In this document: positions 1 through 64,000 of the stretch, one piece after another
How positions within the stretch are numbered: the first letter of the stretch is position 1
Layout: each line of letters starts with the position of its first letter
Assembly (NCBI GenBank): GCA_012960245.1
Contig: DUBO01000060.1
Span: 62,001 to 126,000, forward strand
Length of the DNA: 64,000 nt
Reading direction: 5' to 3'
DNA from: Candidatus Binatota bacterium
Lineage (GTDB): Bacteria; Desulfobacterota; Binatia; UBA1149
Notes under the pieces: model-generated
What the model saw: the letters and a program-made list of their open reading frames with translations, nothing else
The model's database searches: none
Told to the model about the DNA's origin: nothing
Translations under genes and position numbers: made by a program

Positions 1-894
1 CAGAAGGCGAACCCCGCCCTGCTGATCGCTCGCAAGCGCGGCCGCATGGTCCTGCCCGTGCCGCCGGGGTCGGGTATAGGTGCAGAGCAGGACTTCTATT
101 TTTCCCACCTGCTCAACTGTCCCTACGACTGTCGCTATTGTTTTCTGCAGGGCAGTTACAACTCTGCCAGCCTCGTTCTCTTCATTAACTACGAAGACTT
201 CATGACGGCGGTGGACGAACGCATCGGCGAACTCGGCGATGGTGAACAGGCTTGTTTCTTTTCGGGTTATGACGGTGACTCGCTGGCTCTCGATGCGGTC
301 ACGGGTTTCGCCGGAGAGTTTCTCAGTTTCTTTGAGCAGCGCCCGCGCGCGTGGCTCGAGTTGCGTACCCGCTCGGTCAATACGGCTGCGCTGCTGGCGA
401 GGGAGCCGATTGACAACTGCGTGGTGGCTTTCAGCCTTTCGCCTCCCGCGGTTGCCGATCGCTTCGACATCGGCGCTCCTCCGGTTCGCTCACGCCTGAA
501 AGCAATGGCGGGGCTCGCGCGGGCCGGTTGGAAACTTGGCGCGAGGCTCGACCCGCTGTTGTTTCACGATGGCTGGGAGCGGGGCTACAAGCAGTTGATC
601 GATGATCTTTTTGCCTGTGTACCGACTTCGTCGCTGCACTCCCTGTCGTTGGGGCCGCTGCGCTTTCCGCCGAAAGTGCTTGAGAAAATGAGACGACTTC
701 ATCCCACGGATCCCTTGCTCGCTGCTCCTACCGAGGAATGGCTGGGCGCGCGGGTTACACCGCGAGATATTCACGAACAGATGCAACGGCTCTGCGTGGA
801 GTGCCTGCCTGCCTCTCTGGATAAGTCTCGGGTGTTCTGCTGGCCGGCCAATGAGGGGCTCGCGCGCGGTGAGCAATCGCGACTCGCTGTGTGA
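1..894 (+). CDS. Spore photoproduct lyase-like radical SAM protein (5' truncated by window)
   Basis: The frame is open from base 1, so the start lies upstream. The first ATG at 46 is internal by comparison with the family. A CxxxCxxC cluster (CPYDCRYC, cysteines encoded at 118, 130 and 139) marks a radical SAM 4Fe-4S enzyme. The surrounding FYFSHLLN...CFLQG and FINYEDF stretches are typical of the spore photoproduct lyase (SplB) family, which repairs the thymine dimer of spore DNA by S-adenosylmethionine radical chemistry. A further Cys at 253 (GEQACFFSG) sits roughly where SplB has its hydrogen-donor cysteine; this alignment is by eye. No sporulation genes are visible nearby, so the substrate is uncertain. 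Confidence 0.85.
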   Translation, partial: QKANPALLIARKRGRMVLPVPPGSGIGAEQDFYFSHLLNCPYDCRYCFLQGSYNSASLVLFINYEDFMTAVDERIGELGDGEQACFFSGYDGDSLALDAVTGFAGEFLSFFEQRPRAWLELRTRSVNTAALLAREPIDNCVVAFSLSPPAVADRFDIGAPPVRSRLKAMAGLARAGWKLGARLDPLLFHDGWERGYKQLIDDLFACVPTSSLHSLSLGPLRFPPKVLEKMRRLHPTDPLLAAPTEEWLGARVTPRDIHEQMQRLCVECLPASLDKSRVFCWPANEGLARGEQSRLAV

Positions 895-921
895 ATTGCT
901 CGCCGAGACTTGCGGTAGCCG

Positions 922-947
922 GTGTTCTACGGGTAGAACACGTTTCA
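922..947. promoter_or_regulatory. Inverted repeat overlapping a KstR-like operator
   Basis: A perfect 9-bp inverted repeat, GTGTTCTAC-GG-GTAGAACAC, occupies 922-941. Overlapping it, 934-947 reads TAGAACACGTTTCA and fits the published mycobacterial KstR consensus TnnAACnnGTTnnA at every fixed position. The site lies 44 bp before the first DUF35 gene, in the promoter gap of the operon. The sequence and symmetry are seen directly. Binding by the TetR regulator encoded at 6041-6613 is inferred from the matching site at that gene's own 5' end. Confidence 0.6.
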
Positions 948-990
948 CTCGTGCGGGGGTATGCTGCCGAGCAGGTCGACGGATAACTGG

Positions 991-1458
991 ATGAGCAGAA
1001 AGGCTGAAACAGGTGAGAACAAGGGCATTCTGACCGCGCCCTACGTGCTTGAGTACAGTTATACGCGCAGCACCGGTCCCGTGCTTGGCCGTTTTCTGAG
1101 CGGCCTGCGCGACAAGAAGATTGAAGGAATACGGACCGCGGACGGGCGCGTCCTGGTTCCGCCCGTTGAAACCGACCCTGTCACCGGTGATGAACTCGAT
1201 GATTTCGTGCAGGTGGGTGAGATTGGAACGGTCACCGCTTGCAGCTGGCTTGCCGAACCGCGGGCCGAACATCCCCTCGACAAGCCCTTCGCGTGGGCTC
1301 TGGTACAGCTGGACGGAGCCGATACAGGCCTCCTGCACGCCGTTGACTGCGGCAGCGCAGAAAAGCTTCAGGTTGGAAGCCGCGTGGAGGTGTCCTGGCG
1401 TGACGAGAGGCACGGTTTCATCACCGATATCGAGTGTTTCAGGCTGGTAGGAGACTGA
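991..1458 (+). CDS. DUF35 OB-fold protein (acyl-CoA associated), first copy
   Basis: A protein of about 155 residues with DUF35 architecture: an N-terminal helix, a short rubredoxin-like segment (about residues 47-58, IRTADGRVLVPP) and an OB-fold to the C-terminus. DUF35 proteins act as partners of thiolase-like enzymes; ChsH2-type DUF35 supports the Ltp2 retro-aldolase of steroid side-chain cleavage. The two CxxC pairs that normally bind zinc are absent, so the ribbon is degenerate. ATG 991 is preferred over ATG 961 because the N-terminal extension looks unrelated to the family, but neither has a strong ribosome site. Its stop overlaps the next start by one base (TGATG), indicating coupling. 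Confidence 0.8.
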   Translation: MSRKAETGENKGILTAPYVLEYSYTRSTGPVLGRFLSGLRDKKIEGIRTADGRVLVPPVETDPVTGDELDDFVQVGEIGTVTACSWLAEPRAEHPLDKPFAWALVQLDGADTGLLHAVDCGSAEKLQVGSRVEVSWRDERHGFITDIECFRLVGD

Positions 1459-1949
1459 TGGCTGAAGATCCCATAACAGGCATCGTGTGCCCCATACGCC
1501 TGGACTACACGATCACGCCGGGTAAGGCGCAGGCGCGTTTTCTCAGGGGCCTCGAAAGCGGCAAACTGCTGGGCCAGCGCTGTCCGGCCACCGGCAAGGT
1601 CTACATGCCTCCACGGGGTTCATCGCCAACCCACGGTCTACCCACCACCGAGGAGGTGGAGGTAGCCGACAGGGGAATCGTCACAACATTCTGCGTAGTG
1701 AACCTCCAGTTTGCTTCCACCGTTCGTGAGATTCCCTACGTGTGCGCTCAGATACTGCTCGACGGCGCCGACATTCCGTTTTTCTTCGTCGTGCAGGAAG
1801 TTGATGTAAACGAAATACGTATGGGTATGCGCGTTGAGGCTGTCTGGCGAGATCCCTCCGAGTGGGGCCCGACGCTTGAGAACATCTTGTTTTTCAAACC
1901 GACCGGTGAAGCCGATGCTCCCCGGGAATCCTACAAGGAGCATGTCTGA
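1458..1949 (+). CDS. DUF35 OB-fold protein, second copy
   Basis: A 163-residue paralogue of the preceding gene. The ribbon segment RCPATGKVYMPP (residues 41-52) keeps one of the four usual zinc cysteines, and an OB-fold follows. ATG 1458 overlaps the upstream stop and is preceded by TAGGAG at 1448-1453, a good ribosome site. The gene ends in TGATG with the next thiolase-like gene, so the two are translationally coupled. It probably pairs with one of the two thiolase-like proteins to form an acyl-CoA-binding heterocomplex. That role follows from known Ltp-DUF35 complexes and is not proven by this sequence. Confidence 0.82.
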   Translation: MAEDPITGIVCPIRLDYTITPGKAQARFLRGLESGKLLGQRCPATGKVYMPPRGSSPTHGLPTTEEVEVADRGIVTTFCVVNLQFASTVREIPYVCAQILLDGADIPFFFVVQEVDVNEIRMGMRVEAVWRDPSEWGPTLENILFFKPTGEADAPRESYKEHV

Positions 1950-3010
1950 TGCGCGACGTAGCCGTGGTTTCGTTCGCCCAGGCTCCCAACCTGAGGGCAG
2001 ACCGCGAGCGCAACGAGGTTGAGATCGTTATGCCGGTGGTGCGCGAGGCTCTCGATAGCGTCGGCCTTAAGCAGAGCGACATTGGTTTTACCGTTTCGGG
2101 CAGCTGCGATTATCTCACCGGCGTGCCTTTTTCTTTCGTCATGGCCCTGGACGCGGTCGGCGCCTGGCCGCCGATTGAAGAGAGCCACGTGGAGATGGAC
2201 GGAGCCTGGGCCTTGTACGAGGCCTGGGTCAGGCTTCAGCATGGCGATATTGACGCCGCCTTGATTTACAGTTTCGGCAAGACCTCGCTCACAGATCTCG
2301 ACAAGGTAATGAGCTGTCAGCTCGACCCCTACACGCTTATGCCCCTGTGGCCTGGTGCCATCAGCCTGGCTGGCCTGCAGGCCAGCGCCATGCTGGCCGC
2401 GGGTACGGTCAGCGAAGCCGATATGGCAGCCGTGGCCTCGCGCAGCCGCGAGGCGGCCCAGGGCAACCCGGCGATTCCCGAAGCGGAAAGTCCCGCCGAC
2501 GTTGACGAGCTGCTGTCGCGCCCACGCGTGGCGCATCCTCTGCGTGAGCACGACATTGCTCCTTCCACCGATGGTGCAGCCGCGATAGTGTTGGTTGCTG
2601 GCGACCGCGCCGCAGAGGTCTGTGACAAGCCGGCGTGGATAAGCGGTATTGACCACAGGGTGGATACCCACGCGCCGGGCAACCGCGACCTGACCACCTG
2701 CCCGTCGGCGCGAATGGCCGGCGAGCGCGCGGGTGTCGGCAGGGGCGGCATCGAAGTCGCCGAGGTATACGCGCCGTTTTCTCACCAGCAGCTGCTCCTC
2801 GCGGGCGAGCTTGATCTTGGCGACGGCGTCGATCTTAACCCCTCGGGTGGTGCGCTGGCGGGCCACACTTTCATGGTGGCGGGGCTCGCGCGCATAGGCG
2901 AAGCAGCCCGGCGCATTCACGACGGCACTGCCTCGAGGGTGCTGGGGCACGCGACGGCTGGTCCCTGCCTGCAGCAGAACCTGGTCTGCGTCATGGAGGC
3001 GGGTCGATGA
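1949..3010 (+). CDS. Thiolase-like protein lacking the nucleophilic cysteine (Ltp/SCP-x-like), first copy
   Basis: A 353-residue thiolase-fold protein. The loop that carries the acyl-accepting Cys in true thiolases reads VEMDGAW (81-87), with Gly at the Cys position. NPSGG (297-301) and His306 of the NPSGG...GH region are retained, but the C-terminal CxG motif is not. EVAEVYAPF (269-277) has a Tyr like that used by Ltp2-type retro-aldolases. This pattern argues against Claisen thiolysis and for an aldolase or acyl-CoA-binding role with a DUF35 partner. It sits between the second DUF35 gene (1-bp overlap) and the second thiolase-like gene (4-bp overlap). Its substrate cannot be read from sequence. 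Confidence 0.82.
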   Translation: MRDVAVVSFAQAPNLRADRERNEVEIVMPVVREALDSVGLKQSDIGFTVSGSCDYLTGVPFSFVMALDAVGAWPPIEESHVEMDGAWALYEAWVRLQHGDIDAALIYSFGKTSLTDLDKVMSCQLDPYTLMPLWPGAISLAGLQASAMLAAGTVSEADMAAVASRSREAAQGNPAIPEAESPADVDELLSRPRVAHPLREHDIAPSTDGAAAIVLVAGDRAAEVCDKPAWISGIDHRVDTHAPGNRDLTTCPSARMAGERAGVGRGGIEVAEVYAPFSHQQLLLAGELDLGDGVDLNPSGGALAGHTFMVAGLARIGEAARRIHDGTASRVLGHATAGPCLQQNLVCVMEAGR

Positions 3011-4161
3011 GCGAGCGCTGCGCCGTTACAGGCGTTGGCCAGACCCGCCACGACGCTGAGCGCAGCGACGTGTCCATGCACGGGCTGGTTCGTGAAGCCG
3101 CGGTGCGTGCCCTGGCTGACGCCGGCCTGGGATGGGAAGACATCGACGCCGTGGTGGTCGGCAAGGCACCCGACCAGTTCGAAGGCGTTATGATGCCCGA
3201 GCTCATGATGGCCGACGCTCTGGGTGCGGTCGGTAAGCCATTGATACGAGTGCACACCGCCGGTAGCGTGGGCGGCTCGACCGGCCTGGTGGCGGCTGGA
3301 CTGGTGCAGGGAGGCGTGCACAAGCGGGTATTGGTGGTGGCCTGGGAGAAGCAATCCGAGGCCGACGCGTCCTGGGTGCTGATGATGAAAATTCCATTCG
3401 CAGCTCCGCTGGTCGCGGGTGCGGGCGGGTACTTTGCACCCTACATTCGCGCTTACATGGAGCGCTCGGGGGCGCCGGCGGATACGGGCATAAAGGTGGC
3501 AGTTAAGGATCGCCTCAACGCTCTCAAGAACCCTTACGCTCACCTCCAGATGCCCGATATCACCGAAGAGATGGTGGCTGATTCGCTCATGCTCTGGGAC
3601 CCCATACGCTACCTCGAGACCTGCCCGTCTTCGGACGGGGCCTGCGCGCTGGTGCTGACCGCCGAGGACGCTCTGGGAAGCTGCCAAAACCCGGCCTGGA
3701 TCGTGTCGAACGCGATGCGCAGCGAACCCACAATGTTTGCGGGCCGCGACGGTGTGAACCCGCAGGCTGGGATCGATTGCGCGGCTGAACTCTACCGAAA
3801 GGGGGGAATCACCGACCCGCGGCGGCAGATAGACGTGGCGGAAATCTACGTTCCCTTCAGCTGGTTTGAGCCGATGTGGATGGAGAACCTTGGGTTTGCC
3901 GAGCAGGGCGAGGGGTGGAAGATGACAATGTCGGGAGCAACCGCGATGGATGGTGATATGCCCATCAATCCGTCGGGCGGTGTGCTTTCCTCCAATCCGA
4001 TAGGCGCGTCAGGCCTGCTGCGTTTTGCCGAGGCGGCCCTGCAGGTAAGAGGCATGGCCGGCGAACACCAGGTGGACGGCGCAAAGCTGGCAATGGGTCA
4101 CGCCTATGGTGGCGGTTCGCAGTACTTCGCCATGTGGCTGGTGAGCAGCGACAAACCGTGA
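3007..4161 (+). CDS. Thiolase-like protein lacking the nucleophilic cysteine (lipid-transfer type), second copy
   Basis: A 384-residue member of the acetyl-CoA acetyltransferase/lipid-transfer group. The nucleophile loop is RVHTAGSVGGS (81-91), again with Gly in place of Cys. The usual GGxxxxGHP region reads NPSGGVLSSNPIGASG, so the general-base His is lost too. The DVAEIYVPF stretch keeps the Tyr seen in its neighbour. The start ATGA overlaps the previous stop. The two thiolase-like genes differ strongly from each other, so they are probably not a recent duplication. The four coupled genes look like two DUF35/thiolase-like pairs; which partners associate is unknown. Confidence 0.82.
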   Translation: MSERCAVTGVGQTRHDAERSDVSMHGLVREAAVRALADAGLGWEDIDAVVVGKAPDQFEGVMMPELMMADALGAVGKPLIRVHTAGSVGGSTGLVAAGLVQGGVHKRVLVVAWEKQSEADASWVLMMKIPFAAPLVAGAGGYFAPYIRAYMERSGAPADTGIKVAVKDRLNALKNPYAHLQMPDITEEMVADSLMLWDPIRYLETCPSSDGACALVLTAEDALGSCQNPAWIVSNAMRSEPTMFAGRDGVNPQAGIDCAAELYRKGGITDPRRQIDVAEIYVPFSWFEPMWMENLGFAEQGEGWKMTMSGATAMDGDMPINPSGGVLSSNPIGASGLLRFAEAALQVRGMAGEHQVDGAKLAMGHAYGGGSQYFAMWLVSSDKP

Positions 4162-4207
4162 AGAGCTGCGCCCCGCCCGCAAGGCTCGCCACTGGGGGAA
4201 GCAACTG

Positions 4208-5017
4208 ATGTCTGAACCCGCACTGCTGGTCGAACGCGATGGAGGCGTCGTTACCCTGACGCTCAATCGGCCCGAAGCCCGTAACGCCTTCAATCCCGAA
4301 ATGCTCTGTGGTTTGGCTGACGCGTGGGACCTGGTAGACGGCGACGACAGCGTGCACGTGGCCATTCTCACCGGCGCGGGCGGTAATTTTTCTGCCGGCG
4401 CTGACCTCGACCAGCTCGTGGGTAAGCTCATGAAGGGCTTGCCCCCTGACAACGAGCACGAAGAACGTATTCAGCAGGACTACTCGATTATCTACAAGGG
4501 CTTTCTCAAGGAGTACCGCCTGGCCAAGCCGTTGTTGGCCGCTGTCGAAGGTTATTGCTACGCCGGCGGCATGGAGATGCTCATGTCAGCCGATATTCGA
4601 GTGGCGGGCGAGGGCGCGCGCATAGCGATTTCTGAAGTCTGCCGTGGCTTGTTTCCCATGGCTGGCACAACAGTGCGCTTGCCGAGACAGATTCCCTACA
4701 CGGTAGCTATGGAGATGCTGCTCACCGGCGCGCCGCTGGACGCCGCCGAGGCGCTGAGGGTCGGCTTGCTGGGCCACGTGGTCAAAGATGGCGGGGCCCT
4801 GGCCAAGGCCAGGGAACTGGCCGACGCGATAGCGAAGAACGGACCGCTGGCTGTTCGGAACATCAAGGCTTCGGTGCTGGAGAGCTCGTGCCTGCCCGAG
4901 GAAAAGGCCTTCGTGCGGGAACTCGAACTCGGCATGGAGGTGATGTCCAGCGAAGACGCCCGCGAGGGTCCAAGGGCTTTTCTTGAAAAACGCCCAGCCC
5001 GCTTCAAGGGAAAGTGA
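4208..5017 (+). CDS. Enoyl-CoA hydratase/isomerase (crotonase) family
   Basis: A 269-residue crotonase-fold enzyme. The oxyanion-hole segments are NFSAGADL (60-67) and YAGGMEM (118-124). Glu123 and Glu143 (ISEVCRG) align with the two catalytic glutamates of classical enoyl-CoA hydratase, so hydratase activity is plausible. It lies 46 bp after the thiolase-like pair and just ahead of a hotdog thioesterase. Hydration of an enoyl-CoA followed by retro-aldol cleavage by a DUF35/Ltp complex would be a coherent route, as in steroid side-chain removal. The acyl chain is not identifiable. Confidence 0.88.
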   Translation: MSEPALLVERDGGVVTLTLNRPEARNAFNPEMLCGLADAWDLVDGDDSVHVAILTGAGGNFSAGADLDQLVGKLMKGLPPDNEHEERIQQDYSIIYKGFLKEYRLAKPLLAAVEGYCYAGGMEMLMSADIRVAGEGARIAISEVCRGLFPMAGTTVRLPRQIPYTVAMEMLLTGAPLDAAEALRVGLLGHVVKDGGALAKARELADAIAKNGPLAVRNIKASVLESSCLPEEKAFVRELELGMEVMSSEDAREGPRAFLEKRPARFKGK

Positions 5018-5018
5018 A

Positions 5019-5717
5019 TTGGCAGACGACACCGACAAGACCCACGCCTGGTGGCAGTCGTCGGCCGTACCGGCGGAAGGCACCTGGGCCGAGAAACGCA
5101 AGCTTGCGGCCAGCCTGCGACGCTTGATAGGGCTGGCGGTGCTTTCTGATCCGGAGCCGGGGGTGCTCGAAACGGCCGCCGGCGAGATGGACAAGATTTC
5201 GCAACAACTCGAGCAGCAGCCGCAACGCGGCAGCCTTGACGCTTTTGCCGAAACTTCCACGGCCGGAAACGTTCACGCGCTCTTTGACCGCAGCCCAGTT
5301 GTGGGTCTTTCCAACCCCCTGTCTCCTCCCATGAGGCTGGAGCTCGAAGGCGACACGGTGCGCGGTTTCGTCAAGTTTGGCTCGGCCTACGAAGGCCCGC
5401 CGGGACACGTTCACGGTGGGGTTGTAGCCGAGCTGTTCGATGAGCTGCTGGGCTTCGCGCAATCAATCACTGGCAGTCCGGGCATGACCGCGACTCTCTC
5501 CATCGACTACCTGCGACCTACACCGCTGCATGTGGACCTTAACTGTCGCGCCTCAGTTGCGCGGGTGGAGGGACGAAAGATCTATGCCGAGGGCGAGCTC
5601 TGCAAGGACGAGATCGTGCTGGCTCGGGGCAGGGGAATGTTCGTGTCGGTCGACCGTAAGCGAATGCAGAAGATGATGGAGCAGGCGGGGCTCCGCCGCG
5701 ACGCTGAAACGGGCTGA
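5019..5717 (+). CDS. Hotdog-fold acyl-CoA thioesterase (PaaI-like)
   Basis: About 232 residues, with a poorly conserved N-terminal region of about 100 residues and a C-terminal hotdog domain. HVHGGVVAELFDELLG is the PaaI-type HGG motif with the acidic catalytic residue on the following helix. TTG 5019 is chosen as the start because AAGGGA (5006-5011) precedes it at normal spacing. TTG 4983 is also in frame but overlaps the crotonase gene and has no good ribosome site. Such enzymes hydrolyse acyl-CoAs, either to release product or to recover free CoA. It is the last gene of the operon. Confidence 0.78.
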   Translation: MADDTDKTHAWWQSSAVPAEGTWAEKRKLAASLRRLIGLAVLSDPEPGVLETAAGEMDKISQQLEQQPQRGSLDAFAETSTAGNVHALFDRSPVVGLSNPLSPPMRLELEGDTVRGFVKFGSAYEGPPGHVHGGVVAELFDELLGFAQSITGSPGMTATLSIDYLRPTPLHVDLNCRASVARVEGRKIYAEGELCKDEIVLARGRGMFVSVDRKRMQKMMEQAGLRRDAETG

Positions 5718-6040
5718 CTCGGCTGGGGGGCACAAGAGCTGCCGCGGGCGGTTATATAACTCAGGCTGGGCTATCCCCCGTTCCCCCGAAAGGGTGGAGG
5801 ATACTGGCCGGAAGCCCAATTTATAAGGGTTTTAAGAACGTCTGGGCTTTGGCCCCCAACTTGCAATATCTTTTGTGTGCGCCTGTTAAAGGCGTACACC
5901 GGCAAGCAGAGATCGGACGACCCCCCTGAGCTCTGTTAGCCGTATTCGGTGTAACCGGCATTCGGGTTCTGCTTCTGGCAGGGCCCGGTGCCGGCGGCAC
6001 CGAATGTTTTTTGCCATGGCGCCGCCGGTAGCAATCTGCT
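5718..6040. other. Intergenic gap between the acyl-CoA operon and the TetR gene
   Basis: No convincing coding frame appears in these 323 bases. The only structures seen are the hairpin followed by a T run near its right end, listed separately, and short AT-rich stretches around 5750 and 5820. No tRNA or known small RNA was recognised. Confidence 0.5.
5986..6012 (+). terminator. Possible intrinsic terminator after the acyl-CoA operon
   Basis: CGGTGCC-GGC-GGCACCG forms a 7-bp GC-rich stem with a 3-base loop (5986-6002). A run of six or seven T follows four bases later. It would stop plus-strand transcription about 270 bases after the hotdog gene and before the opposing TetR gene. The spacer between stem and T run weakens the call. 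Confidence 0.4.
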
Positions 6041-6613
6041 TCAGCCGAGAACGAAACCGGCCGCGACCCTGACCTTGCTGACCACTGCTTCCTGGTCGTG
6101 CAGTCCACCGGCCCAGCCCACCAGCGAAGCGAACCAGACCTGCTGCAGCACCAGCGCTTCGGCAGAGTGATCATTGCCGTTGTTTCCGGTCTCGGGTCCG
6201 TGCAGCGCGGTATCGGTCAGGGCGGCTATGCGCCCGTGAAAGGTTGCTACCTGTTCGGTCAGGTCAGGGTTGGCCGAGGCCACCGATTTGAGTATCGCCT
6301 GGGCCAGTCTCGGTCGCCGGCACATACCGCTGGTGGCCACGGCAAAAACCGACACCACACGATCTATAGGGTTGACCCCACGGGCCGGATTGCTGCTGAG
6401 GTAGCGTTCGAGAGTAGTCACTTCGGCCGCCAGGGCCGCGACCAGGAGGTCTTCCTTGCTGCGAAAATGCCTGTAGAGCGTACCCAGGGCCACACCGGCA
6501 TCAGCAGCTACGTCGCGCAGCCGCACGGCTTCGAATCCCCCTTTCTCGGCCAGGGCAACGGCGGACTCTACAATTCGCTCTGCGCGCTCTTCCACGGCAG
6601 CAAATTGAAACAC
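6041..6613 (-). CDS. TetR-family repressor, KstR-like
   Basis: A protein of up to 190 residues. The N-terminal helix-turn-helix reads VALGTLYRHFRSKEDLLVAAL, split here for length as VALGTLYRHF then RSKEDLLVAAL; it closely resembles mycobacterial KstR, the repressor of cholesterol catabolism. The C-terminal VWFASLVGW...VRVAAGFVLG also follows KstR. The annotated start is GTG at 6613. An internal GTG at 6595 (MEERAERIV) would give a more typical TetR N-terminus; neither has a clear ribosome site. The 5' end carries a KstR-type box, suggesting autoregulation. The ligand is probably an acyl-CoA, as for KstR; that is inference. Confidence 0.85.
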   Translation of the reverse strand: MFQFAAVEERAERIVESAVALAEKGGFEAVRLRDVAADAGVALGTLYRHFRSKEDLLVAALAAEVTTLERYLSSNPARGVNPIDRVVSVFAVATSGMCRRPRLAQAILKSVASANPDLTEQVATFHGRIAALTDTALHGPETGNNGNDHSAEALVLQQVWFASLVGWAGGLHDQEAVVSKVRVAAGFVLG

Positions 6614-6619
6614 GTTACA
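6606..6619. promoter_or_regulatory. KstR-like operator at the 5' end of the TetR gene
   Basis: TGAAACACGTTACA fits TnnAACnnGTTnnA at all eight fixed positions and shares the core AACACGTT with the site at 934-947. It overlaps the GTG start at 6613 or lies just upstream of the alternative start at 6595. It is also about 50 bp upstream of the divergent hydrolase gene, so one bound repressor could control both directions. Confidence 0.6.
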
Positions 6620-6630
6620 GCGGTAAACAC

Positions 6631-6649
6631 CAGACTTTACATAGGTCTG
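6631..6649. promoter_or_regulatory. Imperfect palindrome in the TetR-hydrolase divergent promoter region
   Basis: CAGACTTTACATAGGTCTG has perfect 5-bp end arms (CAGAC/GTCTG) and one further symmetric pair. Its position between the two divergent genes makes it a candidate second operator or part of a promoter. It does not match the KstR-type consensus. Confidence 0.3.
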
Positions 6650-6670
6650 ACCCGGCAGTAGCAGCGGTAC

Positions 6671-7744
6671 GTGGGCGCAGCGGCAGCAGTTGAAATATGG
6701 TCTTCAGGCCTGCCGAGACAATGCGCCGTCGCCACCGTGGTAGTGGTGTTGCTTACGCTTTCGCCGGCAGGCGCAGCAGAGCTGCCTGCGCACCATGTTC
6801 CAGCAGGTGGGTTTACCAACCCGGGTTATGTGGACGGTGGCCGCCCCGCCTTTCTAACCGGGATGGGATTCCTGGCGGGAAGAGTGTTCAGGACGTTTCG
6901 CCCGCTTGGTCGTGCCGCCGTCTCGGTGGACGATAGCGCTGCCATGTTTAAGCGTTGGAAGGCGGATCAAAACGCCCCGACGGTAACCTGGATCGGCCAT
7001 TCCAGCCTGTTGGTTCGCCAGGGCGGGGTGTACTTTCTTACCGACCCCATGTGGTCCGAATACGCCAGCCCCATAAAACTCGGCCCGCGCCGCCTCCAGC
7101 CTCCTGGAATGTTGCTGGCCGAACTTCCCGACATCGCTTTCGTCGTGATTTCGCACAATCACTACGATCATCTCGATCTGCCTACATTGAAAACTCTTTC
7201 CGAGCGGGGAAGCAGCTTCGTAGTGCCGCTGGGCAACGCGGCTCTCCTGGGCGATAAGGGCATCGGACCGGTGCTCGAACTGGACTGGTGGCAATCGGTC
7301 AAGATAGATGGCTTGGAGATCACCTGCATTCCGGCCCGGCACTGGAGCGGGCGCGGGCTGCGGGATCGCAACCGGGCTCTTTGGTCCGGCTGGGCTGTCA
7401 AGTCCGAAGACAGGCTGTTCTATTTTGCGGGTGACACTGCCCCTTCCGGCGCCTTCGATGAAATCCGCCGCCGACTCGGAAGACCGACCCTGGCCGCCCT
7501 GCCCGTGGGCGCCTACCTGCCGATAGAGATCATGTCGCTGTCGCACATGAACCCGGAGCAGGCTATAGATGCGGCGGTCAGCCTGGGCGCCTCGAAGACA
7601 GTAGCCGTCCACTTCGGTACTTTTGATCTTGCCGATGAAGCACTCGACGAGCCGCCCCGCCGCTTCAGGGCTGCTTCCACGCTGGCGGCGCGGGGGCCGG
7701 AGGTGGACTGGGTGATGAAAGTAGGCGAGACCCGTGGCTGGTAG
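6671..7744 (+). CDS. Metallo-beta-lactamase-fold hydrolase, probably exported (NAPE-PLD/UlaG-like)
   Basis: A 357-residue protein. Residues about 18-37 form a hydrophobic segment ending in PAGAAE, a likely signal peptide or anchor. HNHYDHLD (from His162) is the zinc-binding HxHxDH motif. ARHWSGRG and FAGDTA supply the later His and the bridging Asp. The sequence resembles the phospholipid-hydrolysing NAPE-PLD/RomA branch of the superfamily. It starts with GTG and is divergent from the TetR gene. A hotdog thioesterase follows after 14 bp, suggesting an operon for lipid or acyl-ester breakdown. The substrate is unknown. Confidence 0.82.
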   Translation: MGAAAAVEIWSSGLPRQCAVATVVVVLLTLSPAGAAELPAHHVPAGGFTNPGYVDGGRPAFLTGMGFLAGRVFRTFRPLGRAAVSVDDSAAMFKRWKADQNAPTVTWIGHSSLLVRQGGVYFLTDPMWSEYASPIKLGPRRLQPPGMLLAELPDIAFVVISHNHYDHLDLPTLKTLSERGSSFVVPLGNAALLGDKGIGPVLELDWWQSVKIDGLEITCIPARHWSGRGLRDRNRALWSGWAVKSEDRLFYFAGDTAPSGAFDEIRRRLGRPTLAALPVGAYLPIEIMSLSHMNPEQAIDAAVSLGASKTVAVHFGTFDLADEALDEPPRRFRAASTLAARGPEVDWVMKVGETRGW

Positions 7745-7758
7745 GTGGAAAAGCAGAA

Positions 7759-8202
7759 ATGTCTGAAGAGCAGGCCGACAGTAGCCGGGATCGTTTGTTC
7801 GCGGGGTGTTTTGGTTGCGGGCCGGAGAACGACAGCGGCCTGGGCCTGGCCTTCAAGCAGGACAACGATGGCGTGGTGTGTCGCACGGCTATCGACACGA
7901 ACTTCGTGGGCTACGAGGACTTTGTCCACGGTGGAATTGTTTCGACCCTGCTCGACGAGGCCATGGGCTGGGCTGTATTCGAGGGACTGGGACGCTACGG
8001 GGTTACCAGTAAGCTCGCCGTAGAATTTCACCGCCCGGTAAAGGCGGCCATTGAACTGATCGTTTCGGCGCGCATCATTGAACAGGAAGGTACGACGGTG
8101 AGAACAGAGGCCGCCATCAAGGACAGCCGCGCCAGACTTCTTGCCAGCGGCAGTGCGGAGTGGTCGCTCGTAAGAACGGCCCGCTCCCGGACGAGCAGTT
8201 GA
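7759..8202 (+). CDS. Hotdog-fold thioesterase (PaaI family)
   Basis: A 147-residue single hotdog domain. FVHGGIVSTLLDEAMG (56-70 region) is the PaaI-type HGG active-site motif, and the N-terminal CFGC (17-20) is common in this subfamily. The product should hydrolyse acyl-CoA thioesters in the cytoplasm. It lies between the metallo-hydrolase gene and holA, and its 3' end overlaps the proposed holA start by 43 bases. It may be part of the TetR-controlled set through the divergent promoter. It is not closely similar to the hotdog protein at 5019-5717. Confidence 0.85.
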   Translation: MSEEQADSSRDRLFAGCFGCGPENDSGLGLAFKQDNDGVVCRTAIDTNFVGYEDFVHGGIVSTLLDEAMGWAVFEGLGRYGVTSKLAVEFHRPVKAAIELIVSARIIEQEGTTVRTEAAIKDSRARLLASGSAEWSLVRTARSRTSS

Positions 8203-9248
8203 CGACCACTGTCGAGACAGAGTCTGCTGGCCTTTACCTCCTGGTCGGCGAATCGGCCATCGTTGATCCCAGGGCCAGGAAGCTGGCCGTTGCCGCGCTC
8301 AACGGGGGCAATGTAGACACAGATCTCGCGATCCTGCGCTCCCCCGAAGCCACTGTTGCCCAGGCCGAAGCGGAGTTGTTGCAGGTCGGGATGTTCGGTG
8401 GAAACCGCTGCGCCTGGCTTCGGGGTTTTGATGCGAGCCTGGAAGGAGAAGTAGATGACCTGCTCGAGCTCGTAGAGCGCGGCGTTCCGGCGGGTGCTTG
8501 CTTGCTGGTCACCGCCAGGGTGGTTGATCGCCGCAGCAGGCTCTACAAGGCAGTCAAGGGACTCGATGGTTTCGAAGACCTGAGGATTGCCGTCGACAGG
8601 GGCGGTAACCTTGAAGAGGGCTCGGTACACGCACTGGTACGCGCGGAGTGCCGCCGTGCCGGCCTCGCGGAACCCTCGCGGGCGGTGCTCGCCCTGGTAT
8701 CCGAGCGCGCGGGTAGTAACGAGGGCGTGTTGCTGGGCGAAGTTCAGAAGCTCTGCCTGGCGGTGGCCGAGGGCGGGGCGCTCGAGGTGGCCCAGGTGAG
8801 AGAGCTTATGTCCGATTACGCCCAGGCTGGCGTTTTCGGGCTGACCGATGCCCTGAGCAGGCGCGACGGCCCCGCGGCCCAGGCTGCGCTAGACGAGATG
8901 CTCGACCGGGGTCAGTTTCCCTTGATGATATGCGCGGCACTGGGAACCCACGTGGGCGCTCTGTACGAGGCTTCACGGCATCTGGGCCTGCTCAGCAGGC
9001 GTGATCTCGAGGGCAGCTCGGAGGGGTTTTCCCGCTCTGCCTGGAAGTCGCTGCCCGCAGAAGTGCGCGACGGCTTTTCGACGCCCTGGCGCGCGTTTCA
9101 CCAGTTCCGGGCGGCGGCGGCTTTCGGTCCTGCTGCCCTGGCGGCCCTGCACAGCGGTGTGCTGGAACTGGACAGCGCCCTTAAATTGTCACCCCTGAGT
9201 GAGCGGATGCTCTTTGCCGGCTTCGTCTCCTCGGCCTGCAGCCGTTAG
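8160..9248 (+). CDS. holA: DNA polymerase III delta subunit
   Basis: Up to 362 residues, the usual length for HolA. It has the delta-subunit layout: an N-terminal RecA-like domain (YLLVGES...), a middle lid (DLLELVERGVPAGACLLV) and a C-terminal helical collar (GVFGLTDALSRRDG...ALDEMLDRGQ). Delta opens the beta sliding clamp within the clamp-loader complex. The GTG start at 8160 overlaps the upstream gene. TTG at 8199, overlapping that gene's stop as TTGA, is an equally plausible start. No ribosome site decides between them. Confidence 0.85.
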   Translation: MVARKNGPLPDEQLTTTVETESAGLYLLVGESAIVDPRARKLAVAALNGGNVDTDLAILRSPEATVAQAEAELLQVGMFGGNRCAWLRGFDASLEGEVDDLLELVERGVPAGACLLVTARVVDRRSRLYKAVKGLDGFEDLRIAVDRGGNLEEGSVHALVRAECRRAGLAEPSRAVLALVSERAGSNEGVLLGEVQKLCLAVAEGGALEVAQVRELMSDYAQAGVFGLTDALSRRDGPAAQAALDEMLDRGQFPLMICAALGTHVGALYEASRHLGLLSRRDLEGSSEGFSRSAWKSLPAEVRDGFSTPWRAFHQFRAAAAFGPAALAALHSGVLELDSALKLSPLSERMLFAGFVSSACSR

Positions 9249-9373
9249 CCCCCCGGTCTTTCGTCCCGGGGAGGATGGAGAACTGGGCGAATTTTTTTTT
9301 GATAACTGGAGGCCCTGTGGTAGTTTGGCTTGAGGCCGTTGCCCTGGAACGGCCCTGATTGTAGGAGGTGTGG

Positions 9374-11386
9374 ATGAATCCTTCCCGTTTCGGACTCTCG
9401 CGCCACCCGTTTGACCAACGGGGTGGAGCCGACAATGGGCCGCTGTCGGATGTGTGGGCCGCACTCCTTGCGGAGTTGAGAGCTGGCCTGCAGGCGCCAC
9501 AGGGTATCACCCTGCTCATTGGCGAGTCGGGCACGGGCAAGAGCACTCTTGTCCGCTCTCTCGATGAGAAATTCGGTGACCTCGCCCGGGTGGTCTACGT
9601 TCCCGGGGCAGGCCCCGGCCTTCGGCACCTGCTGGGCGAAGCCCTGACGGGCCTCGGCGTGGAACTGCCGGGCAACAGCGAGGCTGACCTGGTCGAGGCG
9701 CTGCAACAACAGGCGCATAGCCTGGCCGACCGGCAGTGCGCCACCGTCATCATCATTGACGACGCCCAGGATCTACCAGCTAAGACATTGGAGAGGCTCG
9801 CCTCGCTGTTCGGCGACGATCCAGCTGATCACACGATGCTTCACGTCTTCCTCGTGGGCCGGCCTGAACTCCTTGATCGCATGAACGCGGCCTCGGATCG
9901 TAGTGTCCTAAAGCAGCTGGTGCAGGTTTGTCGAATGGATCCTCTCGACAGCGAGGAGTCGCTGGAATACATCCGTATGCGCGTTGAAGAAGTCGGCGGC
10001 TCGGTAGAGGGACTGTTTTCCGCCGAAGCCCTGAGCGGTATCGTTGAGCGTGCCGAAGGCATTCCTGGACGTATCGACGAACTTTGCTGTCGTGCGCTCG
10101 AGGAAATCGACGGCTCCGAGCCGGCCGGCTTGGAGCAGGTGCAAGCATCGGTCGAAGATAACAGAGGGCTTGAGCTGGAGCTCGAAGCAGAAATCATTGA
10201 GGAGCCGGCTGGTGGGGGCAGGGTAGTTGAGCCCGCGTTGCCTGCGGCGCACGTGTTGGGCGAGGATTTCGGTTTGGGGTCCGACACCGAAAGCGGGCGG
10301 CCGCCGAAGGCTTCTCGACGCAGGGCCAGCGGTGTATCCGAATCCACGGATGAAGATGTCGGAGTAGTCGCCAATCGCCGTCGCCTCGGTTTGTGGGCCG
10401 TGGGATTCTTTGCCGTGGTGGCAGGCCTGGCCGCAGCGCTGACCGGAAAAGGGCCGGGCGCGGATTCGATACGGATGGCCCTTGCGCCGGGCGGGCGCGA
10501 TGCCCCTGAGGCCAGCGCTGACGGCAGTAAGGTTACGGCGGCTGGTTTGCAGGAAATGTCGAGGGTCGCAGTTGGTTCGCTGGGCAAGGTCGACCAGAGC
10601 ATGGTGACCGCGGTGCCCGGACTGAAAGTAAAACGTAACAGGGCAGCCGAGCTTGGTGCGCGGCAGCGGCAGACCTTTGGCAAGCCGGTCAAGCCTGCAA
10701 CGAGTGTGGCCAAGGCATCGCCCGGGGGCAGTGCAGCCGACAAGGCGGCCCTTGCGGTCGCCAGCATCGCGCCGGTAGCCGCAAGCCCGGCCAGGGAGCC
10801 TGCTCAAGTTGCGCCGGCCGTAGCGAAACCGGCCGCTGTGAAACTGGCCGCTGTGAAACCGGCCGCTGTGAAACCGGCCGCTGTGAAACCGGCCGCTGTG
10901 AAACCACCAGCGCCTGCTGCTCCGCTTGCTGTCGCTACAGCCTCGCTTGGCGGGGCCAAAGCCAAGCCTCGGGTCGCGGCCGTTAGATTGCCTCCAGCAG
11001 CTTTGCCGGTGGTGGCGCCACCGCCGGCGCTGGTCACGCAGCCGGTAGTGAAAAGACATATCGCGCAACAAGCGCTCAAGCCTGTTCCTGTAAGCAGGGC
11101 TCCCGTCGCAGCGGTTCCGGGGCCCGTGGCTATGATTCCGACCAGTTACTACGGCTTGCAATTGGGGGCGTTCTCTTCGGCGGCCAACGCCCAGGCGCTT
11201 CGCGGCAGGGCTGCCCGCGTGACCGGCGATGTTCACCTCGTCGAAGTCAGTCGCGACGGCGCAATTCTCTACCGAGTGGTCGCGGGGCGTTACCAGACAG
11301 AGGCGGCAGCGGGGCGGGCTAAAACAGCGCTCGCGGCAGCGGGGCTTGGTTCATTCGTCAAGCGTTTCGGCTCGAGCATTAACTGA
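9374..11386 (+). CDS. ExeA/GspA-type AAA ATPase fused to a SPOR domain
   Basis: A 670-residue multidomain protein. ATG 9374 is preceded by GGAGG at 9364-9368. Domains: an ExeA-like N-terminus (FGLSRHPFD); an AAA+ ATPase with Walker A GESGTGKST (50-58) and Walker B VIIIDDAQD (about 126-134); an acidic linker; one transmembrane helix at about 338-356; a long Ala/Pro/Lys-rich periplasmic spacer containing five KPAAV-type repeats (485-509); and a C-terminal SPOR domain (about 590-668, YYGLQLGAFSS). SPOR domains bind septal peptidoglycan lacking stem peptides. The protein therefore probably couples cytoplasmic ATP hydrolysis to the division site, like DamX-type proteins. Confidence 0.85.
   Translation: MNPSRFGLSRHPFDQRGGADNGPLSDVWAALLAELRAGLQAPQGITLLIGESGTGKSTLVRSLDEKFGDLARVVYVPGAGPGLRHLLGEALTGLGVELPGNSEADLVEALQQQAHSLADRQCATVIIIDDAQDLPAKTLERLASLFGDDPADHTMLHVFLVGRPELLDRMNAASDRSVLKQLVQVCRMDPLDSEESLEYIRMRVEEVGGSVEGLFSAEALSGIVERAEGIPGRIDELCCRALEEIDGSEPAGLEQVQASVEDNRGLELELEAEIIEEPAGGGRVVEPALPAAHVLGEDFGLGSDTESGRPPKASRRRASGVSESTDEDVGVVANRRRLGLWAVGFFAVVAGLAAALTGKGPGADSIRMALAPGGRDAPEASADGSKVTAAGLQEMSRVAVGSLGKVDQSMVTAVPGLKVKRNRAAELGARQRQTFGKPVKPATSVAKASPGGSAADKAALAVASIAPVAASPAREPAQVAPAVAKPAAVKLAAVKPAAVKPAAVKPAAVKPPAPAAPLAVATASLGGAKAKPRVAAVRLPPAALPVVAPPPALVTQPVVKRHIAQQALKPVPVSRAPVAAVPGPVAMIPTSYYGLQLGAFSSAANAQALRGRAARVTGDVHLVEVSRDGAILYRVVAGRYQTEAAAGRAKTALAAAGLGSFVKRFGSSIN
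10826..10900 (+). repeat. 15-bp tandem repeat, five units, in the ATPase-SPOR gene
   Basis: The unit AAACCGGCCGCTGTG occurs five times in a row. Unit 2 carries a single C-to-T change that turns Pro into Leu. Each unit encodes Lys-Pro-Ala-Ala-Val in the periplasmic spacer. Because the unit is a multiple of three, changes in copy number would alter spacer length without shifting the frame. Confidence 0.95.
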
Positions 11387-11613
11387 GCCGTCGGAGGCCT
11401 GATCTGGCCATAATGCACGTCCGTGGTGCTGGGGTGGCAGGAATGCACTGCCGGTAATACAGGCCTCAGCGAGTCCGAGTCCGAAACAGCTGCTTTGTAC
11501 TCCGCTTTGTCGACCAGGGCTAACCCCCTTAAATACAGACTGTTTTTGCTGTTCGGGCGGCGCGTACGGTGGCTCTGTGTCGCTGTCGGCGGTATCGCCG
11601 TGAATTCGTGTGC

Positions 11614-11629
11614 TGGCACTCCTCTTGCC
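11614..11629 (+). promoter_or_regulatory. rpoN site: Candidate sigma-54 (-24/-12) promoter
   Basis: TGGCAC-TCCTC-TTGCC places GG at 11615-11616 and GC at 11627-11628 with exactly 10 bases between, as required for RpoN promoters (TGGCAC-N5-TTGC). Transcription would begin near 11640, about 38 bases before the ATG at 11678. No upstream activator site was identified. Confidence 0.55.
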
Positions 11630-11677
11630 TATAGAAAGCGCTGCCCGACCGGGCGGACTTTGCCTCAGGGAGCCCAG

Positions 11678-11923
11678 ATGATCATCGACAACGAATCCTT
11701 TACCCAGATCGCTCTGCATGTCAGGAGGGCCTCGGACAGCCTTTTGACCGCCGCGAGAAATCTAGCCGATTTCAGTACCGATGAAAGCCACGAGGAAGAA
11801 GCCAGCGGGCTTAACTCCACCGTGGAATCGCTGGTGTCCATGAACGAGGAGTTCATTGTCCTCGAGCAGCTCTTGCGTGCCCTGTGGGACGCAAACCGTC
11901 AAGAGCAAGAACTCATCAGCTGA
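11678..11923 (+). CDS. Small acidic helical protein of unknown function
   Basis: An 81-residue protein starting MIIDNESF; the frame is open further upstream but ATG 11678 best fits the promoter and has CAGGGA about 8 bases before it. The sequence has no Cys, is acidic (SHEEEASG), and is predicted by eye to form two helices: residues 8-30 (IALHVRRASDSLLTAARNLA) and 45-78. This resembles a short coiled-coil adaptor. No family was recognised. It stands alone between the ATPase-SPOR gene and an ion exchanger and is preceded by a sigma-54-type promoter. Confidence 0.6.
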   Translation: MIIDNESFTQIALHVRRASDSLLTAARNLADFSTDESHEEEASGLNSTVESLVSMNEEFIVLEQLLRALWDANRQEQELIS

Positions 11924-12064
11924 AAGGATAGTCTTGTAGCCTTTAACGGCGGCTTTTACTGTAATTTTTATTCGAGTTCTCGCGGCTTCACTGGCCGCTG
12001 GCGGCGGCTGAGTGTAGACTGTGCCCACCGAGGTGGTCTTCCCTGACCTCCCGCGGGCCGCCAG

Positions 12065-13135
12065 GTGGAATACTTTATCTCGTCCGAGTTCTTTGTGGGC
12101 CAGGCAGCCTGGCTGCTCCTGGCCGTAACCGCCACGTCCATCGCCGTGCTGGCCTGGGGTGCAGACCGACTGGTAGACGGGGCGTCGGGACTCGCGGCCG
12201 GCTTCGGGGTACCGAAGGTGGTTGTTGCCGCGACCGTGGTCTCGCTGGGAACTACCAGTCCTGAGTGTGCCGTGTCGGTTATTGCCGCCTGGTCGGGCGA
12301 ACCGGGACTGGCCCTTGGTAACGCCATCGGTTCGGTGGTGACTGACACCGGTTTGATATTCGGGCTTGGGTGCCTCCTGGCAACGCTGCCGGCTGACCGG
12401 AAACTTCTCAACAGGCAAGGCTGGTTCCAGGCCGGATCGGCCCTTGTCCTGGCGCTGCTTTGCTACGGGTCGTTGATTGCGTCGGGGCGATCAGCGGTCT
12501 TGGGCAGGGATGCAGGCCTGTTGCTTATCGCTCTGCTCGTTGCCTACCTGTACTTGTCGGTGAGCTGGAGTCGGCGTGACCGGGGATCCGTTGACATGGC
12601 TGGCGACTTGTTAACGGGCGAATCGATTCTGGGTGATGCGGCAGCGCCCGTCGGCAAGCTGCTGGCCACGCTCCTCTTGGGCCTGTTGGTGGTCGTTTTC
12701 TGCAGCCAGGTGCTCGTTCTCGCGGTTTCGGAGTTGGCCGTACAGGCCGGCGTCTCTAAACTGGTCATTGCCGGTACGCTGGTCGCACTCGGGACTTCGC
12801 TGCCGGAACTTGTCGTGGGGCTGAGTGCGGTACGCAAGGGGCACCCCGAAATCCTCGTGGGAACCGTCATCGGTGCCGACGTTCTCAACGTCCTGTTCGT
12901 TGTTGGAGCATCAGCCCTCGCGGCTCCCCTGCCACTGCTCGAAACAGGCGCTGAACTTCCGGCCTTGCTGTTCTACCTGCACCTTCCAGTCATGCTGCTT
13001 ATGCTGGGTTGGTTCAGGTTCTGCGTTGGCAGGGCGGGTCAAAGCGGCGTTTTCAGCCGCTGGATGGGTGGCCCGCTGATAGCCGCGTGGGTAATCTACG
13101 TAGCCGTACAGGCCTGGCTGGGCGCGGCGGTCTGA
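12065..13135 (+). CDS. Calcium/sodium antiporter (CaCA family, YrbG-like)
   Basis: A 356-residue membrane protein with about ten hydrophobic helices in two inverted halves. The paired alpha-repeat signatures are GTTSPE (62-67) and GTSLPE (243-248). The acidic residues in these motifs bind the transported cations in the CaCA superfamily. The likely role is exchange of Ca2+ for Na+ or H+ across the inner membrane. The start is GTG with no strong ribosome site. It ends 4 bp from the end of the converging polyprenyl synthase gene. Confidence 0.88.
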   Translation: MEYFISSEFFVGQAAWLLLAVTATSIAVLAWGADRLVDGASGLAAGFGVPKVVVAATVVSLGTTSPECAVSVIAAWSGEPGLALGNAIGSVVTDTGLIFGLGCLLATLPADRKLLNRQGWFQAGSALVLALLCYGSLIASGRSAVLGRDAGLLLIALLVAYLYLSVSWSRRDRGSVDMAGDLLTGESILGDAAAPVGKLLATLLLGLLVVVFCSQVLVLAVSELAVQAGVSKLVIAGTLVALGTSLPELVVGLSAVRKGHPEILVGTVIGADVLNVLFVVGASALAAPLPLLETGAELPALLFYLHLPVMLLMLGWFRFCVGRAGQSGVFSRWMGGPLIAAWVIYVAVQAWLGAAV

Positions 13136-13139
13136 GAGC

Positions 13140-14186
13140 TCAACTGACGCGGGTAACCAATCCGCCGGCCAGGTCGGCGAGGCGCTGGCTGAAAATCGAT
13201 TCGGGTAACCCGCCTATTGTCTCGAGCGCGGACTCTACGTGTCCAGCGGCCAGCGTGCGTACACGCGAGATCACGTCGCCGCTGCGTATGGCCGATAGCG
13301 CGGCTTCAACTTCCGCGTTCGAAGCGTTGTCGTTTGTGAATGCGTGGTGCACGGCCTTGTCGTCGAGGGCCCAGACCGTGGGCAGGGATGGGTTGCCGTC
13401 GCGAAGGTCGGTACCCAGCATTTTGCCGGTCTTCTCGGTGTCGCCTTCGACGTCAAGGATGTCATCAACCATCTGGAAAGCGAGGCCTATGTCTTTTCCG
13501 CAGGCCCCCATTCTCTCAATTTCTTCTTCGTTCTGCCCGGCGAGAAAAGACGCTATTCGCGTCCCCGCGCGAAACAATGACGCCGTCTTGCGATCAATTA
13601 TTTCGAGGTAGTGGTCGACCGTCACCGCGTCGTTGCGACGATAGCGAGCCTGCATGATTTCGCCTTCGGTCAGCTGTACGCAGGCGCCGGCAGCCCAGGC
13701 GACGATTCGTTCTTCAAAACGGCCGCAAACATCGAAGGCCCTGCAGAACAGAAAATCTCCCGCCACCAGGGTGTCGGCCAGTCCGTAGCGCAGGTAGGCG
13801 GCTTCTTTGCCGCGGCGAGTGGAGTTGGCGTCGATGATGTCGTCGTGAAGCAGGGTGGCCGTGTGTATGAGCTCCAGTGCTACTGAGAGGTCGATCACGT
13901 CGGTGGCGTCGGTGCCCCCGCAGGCCCGGAAGGCGAGTAAAGCGACCGCCGGTCGTACTCGTTTGCCGCCGGCGTTGATGAGATAATCCGAAACCTCGGA
14001 AAGGCGCGGCTCCTGTGATCCGATCACCTCGGCTATACGGTTTTCGACGCGCTCGAGATCTTCGCGCAAGAGGCGATTCTGTTCGATGGGGCTGTGCTGG
14101 GTAACTGACACCGGTCGATTCTGGTCGTCTTCCGCAAAGGCGTGAGCATCCTCGGCAGCGCAGGATTCCTTCATATACGGAAGCAT
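13140..14186 (-). CDS. ispB: Polyprenyl diphosphate synthase (octaprenyl/heptaprenyl type)
   Basis: Up to 348 residues. [27 protein letters not shown] (first Asp-rich motif, Asp115-Asp119) and [13 protein letters not shown] (second motif) define a trans-prenyltransferase that condenses isopentenyl diphosphate onto allylic diphosphates, typically for the quinone side chain. The N-terminal 35 residues are not conserved, so the true start may be downstream, for example the ATG at residue 5. The gene is divergent from the ferredoxin gene. Chain length cannot be fixed from sequence, so the symbol is by family. Confidence 0.87.
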
Positions 14187-14259
14187 GTCAAGACAGCCAC
14201 TTTACTGTTTCTTGTTACTGTGGCAGCTTCGGCGACAGCTCGGGAGGGCGACTGTTGTT

Positions 14260-14592
14260 ATGGCTACCAAGATAACCGACGAGTGCATCAACTGTGGGGC
14301 TTGCGAGCCTGAGTGTCCCAACACTGCGATCTACGAAGGCGGAATCGAGTGGGAAGACAAGGGCGAAATGAAGGCCGCCATAGACGAAGACGTTTATTAC
14401 ATCGTCCCCGCCAAGTGTACTGAGTGCGTTGGCTTTTTTGACCAGGAGCAGTGCGCCGCGGTATGCCCTGTAGACTGCTGCATACCCGACCCGGACATCC
14501 CGGAGACCGAGGAAGCACTGCTCGAGAGGGTCAAGGTATTGCATCCGGACGCGGACATTCCGGACCCACCACCTTCTCGCTTCAGGACCTGA
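14260..14592 (+). CDS. 4Fe-4S dicluster ferredoxin (YfhL-like)
   Basis: A 110-residue ferredoxin. Cluster 1 is [12 protein letters not shown], and cluster 2 uses CTEC...[10 protein letters not shown] with the longer Cys spacing of the YfhL/Allochromatium type. The C-terminal extension after residue 85 (about 25 residues, Pro-rich end) is typical. ATG 14260 follows GGGAGGGCG (14242-14250), a good ribosome site; longer upstream frames are not needed. It carries electrons in the cytoplasm; the partner is not evident. The next gene starts 8 bp after its stop. Confidence 0.9.
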
Positions 14593-14600
14593 CCACAGGC

Positions 14601-15656
14601 ATGGCTCGGCCCGGAGATACTGCGAGAAGTTCGACCTGGTCTCGGCTCTTGATTGCGCTGTTGTTGTCGGGGCTTTTCCTTTACCTGGCGTTGCGCGGAG
14701 AGGACTGGCAGCGCGTTGGCCAGACCCTGCTGGAGGCCGACTACCGCTGGGTTCTTCCAATGGCAGGCATGGGCGTGTTCTCCCTTTTTGTTCGCACACA
14801 ACGCTGGCGACTGCTCCTGAACATTTCTTCGGGCCGCCAGTTGCCGCTTGCCCCGTTGTTCTCGGCTTCTGCCGTGGGCTTCATGTCCAACATGCTACTG
14901 CCTTTTCGCGTCGGCGAGGTGATACGTCCGTGGCTTGCTTCGCGCAACACCGGGGTTCCAATGAGCCTGGCCGTCGCCACGGTGGTACTCGAACGGGTGC
15001 TCGACCTCATTGCCCTGTTGGGCTTTGCGTTGTTGCTGTTGGTCCAGCTCGACCTGCCCGCCGAGGTCGAGCTGTGGATACGCGGAGCCGGTGTCGTGGC
15101 TCTTACCGCGGTTGTGATTTTGATCGTTGTGAGATTCAACCGCGAGCGCATGCTGCCCCTTCTCGATCGAATCTGGGGCGTGTTGCCGGCGCGAATTTCG
15201 CAACCGCTCGTAAAACTGGAGCACCAGTTTATCGATGCGCTGGTGGCGGTAGGCGATCTTCGCACACTCCTCCTGCTGCTGGCCTGGTCGTTTTACGTGT
15301 GGGGGGCTATCGCCGCTTCGTTTGCCCTGGGGTTTCCGGCCTTCGACCTTGAGCTTCCGTACGTACAGGGCGGCATCGGCGTGACGACGCTGGTAGCCCT
15401 TGCAGTCGCGGTTCCGTCGGCGCCGGGCTTCTGGGGGACCTTCGAGTACGGCAGCCGCCTGGCCCTTGAAAGCGTCTACGGCACTCCCGCGGTTCTCGCG
15501 GTGGGCTACGCTTTCTTCACGCATTTCGTGCAGTTTTCGACTCAAGTCGTGTTAGGGCTTGTGTACCTGGTGAAAGAAGGGCTAAGCTTTGGCGAGCTGG
15601 GTCGGTTGGGTAAAACCAGTGCCCCCGGGCAAACAGGCGATGTACCTTCTCAATGA
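14601..15656 (+). CDS. UPF0104/AglD-type flippase-like integral membrane protein
   Basis: A 351-residue protein with about eight hydrophobic helices. LLPFRVGEVIRPWLASR (loop after helix 3) and PSAPGFWGTFEYG near the C-terminus are the conserved stretches of the lysylphosphatidylglycerol synthetase TM region/UPF0104 family. Related proteins flip or transfer lipid-linked groups. The ATG at 14601 is 8 bp after the ferredoxin stop. The last 17 bases overlap the start of coaBC, so ferredoxin, this gene and coaBC are probably cotranscribed. The exact substrate is unknown. Confidence 0.82.
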   Translation: MARPGDTARSSTWSRLLIALLLSGLFLYLALRGEDWQRVGQTLLEADYRWVLPMAGMGVFSLFVRTQRWRLLLNISSGRQLPLAPLFSASAVGFMSNMLLPFRVGEVIRPWLASRNTGVPMSLAVATVVLERVLDLIALLGFALLLLVQLDLPAEVELWIRGAGVVALTAVVILIVVRFNRERMLPLLDRIWGVLPARISQPLVKLEHQFIDALVAVGDLRTLLLLLAWSFYVWGAIAASFALGFPAFDLELPYVQGGIGVTTLVALAVAVPSAPGFWGTFEYGSRLALESVYGTPAVLAVGYAFFTHFVQFSTQVVLGLVYLVKEGLSFGELGRLGKTSAPGQTGDVPSQ

Positions 15657-32987: not shown

Positions 32988-35260
32988 CTGCCCGCCTCTT
33001 TTTCGCCGAGCAGTTTTATGATGGCGTAGCAGGCGATAGCCGCCACTCCCAGTACTGTAATTTCACCCAGTGTGTCGAGGCCCCTGAAGTCGACCAGGAT
33101 AACATTGACCACGTTGTGACCGCCGGCAGCATCTACGCTCTTGTCGACAAAATATGAAGAGATTGGTTCCGTTACTCGTTGGGAACGCGAGGCTGCGAGC
33201 AACAATGCGGTTCCGAGTCCGGCCGCGACGGCAAGCAGCGCGTGCAGGGGGCGCGCTCGCCGGACACGATCTACCTGGTAGGGTGGCAGGAAAGCGAACA
33301 CGGCCAGGAACAAAGGCACGGAGATCGTCTCGACCATGATCTGGGTGAGGGCCAGATCGGGCGCAGCCGAAAGCGCAAACAAGAGTGCCAGTGAGAAACC
33401 GGACGCTCCCAGCGCAAGGATGGCCGCCAGTCGAGTACGCGCTTTGAGCGTGGCGAGCGCGGCCAGGATAGCCGTTGCACAGACAGCCAGGTCCCAGGGG
33501 CCAGCGTGACGGGAAGACCAGCCGTCCTGCATCACGAATCCCTGGCTGGCCGCGACCACGGCGACGCCGACGATAACCGTGAGCAGGATCACCGAACAGT
33601 AGCGCCAGAGAATTCCACTCATGTAGGAGGCCGTAAGGCGTCGGGCCTGGGTTTCGAGTTGCTCAAGGGCGTGATCGTACACGCGGTCGGCGAAAAGAGT
33701 GGGCGCGGGAGGTATTCGCTTTTGCCACCAGCCCCACCACAGGGCCAGGCCCATGGAAATAACGAAGACGCTAGTCCACAAGGAGGGACCAACGCCGTGC
33801 CAGACAGCAAAATGGCCCGTCACGGAGCTTCCGGTGGCGGCCAGGGTCGCCGCGGCGATCGGTTCTCCAACCAGCTGGTCGGGAAAAAAACCAAGACCAA
33901 TTGTCGCTGCGACCAGCAGGGCCGGCGGTAGCAACAGCGAAGGCGACGGGTCCTGGCCTCGTGGGCCTTCAGCCCTGCGCCCTGTCGCGAGGCCGGCCGC
34001 CAGCGCAAAGCAGTATGCAGCCGTCAGGACCGCACCCGTCACCGCCAGCAGGGCCGACAATGGGTGCCCGTCCAGCAGGTGATCGAGAAACAGCTCCTTG
34101 GACACGAAACCACCCATGGGTGGTACACCGGCCATCGATAGCGCCGCCAGGGCGATGAGCAGCCACGTGAAGGGCATGTTTCGCCGCAATGGCCCCATCA
34201 AGGACAGGTCCCTGGTGTGCAGCTCGTGTTCGAGTACGCCGACGAGAAGGAACAACGCTCCCTTGAAGCATGCGTGGTTGAGAAGGTGAAGTAGGCCGGC
34301 CGCCGTGGTGTCGGGCTCAGCCGGAGCGAGCAGCACCAGGATCAATCCGAGTTGGCTCACGGTCGAGAAGGCCAGCAATGCCTTGAGGTCTTTCTGCCTC
34401 AGCGCCAGCCAGCCGCACCAGGTCATCGTGAGCAGGCCGAACAGGGCCAGGGTAGGGGTCCATAGGGGCACGACACTCAGCAGTGGCCCGAGGCGGGCAA
34501 CCAGAAACAAGCCCGCCTTGACCATCGTGGCGGCGTGTAGAAAAGCACTGACCGGCGTCGGCGCTTCCATGGCCGAAGGCAGCCAGAGGTGGAAAGGCAA
34601 CTGGGCCGATTTCGTTACGACTCCGGCAATGATGAGGAGTACAGCCGGAGTGGCCCATGGGCTGGCTGCCAACAGAGCTCCGCGTTCAGCCAGAACTGCG
34701 ATTTCGAAACTGCCGCAGACGATGCCGACCATGACAAAGCCCAGCAGCATCGCGAGTCCGCCGCTGCCGGTTACCACCAGTGCCTTTAGTGCCCCGTATC
34801 GAGAGCGATCGCGGTGGTGCCAGAAGCCGATGAGCAGGAAGGACGAAAAACTCGTCATCTCCCAGAACACGAACAAGGCCATCAGGTTCGACGACAGCAC
34901 GACGCCGAGCATCGAACCCGTGAACAACATGAGAAAACTGAAGAAGCGGGGAAAATTCTCGTTACTGTCGAGGTAGCTGGTCGCGAAGGCCGCAACAAGG
35001 AAACCCACCCCGGTGATGAGCAGGGCAAAGAACAGTGCCAGCGGGTCTGCGTGCAGGGAAAAAGACAAGCCGAGGGGGCCAATCCAGGGGAGCGCGACGG
35101 TGGCCGGAGACACTCCCAGGGCTACCAAGACAAAACAGGCGAAAGCACCGGCGCAGGCAGCGGCAGTGAATAAGCCCGCACGGCGATCAGAACGCCGAAA
35201 CAGCAGTAGGACGGGGGAAACAACAAAGGGCAGGGCGGCTGCAAGAAAGACTGCTGGCAT
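32984..35260 (-). CDS. mnhA: Mrp antiporter subunit A (NuoL-like)
   Basis: A 758-residue membrane protein with about 20 helices. The N-terminal two-thirds is NuoL-like: LFVFWEMTSFSSFLLIG holds the functional Glu, KSAQLPFHLWLPSAMEAP the Lys-Pro helix, and HAATMVKAGLFLVARL the next charged helix. The C-terminal third carries the MrpA-specific domain (LALTQIMVETISVPLFL, VNVILVDFRGLDTLGE). It is the first antiporter gene, 27 bp after nadA, so nadA and the Mrp genes may share a transcript. Confidence 0.94.
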   Translation of the reverse strand: MPAVFLAAALPFVVSPVLLLFRRSDRRAGLFTAAACAGAFACFVLVALGVSPATVALPWIGPLGLSFSLHADPLALFFALLITGVGFLVAAFATSYLDSNENFPRFFSFLMLFTGSMLGVVLSSNLMALFVFWEMTSFSSFLLIGFWHHRDRSRYGALKALVVTGSGGLAMLLGFVMVGIVCGSFEIAVLAERGALLAASPWATPAVLLIIAGVVTKSAQLPFHLWLPSAMEAPTPVSAFLHAATMVKAGLFLVARLGPLLSVVPLWTPTLALFGLLTMTWCGWLALRQKDLKALLAFSTVSQLGLILVLLAPAEPDTTAAGLLHLLNHACFKGALFLLVGVLEHELHTRDLSLMGPLRRNMPFTWLLIALAALSMAGVPPMGGFVSKELFLDHLLDGHPLSALLAVTGAVLTAAYCFALAAGLATGRRAEGPRGQDPSPSLLLPPALLVAATIGLGFFPDQLVGEPIAAATLAATGSSVTGHFAVWHGVGPSLWTSVFVISMGLALWWGWWQKRIPPAPTLFADRVYDHALEQLETQARRLTASYMSGILWRYCSVILLTVIVGVAVVAASQGFVMQDGWSSRHAGPWDLAVCATAILAALATLKARTRLAAILALGASGFSLALLFALSAAPDLALTQIMVETISVPLFLAVFAFLPPYQVDRVRRARPLHALLAVAAGLGTALLLAASRSQRVTEPISSYFVDKSVDAAGGHNVVNVILVDFRGLDTLGEITVLGVAAIACYAIIKLLGEKEAGR

Positions 35261-35287
35261 CTTGGATATCGGTTTGAGCTGACAGTC

Positions 35288-36298
35288 TCAGCCCAGCTCG
35301 AACATCCTTTCGACAGACGAGCGAGCCGCGTCGCAGAGTTCGGCGGTCAGTTTGATCTCGTCTCGGCCTTCCACGAGCGCATCCCGAGTTCCTTCCAGTG
35401 TGATCATCTTCATGTACTTGCACAACTGGCAGGATTTAAAGAAGCGCTTGTCCGGAATTTCGAGCAGGAGCCGATCAGAAAGGCCGCACTCAGTGACTAC
35501 GAGAAATTCCTTGGCGTCGTCTTCCCGGGCGAATTTCATCATGCCGCTGGTACTCAAAACCGCGTCGGCTATGTCGAGCACGTCCTCGCGGCACTCGGGG
35601 TGGGCGAGGACGCGAATTTCCGGCCGCACACGACGGACTTCTTCGATCTGCTCGGGGTTGATCTGGTGGTGAACATAGCAGTTTCCTTCCCAGGCGATGA
35701 TGTTCTTGCTGGTATGACGGGCAACATAGGCGGCAAGGTTTTCGTCCGGTACAAAAAGGATATTGTTGCTGTCAACCGACTCCACGACCTTGATCGCATT
35801 TGATGATGTGCAGCACACGTCGGTCACGGCCTTTACCTCTGCCGTTGTGTTCACGTAAGAGATCACCACGAGGTCGGGGTACTGCTGGCGCAACTCGTCG
35901 CGCATCTCCACGAGACTTTCCGCGGTGACGCTCTCCGCGAGCGAGCATCCAGCATTGGAGTCGGGGATGAGGATGCGTTTTTCGGGCGAAAGTATCTTGG
36001 CTGTTTCGGCCATGAAGTGTACACCGCAGAAAACAATCGTCCCCTGTTCAACTTGGGCTCCGCGCTTTGCCAGCTCGAGTGAATCACCGACAAAATCGGC
36101 TACTTCGAAAATTTCGGGCCGCTGGTAGTTGTGGGCGAGGATTACCGCGTCGTTTTCGCGCTTGAGCTCGGTTATTTCTTCAACCAGGCGTTGGATATCG
36201 TCGCAGCGTTCACGCGAGTAAAGATCCGGCTGATCGAGCACAGTGAATTGCTCGAACAACGCGCTGCTGTCCTTGGCGGTTCCTGTTTCGGCTTGCAT
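35288..36298 (-). CDS. nadA: Quinolinate synthase A
   Basis: About 336 residues from ATG 36298. A further upstream ATG at 36433 would add a low-complexity Pro-rich tail and overlap the divergent small gene, so it is rejected. VILAHNYQRPEI, VFCGVHFMAETAKIL, VTDVCCTSSNA, LAHPECREDV and VVTECGLSDRL contain the three cysteines that bind the 4Fe-4S cluster. The enzyme condenses iminoaspartate with dihydroxyacetone phosphate, the entry to NAD synthesis. nadB and nadC are not in the window. Confidence 0.93.
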   Translation of the reverse strand: MQAETGTAKDSSALFEQFTVLDQPDLYSRERCDDIQRLVEEITELKRENDAVILAHNYQRPEIFEVADFVGDSLELAKRGAQVEQGTIVFCGVHFMAETAKILSPEKRILIPDSNAGCSLAESVTAESLVEMRDELRQQYPDLVVISYVNTTAEVKAVTDVCCTSSNAIKVVESVDSNNILFVPDENLAAYVARHTSKNIIAWEGNCYVHHQINPEQIEEVRRVRPEIRVLAHPECREDVLDIADAVLSTSGMMKFAREDDAKEFLVVTECGLSDRLLLEIPDKRFFKSCQLCKYMKMITLEGTRDALVEGRDEIKLTAELCDAARSSVERMFELG

Positions 36299-36410
36299 CC
36301 TGGGCCCCGCTGGCACCGTAAGGGCGCAAGCGGGATAATGCTGCGCCGGGGGTGGCGTCGGGTCAAGCTGCAGCAACCCACCAGGTTTCACCGCGACAGG
36401 GGGACGTAAG

Positions 36411-36647
36411 TTGAGTGACGAGGCAATCTCCATGCTGGAAAAAATGATCGGGCAACAGGAAGCGCGGGTGCTTGATATGGCGCGCAGGTTGAAGCCGGGC
36501 CTTACGGCCGACGATCTGAAAAACCCCCACGACTTTCCCGAGCTGGCCCTCGACGCTCGCTTTGCGTTTGAGGACGGGCAGACGGCCGGACTCAGGGCTG
36601 CCCAGGCCGCGATAAGGGCGATGCAGGCCGATCAACGCAACCGCTGA
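36411..36647 (+). CDS. Small helical protein of unknown function
   Basis: A 78-residue protein starting at TTG 36411 with GGGGGACG 7 bases before it. It is rich in Ala, Met and charged residues, with LEKMIGQQEARVLDMARRL and DARFAFEDGQTAGLRAAQ as probable helices around an LTADDLKNPHDFP turn. It has no Cys, signal or membrane segment. I do not recognise the family. It is divergent from nadA and its last 16 bases overlap the converging queG gene. A good ribosome site and codon composition support it as real. Confidence 0.62.
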   Translation: MSDEAISMLEKMIGQQEARVLDMARRLKPGLTADDLKNPHDFPELALDARFAFEDGQTAGLRAAQAAIRAMQADQRNR

Positions 36648-37768
36648 GACGTTGCTGCCCGGCAGGCAGTTCTCGCGAGTTCTATTTCGGTTTGTACCGG
36701 AGGGGCCTGCGTTTTTGCTGATCGGTTGAGCGCCGCGAGGGCCTCGTTGCCGTGCAGCCGTCCCAGGGCCCATGCTGAATGGGCCCTGACGAGCTCGTCG
36801 CGGTCGCTGGCCAGGGCTTCGGCCAATGGACCAACAGCAGACTGGTTGTCGCTGTTACCCAGGGCCACAGCGGCATTACGGGCCAGGCCCCTCCGTTTGG
36901 CGCGGAGGACGGCACTGCCGCGATAACGGTCGCGGAAGTCGTCTTCGCTGAGCTTCAGTATTTCGATCAGCGATGGATATAGAAATTCACCCAGTGAGTC
37001 TTCGGCCCTCAGCGCGGGGCCCCAGGGGCAGGCCAGTTGGCAGAGGTCACAGCCAAAAATCCAGTTATCCACCAGCGGACGCAGGCGCAGCGGCCATGGC
37101 CCTCGGAGTTCAATGGTCAGATAAGAGATGCAGGTGTCCGCCTGGATCGTCGGCCCGTCGTCGAGGGCTCCCGTTGGGCACGAGGGCAGGCAGGCTCGAC
37201 AGCTTCCACAGTGATCCTCTTCAAAAGGCGGGTCGGGTTCTATCAAGGCAGTGGTAATTATGACGCCTAGCATGACCCAGGAACCCGCGTCCCGGGTGAG
37301 GATGTTGGTGTTGTGTCCGAACCAGCCGAGGCCGGCGCGGCGCGCGAAATCTTTTTCCAGCAAGGGCCCCGCGTCTACCTGCCAACGAAGCTCACCGGGA
37401 GCCAGGCGTTGTAGTTGCTCTGTAAACGACTCTAGTTTGCGACCCATCGCATGATGGTAGTCCTCACCGGCCGCGTAGGAGGCGATACGTCCCTTCAAAG
37501 AGGATCGCCAGTCGAAGGGGGGCGGCGGCGGCGCTGCGCAGGGCAACGCGAGCACGATGACGCTGGCGGCGTCTGCCAACAGCGCTCCGGGGTCTACTCG
37601 TAGGTCCTGGTCGCGTTCGAGGTAGTCCATGAACCCATGCCGATCGGCGCTGGTCCACTTCTCAAGCAGCGAAATCGCCGGCAGGGGCAGCGCGTTGCTG
37701 AACCCACAGGCGCTGAAACCGCTTTCGACGGCCGCGCAGCGTACTTTTTCTTTCAAATCAGGGGGCAC
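36632..37768 (-). CDS. queG: Epoxyqueuosine reductase
   Basis: A 378-residue cobalamin and Fe-S enzyme. DHCGSCRACLPSCPTGAL and CDLCQLACPWG supply the eight cysteines of two 4Fe-4S clusters. The N-terminal half (GFMDYLERDQDLRVDP, VIVLALPC) is the cobalamin-binding QueG domain. The C-terminal 80 residues form HEAT-like helices. It reduces epoxyqueuosine to queuosine in tRNA and so completes the pathway begun by queA and tgt at about 21-23 kb. It is divergent from the IscA-type gene. Confidence 0.94.
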   Translation of the reverse strand: MPPDLKEKVRCAAVESGFSACGFSNALPLPAISLLEKWTSADRHGFMDYLERDQDLRVDPGALLADAASVIVLALPCAAPPPPPFDWRSSLKGRIASYAAGEDYHHAMGRKLESFTEQLQRLAPGELRWQVDAGPLLEKDFARRAGLGWFGHNTNILTRDAGSWVMLGVIITTALIEPDPPFEEDHCGSCRACLPSCPTGALDDGPTIQADTCISYLTIELRGPWPLRLRPLVDNWIFGCDLCQLACPWGPALRAEDSLGEFLYPSLIEILKLSEDDFRDRYRGSAVLRAKRRGLARNAAVALGNSDNQSAVGPLAEALASDRDELVRAHSAWALGRLHGNEALAALNRSAKTQAPPVQTEIELARTACRAATSQRLR

Positions 37769-37803
37769 TTTGACAGGGCTTGAAACAGGCTTACAATTAC
37801 AGC

Positions 37804-38142
37804 ATGTCGGACAACTTCGTAACTCTCAGCGAGGCAGCGGCCAGCCACATCAAAAAAAGCATGGCCGGGAAGGCCAGCTCTGTCAGCGGCCTGCGCCTGG
37901 GTGTAACTAATGGTGGCTGCTCGGGCTACGAATACAGTTTGGCCTTTGTGGCGGGGCCCGGGGAGGGCGACGTGGAGATGCGCAGTCAAGGTGTAGCTAT
38001 TTACGTTCAGGCCGACGCTGTCGATCTCCTGCAGGGCTTGGAGCTCGACTGGGTCGACGGTCTTCACGGCGCCGGCTTGAAATTCCTCAATCCTGGAGCC
38101 ACGGCGACCTGCGGCTGCGGCACGTCGTTCTCTGTTTCCTGA
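37804..38142 (+). CDS. HesB/IscA/ErpA-type Fe-S assembly protein
   Basis: A 112-residue A-type carrier. TNGGCSGYEYSL has the first conserved Cys and TCGCGTSF the C-terminal CxC pair (Cys-Gly-Cys-Gly). Together these three cysteines hold or transfer Fe-S clusters. ATG 37804 is chosen; the in-frame upstream extension is not conserved. It is the partner most likely to supply clusters for the neighbouring QueG, but such carriers serve many targets. The next gene begins within two bases of its stop. Confidence 0.9.
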   Translation: MSDNFVTLSEAAASHIKKSMAGKASSVSGLRLGVTNGGCSGYEYSLAFVAGPGEGDVEMRSQGVAIYVQADAVDLLQGLELDWVDGLHGAGLKFLNPGATATCGCGTSFSVS

Positions 38143-38143
38143 G

Positions 38144-39226
38144 CTGGGGAACTCGACTGACAGAACAAGGCCTTTCCGCATAGCGGTCTACCTTTCAGGC
38201 CATGGCTATGGCCACACCGTCCGCAGTGGACAGATTCTTGAGCGCCTCTCGGAGTTGATTCCGGTTGAACTCGAGGTGGTAACGGCTGCACCACGACAAC
38301 TCTGGCCGAAAGCCCTCGGGCCGGTCAGCAACTGGAGCAGTGAACCCTGCGACGTGGGCGTACTGCAGGCCAGCGAAATGCAGGTCGACCGGCCATCGAC
38401 CATCGCGGCTCTGGCCGAATGGTACCGAGACTACCGGGACAAGGTGTCTGCCGAAGCCGACCGTCTTGGAGAAACCGTCGATCTTGTATACGGCGATGTC
38501 CCGCCGCTGGCATTTTCTGCAGCCGCACTCGCTGCTTTGCCGTCGGTGGCGGTGGCCAATTTTTCATGGGATTGGATTTACCGGGAGATGGACCTCGACA
38601 TCTACGCAGAGATCGCCGCTGAGGCTTATTCCCACTGCAAGCTTCTGCTGGAGCTAGAACCCGCCGCGCCCATGCGGGCCTTTTCGGTGAAACAGAAACC
38701 CGGCCTGCTCGGCTGTCGAAGCAAGCTCGACAGGGCGGGCCTCGCCTCGATACTCGGCGTTGACGAGCACTGCACGCTGGTGCTGGTGAGCCTGAGGGAC
38801 GGAATTGAAAACAAGGTAGGTTTACCGCCGGTCAGAGACGGCGTGGTCTATCTTGCCGGCTATCAACTGGTCGAACGCGAGGACTTCTCGTTGATTCCCC
38901 CGTCGCTGTCACACCGGGATGTGATTTCTGCTTGTGACGTGGTGGTCACTAAGCCGGGTTACGGCATTATCGGAGACTGCTTCGCCAACTCGACTCGCAT
39001 GCTTTACGCGGTTCCGAACGGATTTCCTGAACACCGTGTTCTATCTGAGTGGCTGCAGGCTCGCCCGGGTAGCCTCGAGATAGATCCGGTTTTTCTTGCC
39101 GAGGGCGCCTGGGCCGATCAGTTGCAGCAGTTGTTGAATCAGCCCGCTCCCGCGATCTTGCGAGCCGATGCCGATCGGAACGCTGCGCTGGCTATAAAAG
39201 CGTTGCTGGAGACGGGCAGGGCGTGA
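38144..39226 (+). CDS. Glycosyltransferase-like protein with a non-canonical start
   Basis: About 360 residues. The N-terminal RIAVYLSGHGYGHTVR is the GHGxGH donor-binding motif of GT28-like/L-arabinokinase N-terminal-domain glycosyltransferases. DVVVTKPGYGIIGDCF and AVPNGFPEHRVL near residues 265-305 are the C-terminal nucleotide-sugar half. The frame is open back to a TGA at 38078-38080, yet contains no ATG, GTG or TTG before TTG 38255, which lies after the motif. CTG 38144, just past the IscA-type stop, or CTG 38132 is therefore the likeliest start. A sequence error is possible. The sugar donor is unknown. Confidence 0.65.
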   Translation: MGNSTDRTRPFRIAVYLSGHGYGHTVRSGQILERLSELIPVELEVVTAAPRQLWPKALGPVSNWSSEPCDVGVLQASEMQVDRPSTIAALAEWYRDYRDKVSAEADRLGETVDLVYGDVPPLAFSAAALAALPSVAVANFSWDWIYREMDLDIYAEIAAEAYSHCKLLLELEPAAPMRAFSVKQKPGLLGCRSKLDRAGLASILGVDEHCTLVLVSLRDGIENKVGLPPVRDGVVYLAGYQLVEREDFSLIPPSLSHRDVISACDVVVTKPGYGIIGDCFANSTRMLYAVPNGFPEHRVLSEWLQARPGSLEIDPVFLAEGAWADQLQQLLNQPAPAILRADADRNAALAIKALLETGRA

Positions 39227-39250
39227 CCCCTGGGGGCCCTCCGGCCGCGA

Positions 39251-41749
39251 TCAGTTGTTCCAGGGGTAGGGGTTGGGCTCGGGCTGCAGGCCGGTGCCGC
39301 TACTGACCGGCAGACGGTCGGGAAGGGTAAGCGCCAGCACCTCGGTCAGGCTTCCAACGTAGGAAAACCTCAGGTCACTGCGCAGCTCAGGCTCGATCTC
39401 CAGCACATCTACCCTGTTGCGCTCAGGCACCATGAGGGACGTTATTCCCACCCTGCGCGCGGCAAGTACTTTTTCTTTGATTCCTCCGACCGGCAGCACC
39501 GCTCCACGCAAGGTGATTTCACCGGTCATTGCCAGCCCGCTGGGCAGGGGCCGGTCAAGCATCGCAGAGGCCATCGCCGAAAGAATCGTCACACCAGCGG
39601 ACGGGCCGTCCTTTGGTATCGCTCCGGAGGGCACGTGCAGGTGGAGGTCGGTGTGTTCGAAGAAGTCAGGCTCGAGGCCGAGCACCGCCGCATTGGCCCT
39701 GAGAAAACTGAGCGCGGCTTGAGCAGACTCTTTCATCACGTCGCCGAGCTGTCCGGTCAGTAGCAGGCCCTTTTTGCCGGCCATGCGGCTGACTTCGACA
39801 AAGAGTATCTCGCCACCATTGGGCGTCCACGCCAATCCAGTTGCTACCCCCGGGGGTTGTAACTCACCAGCATCCTCTTTCGAAAAACGCGGCGGGCCGA
39901 GATGGCGGGTGACAGCATCTCGATCAACAGCAAAGTCGTTTTTGTCACAATTACCGCCGTTACCGCCGTTGCGGTTCTCGCTCACGGTGCGCGCAATTTT
40001 GCGACACACGGAGCCGATCTCCCTGTCGAGATTCCTCAGGCCGGCCTCATTGGTGTAGTCGCGTACGAGTGCAAGCAATGCTTCCTCTTTGAACTCAACG
40101 TTCATGTCCGCCAGGCCGTTTTCTTCTATCTGACGCGGCAGCAGGTGCCGCCTGCCGATCTGCATTTTCTCTTCCTCGCTGTAGCCAGGAAGTTCGAGTA
40201 CTTCCATTCGGTCGCGCAGCGCCGGGGGAATGGGGTCGAGGTAGTTAGCGGTAGTGAGAAACAAGACCCGCGAGAGGTCTACCGGTACGTCGAGATAGTG
40301 ATCGCGAAAGGTCGAGTTCTGTTCGGGGTCGAGTACTTCGAGCAGGGCCGAGGAGGGGTCTCCCCGCATGTCGCTGCCGAGCTTGTCTACCTCGTCGAGC
40401 ATGAACACTGGGTTCATCGACCCGGCCAGTTTGAGGGCTTGCAGTATGCGGCCCGGCATGGAGCCCACGTAAGTACGGCGGTGGCCCCGGATTTCGGCTT
40501 CATCGCGCACCCCGCCCAGCGAAATACGCTGAAACTTTCTGCCCATGGCCCGCGCAACCGAGCGGCCGAGCGAGGTTTTGCCAACCCCGGGCGGGCCCAC
40601 GAGGCATAGTATCGGTCCTCTCGAGTCGCTGCGCAGTTGCCTCACTGCGAGGAATTCGAGAATTCGATCCTTGACCTTATCGAGCCCGAAATGGTCATGA
40701 TCAAGTACTTCGGCGGCGTGAACCGTGTCGAGATTGTCAGTCGTGGTCTTGGACCACGGGATATCGGCGAGCCACTCAACGTAGCTTCTTACCACCGTGT
40801 GTTCGGCTGATTCGGGAGGGATTATCGCCAGCCGTTCCAGCTCGTTGTCCGCTATTTTGCGTACGTCGTCGGGTGGAGCCGACTCGTCCAGGCGCTCGGC
40901 GATGGCGGCAGTCTCACCGCCCTTGCCGTCTGCGTCGCCCAGCTCTTTCTGTATGGCCTTGAGTTGCTGGCGAAGGTAGAACTCTTTCTGGTTGCGGTGC
41001 ATCTCGGACTGCACCTGTCCTTGTATGTGCTGGCCGAGTTCGAGAAGCTCTACCTCTCGGTCGAGGATCGCCAGCAGGCGTTTGAGCCGCACCCCGACTT
41101 CCAGCGTTTCCAGCAGTGCTTGCTTCTCTTCGAGCGGCAGGTTGACGTTGGCGGCCACGAGGTCAGCAACTTTCCCGGCCGAGCGTACGTTGATGGCGAC
41201 CACCTGTAGCTCGTCAGCGAGGTAAGGGGTCAACTCCACCAGCCGCGAGAAGGCTTCGACCACGCGGGCCCGGGTTGCGTTAGTTTCCTGGTCGCTGTCG
41301 TCGAGATCGTCGAGCAGTTCAACCTTCGCCTTGAGATACGGCTGGTCCTGGGTCGTCTCGCCGAGGTGAACCCGGCGTAGCCCCTGCACGAGTATGCGGA
41401 TGCTGCCGTCCGGGTACTTGAGCATCTTGAGTATGCGCGCAGCGCAGCCCCTGGGGTAAAGGTCTTCGGCCCGCGATTCTTCTGTCTCTGCAACGCGCTG
41501 GGCATGCAGCGAGAGTACTCGGTCGCCGAGCAGGGTTTCCTCGATCAGGGCAAGCGAGGACTCGCGTGAAATCAGAAGTGGGAGAATCGCAGAGGGGAAC
41601 ACCGAGATGCCGCGCAGGGGCAGGACAGGTAGAATCGAGCCAATCTCGACTTCTTCAACCTCTTCTTCAAAGCCAAACCAGTGAGCCGAGCCTTCTGCTC
41701 CCGGGGTACGGTTAAGCGCATCGTCAGGATTTGTTCCGTCGTCTTCCAT
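39251..41749 (-). CDS. lon: ATP-dependent protease Lon
   Basis: An 832-residue protein from ATG 41749, preceded by GAGG. An upstream in-frame ATG at 41923 would add 58 unlikely residues. Domains: an N-terminal substrate domain (ILPVLPLRGISVFPSAILP), a coiled linker, AAA+ with Walker A GPPGVGKTSLG and Walker B PVFMLDEVDKLG, and a C-terminal Ser/Lys protease with GPSAGVTIL (Ser) and GGIKEKVLAARR (Lys). It degrades misfolded and regulatory proteins. Transcription diverges from the DUF4149 gene; no heat-shock promoter was recognised with confidence. Confidence 0.96.
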   Translation of the reverse strand: MEDDGTNPDDALNRTPGAEGSAHWFGFEEEVEEVEIGSILPVLPLRGISVFPSAILPLLISRESSLALIEETLLGDRVLSLHAQRVAETEESRAEDLYPRGCAARILKMLKYPDGSIRILVQGLRRVHLGETTQDQPYLKAKVELLDDLDDSDQETNATRARVVEAFSRLVELTPYLADELQVVAINVRSAGKVADLVAANVNLPLEEKQALLETLEVGVRLKRLLAILDREVELLELGQHIQGQVQSEMHRNQKEFYLRQQLKAIQKELGDADGKGGETAAIAERLDESAPPDDVRKIADNELERLAIIPPESAEHTVVRSYVEWLADIPWSKTTTDNLDTVHAAEVLDHDHFGLDKVKDRILEFLAVRQLRSDSRGPILCLVGPPGVGKTSLGRSVARAMGRKFQRISLGGVRDEAEIRGHRRTYVGSMPGRILQALKLAGSMNPVFMLDEVDKLGSDMRGDPSSALLEVLDPEQNSTFRDHYLDVPVDLSRVLFLTTANYLDPIPPALRDRMEVLELPGYSEEEKMQIGRRHLLPRQIEENGLADMNVEFKEEALLALVRDYTNEAGLRNLDREIGSVCRKIARTVSENRNGGNGGNCDKNDFAVDRDAVTRHLGPPRFSKEDAGELQPPGVATGLAWTPNGGEILFVEVSRMAGKKGLLLTGQLGDVMKESAQAALSFLRANAAVLGLEPDFFEHTDLHLHVPSGAIPKDGPSAGVTILSAMASAMLDRPLPSGLAMTGEITLRGAVLPVGGIKEKVLAARRVGITSLMVPERNRVDVLEIEPELRSDLRFSYVGSLTEVLALTLPDRLPVSSGTGLQPEPNPYPWNN

Positions 41750-41897
41750 CACCACCTCACAACCACCAAATAACGATGATACACCCCAGGGGCATCGACT
41801 ACACATCTTCGGTGTGCAAATGTCGGCTGCGTTAACGCTGGGGTGGCGAGCGGGCGGCCGCGCTTCTCCGAGATCAACGCGCAAGCCAGGGTGCAGG

Positions 41898-42353
41898 ATG
41901 AAACAGGCAAGACTCGATAGCACGGCAATGGCCCTGTTCCGCGGGGGACTGGTGCTCTGGGTGGGCGGCGCGTGGTTGTTTTCAGCGGTAGTGCTTCCGA
42001 GCCTGTTTGCAGGGCTGGAACGTTCTATGGCCGGGGACGTTGCTGCGCTGGTTTTCCCTGCTTACTACCGCCTCGGGCTGGGATCGGGCGTGGCTGCTTT
42101 GCTGGGAGCCGGGTGGATGGCACGCGGCGATCGGTCCTGGGCGATTGTCGTTGTCGTGTTGATGATAATGTTGGCTTGCCAGGGCTGGGCCCTGTTCGTG
42201 TTGCAACCGCACATGGCTGAACTCAGGGGACTGGAGTCCGCTCGCGCGGAGTTCATGAAGCTGCACGGTTGGTCGATGGCGCTCAACACAGTTGTTCTTC
42301 TCTCTGGCAGCGGGCTGGTCCTTTTCGGAGGACGATTTTTTGGCCGCCGCTGA
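41898..42353 (+). CDS. DUF4149 (TMEM205-like) membrane protein
   Basis: A 151-residue protein with four hydrophobic helices: VLWVGGAWLFSAVVLPSLF, YRLGLGSGVAALLGAGW, IVVVVLMIMLACQGWALFV and ALNTVVLLSGSGLVLF. QPHMAELR and KLHGWSMALNT are conserved loop motifs of DUF4149. ATG 41898 has a modest GCAGGA before it. The function of the family is unknown. Its 3' end overlaps the next gene by 14 bases, so the two are coupled. Confidence 0.82.
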   Translation: MKQARLDSTAMALFRGGLVLWVGGAWLFSAVVLPSLFAGLERSMAGDVAALVFPAYYRLGLGSGVAALLGAGWMARGDRSWAIVVVVLMIMLACQGWALFVLQPHMAELRGLESARAEFMKLHGWSMALNTVVLLSGSGLVLFGGRFFGRR

Positions 42354-43092
42354 ACCGCTTCCACGTGCGCTGTTGCTGGATCTTTTCGGCACGCTGGTGG
42401 ATTTCGATCCCCAGGCCTTGCCAATGGAGGAGATCAATGGGCGCAGGGTGATCTCCTCGGTGAATGATCTGTCCGGCCTGCTCGCTGATTTCTCGCTGGC
42501 GCCGAGCGCAGAGCGATTTCACGAGGCTATAATGGAAGCCTCCCTTGAAATTCGGAAACGGGTGGAAAAAGACCACCGCGAAGTTTCTTCCCTGCAACGT
42601 TTCAGTCGCGCGCTGGAGTTGGCGGGCATGCCCGGCGACAGGAAGGAGTTGGCTGGTGAGCTGAGCCGCAGGCACATGAGGACCATAGCCTCTGTCGTGA
42701 GCTGTCCGGCAGCGCGACTGGCCGCGCTGCGAAGACTCGCTGATGAATACCCCTTGGCGCTGGTCTCTAATTTTGACGAGCAGGAAACGGCCCGCGGAAT
42801 CCTCGAACGCGAGGGCCTCAGCGTGCTTTTCGTCGCCAGTATAATTTCGGATGACCTTGGATGGCGTAAGCCAGCCCCTGAAATATTCAGGCACGCGGCC
42901 AAGGCGCTCGGCGTCTCCGACAAACACTGCCTGCACGTTGGAGATTCGTTGAGGGCTGACATCGAAGGCGCGGTGGCTTGCGGTATGAAGGCCGTGTGGA
43001 TCGGCGATCTCAGCGGTCGCGGCCTGGCTGCGGGTGCAGAGGGCGAGTTGGCCGACGTATCAGAGCTCGGTAAATGGCTGGGATTGGAGTGA
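42340..43092 (+). CDS. HAD-superfamily hydrolase
   Basis: A 250-residue HAD phosphatase. Motif I is LLDLFGTLVDFD, with Asp as the nucleophile; Gly replaces the usual second acid two residues along only in appearance, since DxFGT is the standard variant. Motif II lies in LVSNFDE, the Lys in GWRKPAPEIF is motif III, and HVGDSLRADIEGA is motif IV. A cap domain separates motifs I and II. TTG 42340 is the start because GGAGG (42327-42331) precedes it. The substrate is unknown. Confidence 0.85.
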   Translation: MAAAEPLPRALLLDLFGTLVDFDPQALPMEEINGRRVISSVNDLSGLLADFSLAPSAERFHEAIMEASLEIRKRVEKDHREVSSLQRFSRALELAGMPGDRKELAGELSRRHMRTIASVVSCPAARLAALRRLADEYPLALVSNFDEQETARGILEREGLSVLFVASIISDDLGWRKPAPEIFRHAAKALGVSDKHCLHVGDSLRADIEGAVACGMKAVWIGDLSGRGLAAGAEGELADVSELGKWLGLE

Positions 43093-43098
43093 GTTCCG

Positions 43099-43926
43099 TC
43101 AGTCGGCCGAGCGGCGAACAGTCGTTACGAAACCTGTGTGGCCTATCATGCGTTGGTCAGGCCTTATGCTACCGTCTTCGACGTGCCAGCTGCGCTCGAG
43201 TACCTCGCGGGTGACGGCATAGAGAAAAGACGGATGCTTCTCGAGGCCTTCGTGCAGGCTTGCGACCTGCATAACCGTGGGTAGAAAAAACCCAACCAGG
43301 CCACCGGGCCTGAGCGCCCCGGCTATTGAGTCCAGGCAGCGTACGGGATCCGGCAGGTCGACGACGGCTCTGTCGAAGTCGGTCTCATCGAGACCGAGGG
43401 CCGCGTCCCTCACCGTTATCTTCCAGTTAGCTGACGATCCCGCGTGGCGCTCAACGTTACTGCGAGCACTGGCAGCAAAATCCTCTCGTATCTCGTAGCT
43501 CGACAGGCGCCCCTGTTCGCCCACCGCCCCAAGCAACGCGATGGTAAGCATGCCGTTGCCAACACCGATTTCCAGCGCCGAAAGGCCGGCCCTGATATCG
43601 GTGTGCACGAGTATCTGGCCGAGATCTTTAGCGAAAACGGGCTCCGCTGTCCTCGGGAGGTCCGGCACCAGCTCGGCAATAGTGGGCCGGAAGACGCGAA
43701 AAGCCGCCGCGGGTCCGTCTCCGGCTACGCAGCCCTCAGCTGTGCCTATGATTTCGTCGGCCCTGAATATGGTACCGCGAATGGTCATGCGATGGCCGGC
43801 ACGCAACTGCTTGAAGTAGCTTCGGCCCTTGGCGTCGATGAGTATTACACGGTCCCCGTCGTTGAGCGTTGATTTTTCGACTGCCCTAGGACTGGGAGCG
43901 CGAGGGGATGTATTCTGCGAAGCCAT
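43099..43926 (-). CDS. trmI: tRNA (adenine-58-N1)-methyltransferase, TrmI family
   Basis: A 275-residue protein. The N-terminal beta-rich domain contains GDRVILIDAKGRSYFKQL, and the Rossmann domain has ALEIGVGNGMLTIALLGAVG (AdoMet motif I) and AVVDLPDP (motif IV). These are hallmarks of the bacterial/archaeal TrmI family, which methylates A58 (and sometimes A57) in the T-loop of tRNA. The first 15 residues look non-conserved, so the true start could be slightly downstream. It converges with the HAD gene and is divergent from the zinc-ribbon pair. Confidence 0.88.
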   Translation of the reverse strand: MASQNTSPRAPSPRAVEKSTLNDGDRVILIDAKGRSYFKQLRAGHRMTIRGTIFRADEIIGTAEGCVAGDGPAAAFRVFRPTIAELVPDLPRTAEPVFAKDLGQILVHTDIRAGLSALEIGVGNGMLTIALLGAVGEQGRLSSYEIREDFAASARSNVERHAGSSANWKITVRDAALGLDETDFDRAVVDLPDPVRCLDSIAGALRPGGLVGFFLPTVMQVASLHEGLEKHPSFLYAVTREVLERSWHVEDGSIRPDQRMIGHTGFVTTVRRSAD

Positions 43927-44005
43927 TTGTGGGGCGCGTCCCGCCGGGGCGCTGCGCGGGCGACCCTGCTGGATTCAACAGAGCATTGCAATAGCGGGCC
44001 GGAAC

Positions 44006-44034
44006 TTGCGCTCCGTTCCCGGTCACCGTAGTAT
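44006..44034 (+). promoter_or_regulatory. Candidate sigma-70-type promoter for the zinc-ribbon genes
   Basis: TTGCGC (44006-44011) and TAGTAT (44029-44034) are separated by 17 bases. Transcription would start near 44041, about 75 bases before the ATG at 44116. No other promoter-like pair was evident in this 189-bp gap. Confidence 0.35.
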
Positions 44035-44115
44035 CCTCGGTTGCTCAGGTAGCTCCCATACGGAACAGCACGCTCACCGGGTACTCCGCCGGAAGCTCAA
44101 CAGGAATAGAAAACT

Positions 44116-44283
44116 ATGGCCGAAAAGAAAGCCAAAACCGCGCTCAAAACAGTAACTGGCTTGGTACCTGAATGTCCCGAGTGCAATTCTGACTTAAAAG
44201 TAGTGCGCTTCGCCGGGGCTGGAGAGAAAGGTCTCTTCTGGCACTGCGGAAAATGCAGCTACAAGCAGCGCACCGGTCAGTAG
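44116..44283 (+). CDS. Small zinc-ribbon protein (55 residues)
   Basis: A 55-residue protein. The basic N-terminus (MAEKKAKTALKTV) is followed by CPEC (about 20-23) and CGKC (about 44-47), a two-CxxC zinc ribbon. ATG 44116 has AGGAAT about 9 bases before it. The next gene, also with two CxxC pairs and basic, starts 6 bp after its stop, so the two are cotranscribed. I do not recognise a specific family. Zinc ribbons of this size bind nucleic acids or protein partners. Confidence 0.72.
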   Translation: MAEKKAKTALKTVTGLVPECPECNSDLKVVRFAGAGEKGLFWHCGKCSYKQRTGQ

Positions 44284-44289
44284 CTGGTA

Positions 44290-44757
44290 ATGGCAACGAC
44301 AAAAAGAGGGAAAGGCGCCGGGAAAAAAGAGTCCGGGGATACAGCCTTCCGCTTGTTTGATGAACCTTCTGGAGTTAAGGCCGCTCCTTCGGACGATGAG
44401 TCAGAACTCGACGCGGCGGGTCGCCTCAAGATCAAGCGACAGTACATCGAACTCCTGGGCATACGCCGTGATAAACTGGCAGGGCGGATTCTCAACCGCG
44501 AACGCTTGACCAAAGAAAAAGAGGGTATCTACTTCATCTGCATCGACTGCAAGCAGATCTGCCATAACTTTGATGAAGGACTCGTCGAAGACGAGGACAA
44601 CAAGAACAACAAGTGCACCGAGTGTCACAAGCTCGCGCAGACACCGAAGCGAAGTCCTGCCCCCCGCAAGACTTCGGCTCCGAAGCCCGCGCCCCGCAAA
44701 AGTAGAGCTGGCAAAAGCAGCGCGCGCAAGGCGACGTCACCCCGCAAGCAGAGCTAA
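44290..44757 (+). CDS. Zinc-ribbon protein with a histone-H1-like basic tail
   Basis: A 155-residue protein. Residues 1-40 are charged and disordered-looking. A helical stretch, LKIKRQYIELLGIRRDKLA, spans about 46-64. CIDC (about 84-87) and CTEC (about 107-110) form a zinc ribbon with a DEDNKNNK loop. The last 40 residues are Lys/Arg/Ala/Pro/Ser repeats such as SAPKPAPRKSRAGKS, resembling the tails of bacterial histone-H1-like proteins. A nucleic-acid-binding role is likely by composition. It shares its transcript with the preceding ribbon protein. No named family was recognised. Confidence 0.75.
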   Translation: MATTKRGKGAGKKESGDTAFRLFDEPSGVKAAPSDDESELDAAGRLKIKRQYIELLGIRRDKLAGRILNRERLTKEKEGIYFICIDCKQICHNFDEGLVEDEDNKNNKCTECHKLAQTPKRSPAPRKTSAPKPAPRKSRAGKSSARKATSPRKQS

Positions 44758-44765
44758 GCTGCGGG

Positions 44766-45662
44766 TCAGGTTCTCTTTCTCAGGCTCGCTAGCTCCAGGA
44801 GGAAGTCCCCGGGCGCTGCTGCGCGGAAAGACACGGGCCGCGTGCCCGCTTCGCTGTGCAGCGAAAGGCCGACGGCGTGTAGCAGCTGGCCCTTGCGAAA
44901 ACGCGCCGGCTTGCCACCATATTCAGTGTCCCCCAGCAGCGGCAGTCCCAGCGAGCTCAAGTGGGCGCGCACCTGGTGGGGTGCCCCGGTAGTGGATTCT
45001 ACAAGCAGCAACGCCCAGTCACGGCCGTTCTCCAGTGCCCTGACCTGCGAACGGGCCGTTAAACCGGTTTCTTCTTCTCTGGCTGCGCGAACTTTGCGGG
45101 CTGTTCGTACCAGGGCTTGTTCGACTATCTGCGGGTGCTCCAGCTGGCCCATCACGAGGGCGAGGTAGCGCCGCGTGACCAACTCGCTGGCAAAGCGTTG
45201 TCGCAGCTCCTTGTAGGCGTTTTCGTTTCTTGCGGCGATCAGCAATCCCGACGTAAAACAGTCCAGTCGGTGAACGATTCCGTTCTCATTGTCGCTCGCC
45301 CCGAGGCCTACGGTTTCAGGAAAAGCCGCGGCCGTGTAATCAGCGGCACAAGGGCTGTGTAAGCCCCTGTGTGAATGCACACCGGCTGGCTTGTTCATCA
45401 CCAGAACGGCGTCGTTACTCCAGACTATCCGCATCCCTGCTGGCTCGGATGGTGCTACCTCCTCACTGCTCTGTTCGATGCTGATCTGCGCTCCGACGGT
45501 GGGCAGACTCGATGCCGCTGCCCAGTGGTCGTCGACCTGTACGCAGCCTTCCTCTATGAGCTTACGCGCCCGCCTGCGCCCACAACCGGTGAGATCGGCC
45601 ACTATCCTATCGAGCCTGCGTCCCTGTGAATCGGGACCGACGATGGCCCGGCGTATAGTCAT
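44766..45662 (-). CDS. RluA-family pseudouridine synthase
   Basis: A 298-residue protein. The N-terminal S4 RNA-binding domain (RRLDRIVADLTGCGRRRARK) is followed by the catalytic domain with GIVHRLDCFTSGLLI, whose Asp is the catalytic residue of the HRLDxxTSG motif. The C-terminal HQVRAHLSSLGLPLLGD is also typical. It isomerises uridine in rRNA or tRNA; whether it is RluC-, RluD- or TruC-like cannot be decided. It overlaps the upstream hydrolase gene by 4 bases. Confidence 0.9.
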   Translation of the reverse strand: MTIRRAIVGPDSQGRRLDRIVADLTGCGRRRARKLIEEGCVQVDDHWAAASSLPTVGAQISIEQSSEEVAPSEPAGMRIVWSNDAVLVMNKPAGVHSHRGLHSPCAADYTAAAFPETVGLGASDNENGIVHRLDCFTSGLLIAARNENAYKELRQRFASELVTRRYLALVMGQLEHPQIVEQALVRTARKVRAAREEETGLTARSQVRALENGRDWALLLVESTTGAPHQVRAHLSSLGLPLLGDTEYGGKPARFRKGQLLHAVGLSLHSEAGTRPVSFRAAAPGDFLLELASLRKRT

Positions 45663-46495
45663 TTTTTGTCGTGGCCAGTCGGGTCTACGGACTCAGGGAG
45701 ATAAAAAAGGTTTTCTTTCACTACCTCGTAGACGCCTCCTGCGACCAGCAACGAGTTGTGCCCGATAGCGTTGACGGTCACGTTCATGCCGGGGGCGTAT
45801 TCTGAACATTCCCTGGGAAACACGATCGCGTCAAAAGTCGATGCGATCGACACGAAGTGGGTCCAAGCAACCCCTTCTTCGGCGGCGGCGAGGCGTTCGA
45901 GATAGCGTGAATTGCGTTTCATCTGAGCCGCTGACTTGAAAGGAACAACCGCCGCCAGCCCGGTGCCCTGGTGGGGAGAGCCGAGGGTGATGACGTTTCC
46001 CAGGATGGTAGAGCACTGTTGGCCAGCAGCCGCGTCTCGAACCAGGACTCCGCCCTGGCTGTGAGCCACCACGTCCACGAGACCGTCGTCGCTCAAGGCA
46101 GCGGCCGAGCGCAGGGCAGAGGCCACTAGCGCGGCCTTTATTTCCATCGACTCGGAGACGCTTGGGTAATTGATCGACTGCGTAGCGCGGCCATCCCTGC
46201 GCAAGCGCGCGGCCAACAGCGCCATGCTGGCGCGATTCTGGCCCCAACCGTGGACCAGGAGCACTGGTCGGCCGTGGCCATTCGACAGCTTACCGCCGAG
46301 GAGGCCGAATGGTCGCGTCAGCAAGGAAAACAGCGTCACCACGCACTCGGCTGCAAATGCTGCCAGCAGTGACGCGGTGGGAAGGGAGTCCCGCCTAGGC
46401 GTGATATCCGCGTCCTCGTATCGAAGGAGCAGGTAGCAAGCCGCCTCGAACACCGACACGAGCAAGAAAGCGAGCAGTATTAACTTGAGTAACAT
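45659..46495 (-). CDS. Membrane-anchored alpha/beta hydrolase (lipase-like)
   Basis: A 278-residue protein. One or two N-terminal membrane helices (1-17 and about 45-66) precede the hydrolase fold. VLLVHGWGQNRASM is the oxyanion HG region and VVAHSQGGVLVRDA carries the nucleophile Ser in G/HxSxG form. GSPHQGTG follows, as in triacylglycerol lipases and the EstA/LipA type. The active site probably faces the periplasm or the membrane surface. A missing Gly at the first position of the elbow (HSQGG) is common in this family. Substrate unknown. Confidence 0.8.
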   Translation of the reverse strand: MLLKLILLAFLLVSVFEAACYLLLRYEDADITPRRDSLPTASLLAAFAAECVVTLFSLLTRPFGLLGGKLSNGHGRPVLLVHGWGQNRASMALLAARLRRDGRATQSINYPSVSESMEIKAALVASALRSAAALSDDGLVDVVAHSQGGVLVRDAAAGQQCSTILGNVITLGSPHQGTGLAAVVPFKSAAQMKRNSRYLERLAAAEEGVAWTHFVSIASTFDAIVFPRECSEYAPGMNVTVNAIGHNSLLVAGGVYEVVKENLFYLPESVDPTGHDKK

Positions 46496-46593
46496 CGCCG
46501 CGGCATATTAACCCGGAGCGCTCGCTGGTCAACGGCTGCTGCGGCAAGGCCACTTGCATTACGCTTTGCGTGGGTCGATCATCTCCCACCCAT

Positions 46594-47691
46594 ATGGCAA
46601 AAAAAACAACAGCTGGGAAAGATAGGTACGTGATCATCGTCGCGGGTGGTGTTGGCTCGCGTTTCTGGCCCCTGAGTCGGCGCAAGCGCCCCAAGCAGGT
46701 GCTGGCGCTCGCAGGCTCGAGTAGTATGCTCGAAGAAACAGCGGCCCGGGTACGGGGCCTTGTTGAAGATGAAAACGTTCTCGTGGTCACCAGCGAGACC
46801 CTGGCCAGCGGCGTACGAAAGCTCCTGCCGTGGATGCCGGCGCGCAATGTCCTGGCCGAACCCGTGGGCCGCAACACAGCGGCAGCCGTGGGCTGGGCGG
46901 CGCTTGAAGTCGCTCGTCGCAACGAGAACGGCGTCATGCTGGTCCTGCCCGCCGACCACCTTATCGAACAACGAAAAGAATTCCTGGCTGACATGAGGCA
47001 AGGCCTGGCGTTGGCTTTTCACCTGCGCAGATTGGTAACATTCGGGATAACGCCCAGTGGACCGGCCACTGGATATGGTTACCTGAAGGCAGGCAAAACG
47101 CTCGCGGGCGGCCTCGGGGGCAGGCAAGTAGCAGCGTTCTATGAGAAACCGAAGCTGGCACGAGCTCGGCGTTACGTCGCCAACAAAAATTACTTCTGGA
47201 ACAGCGGCATGTTTGCCTGGCGAGCCGACGTACTGCTCGAGGAAATCGCCGAGCATTTGCCGGTACTGGGAAATGCCCTCGGTCGCTTGGACAGGGAACG
47301 CAGCCGCGGCCGGGTATCCAAGGCCGCCCTTGCTCGAATATACCCCGGTCTGCCTTCGATTTCGGTCGATTACGGGATAATGGAGCACTCTGACAAGGTC
47401 GCCATGGTGCCGGCGAGTTTTGACTGGAGCGATGTCGGTAGCTGGGATGTCGCGGGTGAATCCTGGCCCGAAGACGCTCACGGCAACAGGTCTCGAGATG
47501 ACATTGTCAGCGTCGATTCCAGCGGCAACATGGTTTATTCTGAGGGCAAGATGGTGGCACTTGTTGGTGTAGATGACCTCGTGGTGGTGGACAGCGGCGA
47601 TGCCCTGTTGGTATGTCGCAAGGATCGTAGCCAGGACGTTCGAGAGGTGGTAACCATACTTGAGAAGACCGGGGTAAAGAGATTGCTCTAG
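46594..47691 (+). CDS. manC: Mannose-1-phosphate guanylyltransferase
   Basis: A 365-residue nucleotidyltransferase. GGVGSRFWPLSRRKRPKQ is the GTP-binding signature. EPVGRNTAAAVGWAAL, LPADHLI and FYEKPKLARARRY are the sugar-phosphate-binding blocks. NYFWNSGMFAW and SFDWSDVGSWD are further GMP signatures. It makes GDP-mannose for glycans. The bifunctional isomerase domain of AlgA is absent. ATG 46594 is used in place of an in-frame GTG at 46570. plsB follows after 22 bp. Confidence 0.92.
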   Translation: MAKKTTAGKDRYVIIVAGGVGSRFWPLSRRKRPKQVLALAGSSSMLEETAARVRGLVEDENVLVVTSETLASGVRKLLPWMPARNVLAEPVGRNTAAAVGWAALEVARRNENGVMLVLPADHLIEQRKEFLADMRQGLALAFHLRRLVTFGITPSGPATGYGYLKAGKTLAGGLGGRQVAAFYEKPKLARARRYVANKNYFWNSGMFAWRADVLLEEIAEHLPVLGNALGRLDRERSRGRVSKAALARIYPGLPSISVDYGIMEHSDKVAMVPASFDWSDVGSWDVAGESWPEDAHGNRSRDDIVSVDSSGNMVYSEGKMVALVGVDDLVVVDSGDALLVCRKDRSQDVREVVTILEKTGVKRLL

Positions 47692-47713
47692 CCTACGGCC
47701 CGAAATTACTGAC

Positions 47714-50365
47714 ATGGACGAACAAGTACGCCCCGATATAGAGGAGGACAACACCGTCGCTGAAGACAAAAGCGGTCCGGTACACCCCTCGGCGATGCGC
47801 GGCGTGTTCAATTCGGTCGCCGACTTTGTGGCCGGCCGGGTGTTCGGCGGAGTGGTTATCCACGAAAGTTCGGTTCGCAAGATAAGAGATCTCGCCAAGC
47901 GTGGCACGGTGGTTTACGTTCTTCGCCATCGGTCTCTGATTGATTACTTCCTGGTCAACTACGTCCTGCGTCGAGAAGGGTTGCCCCTGCCGGTTTTTGC
48001 CAACGGGGTTACTACCACCGTACTCGCTCCTTTTACCGTGATCTTCCGTAGGCTCCGCGACACGCTCGGCCGCGTGCTTAACCTGCGGAGTGAGCAGCCC
48101 GAGGGACTTGGCCACGACTACTGCGCGGCGGCGGTCAAGGAGAACAAACCGGTTCTCATTTTCATGCGCGGCAGACGCGCGCGCGTGTCTTTCAGCTGGG
48201 GCAGGCGCGGGCCTACGGGTTCCCGGGTAGGCACTGACTACCTGCGTGAAGTCGTCCACGGGATGAACTCAACCGAGCGTTTCGTGGTCCCGCTCGCCTT
48301 GTTCCGGGGGCACAGCTTCCGCAAGCGTGAGACTGGTTTATCCGCTGTGATCTATAGCGTTGAAGACGCGCCCAGTGATACCCGCAAACTTTTTGCCTAC
48401 TGGTGGAACCGCAACGACCTGTTCATCACGGTGGGCATGGAAGTAACGATGAGCGAGTTCAGCCAGCGTTACAGCGAAGACTCCGAAGAACGCCTGGCTC
48501 GTCGACTCTCGCGCGCCGTTCAAATTTTCCTCCAACGCGAGGAGCGCGTCGTGCTCGGCCCGGCGCTGCAATCGCGTAGGCGGATTAAAGCCACCGTTCT
48601 CGAGAACGAAGAAATGGCGGCCGGTATACGGAGAATAGCTGATGAAACCCACGCGCCCGTGGGTAAGTTGCGCAAGCAGGCCGAAGTCTATTTTGAAGAG
48701 ATGGCCGCCAACTTCAATGGCATCGTATTCGGCGTTATTGCCTACCTCTTCCAGAAACTATGGCGACGAATGTTCTCAGGCCTCGAGACGATCAACTTCG
48801 AGCAGGTTGTCGACAAGGTAAGACACCACCCCGTGGTCCTCGTTCCCTGCCACCGCAGCCACTTTGACTACCTTGTTATTACCTACCTTTTTCATCTCAA
48901 CTTTGTCAGCCCACCGCATATTTTTGCAGGTGCCAACATGGCGTTCTGGCCCATGGGCCCGTTGTTTCGGGCGGCGGGTGCTTACTTTGTCAGGCGCAGT
49001 TTCCGCGAGGACGAACTCTACAAGCTGGTCTTTCAGCAATACCTTTCTTACCTGATCAAGGAAGGCTACACCCAGGAGTTCTTCATCGAAGGTGGGCGCA
49101 GCCGTACTGGTAAAATCATGACGCCCAAGCTGGGCATGTTGTCGGCGATAGTCAGCTCCTTCGTCGGCGGGGTGCGAAGTGACCTGTTCCTGGTTCCCGT
49201 CTCGATACATTACGGCCGGGTGGTTGAAGAGGCCGCTTATCAGCACGAACTACTCGGCGGTGAGAAGGAAACCGAGAGTATCGGCGCGTTGTTGAAAGCC
49301 CGGCGTTTTCTCAAGCAAAAATACGGGACCGTGTACGCCTCCTTCGGTGAACCCATTTCTCTGGCCGACGCGTTGGGTGACAACAGGGGCCGTTTCAGTG
49401 AGGGCGCGGGGGTGCCCGAAGTAGAGGAGGAGCTCCGTCGCTTTGTTCAAAAGCTTGGCTTCCGCATCCTCCGCGAAGTTAACGACGTGTCGGTGGCCGG
49501 CGCGACGTCTGTTTCCTGTACCGTGCTGCTCGGCGCGACCCACGCGGGCATGCGCTATGAGGACTTCAGGCAGCAGGCCAACGCCCTGGCGAGGCTAATC
49601 CGCCAACAGGACATACCGTTTACCTCCTCGCTCGAACGCAACCTCGGTGATTTTCGCGAAAGCGTTTCCTTCCTGGAAAGCAACGAACTGCTCGAGCGGA
49701 TGGGGGTGATCGACAAGGGGCACGCGGAGGCACTGGTGGTCAAGCAGGGCCGGCGCGTAGCGATGGATTTTTATAAGAACAACCTCATTCACGCATTCCT
49801 CGTCCCGTCGCTCGTAACCTCGATTCTCGCGAACGGATGCAGGGAAGAAGAACTCGCAGACAAGGTGTGGTGGTGGCTCGAGCTGTTTCGTTTTGAGTTT
49901 GCCTTGCCGGAGCGAGGGGAGATTCCCCGCGTGGTGGGTGACCTGATGGCTTACTACCGAGAGGAAGGGGCTGTTGTCGACACCAGCTTGCAGGCCAGCC
50001 ACCCCCTGTCCCTGGCCACGCGAAACGTTCTGGAGTGCTTCAAGGAAAGCTACCGCCACGTGGCCATGGCGCTCAGGGATGACCTGGGCGAGGAAGGGGT
50101 GCAGGAAAAAATCCTCCTCGAGCAGATGCGAACCAGCTATCGCACCGGTATGCTGGTAGGCGATACCCAGCGAGTGGAGGGTGGCTCCGCGGTCACTTTT
50201 GCAAACGCCTTGAGGCGCTACGAAGAGATGGGGTTTGTGCGCCGCGAGCACCGGGGTCGAGGGGGACGCGAAATATGGATAGAGCGAGGCGACAACTACG
50301 GCGCGGTGCAGGAATTGGTTGGTAAACTCGGGCGATCCCTCGAAAAAACACGGGTGGCCGCATGA
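47714..50365 (+). CDS. plsB: Glycerol-3-phosphate 1-O-acyltransferase
   Basis: An 883-residue protein, longer than E. coli PlsB (807). The catalytic acyltransferase module (about 365-590) has VPCHRSHFDYLVITY with the HX4D dyad and FIEGGRSRTGK for phosphate binding. The N-terminal module (about 70-300) has its own HRSLID (also HX4D) and a related fold. In E. coli the equivalent module lacks the motif. The C-terminal 280 residues are helical. PlsB transfers an acyl chain to position 1 of glycerol-3-phosphate, the first step of phospholipid synthesis, at the inner membrane. Confidence 0.92.
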   Translation: MDEQVRPDIEEDNTVAEDKSGPVHPSAMRGVFNSVADFVAGRVFGGVVIHESSVRKIRDLAKRGTVVYVLRHRSLIDYFLVNYVLRREGLPLPVFANGVTTTVLAPFTVIFRRLRDTLGRVLNLRSEQPEGLGHDYCAAAVKENKPVLIFMRGRRARVSFSWGRRGPTGSRVGTDYLREVVHGMNSTERFVVPLALFRGHSFRKRETGLSAVIYSVEDAPSDTRKLFAYWWNRNDLFITVGMEVTMSEFSQRYSEDSEERLARRLSRAVQIFLQREERVVLGPALQSRRRIKATVLENEEMAAGIRRIADETHAPVGKLRKQAEVYFEEMAANFNGIVFGVIAYLFQKLWRRMFSGLETINFEQVVDKVRHHPVVLVPCHRSHFDYLVITYLFHLNFVSPPHIFAGANMAFWPMGPLFRAAGAYFVRRSFREDELYKLVFQQYLSYLIKEGYTQEFFIEGGRSRTGKIMTPKLGMLSAIVSSFVGGVRSDLFLVPVSIHYGRVVEEAAYQHELLGGEKETESIGALLKARRFLKQKYGTVYASFGEPISLADALGDNRGRFSEGAGVPEVEEELRRFVQKLGFRILREVNDVSVAGATSVSCTVLLGATHAGMRYEDFRQQANALARLIRQQDIPFTSSLERNLGDFRESVSFLESNELLERMGVIDKGHAEALVVKQGRRVAMDFYKNNLIHAFLVPSLVTSILANGCREEELADKVWWWLELFRFEFALPERGEIPRVVGDLMAYYREEGAVVDTSLQASHPLSLATRNVLECFKESYRHVAMALRDDLGEEGVQEKILLEQMRTSYRTGMLVGDTQRVEGGSAVTFANALRRYEEMGFVRREHRGRGGREIWIERGDNYGAVQELVGKLGRSLEKTRVAA

Positions 50366-50381
50366 AAAGCAGGAGTCTGAT

Positions 50382-50834
50382 TTGAACAGTCTTGAAGACA
50401 GCGACCTCAGGGAACAGCTCAAGAGCGCTATGAAAGCTGGCGAACCGCTGCGACTGCAGGTAATACGCAGCTTGTTGACGGGGCTGAAAAACCGCTCGAT
50501 CGAGAAGAAGGGCGAGCCGCTTGACGACAAGGACCGGCTTGCCGTGGCCAGGCGAGAGGCCAAGCAGGCGGCCGAATCGCTGGAGTTCGCCGAGAGATCA
50601 GGCCGGGAAGACACCATAGCCAAGGCCAGGAACTTGCTGTCAATGTGCAACGAGTTCCTGCCTTCGCAGATGAACGAGGCCGAGCTCACCGAGGCTGTGC
50701 GCGGGATACTTTCGGAAGGAGACGCATCCTCGCTAGGAGACGTAATGAAAGCACTCGGTGCTCGCTATGCCGGTCGCTACGACGGCAAGGCGGCCAGCGT
50801 GATTGCGCGCGACCTGCTTGAACAGGCGCATTGA
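50382..50834 (+). CDS. yqeY: GatB/YqeY domain protein
   Basis: A 150-residue protein. LREQLKSAMKAGEPLRLQVIR and VRRE-type AVARREAKQAAESLEFAERSG are the YqeY N-terminal blocks. FLPSQMNEAELTEAV and GDVMKALGARYAGRYDGK are the GatB/Yqey C-terminal fold, which resembles the tRNA-binding tail of GatB. TTG 50382 has AGGAG (50371-50375) at ideal spacing, so the longer upstream frame is rejected. Function is not settled in the family. It overlaps the greA-like gene by 4 bases. Confidence 0.9.
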   Translation: MNSLEDSDLREQLKSAMKAGEPLRLQVIRSLLTGLKNRSIEKKGEPLDDKDRLAVARREAKQAAESLEFAERSGREDTIAKARNLLSMCNEFLPSQMNEAELTEAVRGILSEGDASSLGDVMKALGARYAGRYDGKAASVIARDLLEQAH

Positions 50835-51349
50835 CAGCTGGTTTTTCTGTTGGTATTGGACGCGACGTGGCTGACGAACTTCCCATTATCAAGGTGATCA
50901 AGGCCGAGCTCGTGGAGCTCGAGCATGAACTCGCAGTGGATCTTCCACGGCAGATCGAAACCGCGCGCGCCCACGGCGATCTCAGTGAAAATGCCGAGTA
51001 CCACGCAGCCAAGGAGCGGCAAGGCCTCGTTCACGCGCGGGTCGGCATGCTTACGGGCCGTCTCAGCGAGCTCTCCCGTTACGACCTTTCTTCGGTTCCC
51101 TCTGATAAAGTAGGCTACGGCAGCCGGGTGACAGTGGCCGAGGTCGACAGTGGTGACGAGCGGGTCTACGAGCTGGTTTTTCCCGAGGAAACCGCCCCTG
51201 AAAAAGGCCGTATATCGCTGCAGTCTCCGGTAGGCCAGGCCTTGTTGCACAAGCAAGTCGGCGACGAGGCCGTCGTGCGGTCGCCGTCGGGTAAGCGCAC
51301 CTACGAAATTCTCGAGTTAGTCACCGTTCACGACCGCAAAGCGGGTTGA
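50831..51349 (+). CDS. greA: GreA-family transcription elongation factor
   Basis: About 160-172 residues. The N-terminal coiled coil ends in the tip motif HGDLSENAEYHAAKERQG, with the two acidic residues that reach the RNA polymerase active site. The C-terminal FKBP-like domain contains ISLQSPVGQALLHKQVGDEAVV. It restarts backtracked polymerase by stimulating transcript cleavage. TTG 50831 overlaps the yqeY stop; GTG 50867 (MADELPIIK) is also possible. Neither start has a strong ribosome site. GreA and GreB are hard to separate by eye. Confidence 0.9.
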   Translation: MTAGFSVGIGRDVADELPIIKVIKAELVELEHELAVDLPRQIETARAHGDLSENAEYHAAKERQGLVHARVGMLTGRLSELSRYDLSSVPSDKVGYGSRVTVAEVDSGDERVYELVFPEETAPEKGRISLQSPVGQALLHKQVGDEAVVRSPSGKRTYEILELVTVHDRKAG

Positions 51350-51448
51350 ATCGACCTCTTTGCCGCTGACGCCCGTCGCAGGCGCAAGCAGCGGGACTAA
51401 ACCGCCCAAAATGCCATTAAAACGAGCTTGACCTGGGATTGGCGTTTC

Positions 51449-51477
51449 TTGCGCGGTCGGGGTTGTCGTGTTACACC
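51449..51477 (+). promoter_or_regulatory. Weak candidate promoter in the rimP leader
   Basis: TTGCGC (51449-51454) and TACACC (51472-51477) are 17 bases apart. Transcription would begin near 51484, just ahead of the leader terminator. The -10 match is poor, so this is tentative. Confidence 0.25.
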
Positions 51478-51510
51478 ATGTGGGCTGGGCAGGGGTTGGA
51501 TACGTGGTGG

Positions 51511-51537
51511 GGTAGGCTCCAGGGCCTGCCTTTTTTT
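51511..51537 (+). terminator. Intrinsic terminator in the leader of the rimP-nusA operon
   Basis: GGTAGGC-TCCAGG-GCCTGCC forms a 7-bp stem with one T-G wobble and a 6-base loop (51511-51530). Seven T (51531-51537) follow directly. It lies 162 bases after the greA-like stop and 85 bases before rimP. It may end the upstream operon or act as an attenuator: GGCAGG at 51488-51493 can pair with CCTGCC at 51525-51530, the 3' arm of the stem. Confidence 0.8.
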
Positions 51538-51622
51538 GTGCGCCGCAAAAGTGGGCGCGCAGGCAGAAGGCCGCGGGATGGCTTGCCGGGCTGGGTGAAA
51601 GCCTGGCTCGCGGAAAGAAAAG

Positions 51623-52129
51623 TTGGAAAGATCAACAGATACTACGAGAGATAAGCTTTGTTCCCTTGCAGGCCCATTGGCGTCTGAAAGGGGGCTCGAG
51701 GTTCTCGATGTTGATTTCAGCGGCGAAGCCGGAAGCAGGACCGTGCGCGTTTACCTGGACTCGGTGGAAGAAAATGCTGGGGTTGCGATCGAAGATTGTG
51801 CGGCAGTAAGCCGGGCACTTTCCGACCTGCTCGACGTCAACGACGACGTTGTCCGGGGGCAGTTCATGCTCGAGGTTTCTTCGCCCGGTCTCAATCGACC
51901 GCTGCGGCTGCCTTCGCATTTTCGGCGGGTTGTCGGCGAGCGAGTAAGAATCACCCTGACGGTGCAGGTCGACGGCAGGCGGCGGATCAAGGGCTCACTC
52001 GAGCGAGCGGACGATACGGTGGTGGTTGTCGTAGATGACGACGGTTCGCGCCGGGAGATTTCATACAAGGACATCACCCGGGCCAACTTGGAATACCGAT
52101 TTGATGAAGCCGGAGCTGCAGATGCCTGA
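51623..52129 (+). CDS. rimP: Ribosome maturation factor RimP
   Basis: A 168-residue protein with N-terminal SERGLEVLDVDFSGEAGSR (RimP N-domain), VAIEDCAAVSRALSDLLD and the conserved FMLEVSSPGLNRPLRLPSHF, followed by an Sm-like C-terminal domain. It is required for 30S subunit maturation. TTG 51623 follows GGAAAGAAAAG. It is the first gene of the rimP-nusA-ylxR-infB operon, 85 bp after the leader terminator. Confidence 0.94.
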   Translation: MERSTDTTRDKLCSLAGPLASERGLEVLDVDFSGEAGSRTVRVYLDSVEENAGVAIEDCAAVSRALSDLLDVNDDVVRGQFMLEVSSPGLNRPLRLPSHFRRVVGERVRITLTVQVDGRRRIKGSLERADDTVVVVVDDDGSRREISYKDITRANLEYRFDEAGAADA

Positions 52130-52171
52130 GTATGCAGAGCGGCTCATGCGCGTTCCCGAGGGGAGAACAAA

Positions 52172-53629
52172 ATGGAATTCGACATAAAGCACGCGATAGA
52201 CCAGATCAGCAAAGAAAAAGGCATCGACCGCGCCCTCATTATCGAGGCTGTCGAAGAGGCGATGAAATCGGCTGCTCACAAGACCTACGGCGCCGAGCTC
52301 AACATTGACGCCACTTACAACCCGGAGAGCGGCTCGGTCGATATGTACCGAGTGCACACAGTAGTTGAAGAAGTGGCGGATCCCGACAACGAAATTTCGC
52401 TGGGGTACGCGCGGTCGGACATTGACCAGGAAGCGGAAATCGGCGACGAGCTGATGGAAGAGATCGATTCGGCGCCTCTGGGCAGGATCGCTGCCCAGGC
52501 GGCTAAGCAGAATATCGTTCAGAAAGTCAGGGATTACGAGCGTTCGATCATATACGGAGAGTTCAAGGAGCAGGAAGGCTCCGTGATCTCGGGGGTCGTG
52601 CTGCGGTTTGAAAGACGCAACCTCGTCGTCCAACTCCGTCCAAACGTGGAAGCGATACTGCCCGAGAGAGAGCAGATTCCGAGGGAGCGTTACCGTCAGC
52701 AGGAGCGGGTTCGCGCCGTCATCAAGGAAGTCAACGACACGCTGCGCGGCACGCAGATCGTTCTCTCGCGTACCGCACCGGAGCTCGTTGCTAAGCTGTT
52801 TGAACAGGAAGTCCCGGAAGTCTACGAAGGCATCGTCGAGATCAAGGACGTGGTTCGTGAGCCAGGTGGACGCGCCAAGATCTCGGTGATTTCTAAAGAC
52901 AGCGACGTAGACCCCGTTGGTGCCTGCGTGGGCATGCGAGGCAATCGCGTGCAGGCGGTGGTCCAGGAGCTGCGGGGAGAACGAATAGACATCGTCCCAT
53001 GGACACCTGACGAAACGGAGTTTGTCTGCCGTGCTCTTTCGCCGGCCAAGGTCTCACGCATTGTCATCGATGAAGAAGCACACGCCATGGAAGTGGTCGT
53101 TCCCGACGCGGAACTTGCCCTGGCCATCGGTCGCAAGGGGCAGAATATCCGCCTCGCCGCGCGCCTGTCGGGCTGGAAGCTGGATGTCCTCGGTGACGCG
53201 GACTACGAGCGACGCTTGAGGGAATCTAGGCTTTCTTTGCAAGGTGTGGACGGACTCGGCGAATTACAGGCGGAAATCCTGTTGGGCGACGGCTACAAGT
53301 CGGCCGCGGAGTTGGCCACCAGCTCTGCAGCGGACGTTGCCGTTGCGCTCAGTATAGAGGAAGAAGCCGCCGCGGGTTTTCTCGCCAGCGCGACGATTGC
53401 AGCCGAAGAACAACGCAGGACCAGCATGGTAAGGCGCGTGGCGGCCGCGATCAGCGACGCGGTGGAAGCCGTTAACGATGCAGAGAAGGCCCGGCTCGTC
53501 GAAGAAGAGCGCGCTGCCAGCGAAGAGTCGGCCGAGGGCGAATCTGCCGGTAGCGAAGCCGCCGGTAGCGAAGCCGCCGCGAAAGAGAAAACGAGCAATG
53601 ACGAGCCTGACAAGGGAGCAGCCTCCTAG
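52172..53629 (+). CDS. nusA: Transcription termination/antitermination protein NusA
   Basis: A 485-residue protein. Layout: an N-terminal polymerase-binding domain; S1 (about 133-200, GSVISGVVLRFERRNLVV); KH1 (GACVGMRGNRVQAVVQEL); KH2 (LAIGRKGQNIRLAARLSGW); a single helix-hairpin-helix-like segment (LQGVDGLGELQAEILLGDG); and a Glu/Ala/Ser-rich acidic tail of about 60 residues containing a duplicated 15-bp stretch. It modulates pausing, termination and antitermination. GGGGAG is 9 bases before ATG 52172. Confidence 0.95.
   Translation: MEFDIKHAIDQISKEKGIDRALIIEAVEEAMKSAAHKTYGAELNIDATYNPESGSVDMYRVHTVVEEVADPDNEISLGYARSDIDQEAEIGDELMEEIDSAPLGRIAAQAAKQNIVQKVRDYERSIIYGEFKEQEGSVISGVVLRFERRNLVVQLRPNVEAILPEREQIPRERYRQQERVRAVIKEVNDTLRGTQIVLSRTAPELVAKLFEQEVPEVYEGIVEIKDVVREPGGRAKISVISKDSDVDPVGACVGMRGNRVQAVVQELRGERIDIVPWTPDETEFVCRALSPAKVSRIVIDEEAHAMEVVVPDAELALAIGRKGQNIRLAARLSGWKLDVLGDADYERRLRESRLSLQGVDGLGELQAEILLGDGYKSAAELATSSAADVAVALSIEEEAAAGFLASATIAAEEQRRTSMVRRVAAAISDAVEAVNDAEKARLVEEERAASEESAEGESAGSEAAGSEAAAKEKTSNDEPDKGAAS
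53546..53575 (+). repeat. Two-unit 15-bp repeat in the nusA tail
   Basis: GCCGGTAGCGAAGCC occurs twice in direct succession and encodes Ala-Gly-Ser-Glu-Ala twice in the acidic C-terminal tail. It is in frame and likely a recent duplication. Confidence 0.9.
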
Positions 53630-53928
53630 TGAGCAGGCTGAGTCATACACCGCAGCGTACCTGCGTAGGTTGCGGCCAGCGCGATGCCCCGGGGCAGATG
53701 CTGCGCTTTGGACAAGACGGCGCAGGCGGGCTGGCAATAGTGGTGGAACCGATCAGCGGTCGAACTGCGTACCTGCACCGCACGCTCGAGTGCCGGGCAG
53801 GGCTGGTCAAGCGTCGCACGGTGAATCGATCGTTGCGCACTGGTATTGCCGCGGATCAGAAATCCCGTTTCGTACGGGATCTTGAGGCGATGCCGGAAAG
53901 CGGCGCGCAAGGGGAGGAGCTTAGCTGA
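53629..53928 (+). CDS. ylxR: YlxR family RNA-binding protein (DUF448)
   Basis: A 99-residue basic protein. RTCVGCGQRDAPGQMLRF is the DUF448 signature with its CxxC, and the GRTAYLH...C stretch follows. It starts at GTG 53629, sharing a base with the nusA stop, and ends by overlapping infB by one base. This nusA-ylxR-infB position is standard. The domain binds RNA; a role with RNase P or transcription has been suggested in other bacteria. Confidence 0.92.
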   Translation: MSRLSHTPQRTCVGCGQRDAPGQMLRFGQDGAGGLAIVVEPISGRTAYLHRTLECRAGLVKRRTVNRSLRTGIAADQKSRFVRDLEAMPESGAQGEELS

Positions 53929-56804
53929 TGGCCAAGCAACGCATCAGTCAGTACGCAAAAGAATGGGGCGTAAAGTCGAAAGCCGTGATCGAGCGGCTTG
54001 AGAAAATGGGCGTGAAGGGCAAGCGCGCCCAGAGTGGCATCGAAGACTCGGAAGCCGAGCGGGTTCGACATGAAATGGGGCTCGACGCGCAAGATGTCGC
54101 CGACGTTACGGGGGAGACCACGGAGCAGGTTGTCGAGGTAAAGGAAGACGGTGGCGGTGGCCGGGTGACCGCGCTCGATACCGTGACCCGCAAGCGCCTC
54201 AGGGGTGGGTCGCTACTCAGACGCACACGTCGCAAGCGCCTGGCGGAAGGGGATGCCGAAGCTGCGGCGCCTGCCTTTTCGGTGGCTTCCAATGCTCGCG
54301 CTGTGACAGCATCTCTCGACACCGATGCGGGCGCATTGGCGGTTGCTTTCGCGAGTGGACCCTTTGCTGAAGCCCATTCCTCGCTTTCTGTCGTTCCCTC
54401 GTTGGAGCAGGAACCCGAAGTAGTGGCCCCGATTGGGTTGCCCTTGCTTGATTCTGAAACAACTCCCGAGTCATCGGAAGACGGCCCAGGGCTGGCTGCG
54501 ACTGCCGAGTTCGACATCGAGGATGACGGTGGGCTTGTCAGCAAGGACCTGTCCGATGACGGCACCGCCGCTGAAACCGGTAGCGAGACAGCTGCAGTAG
54601 AAGCCGAGGAGCACGCAGGCAGGGCCAAGCAGGAAGTAAGTGATGACGATCGTGAAGCGATCGCGGAAGAGCTTCTCAAGGCTGCCGAAAGTAAAGACAA
54701 ACCCGCCGAAGAATCTCCAGAAGACAGCAAGCGAAAAAGCTCGATAAGCGGTCCCCGGATACTGGGACGTATCGATCTTTCTGCTCTCAAGAAACCGAAG
54801 GTCTCCCCGGTCTCGGAAAAAGAGACCACGACCGACAAACCGGCCGACGCGGACGGTAAGACACGCAAACGTAAGAGGCGGGTCGTAAAGAAAGAAGAGC
54901 TCTTTGACGCATTCGAGCGGTCATACCAGGCGCGGCCTCGTAAAAAACGGGCTATGCCGGGTCAAAAACTTCAGAAAACAGAGCTGACGATACCCAAGGC
55001 GGCCAAGCGTGTTGTGCGGATTCACGACGTAATCAGTCCCGCTGAGCTCGCGAAGGCGATTGGCGTCAAGTCTGGCGAGGTTCTTGGCAAGCTCATGGGC
55101 CAGGGAGTGATGACCAGCCTGAACGATTCGCTGGATTTCGACACGGTCAGCCTGATAGCCGAAGAATTTGGCTATACAGTCGAGAATACCTCCCTCGATG
55201 TCGCACAGCTGCTCGAGCACGACAGCGCCGAGGAAGGCTCCGAAGAGGAGGGCCTCGCACGACCGCCGGTTGTGACAGTCATGGGCCACGTCGATCACGG
55301 AAAGACCTCACTGCTGGACGTAATCCGCGATTCGAGGGTCGTCGAAGGAGAGGCCGGGGGTATTACCCAGCATATCGGAGCGTACACAGTGGGCAGTGGA
55401 GCCCAGGCTATCTGTTTTCTCGATACCCCGGGCCACGCGGCATTCACTTCCATGCGGGCGAGGGGGGCGAGTGTTACAGACATCGTGGTCCTGGTCGTAG
55501 CCGCCGACGACGGCGTTATGCCCCAGACGATCGAAGCAGTGAACCACGCAAAGGCAGCCGGGATACCGGTGGTCGTAGCGGTCAACAAGATGGACAAGCC
55601 TGACGCTAACCCCGACAGGGTAAAGCAGCAGTTGTCCGACCACGGGCTGCAGCCCGAAGACTGGGGCGGCGATACTCTTTTCGTTCCGGTGTCGGCGATC
55701 AAGCGCACAGGCATCGACGACCTGCTCGGTGTCCTGCGTCTTCAGGCCGAAATCCTGGAGCTCAAGGCCATCCCAGATGGTCGGGCCCGGGGCGTGGTCA
55801 TCGAGGCTCGGTTGGACAAAGGCCGTGGTCCGGTGGCAACGGTGCTCGTGCAGCGCGGCGTGCTCAAGCACGGGGACAACTTCGTGAGTGGTGACGTCAC
55901 CGGTCGCGTGCGAGCTATGACCGACTACGCTGGCGTTAAGTCCAAGAGTGCGGGGCCTTCTACGCCGGTCGAAATTATCGGCCTGGACGGCGTTCCCGAA
56001 GCCGGCGACAGCTTTGCCGTGGTGGACGACTCTTCGCGCGCAGACCAGGTAGCCGAACACAGGAAAGACGTCGCGAGAAAGGCTCAACTGGCTTCTTCTA
56101 CCCGGCTCTCGCTGGAAGATTTCCAGAAGCACGTAGCATCCGGTGAAGTGGCTGAATTCAAGGTAGTGGTTAAGGCCGACGTGAAAGGTTCGGCCGAAGC
56201 CCTGTCCGCGGCTCTCGAACAGATCGGAACCGACGAGGTCACCTTGTCAGTCATCCACAACGGGGTTGGAGCCATCAACGAATCAGACGTTCAGTTGGCC
56301 CTTGCTTCTGGTGCCGTTGTCATCGGTTTTCATGTGAGACCCGAGGGTAAGGCCCGCACCCTTGCAGAGCGTGAAGGCGTTGACCTGAGACTCCACGAGG
56401 TGATTTATGAGGCTCTCGACGAGGTGAAGCTCGCGATGGAAGGCCTCCTTGCGCCCGACGTCAAGGAAATATCGCAGGGCCGCGCCGAGGTGCGAGACAC
56501 CTTCGGAGTGCCAGGCGGTACGACCATCGCCGGCAGTTATATCAATGAGGGCAAGGTCAAGAGGGGAGCCCATTGCAGGCTCGTCAGGGACGGGGTCGTG
56601 ACCTACAATGGCACCATCTCAAGCTTGAGGCGGTTCAAGGAGGATGTGCGCGAAGTGCAGTCCAGTTACGAGTGCGGTATCGGGCTCGACAAGTTCAATG
56701 ACATCAAGGTCGGCGATGTTGTCGAAACCTTCGAACTCGAAGAAGTCCGTCGTACCCTGGAATCGCCTTACGCGGGCAAACCGGCTGGCTCGGCAGGCGC
56801 CTGA
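53928..56804 (+). CDS. infB: Translation initiation factor IF-2
   Basis: A 958-residue protein. The N-terminus carries an IF2-N domain ([20 protein letters not shown]), followed by an acidic, low-complexity linker of about 330 residues. A second IF2-N-like domain ([20 protein letters not shown]) precedes the GTPase: G1 [13 protein letters not shown]3 DTPGHAAF, G4 NKMDKPD. Domains II, III and C2 (fMet-tRNA binding) complete the C-terminus. It brings initiator tRNA to the ribosome. The 1-base overlap with ylxR indicates coupling. Confidence 0.96.
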
Positions 56805-56827
56805 GCCAGAATGAGCGGATCGCTGGG

Positions 56828-57115
56828 GTGGTCGTGGGCGTTCTCAGCCTGGTGATGTACCTGCCCGGCAATCGCTCCCTGAAAGGTAAACGTTCGGTGG
56901 TTAAAGCAATCAAGGCAAAGGTCTCGAATCGCTACAACGTATCGGTCGCCGAGATCGACCGATTGGACGATGTTGCTTCAATAGGACTCGGGGTCGTGCA
57001 AGCCGGTAATGAAAAAGACCACGTGGATCGCTGCCTGAGGACGGTGGCGCGCTTTGTTGAAGGATTACGGTTGGCCCAGTCCGGCGAAGAAGAATACATC
57101 TTCGACAATTACTGA
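56828..57115 (+). CDS. ylxP: YlxP/DUF503 protein
   Basis: A 95-residue protein. VMYLPGNRSLKGKRSVVKAI and the NVSVAEIDRLD stretch are the DUF503 signature; the ferredoxin-like fold is small and acidic. GTG 56828 starts 23 bp after infB. It lies between infB and rbfA as in Bacillus and many Deltaproteobacteria and probably acts with them in ribosome assembly. Its biochemical role is not established. Confidence 0.9.
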   Translation: MVVGVLSLVMYLPGNRSLKGKRSVVKAIKAKVSNRYNVSVAEIDRLDDVASIGLGVVQAGNEKDHVDRCLRTVARFVEGLRLAQSGEEEYIFDNY

Positions 57116-57126
57116 ATTGAAATTCG

Positions 57127-57483
57127 ATGCCTTCTGTTAGAACACGAAGAATAGCCCGAGAAGTGATATCGGCGCTCGCCGGCATAGTTGACCAGGAACT
57201 GCGCGATCCGCGCGTTCAGGGTGTTACGTTTACCGCCGTGGACATGAGCCCGGACCTCAAGCACGCAAGGGTGTTTTATTCGACCCGGGGAAATGAACAG
57301 CAGCAGCGGGAGTGCAGTCGCGGCCTCGTCGCGGCCTCTGGCTACTTGCGGCGAGAGCTCGGCCGCAAACTGGCGCTGAGATTTACGCCCGACCTGGCAT
57401 TCACGCTCGACGGTTCGCTCGAAAGAGCCGAACGAATCCAAAGACTTTTGTCCGGAGCGGACACGGGGGAAGCAAAGCGATGA
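57127..57483 (+). CDS. rbfA: Ribosome-binding factor A
   Basis: A 118-residue KH-like protein. RIAREVISALAGIVDQELRDPRV at the N-terminus (read as RIAREVISALAG then IVDQELRDPRV), VTFTAVDMSPDLKHARVFYS in the middle and ELGRKLALRFTPDLAFTLD near the end are RbfA motifs. It helps mature the 5' end of 16S rRNA. Its stop overlaps the truB start by 3 bases (ATGA arrangement). Confidence 0.94.
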   Translation: MPSVRTRRIAREVISALAGIVDQELRDPRVQGVTFTAVDMSPDLKHARVFYSTRGNEQQQRECSRGLVAASGYLRRELGRKLALRFTPDLAFTLDGSLERAERIQRLLSGADTGEAKR

Positions 57484-58376
57484 AAAACCGCAAGGGCATT
57501 GACGGCATACTACTCGTAGATAAGCCTGTCGATATGAGTTCCGCTTCTGCGGTCGCTCGGGTCAAGCGGGTACTGGGCGGGGTGAAGGTTGGCCACCTCG
57601 GAACTCTCGATCCCCTGGCCTCGGGTTTGTTGCCCCTGTGCCTGGGCCTGGGCACCAAGGCAGCTCCCTGGCTCAACAGCGCCACAAAAACCTACACCGG
57701 GGTAATCCGACTTGGTGTTCTCACTGATACTCTGGATCGCGGAGGCGAGGTCGTTGCTACCAGCCCGGTACCAGTACTGGCCGATATTGATCTCGATGAA
57801 CTGGCCGACAGGTTCACGGGCTCGCTCAGTCAGGTCCCCCCGGTCTACTCGGCTATCAAGAAAGACGGCGTTCCTATGTACAAGCGGGCTCGGCGGGGTG
57901 AAGAAGTGGAACTCGAGCCGCGCGAAGTCACTATATTTGCGCTCAAACTCACGGTTCAGGACCCCTCGGCCCTCGAGTTCAGCGTTCACTGCTCAAAGGG
58001 CACCTATGTTCGTGCCCTCGCGAGAGACCTGGGCGAGGCCATCGGCTGTGGCGCGCATATGGAATCCCTCGTCAGGACAACTTTCGGGCGTTTTCGCATT
58101 GAAGATGCAGCGTCCATGGATAATCTCGAAGATAGCGACGGTAGCGAGCTCGAGGCAGCAGTTTTGCCCTTATCCAAGGCCCTTGCCCACCTTGAATCGT
58201 TGGAGGTGGACGACCGGGGAGCCAGCGGCCTGAGGCAGGGACGGCAGGACGTTCTCGGAGTTCTACGGCGCCCTCAGGACGGCGAATCCGCCATGGTAAC
58301 CCGGGCTGGCTGCCTGGTGGCGGTAATCAGCGAGCAGAGCGGCCTGTGGAAACTCGAGCGGGTTTTTGCGGGCTGA
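57480..58376 (+). CDS. truB: tRNA pseudouridine-55 synthase
   Basis: A 298-residue protein. GHLGTLDPLASGLLPLCLG holds the catalytic Asp44. VPPVYSAIKKDGVPMYKRAR and CSKGTYVRALARDLGEA are the other TruB blocks. A C-terminal PUA-like domain (about 230-298) completes it. It makes pseudouridine 55 in the T-loop of tRNA. ATG 57480 overlaps the rbfA stop. Confidence 0.95.
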   Translation: MKNRKGIDGILLVDKPVDMSSASAVARVKRVLGGVKVGHLGTLDPLASGLLPLCLGLGTKAAPWLNSATKTYTGVIRLGVLTDTLDRGGEVVATSPVPVLADIDLDELADRFTGSLSQVPPVYSAIKKDGVPMYKRARRGEEVELEPREVTIFALKLTVQDPSALEFSVHCSKGTYVRALARDLGEAIGCGAHMESLVRTTFGRFRIEDAASMDNLEDSDGSELEAAVLPLSKALAHLESLEVDDRGASGLRQGRQDVLGVLRRPQDGESAMVTRAGCLVAVISEQSGLWKLERVFAG

Positions 58377-58461
58377 CGCTGGTTTGCGCGGGCGAAGGGT
58401 AGCTGATAACGATTGGTGGTTGAATCGAACTAAGGAACGTTAAGGAAGAGTTGAATACCCA

Positions 58462-58731
58462 GTGACGACCACGTTACAAAGCACGCAGAAAGTTATCGGA
58501 GATTTCAGGACCCACGAATCGGATACCGGTTCGCCCGAAATCCAGGTCGCTTTGCTGACCAACCGCATCAATTACCTGACCGGCCATTTTAAGACCCACC
58601 CCAAGGACAATCACTCCCGGCGTGGCCTTCTTAAAATGGTAAGCCAGAGACGCAAGATGCTCGACTACCTCAAGCGAACGGCTTACGATCGCTACCTGGC
58701 ACTGATTGAGCGCTTGGGCCTGCGCAAATAA
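58462..58731 (+). CDS. rpsO: Ribosomal protein S15
   Basis: An 89-residue protein of the normal length. [19 protein letters not shown] and [16 protein letters not shown] are the S15 signatures, and RLGLRK is the typical end. GTG 58462 is the start, with AAGGAAGAG about 8 bases before it. It is followed by pnp after a 126-bp gap, as usual. The 85-bp gap from truB could host the autoregulatory structure known for rpsO messages, but I could not identify it. Confidence 0.96.
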
Positions 58732-58857
58732 CAAAACCGCGCAGCGCTGTGAGCGGCGAGACCAGCGGGTTTGGCAGTATAACGGGGCGGGGGCGCCTCA
58801 TTTCAACGAAAATCTTTGACTATTGTAATTCCCGGGAGGGGAAAGGAGAGCTCTGTA

Positions 58858-60969
58858 ATGATTAAAAAAGTAGAATTGGAATTGGGTGGCAAGACACTCA
58901 CACTTGAAACCGGCCGCATAGCCAGACAGGCCGATGGCGCCGTCTTCGTAACCTACGGGGATACCGTGGTCCTCGTGACAGCGGTGTCTGCACACCGGGT
59001 TCGAGAGGGAATTGATTTTTTTCCACTGACAGTTGAGTACCAGGAGAAGACCGCTGCCGCCGGCAAGATCCCGGGTGGCTTCTTTAAAAGGGAAGGGCGC
59101 CCCAGTCCTGCCGAGATCCTGACCTGTCGCATTATCGACCGTCCCATACGTCCGCTTTTCCCCAAGGGCTATGGTTTTGAAACACAGATCATCGCCACCG
59201 TGCTGTCGTACGACCGCACCGCGGGTCCTGATGTGGCCAGTCTCATCGGTGCCTCGGCGGCGTTGACGATATCTGATATTCCATTCGCCGGCCCCCTGGG
59301 TGCTGTCAGGCTTGGCCGTATCGACGGTAAAGTCGTGATCAACCCCGGTGTTGACGAAATGGAGAACAGCGACATCGACATCCTGATGGCCGCGAGCCGC
59401 GACGCCATAGTGATGGTTGAGGGCGGAGCTGGCGAAGTTGCCGAAGACGAGATTCTCGATGCCCTCTACCAGGGACACGAGGCCATACAGCCGATAATCG
59501 ATGCCCAGGATAAGTTGGCTTCAGAAGCCGGGCGCGAAAAACGCAGCTACGTTCCGCCGCAGCGCGATGATGAACTCATCGAGAAGGTGCGCAAACTCGC
59601 GACCACGGGGCTTGAGAAAGCTTATTCCGTCAAGGAGAAGCTTGAGCGTTACGCCGCCCTCGACGCCTTCAAGGCGGAGTTCATGGAAGGGCTTCCCGAG
59701 GACCTGGCCGAGCGCGGTGGCGATGTCAGCGCTGCCCTGGGAGTCGTCAAGCAGGAAATGGTTCGCGGCGCGATCACCAAGGACCACAAGCGCCTCGATG
59801 GCCGTGGGCTAGCGGACGTACGTTCCATTTCCGTAGAGACCGGAGTGCTCCCGCGCACGCACGGTAGCTCCCTGTTTACGCGCGGTGAAACCCAGGCCCT
59901 CGTCACGGCGACGCTTGGTACAGGCGCCGATGAACAGCGAATCGATTCGCTGGCCGGCGATCACTTCAAGCGTTTCATGATGCACTACAATTTTCCTCCT
60001 TACTGTGTTGGCGAAGCCAAGATGCTGCGCAGTGCCGGGCGCAGGGAAATTGGCCACGGTATGTTGGCCGAGCGTGCCCTCACCCCGGTATTGCCCGACG
60101 TTGAGGACTTTCCGTACACCTTTCGTGTCGTGTCTGAGATCACCGAGTCGAACGGTTCGTCTTCGATGGCTTCGGTCTGCGGTGGAGCTCTCGCTTTGAT
60201 GGACTGCGGCGTGCCGATCAAGGCACCTGTAGCTGGCATAGCGATGGGGCTCATTCGCGAGGATGGCGAGCACACTGTGCTTTCCGACATCCTCGGTGAC
60301 GAAGATCACCTGGGTGACATGGACTTCAAGGTTGCGGGTACCGAGAAGGGTATCACCGCGGTGCAGATGGACATCAAGATCGACGGTATCCCCCGCGACG
60401 TAATGCGTGACGCGCTCTACCAGGCGCGGGACGGTCGCCTGCACATCCTTGGCGAGATGGCCAAGGCTCTTGCGGCACCTCGCGAAGAAGTGTCGGAGTA
60501 CGCGCCGCGAATCGAGACGATGAAAATCGATCCTGATAAGATCCGTAATGTCATCGGCGCCGGCGGCAAGGTGATACGCGGTATCGTCGAGCAGACCGGT
60601 TGCAAGATCGACGTGCAGGATGACGGCACGGTGCTGGTAGCTTCGTCGGACAGGGACTCCCTGCTCAAGGCGATGGACATCATCGAGGGGCTGACAGCTT
60701 CACCGAAGATCGGCCGCATCTACGATGGTACCGTACGCAAGATCATGGCATTCGGCGCTTTTGTCGAAATCCTGCCGGGCACCGACGGTTTGGTTCACAT
60801 CTCGCAGCTTGCCGAAGAGCGAGTCGAGAACGTGACCGACATCGTCAAGGAAGGCCAGCAGGTTCGGGTCAAGGTGCTGGAGGTCGACCGCCAGGGCAAG
60901 ATTCGCCTGAGCCTCAAGGACGCAGTAAGGGATCAAGACGGGGAGGCCGAAGCCAGCGTTGGCGCCTGA
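58858..60969 (+). CDS. pnp: Polynucleotide phosphorylase
   Basis: A 703-residue protein with two RNase PH domains. The second has SSSMASVCGGALALMDCGVP and the active-site DEDHLGDMDFKVAG stretch. A KH domain (DKIRNVIGAGGKVIRGI) and an S1 domain (MAFGAFVEILPGTDGLVHI) follow. It degrades RNA 3' to 5' with phosphate. ATG 58858 has AAAGGAGAG ahead of it. The last 11 bases overlap the start of the M16 peptidase gene. Confidence 0.96.
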   Translation: MIKKVELELGGKTLTLETGRIARQADGAVFVTYGDTVVLVTAVSAHRVREGIDFFPLTVEYQEKTAAAGKIPGGFFKREGRPSPAEILTCRIIDRPIRPLFPKGYGFETQIIATVLSYDRTAGPDVASLIGASAALTISDIPFAGPLGAVRLGRIDGKVVINPGVDEMENSDIDILMAASRDAIVMVEGGAGEVAEDEILDALYQGHEAIQPIIDAQDKLASEAGREKRSYVPPQRDDELIEKVRKLATTGLEKAYSVKEKLERYAALDAFKAEFMEGLPEDLAERGGDVSAALGVVKQEMVRGAITKDHKRLDGRGLADVRSISVETGVLPRTHGSSLFTRGETQALVTATLGTGADEQRIDSLAGDHFKRFMMHYNFPPYCVGEAKMLRSAGRREIGHGMLAERALTPVLPDVEDFPYTFRVVSEITESNGSSSMASVCGGALALMDCGVPIKAPVAGIAMGLIREDGEHTVLSDILGDEDHLGDMDFKVAGTEKGITAVQMDIKIDGIPRDVMRDALYQARDGRLHILGEMAKALAAPREEVSEYAPRIETMKIDPDKIRNVIGAGGKVIRGIVEQTGCKIDVQDDGTVLVASSDRDSLLKAMDIIEGLTASPKIGRIYDGTVRKIMAFGAFVEILPGTDGLVHISQLAEERVENVTDIVKEGQQVRVKVLEVDRQGKIRLSLKDAVRDQDGEAEASVGA

Positions 60970-62218
60970 AGTTCGCTCTACCCGGCTCGAGAACGGCCTG
61001 CGGGTCGTTACCGAGTCGGTGCGCGATGTCCCCTCTGTATCCCTCGGCGTGTGGCTTGAGACTGGTTCGCGCCACGAGGGCCAGTCGACCAACGGCGTAT
61101 GCCATTTTCTCGAGCACTTGTTTTTCAAGGGCACCGAGAAGAGAACCCCGCGGCAGATAGCCGAAGAGATCGAAGGTGTCGGCGGCACGATCGATGCCTT
61201 CACCGACAAGGAGCAGACCTGTTTTTTGACCCGCACTCTTGCGGAACATCTCGAACTATCGGTCGATGTCCTTGCCGACCTCCTGCTCAACTCTACTTTT
61301 CTCTCGGAGGATATCGAACTCGAGCGGGAAGTGATCATACATGAGATCCAGGACGCGGAAGCGATCCCCGAGGACTACATCTACGATTTCTACCTCCACT
61401 CCTGGTGGCCCGGTCATCCGCTGGGCTTACCGGTGGCGGGTACGGTTGCCAGCGTCGCGGCTATCAACCGCGATGAAATACTTGAGCAGGCACGAAAGGC
61501 GGTTCGCTCGGACCACATCGTGGTGTCGGCCGCGGGCGCGGTTGACCACGAGCAACTGGTGGACTGGTGCCGCGAGAAATTTGCAGGGCTCGTTCCCTCC
61601 GTCACAGAAAGTGAAACCGACAGACCGGATTACAACCCGGGGGTGTTTGTCTGCGAGCGCGAACTGGACCAGGCCCATCTGCTTCTCGGCTTGCCCGGCA
61701 TCTCGGTAACCGACCCTCGTTACGCCGCAGCAGAGGTGCTAGTAGCTGCGCTGGGGGGAGGAATGAGTTCGCGGCTCTTCCAGTCAGTGAGGGAGGAACG
61801 GGGCAAGGCTTACTCGGTGTACGCGTTTCTCTCGCCTTACCGGGACATAGGCTACACGGGCATCTACGCGGCCACCGGCGGATCCGACGTCGAGGAAGTG
61901 CTGGACCTCGTTTTCCAGGAGCTCACGGCGATTAAGCAGCGAGGCCTGGACCCCGGCGAACTCGCCCGCACGCGCGAGCAAATCGCAGGGGCTTGCCTGC
62001 TGTCCCTCGAGTCGATGGAGAGTCGGATGGGCCGAATTGCCCGTAACCAGCTCTACTTCGGGCGCGAGATTGCAGTAGACGAGGTCGTGGCCGAAGTCCG
62101 TGCGGTGAGCAACCAACAAGTAATGGAGATAGCGTTCGATATACTCAGTACCGACCGGGCCGGGCTGGCCCTGGTGGGCGATGCCGGCGTGGGTACCGTC
62201 TCCCTGCCCCTACCCTGA
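60959..62218 (+). CDS. M16-family zinc peptidase (processing-peptidase-like)
   Basis: A 419-residue protein. HFLEH (His49-His53) is the inverted zinc motif of M16 peptidases, with the third ligand Glu in the ELEREVIIHEI segment. A second non-catalytic M16 domain (GISVTDPRYAAAEVLVAALG, GGGMSSRLFQ) makes the C-terminal half. TTG 60959 overlaps pnp by 11 bases. The same gene follows pnp in Bacillus and Geobacter. Cytoplasmic location is inferred from the lack of a signal peptide; the substrate is unknown. Confidence 0.93.
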   Translation: MAPEVRSTRLENGLRVVTESVRDVPSVSLGVWLETGSRHEGQSTNGVCHFLEHLFFKGTEKRTPRQIAEEIEGVGGTIDAFTDKEQTCFLTRTLAEHLELSVDVLADLLLNSTFLSEDIELEREVIIHEIQDAEAIPEDYIYDFYLHSWWPGHPLGLPVAGTVASVAAINRDEILEQARKAVRSDHIVVSAAGAVDHEQLVDWCREKFAGLVPSVTESETDRPDYNPGVFVCERELDQAHLLLGLPGISVTDPRYAAAEVLVAALGGGMSSRLFQSVREERGKAYSVYAFLSPYRDIGYTGIYAATGGSDVEEVLDLVFQELTAIKQRGLDPGELARTREQIAGACLLSLESMESRMGRIARNQLYFGREIAVDEVVAEVRAVSNQQVMEIAFDILSTDRAGLALVGDAGVGTVSLPLP

Positions 62219-62230
62219 GTGGGACCCTGT

Positions 62231-62677
62231 ATGGGGTTGAAAATTGCTATAACGCGGGTTGGAGACGTGAGCGTCGATTTACCGCAACGCATGACCGAGG
62301 GCTCTGTGGGAATGGACCTTCGCGCGGCCCTCAAAGTGGCGCTGGAACTTGTGCCCAGCGAACGCGCAGCAATCCCCTGTGGGTTTGCGATTGCCATACC
62401 CCGGGGGTACGAGGGCCAAGTAAGGCCGAGAAGCGGCCTCGCTCTCAAGCAGGGATTATGTGTCCCTAATTCGCCGGGAACGATAGACCCGGATTACAGG
62501 GGCGAGGTGGCGGTTATTGTCGCTAACTTCGGCAACGATACGGTCCGTATAGAGCCAGGACAGCGTGTTGCGCAGCTGGTGATTTGTCCGGTTGCGGTGG
62601 CGGATTTCGACGAGGTCGAAGAGCTCGAACCCTCGAACAGGGGTTCTGGTGGTTTCGGCCATACCGGGAGCGCCTGA
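62231..62677 (+). CDS. dut: dUTP diphosphatase
   Basis: A 148-residue protein. All five trimeric dUTPase motifs are present: GSVGMDLRA, RPRSGLALKQG, GTIDPDYRGEVAV, RVAQLVI and RGSGGFGHTG. It hydrolyses dUTP to dUMP, keeping uracil out of DNA and supplying dTMP synthesis. ATG 62231 is preferred to GTG 62219. It follows the peptidase gene after 12 bp. Confidence 0.96.
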   Translation: MGLKIAITRVGDVSVDLPQRMTEGSVGMDLRAALKVALELVPSERAAIPCGFAIAIPRGYEGQVRPRSGLALKQGLCVPNSPGTIDPDYRGEVAVIVANFGNDTVRIEPGQRVAQLVICPVAVADFDEVEELEPSNRGSGGFGHTGSA

Positions 62678-62734
62678 CAGCACCTGGCCTGTTTGCACTG
62701 GGAGCTAGCCGGCTGATCCGGCCTTACTTGAAAT

Positions 62735-64000
62735 ATGATACCTCGTTACACCAGGGATCGAATGGGTTCGACTTGGTCGGACCAGCACCGCTACGACCTC
62801 ATGCTCGAAGTCGAGATCCGCGTGTGCGAGGCCCTCGCCAAGCGCTCGGTAATACCGGGTGACGCGGCCCGCCGCATCCGAGCGAAAGCCAGTGTAGACG
62901 GCTCACGAGTGGCTGAAATCGAGGCCGAGGTACATCACGACGTTATAGCTTTCGTTAGCGCCGCAGCCGAAAGCGTGGGTGAAGACGGCCGCTACCTGCA
63001 CTATGGAATGACGTCCTCCGATGTTCTTGACACCGCTTTTGCCCTGCAGCTGGTCGAAGCCGCAGACCAACTGCTGGAAGGCGTCTCGACGCTCATGGAG
63101 GCCGTGCGATCAAGAGCGAGGGAGCATAGAGACACCCCCACAGCCGGGCGCTCTCACGGTATACACGCGCAACCCACTACCTTCGGTCTCAAGTTGGCCG
63201 GTTGGTACGCCGAGCTACAACGGGACCGGTTCCGGCTGCTGACCGCGCGAGAGACCATAGCGAGCGGTAAACTTTCGGGTGCCGTCGGCACTTACGGTGT
63301 AAATGGGCCTGACATCGAGGCCGAAGTTCTCGAGGGGCTTGCCCTGGCGGTCGAGCCGGTGGCCACGCAGGTAGTCCCCCGGGACCGGCACGCTGAATTC
63401 TTCTGCACGCTGGCTGTATTGGCCGGTGGGCTGGAGCGTTTCGCGACCGAAATACGTCACCTGCAGAGAACCGAGGTGGGCGAAGTCCTCGAATCCTTCA
63501 GTAAGGGGCAGAAGGGCTCGTCTGCCATGCCGCACAAGCGCAATCCCATTCTGACCGAGAACATAAGCGGACTGGCGCGCCTCGTCCGTGCCAATTCACT
63601 GGCCGCACTTGAGAACATAGCCCTGTGGCACGAACGCGATATTTCGCATTCCTCGGTGGAACGGGTGATAGCACCCGATTCGACGATTGCGCTTGATTTC
63701 ATGCTCGCGCGCATGACCTCTGTGGTTAGCGGCATGGAGGTTCGGCCCGAAGCAATGGCGGCTAACCTGGAGCGTACCGGCGGCAGGATGTTCTCGGAGA
63801 AAATTCTCCTCGCCCTGGTCGAGAACGGGATCTCCCGCGACGAAGCCTACCGCTGGGTTCAGCGTTGCGCACTGGCGGAGGGCGATTTCCGCACCAACGC
63901 GGAGAAAGATGCCGATATCAGCCGCGTGCTCGATGCCAGCAGGCTCGAGAAGGCATTCGATATACAGGCCGCGCTGGGCCATGCGCACGAAGTATTTGAC
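62735..64000 (+). CDS. purB: Adenylosuccinate lyase (3' truncated by window)
   Basis: The frame is open from ATG 62735 to the window end, giving 422 residues of an expected 430 or so. MIPRYTRDRMGSTWSD is the conserved N-terminus. HYGMTSSDVLDTAF and the TAGRSHGIHAQPTT region hold catalytic residues, and GSSAMPHKRNPI is the fumarase/aspartase superfamily signature. It cleaves adenylosuccinate and SAICAR in purine synthesis. No obvious ribosome site precedes the ATG, and it lies 57 bp after dut. Confidence 0.95.
   Translation, partial: MIPRYTRDRMGSTWSDQHRYDLMLEVEIRVCEALAKRSVIPGDAARRIRAKASVDGSRVAEIEAEVHHDVIAFVSAAAESVGEDGRYLHYGMTSSDVLDTAFALQLVEAADQLLEGVSTLMEAVRSRAREHRDTPTAGRSHGIHAQPTTFGLKLAGWYAELQRDRFRLLTARETIASGKLSGAVGTYGVNGPDIEAEVLEGLALAVEPVATQVVPRDRHAEFFCTLAVLAGGLERFATEIRHLQRTEVGEVLESFSKGQKGSSAMPHKRNPILTENISGLARLVRANSLAALENIALWHERDISHSSVERVIAPDSTIALDFMLARMTSVVSGMEVRPEAMAANLERTGGRMFSEKILLALVENGISRDEAYRWVQRCALAEGDFRTNAEKDADISRVLDASRLEKAFDIQAALGHAHEVFD

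Follow-up and report, generated by a model that had tools for sequence, protein, structure and literature searches.

A KstR-type repressor and its predicted operators in Binatota point to a steroid catabolic regulon beyond actinobacteria

The TetR-type repressor KstR and its operator motif are known from actinomycetes (PMC1995591, PMC3068626). Given that a 64,000-nt stretch of a Binatota genome (hereafter the window; genome size 2.82 Mb, 96% complete, 0.13% contaminated) carries two sites resembling this motif around a short catabolic operon and a TetR gene, we asked whether the KstR control system extends beyond actinobacteria and which pathway it might govern. The two sites, TAGAACACGTTTCA at 934-947 and TGAAACACGTTACA at 6606-6619, are the sole matches to TNNAACNNGTTNNA in the window and have the sequence AACACGTT in common; the positions, sequences and shared core are exactly those originally reported. 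The first, on the plus strand, is an exact match that is kept before the orthologous gene in relatives and represents a candidate KstR-type operator of the catabolic operon. The second, on the minus strand, reads TGTAACGTGTTTCA in the orientation of kstR, adjoins the 5′ side of this gene in relatives and is a putative autoregulatory operator. Both lie in promoters, as had been proposed, but the second site probably does not overlap the start of the regulator gene: the likely kstR start is the GTG at 6595-6593, in register with the starts of its orthologues, and the operator therefore ends approximately 10 bp upstream. Scored with a matrix trained solely on 47 published mycobacterial KstR sites (PMC1995591 Table 3), the two sites fall inside the mycobacterial range, at ranks 25 (934 site) and 38 of 47. 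Moreover, the 14-mer at 934 is identical to the site preceding MSMEG_3519, a KstR target that was positive by RT-qPCR (PMC1995591 Table 3). Whereas about one chance match per 64 kb had been estimated, shuffling of the window gave an expectation of 0.40; because two matches appeared in 5 of 100 shuffles, the pair is mildly improbable and, judged within the window alone, suggestive only.

The operon behind the first site begins on the plus strand with OBa (991..1458), encoding a ChsH2-type OB-fold (DUF35) protein (PF01796), and OBb (1458..1949), encoding a ChsH2-type protein with a zinc ribbon and an OB-fold (PF12172, PF01796). It continues on the same strand with two SCP2-type thiolases, one Ltp4-like (1949..3010; NCBIfam PRK07937, 521 bits, cut-off 419) and one Ltp3-like (3007..4161; NCBIfam PRK08313, 665 bits, cut-off 514), an EchA19-like enoyl-CoA hydratase (4208..5017; NCBIfam PRK07799, 334 bits, cut-off 316, with 323 bits to the EchA19 model, under its cut-off of 400) and a hotdog-fold thioesterase (5019..5717; PF03061). 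We take the two thiolase models to represent mycobacterial Ltp4 and Ltp3. The regulator gene kstR (6041..6595, minus strand) encodes a TetR-family repressor of 184 aa, and divergent from it on the plus strand is a gene for a metallo-beta-lactamase-fold hydrolase (6671..7744; PF12706). The same divergent arrangement occurs at the loci L052, L053, L054 and L068, and the 6606 operator may also control the hydrolase gene.

The TetR protein, originally credited with a KstR-like helix-turn-helix, is a KstR orthologue on the basis of sequence and model comparisons. Its best NCBIfam model was NF033703 KstR at 116.6 bits, followed by the next family at 50 bits and by FadR at 38 bits; across the window genome it was the top match to this model, the next protein reaching 42 bits. 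Because 116.6 bits falls below the curated NF033703 cut-off of 280 bits, we refer to the protein as a KstR orthologue or KstR-type regulator, not as an equivalog. The nearest PDB sequence was M. tuberculosis KstR (E 1e-20), with an identity of about 30%. In a phylogenetic tree, 37 window-type sequences and actinobacterial KstR formed one clade (support 97/89) apart from the other TetRs of the genome; with thin actinobacterial sampling, actinobacterial KstR was placed as sister of the window-type group (96/87), which itself had weak support (91/59). The 23 best PDB structural matches of the AlphaFold model (pLDDT 93.5) were all KstR chains, with a TM of 0.89 to the KstR-DNA structure 5fmp. These matches include DNA-bound forms, the steroid-CoA-bound forms 5cw8 and 5cxi, and 3bjb, which is presumably R. 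jostii KstR; acyl-CoA-binding FadR structures came next in the ranking.

Throughout the window genome, TRRAACNNGTTYYA was found at 13 sites versus 1 for the reversed control, and a looser pattern at 23 sites versus 9. At a matrix score of at least 18, a further scan of 355 kb identified 13 sites, 12 of them in promoters and 1 inside a gene. The promoter count includes the site at L032:530, which was called inside a gene merely through a mis-called gene start, while the high-scoring site at L040:7840 truly lies within a gene. Since the scanned stretches had been selected for containing sites, the unbiased test of enrichment is carried by the two whole-genome counts. The genome scan originally suggested was thus positive, with the matches clustering in promoters that serve acyl-CoA and steroid genes.

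The genes adjoining these sites point to steroid catabolism. One site adjoins a gene for KstD (PDB 7p18, E 8e-175), whose operon also encodes ETF subunits and an Ltp thiolase; another stands beside a ChsE1-ChsH2-ChsE2-ChsH1-Ltp2 operon (ChsH2 E 4e-41, Ltp2 E 1e-159), which corresponds to the IGR operon of mycobacteria. Also next to a site are IpdA (E 2e-87), IpdB (E 8e-61), an IpdC-like (FabK-type) oxidoreductase and an EchA20-like hydratase, with a KshA-type Rieske oxygenase (E 1e-55) downstream on the opposite side of the ipdA-promoter site. Acyl-CoA dehydrogenase pairs, including IpdE2-like members, adjoin operator sites, as do a molybdenum hydroxylase, CoA transferases and acetone-carboxylase/hydantoinase-like proteins; the molybdenum-hydroxylase, CoA-transferase and acetone-carboxylase-like genes are not known as parts of cholesterol pathways. 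Among markers of the 9,10-seco pathway, KstD, KshA-type oxygenases and IpdAB are present; a TIGR03213 search for HsaC-type ring cleavage returned weak matches of 50 bits, which leaves the ring A/B route incomplete in annotation. The molybdenum hydroxylase suggested an anaerobic 2,3-seco pathway in the window genome, but the KshA-type oxygenases belong to the predicted regulon and thus favour the aerobic route.

In mycobacteria, ipdA-ipdB-ipdC and echA20, responsible for the last two steroid rings, are controlled by KstR2 (PMC3068626, PMC5380842), which has its own motif, AnCAAGnnCTTGnT. Here, in contrast, a KstR-type site matching TNNAACNNGTTNNA lies 114-133 bp before ipdA in 5 of the 5 genomes that have this gene. 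The KstR2 motif showed no excess in the window genome (3 matches versus 3 in the control), and none of these 3 matches lay upstream of the ipd genes or elsewhere on their contig, C40. With KstR-type sites at the C/D-ring genes and no enrichment of the KstR2 motif, a single KstR appears to run both the upper and the lower pathway.

We propose that this KstR very probably represses its own gene together with a dispersed steroid regulon and is released by a steroid-CoA. The orthology, operator sequence, placement, conservation and target identity that enter the proposal come from the comparisons reported here, while we infer binding, repression and ligand from M. tuberculosis KstR, and growth on steroids as well. 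A KstR dimer would bind the 14-bp palindrome T(A/G)(A/G)AACnnGTT(C/T)(C/T)A with some tolerance, sitting on its own promoter (6606-6619) and on that of OBa-OBb-ltp4-ltp3-echA19-thioesterase (934-947), and would occupy roughly ten promoters elsewhere in the genome as well. The bound repressor would silence the genes that break down the side chain and rings of steroids (sterols). In the presence of a steroid catabolite as CoA thioester (probably, as for M. tuberculosis KstR, a side-chain intermediate resembling 3-oxo-cholestenoyl-CoA), KstR would then be freed and all of these genes induced, those for the C/D rings (ipdA-ipdB-ipdC-echA20) among them.

With respect to the substrate, the molybdenum-hydroxylase, CoA-transferase and acetone-carboxylase-like genes in the island, the several KshA paralogues per genome and the weak HsaC matches would also suit a KstR-type repressor that governs the breakdown of another polycyclic isoprenoid (e.g. 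hopanoids, bile acids or a plant/sponge triterpenoid) and not of cholesterol-like sterols. We consider such a substrate unlikely, though a serious candidate: the side-chain module (ChsE1-ChsH2-ChsE2-ChsH1-Ltp2) and the C/D-ring module (IpdAB) are both of the sterol catabolism type. With respect to the regulator, many genes of the regulon encode generic-looking acyl-CoA dehydrogenases and crotonases, and the second place of acyl-CoA-binding FadR structures in the fold ranking would agree with a general fatty-acid (FadR/PsrA-like) TetR over an ordinary beta-oxidation operon, its likeness to KstR being a family likeness. However, KstR ranks above FadR in both sequence (116.6 versus 38 bits) and fold (ranks 1-23 all KstR), and the steroid markers KstD, a KshA-type oxygenase, ChsH2/Ltp2 and IpdAB lie within the regulon, making a fatty-acid regulator quite improbable. 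The FadR proteins of Thermus and Bacillus share the TetR fold and the acyl-CoA-binding class with the window regulator but are clearly farther from it than KstR in fold and sequence.

The predicted sterol regulon under KstR is analogous to that of mycobacterial KstR (Rv3574 / MSMEG_6042), whose sites lie in the ltp4-ltp3 region, at echA19, at the IGR operon and at kstR itself (PMC1995591). Common to both are a TetR-type repressor, the palindrome TnnAACnnGTTnnA, an operator of this form in the promoter of the regulator gene (here at 6606-6619) and sites at ltp4-ltp3, echA19 and the IGR operon. The window operon, first described as an acyl-CoA catabolic operon, corresponds to the KstR targets ltp4-ltp3 and echA19 of mycobacteria and can accordingly be described more sharply as part of a predicted steroid (sterol) catabolic regulon; the gene identities behind the Rv numbers of the mycobacterial targets are assumed by us. 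The two systems differ in that the proteins share about 30% identity, the window protein being under the NCBIfam cut-off; in that the host belongs to Binatota, with related genes in Myxococcota; and in that ipdABC-echA20 and the molybdenum-hydroxylase, CoA-transferase and carboxylase-like genes are included here.

Orthologues of kstR were present in 11 of the 13 genomes of the order, and in a 198-genome sample of the phylum no genome outside the order showed comparable KstR similarity. All 11 kstR-bearing genomes have an operator immediately before this gene, with one half-site degraded in two of them (G174 and G198), and all nine order genomes that have OBa carry an operator 57-126 bp before its best match, six of them with the identical 14-mer. 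The operator thus persists ahead of orthologues whose proteins are 53-62% identical. Strong sites numbered 8-13 per genome in 9 of the 11 kstR-bearing genomes; G174 and G198 keep kstR, lack the OBa operon and have zero strong sites, and the two genomes without kstR (f79) have 1 each. Across G018, G199 and G200, 9 KshA-type genes have a strong operator at the expected promoter position, and 3 further KshA-type genes lie directly downstream of kstR.

Beyond the order, 75 relatives of KstR with 38-97% identity (one short fragment excepted) came from MAGs carrying labels such as Myxococcota, Deltaproteobacteria and Binatota; the relatives recovered for the new clade are MAG records. The nearest named relatives are those of bacterium UBP10_UBA1149 (97%) and MAG NIOZ-UU50 (95%); UBP10 corresponds to Binatota, which include the order UBA1149 (PMC8262859). 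On this similarity, in place of a formal classification, we assign the window to that lineage. TRRAACNNGTTYYA occurs within 160 bp upstream of kstR in 40 of the 75 relatives, against 0.011 expected per upstream stretch. The flanks of the relatives' kstR genes contain 61 additional sites, repeatedly before homologues of OBa-OBb-ltp4-ltp3, ChsE1 and EchA19. Because Binatota and many Myxococcota share this operator sequence and most of the target genes with mycobacteria, sequence comparison indicates that the KstR control system extends beyond actinobacteria. The proposed existence of a KstR-like regulon in a Gram-negative lineage, presumably Gram-negative by virtue of the placement in Binatota, is thereby supported (13 versus 1 in the genome, 9/9 operon promoters, 40/75 relatives) and is extended by the apparent control of both pathway halves by one KstR.

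Since KstR binding here is a prediction and the genome encodes additional TetR genes, a different regulator sharing the motif could occupy the sites while the adjacent TetR controls something else; we regard this as most improbable, because a site stands directly before kstR in so many relatives, strong sites dwindle where kstR is missing, and mycobacterial KstR binds this very motif. The probability that both window sites arose by chance and regulate nothing, for which the shuffles with two matches might speak, is practically negligible in view of the genome excess, the nine conserved operon promoters and the operator preceding kstR in each of the 11 order members.

A literature search, with subscription journals mostly outside its coverage, returned no paper linking KstR to Myxococcota and nothing relevant on steroid degradation in Binatota or Myxococcota; the words 'steroid' and 'cholesterol' are absent from the text of the Binatota genome paper (PMC8262859). 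Sterol degradation would be a trait under predicted regulation in uncultured lineages that do not appear in the steroid-degrader lists of the papers found. The short operator motif could serve as a tool for finding steroid genes in MAGs of such lineages, and it becomes possible to test where the KstR regulon arose and how it spread. KstR and its operator code might represent an old or transferred unit of Actinobacteria, Binatota and Myxococcota, in which one KstR ran the entire sterol pathway and the mycobacterial split into KstR and KstR2 came later, a history to which we assign slightly less than an even chance.

The perfect 9-bp inverted repeat originally noted at 922-941 is present as GTGTTCTAC-GG-GTAGAACAC, with a 2-bp loop. 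It is formed by the left half of the 934 operator and a stray half-site on the plus strand 18 bp upstream (TAGCCGGTGTTCTA, 916-929), which scores 4.9 with the mycobacterial matrix versus 21.15 for the operator. Because the congener at L053 breaks the repeat yet retains the operator, the repeat is probably incidental, and we rejected it as a functional element of its own in favour of a chance neighbouring half-site. In one group of Myxococcota loci, no site lies directly before kstR; the gene follows an OBa...ltp3-kshA run whose operator is located about 6 kb upstream, and for this reason kstR may be autoregulated through the promoter of that run. At the kstR loci, TGAAAC is the preferred half-site of self-operators (71/96) and TAGAAC that of target operators (88/122), a preference that might set different affinities.

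Among the kstR loci of relatives in Myxococcota, Binatota and Deltaproteobacteria MAGs (L052-L126), the preferred half-site was TGAAAC in self-operators, whereas it was TAGAAC in target operators. In one Myxococcota group (L070, L074, L082, L088, L089, L092, L095, L098, L101 and L102), a TATCAGAAGTTCTA-like sequence located approximately 44 bp upstream of kstR replaced the palindrome, and in many of these loci kstR was the last gene of an OBa...ltp3-kshA run with the operator approximately 6 kb upstream. Paired operators with a start-to-start spacing of 22 bp preceded kstR in L076, L077, L099, L103, L108 and L113, an arrangement that suggests cooperative or layered autoregulation. A KstR cluster was also present in L072, which is annotated as Spirochaeta sp. 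MED672; in the tree it nested within the Myxococcota sequences, and the record is probably a mislabelled MAG.

Two kstR-bearing genomes of the order, G174 and G198, retained kstR itself, with one half-site of its own operator degraded (GCCACCTGTTCTA; L017 and L048, respectively). Neither genome carried a strong site, defined as a match to the strict operator pattern, and the OBa operon was absent from both; their regulon is apparently decaying or re-wired. Three further members (G018, G199 and G200) each encoded 5-7 KshA-type Rieske oxygenases, and most of these genes either had a strong KstR operator at the promoter position or lay directly behind kstR.

Within the window's own genome (G000), the 102.6-kb contig C28 (L027-L032) harbored a catabolic island with six promoter operators. 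Its genes included those for a molybdenum hydroxylase, accompanied by maturation genes of the XdhC/MocA-like type, as well as for type III CoA transferases and for subunits resembling acetone carboxylase/hydantoinase. On a second contig, a perfect operator (TAGAACGTGTTCTA; G000:C51:30365, L039:8366) separated a sulfotransferase-family gene, which hints at sulfated steroids, from the gene for a FabK-like oxidoreductase, behind which lay a gene for a DUF3604 protein. In the window itself, an ATPase-like ORF at 9452-11386 contained an Ala/Lys/Pro tandem repeat (KPAAVKPAAVKPAAV).

Follow-up and report, generated by a model that had tools for sequence, protein, structure and literature searches.

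A probable rimP-leader attenuator ahead of rimP-nusA-infB in an uncultured bacterial class

Introduction

Transcription factors that act on termination may be produced under the control of the process they influence, and the operon that encodes NusA is a case in point. In the window considered here, a stretch of 64,000 nucleotides from a Candidatus Binatota genome of 2.8 Mb, a short hairpin followed by a run of T stands between greA and rimP, the first gene of a rimP-nusA-infB operon. Does this hairpin merely end the transcript of the genes before it, or does it govern entry into the genes behind it, and if so, is the choice made by the RNA itself? The first-pass annotation of the locus had proposed attenuation through two mutually exclusive RNA pairings and had named a simple end of the yqeY-greA transcript as the alternative.

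NusA of Bacillus subtilis reportedly regulates its own synthesis by attenuation, a result credited to Mondal et al. in 2016.

A 2025 review describes this autoregulation as termination that NusA stimulates in the leader of the nusA operon (PMC12288461). The rimP-leader attenuator was defined as a terminator located 4-130 nt before rimP, with a highly conserved core of the form GGGc(...)gCCC (Naville & Gautheret 2010, PMC2965389); the same source gives several Gammaproteobacteria an extra tandem terminator with a potential antiterminator, and puts the B. subtilis leader at ~180 nt. In Streptococcus agalactiae, transcription of rimP-nusA-infB is described to terminate 31 nt after a start mapped by RNA-seq, short and long transcripts share this one start, and the authors suggest feedback by NusA (PMC4448216). 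The leader of metY-nusA-infB in Escherichia coli contains the terminators t1 and t2, and the operon's transcripts become more abundant when less NusA-dependent termination takes place (PMC6511841). In a literature search on Binatota, rimP and attenuator, Binatota were absent among the matches listed, which is not proof of absence.

The rimP locus and its terminator

The genes on the + strand are, in order, a PlsB-like acyltransferase (its NCBIfam score lies below the cut-off), yqeY and greA (both identified via Pfam), rimP, nusA, ylxR and a frame of 958 aa. greA ends at 51349 and points in the same direction as rimP (51623..52129), the operon's first gene, whose frame starts with TTG at 51623 and contains the Pfam domains RimP_N and RimP C-terminal SH3, while the NCBIfam RimP models stay below their cut-offs. 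nusA (52172..53629) matches TIGR01953 above the cut-off and harbours NusA_N, KH_5, KH_2 and S1 domains; ylxR follows at 53629. The 958-aa frame at 53928 we take to be infB, going by its position and sequence rather than by an HMM.

The hairpin GGTAGGC-TCCAGG-GCCTGCC (51511..51530) has a stem of seven pairs, one of them G-U, formed by GGTAGGC (51511-51517) and GCCTGCC (51524-51530). It is followed by T7 (51531..51537), the predicted release point, 85 bases before the TTG of rimP. These coordinates agree exactly with the first-pass annotation, and the structure is above chance: its score, T-run included, is reached by 6 of 2000 dinucleotide shuffles of 51350-51622, and it ranks first among the terminator-like sites in 50300-53700. 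Two more hairpins are predicted between the terminator and rimP (51537-51612), the first of which is, by eye, not clearly kept in the congeners.

Conservation across the class

A search for RimP gave matches in 56 of 58 relatives, in 13/13 genomes of the order and in 108 of the 109 genomes of the class at >=90% completeness, the window's genome being counted each time. The upstream DNA was compared in 115 genomes, which comprise every RimP match except the one in G076, cut by a contig end; G048, G057 and G089 gave no RimP match and were left out. G048 contains, at L034 1501-1529, a 29-base match (93%) to window positions 51570-51598.

The core hairpin pattern precedes rimP in 113 of these 115 genomes, the window's own included. 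The two misses are G017, with only 137 nt upstream of rimP on its contig, and G051, where the hairpin is masked by N. At one fixed score, hairpin and T-run together are recovered in 111/115 genomes compared with 36/575 shuffles. The usual form in the class is GTGGGC-loop-GCCCRC followed by T5-T9, and the strict version GTGGGC-loop-GCCCRC-T5 is present in 76 of 109 genomes, as a single copy in 75 and as two copies in one. In G088, the sole genome with two copies of the hairpin pattern, these are identical (C25:9417 and C80:635). In 110 of the 113 hairpins, each of the six inner pairs is a standard one. A similar pattern is found 5' of nusA in 30 of the 73 loci with enough upstream DNA (out of 80), where shuffles lead one to expect 0.8; at least three of the 30 belong to the same class. 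A comparison of the window and of 19 loci from relatives with Rfam release 15 yielded nothing relevant.

Within this uniform picture, the window's genus carries one variant. Its core reads AGGC/GCCT where the class has GGGC/GCCC at the same place, and it thus departs from the letters of the published GGGc(...)gCCC, while position and pairing are retained. The pair concerned (pair -1) is G-C in 109 genomes, A-U in the window and two congeners, and G-U in one (n = 113). Since both sides changed, the core pair is kept in the genus, and by parsimony the substitution would count as one event affecting both sides.

A predicted promoter next to the terminator

Upstream of the hairpin, a putative promoter consists of a -35 element TTGCGC (51449..51454), invariant in the three congeners, and an extended -10 element TGT+TACACC, TGTTACACC (51469..51477), of which TGTTAC is invariant in the three congeners. 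Both elements belong to a signature found across the class: TTG, a spacer of 16-18 nt (nearly always 17-18) and a -10 element beginning with TA precede the hairpin in 112/113 genomes, the window's included. The signature mostly reads TTGC (TTGCG in summary form) plus TGnTA and stops 8 to 37 nt short of the core. A promoter score of at least 5 is attained in 110 of 113 genomes, versus 33 of 1130 shuffles. The one genome with a hairpin and no promoter call, G085, has little upstream sequence in the stretch used. A generic promoter scan of 50300-53700 returned no site, because the hexamers are weak.

Transcription was assumed to start 7 nt downstream of the -10 element, at about 51484. The predicted start implies a leader RNA of ~54 nt up to the end of the T-run, whose 5' part (51484..51510, placed by promoter spacing) holds the GGCAGG discussed below. 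In 36 of 112 genomes, chiefly of families f12 and f14, fewer than 10 nt separate the core from the predicted start.

The region between promoter and stem is itself strikingly constant in the genus. Among the three congeners, two of the 30 columns of 51479-51508 vary, compared with 74/211 in the rest of the intergenic region (P 0.001); for the block 51479-51540 the figures are 3 of 62 versus the same 74/211 around it (Fisher P 4e-7). Judged by these columns, the near-invariance of the 30 nt 5' of the stem exceeds what a bare terminator would need.

The gene that the hairpin serves

No second strong terminator-like site separates greA from rimP, and with greA ending at 51349 in the same direction, the hairpin might do no more than end a plsB-yqeY-greA transcript, rimP then being expressed from a promoter of its own further downstream. 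Against this reading, the hairpin is kept in genomes where greA was undetected upstream (82 of 115, some with less than 600 nt to search; tblastn over at most 600 nt detected greA in the other 33). It is also kept where the neighbour is divergent: at L025 (242-1411, -) and L049 (2163-3269, +), a divergent PAS histidine kinase identified via Pfam adjoins rimP, and a kinase-like divergent frame is present in most of the listed genomes of families f5 and f14, the Pfam check covering L025 and L049. At L005, the upstream neighbour is an AMP-binding acyl-CoA synthetase in the same direction. The upstream gene varies while the hairpin stays, so the hairpin goes with rimP and does more than close the greA transcript. 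The promoter signature in front of the hairpin in 112/113 genomes and a conservation of sequence beyond pairing alone speak against the same reading, which we consider improbable; the alternative offered by the first-pass annotation is accordingly disfavoured.

A conserved inverted repeat near a promoter could also be a repressor-bound DNA operator, or it could stabilise the mRNA as a 5' hairpin. The repeat is indeed close to the promoter, and in one large family the predicted start falls at or near the base of the stem. An operator, however, is hard to reconcile with an arm-to-arm spacing that varies from 3 to 8 nt and with the second pair outward, which is T-A in 62 genomes, T-G in 47 of the 113, C-G in 3 and C-A in 1; the T-G form is fine in RNA and not in a DNA palindrome. 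The T-G form and the loop of 3 to 8 nt thus argue for RNA rather than a DNA operator. Against both operator and stabiliser stands the run of at least five T on one side of the repeat in 108/113 genomes. We regard a role as operator or stabiliser as very unlikely, even more so than a mere end of the greA transcript, and retain the reading of the hairpin as a terminator in the leader of rimP.

No clear switch between competing pairings

The most specific claim of the first-pass annotation concerned GGCAGG (51488..51493), which, as stated there, is the exact complement of CCTGCC (51525-51530) in the 3' arm of the terminator. The two pairings would exclude each other: GGCAGG, joined by UUGGA/UCCAG and UAC/GUA, would form an antiterminator with the 3' arm, and a signal would choose between the structures. 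Some of the evidence fits such a switch. For the window's predicted leader (51484-51537), the alternative fold is the computed minimum-energy fold at -18.8 kcal/mol, 2.6 kcal/mol better than the terminator fold at -16.2, and GGCAGG, CCTGCC and nearly the whole block are invariant in the three congeners. The near-invariance of the 30 nt 5' of the stem counts on the same side. Elsewhere in the order, 5-nt complements occur in G007 and G011, and the alternative fold of G011 beats its terminator by 1.8 kcal/mol.

Shuffling, however, places the match near the level of chance. An exact complement to the 3' arm of six or more bases arises in 9% of shuffles of 51480-51508, in 6% for 51449-51508 and in 14% for 51350-51508, and once G-U pairs count, ~60% of shuffles contain a duplex as good as the best one (7). 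The alternative fold is equalled by shuffled 5' segments in 18% of trials for the window and in 30% and 40% for the congeners. Duplex formation with the 3' arm has P 0.08-0.11 in the genus, and the medians for the 14 families with enough upstream sequence range from 0.08 to 0.67, most of them near 0.5. In a swap test between families, own against foreign, the value for the 3' arm was 0.42, 0.5 meaning no signal.

Comparison between genomes is no more favourable to the switch. As nearly all of 51479-51540 is invariant, no covariation can be read in the genus; a T to C change at 51497 disrupts the alternative fold's inner helix in each of the two congeners, for which the two folds come out level (-0.2, +0.3). 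With an eight-base 3' arm, exact complements in the order's other ten genomes reach at most 3-4 nt in eight of them and 5 nt in the remaining two, compared with 6 in the genus, and the 6-mer has no counterpart there. All other families favour the terminator, with medians of ~3 to 11 kcal/mol; the exceptions are G011 (-1.8) and the near-level G005, G010 and G110. Finally, a competing strand has no room in the 36 of 112 genomes where fewer than 10 nt lie between core and predicted start.

On the basis of shuffles, duplex energies, the swap between families, whole-leader folds and exact complements in the order, the competing pairing is rejected as a general mechanism, and a switch at this locus is unlikely. 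A 6-base complement in a GC-rich leader, striking as it looks, is not by itself evidence of an RNA switch. Contacts between the 5' segment and the 5' arm plus loop were considered too: family medians lean slightly below 0.5 (0.10-0.72) and the swap test gave 0.46, which is insufficient for a claim.

Model and relation to known attenuators

With the hairpin, its conservation with rimP, the promoter signature shared across the class and the paired substitution all observed, the reading we favour is a rimP-leader attenuator, in which intrinsic termination close to the promoter would be tuned by NusA as a feedback; we assign it a probability of about 0.72. Of the attenuation originally proposed for the rimP-nusA-infB leader, the attenuator-type terminator is supported class-wide and stands behind a predicted promoter, while the pairing switch is not supported. 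An RNA antiterminator is neither needed nor supported.

In this model, for which we infer the start site, termination in the cell and the feedback by NusA, RNA polymerase would start at the predicted promoter (51449-51477), synthesise a leader of ~54 nt and meet the intrinsic terminator at 51511-51537, where a fraction of the polymerases would stop. The remaining ones would read into rimP, nusA and infB, and any read-through transcript from greA would meet the same terminator. The stopping fraction would most likely depend on a protein that acts on the hairpin and the paused polymerase, NusA being the best candidate: more NusA would cause more termination and hence less NusA. By analogy with the systems described above, such feedback is likely in this leader.

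The locus shares with the rimP-leader its operon and place, as the hairpin lies 5' of rimP-nusA-infB at a distance of 85 nt, as well as a G-rich 5' arm, a C-rich 3' arm and a T-run. It also lacks a convincing antiterminator, in keeping with the common form of the rimP-leader, where none is visible; the competing pairing is not clearly above chance. In contrast to the rimP-leader, the window's genus has AGGC/GCCT rather than GGGC/GCCC, the strict core being the rule in the class, and the tight arrangement of promoter and hairpin across the class counts as a further difference. As in the B. subtilis nusA leader, a terminator is situated in the leader of the operon itself; stimulation by NusA is reported there and would hold here by analogy, and the leader of ~180 nt compares with a predicted ~54 nt to the end of the T-run. 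The S. agalactiae operon resembles the locus in having a terminator very close to the start, albeit in a different phylum and with a start that was mapped rather than predicted. E. coli likewise has terminators before rimP, yet its leader, unlike that of the window, includes metY, several promoters and RNase III sites.

On this reading, the element is an ordinary rimP-leader attenuator that is new only for the group, and the window's genus has one paired variant of it. The 113 examples carry a known and very widespread attenuator into an uncultured class, across which promoter and terminator are kept together, compactly. A bolder version, which we hold as tentative and on balance doubtful, takes promoter and terminator as one compact unit, the core, in roughly one genome out of three, lying within ~10 nt of the RNA 5' end, so that the leader would have no RNA sensor and polymerase-bound NusA alone would decide on read-through; the window's genus would add a second, nearly isoenergetic fold. 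The natural variants, in the form of pair changes and of different distances from stem to start, represent a ready set for testing how NusA controls its own level.

Further features of the leaders

Two other candidates were discarded. A leader peptide of 58 aa (51478-51654) is contradicted by G002, which has AGG in place of ATG and a frameshift due to a one-base gap, and its ATG precedes the predicted start; the frame runs across the terminator into the start of rimP and is, by eye, open in G001. An RNA G-quadruplex in the G-rich 5' segment is missing from the best fold of the window, and 513 of 1000 shuffles are as stable. Quadruplexes of two or three layers are predicted in single genomes (G004, G010, G054 and G021).

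Several families show motifs of their own ahead of the stem. In f3 and f4 (e.g., L006, L007 and L008), most genomes of the order have a GGGGC[AG]-like motif ~12-20 nt before it. Leaders of f5 (e.g., L018 and L025) contain a conserved CACUU...AAGUG hairpin upstream that would overlap the base of the terminator stem and is possibly a competing fold on the 5' arm. Many genomes of f6, f8, f10, f11, f13, f15 and f16 carry GGCC or GGCCG before the stem, possibly as a pairing partner or a protein site; in three f16 genomes the motif is GAACC, and the loop side reads GGTTC.
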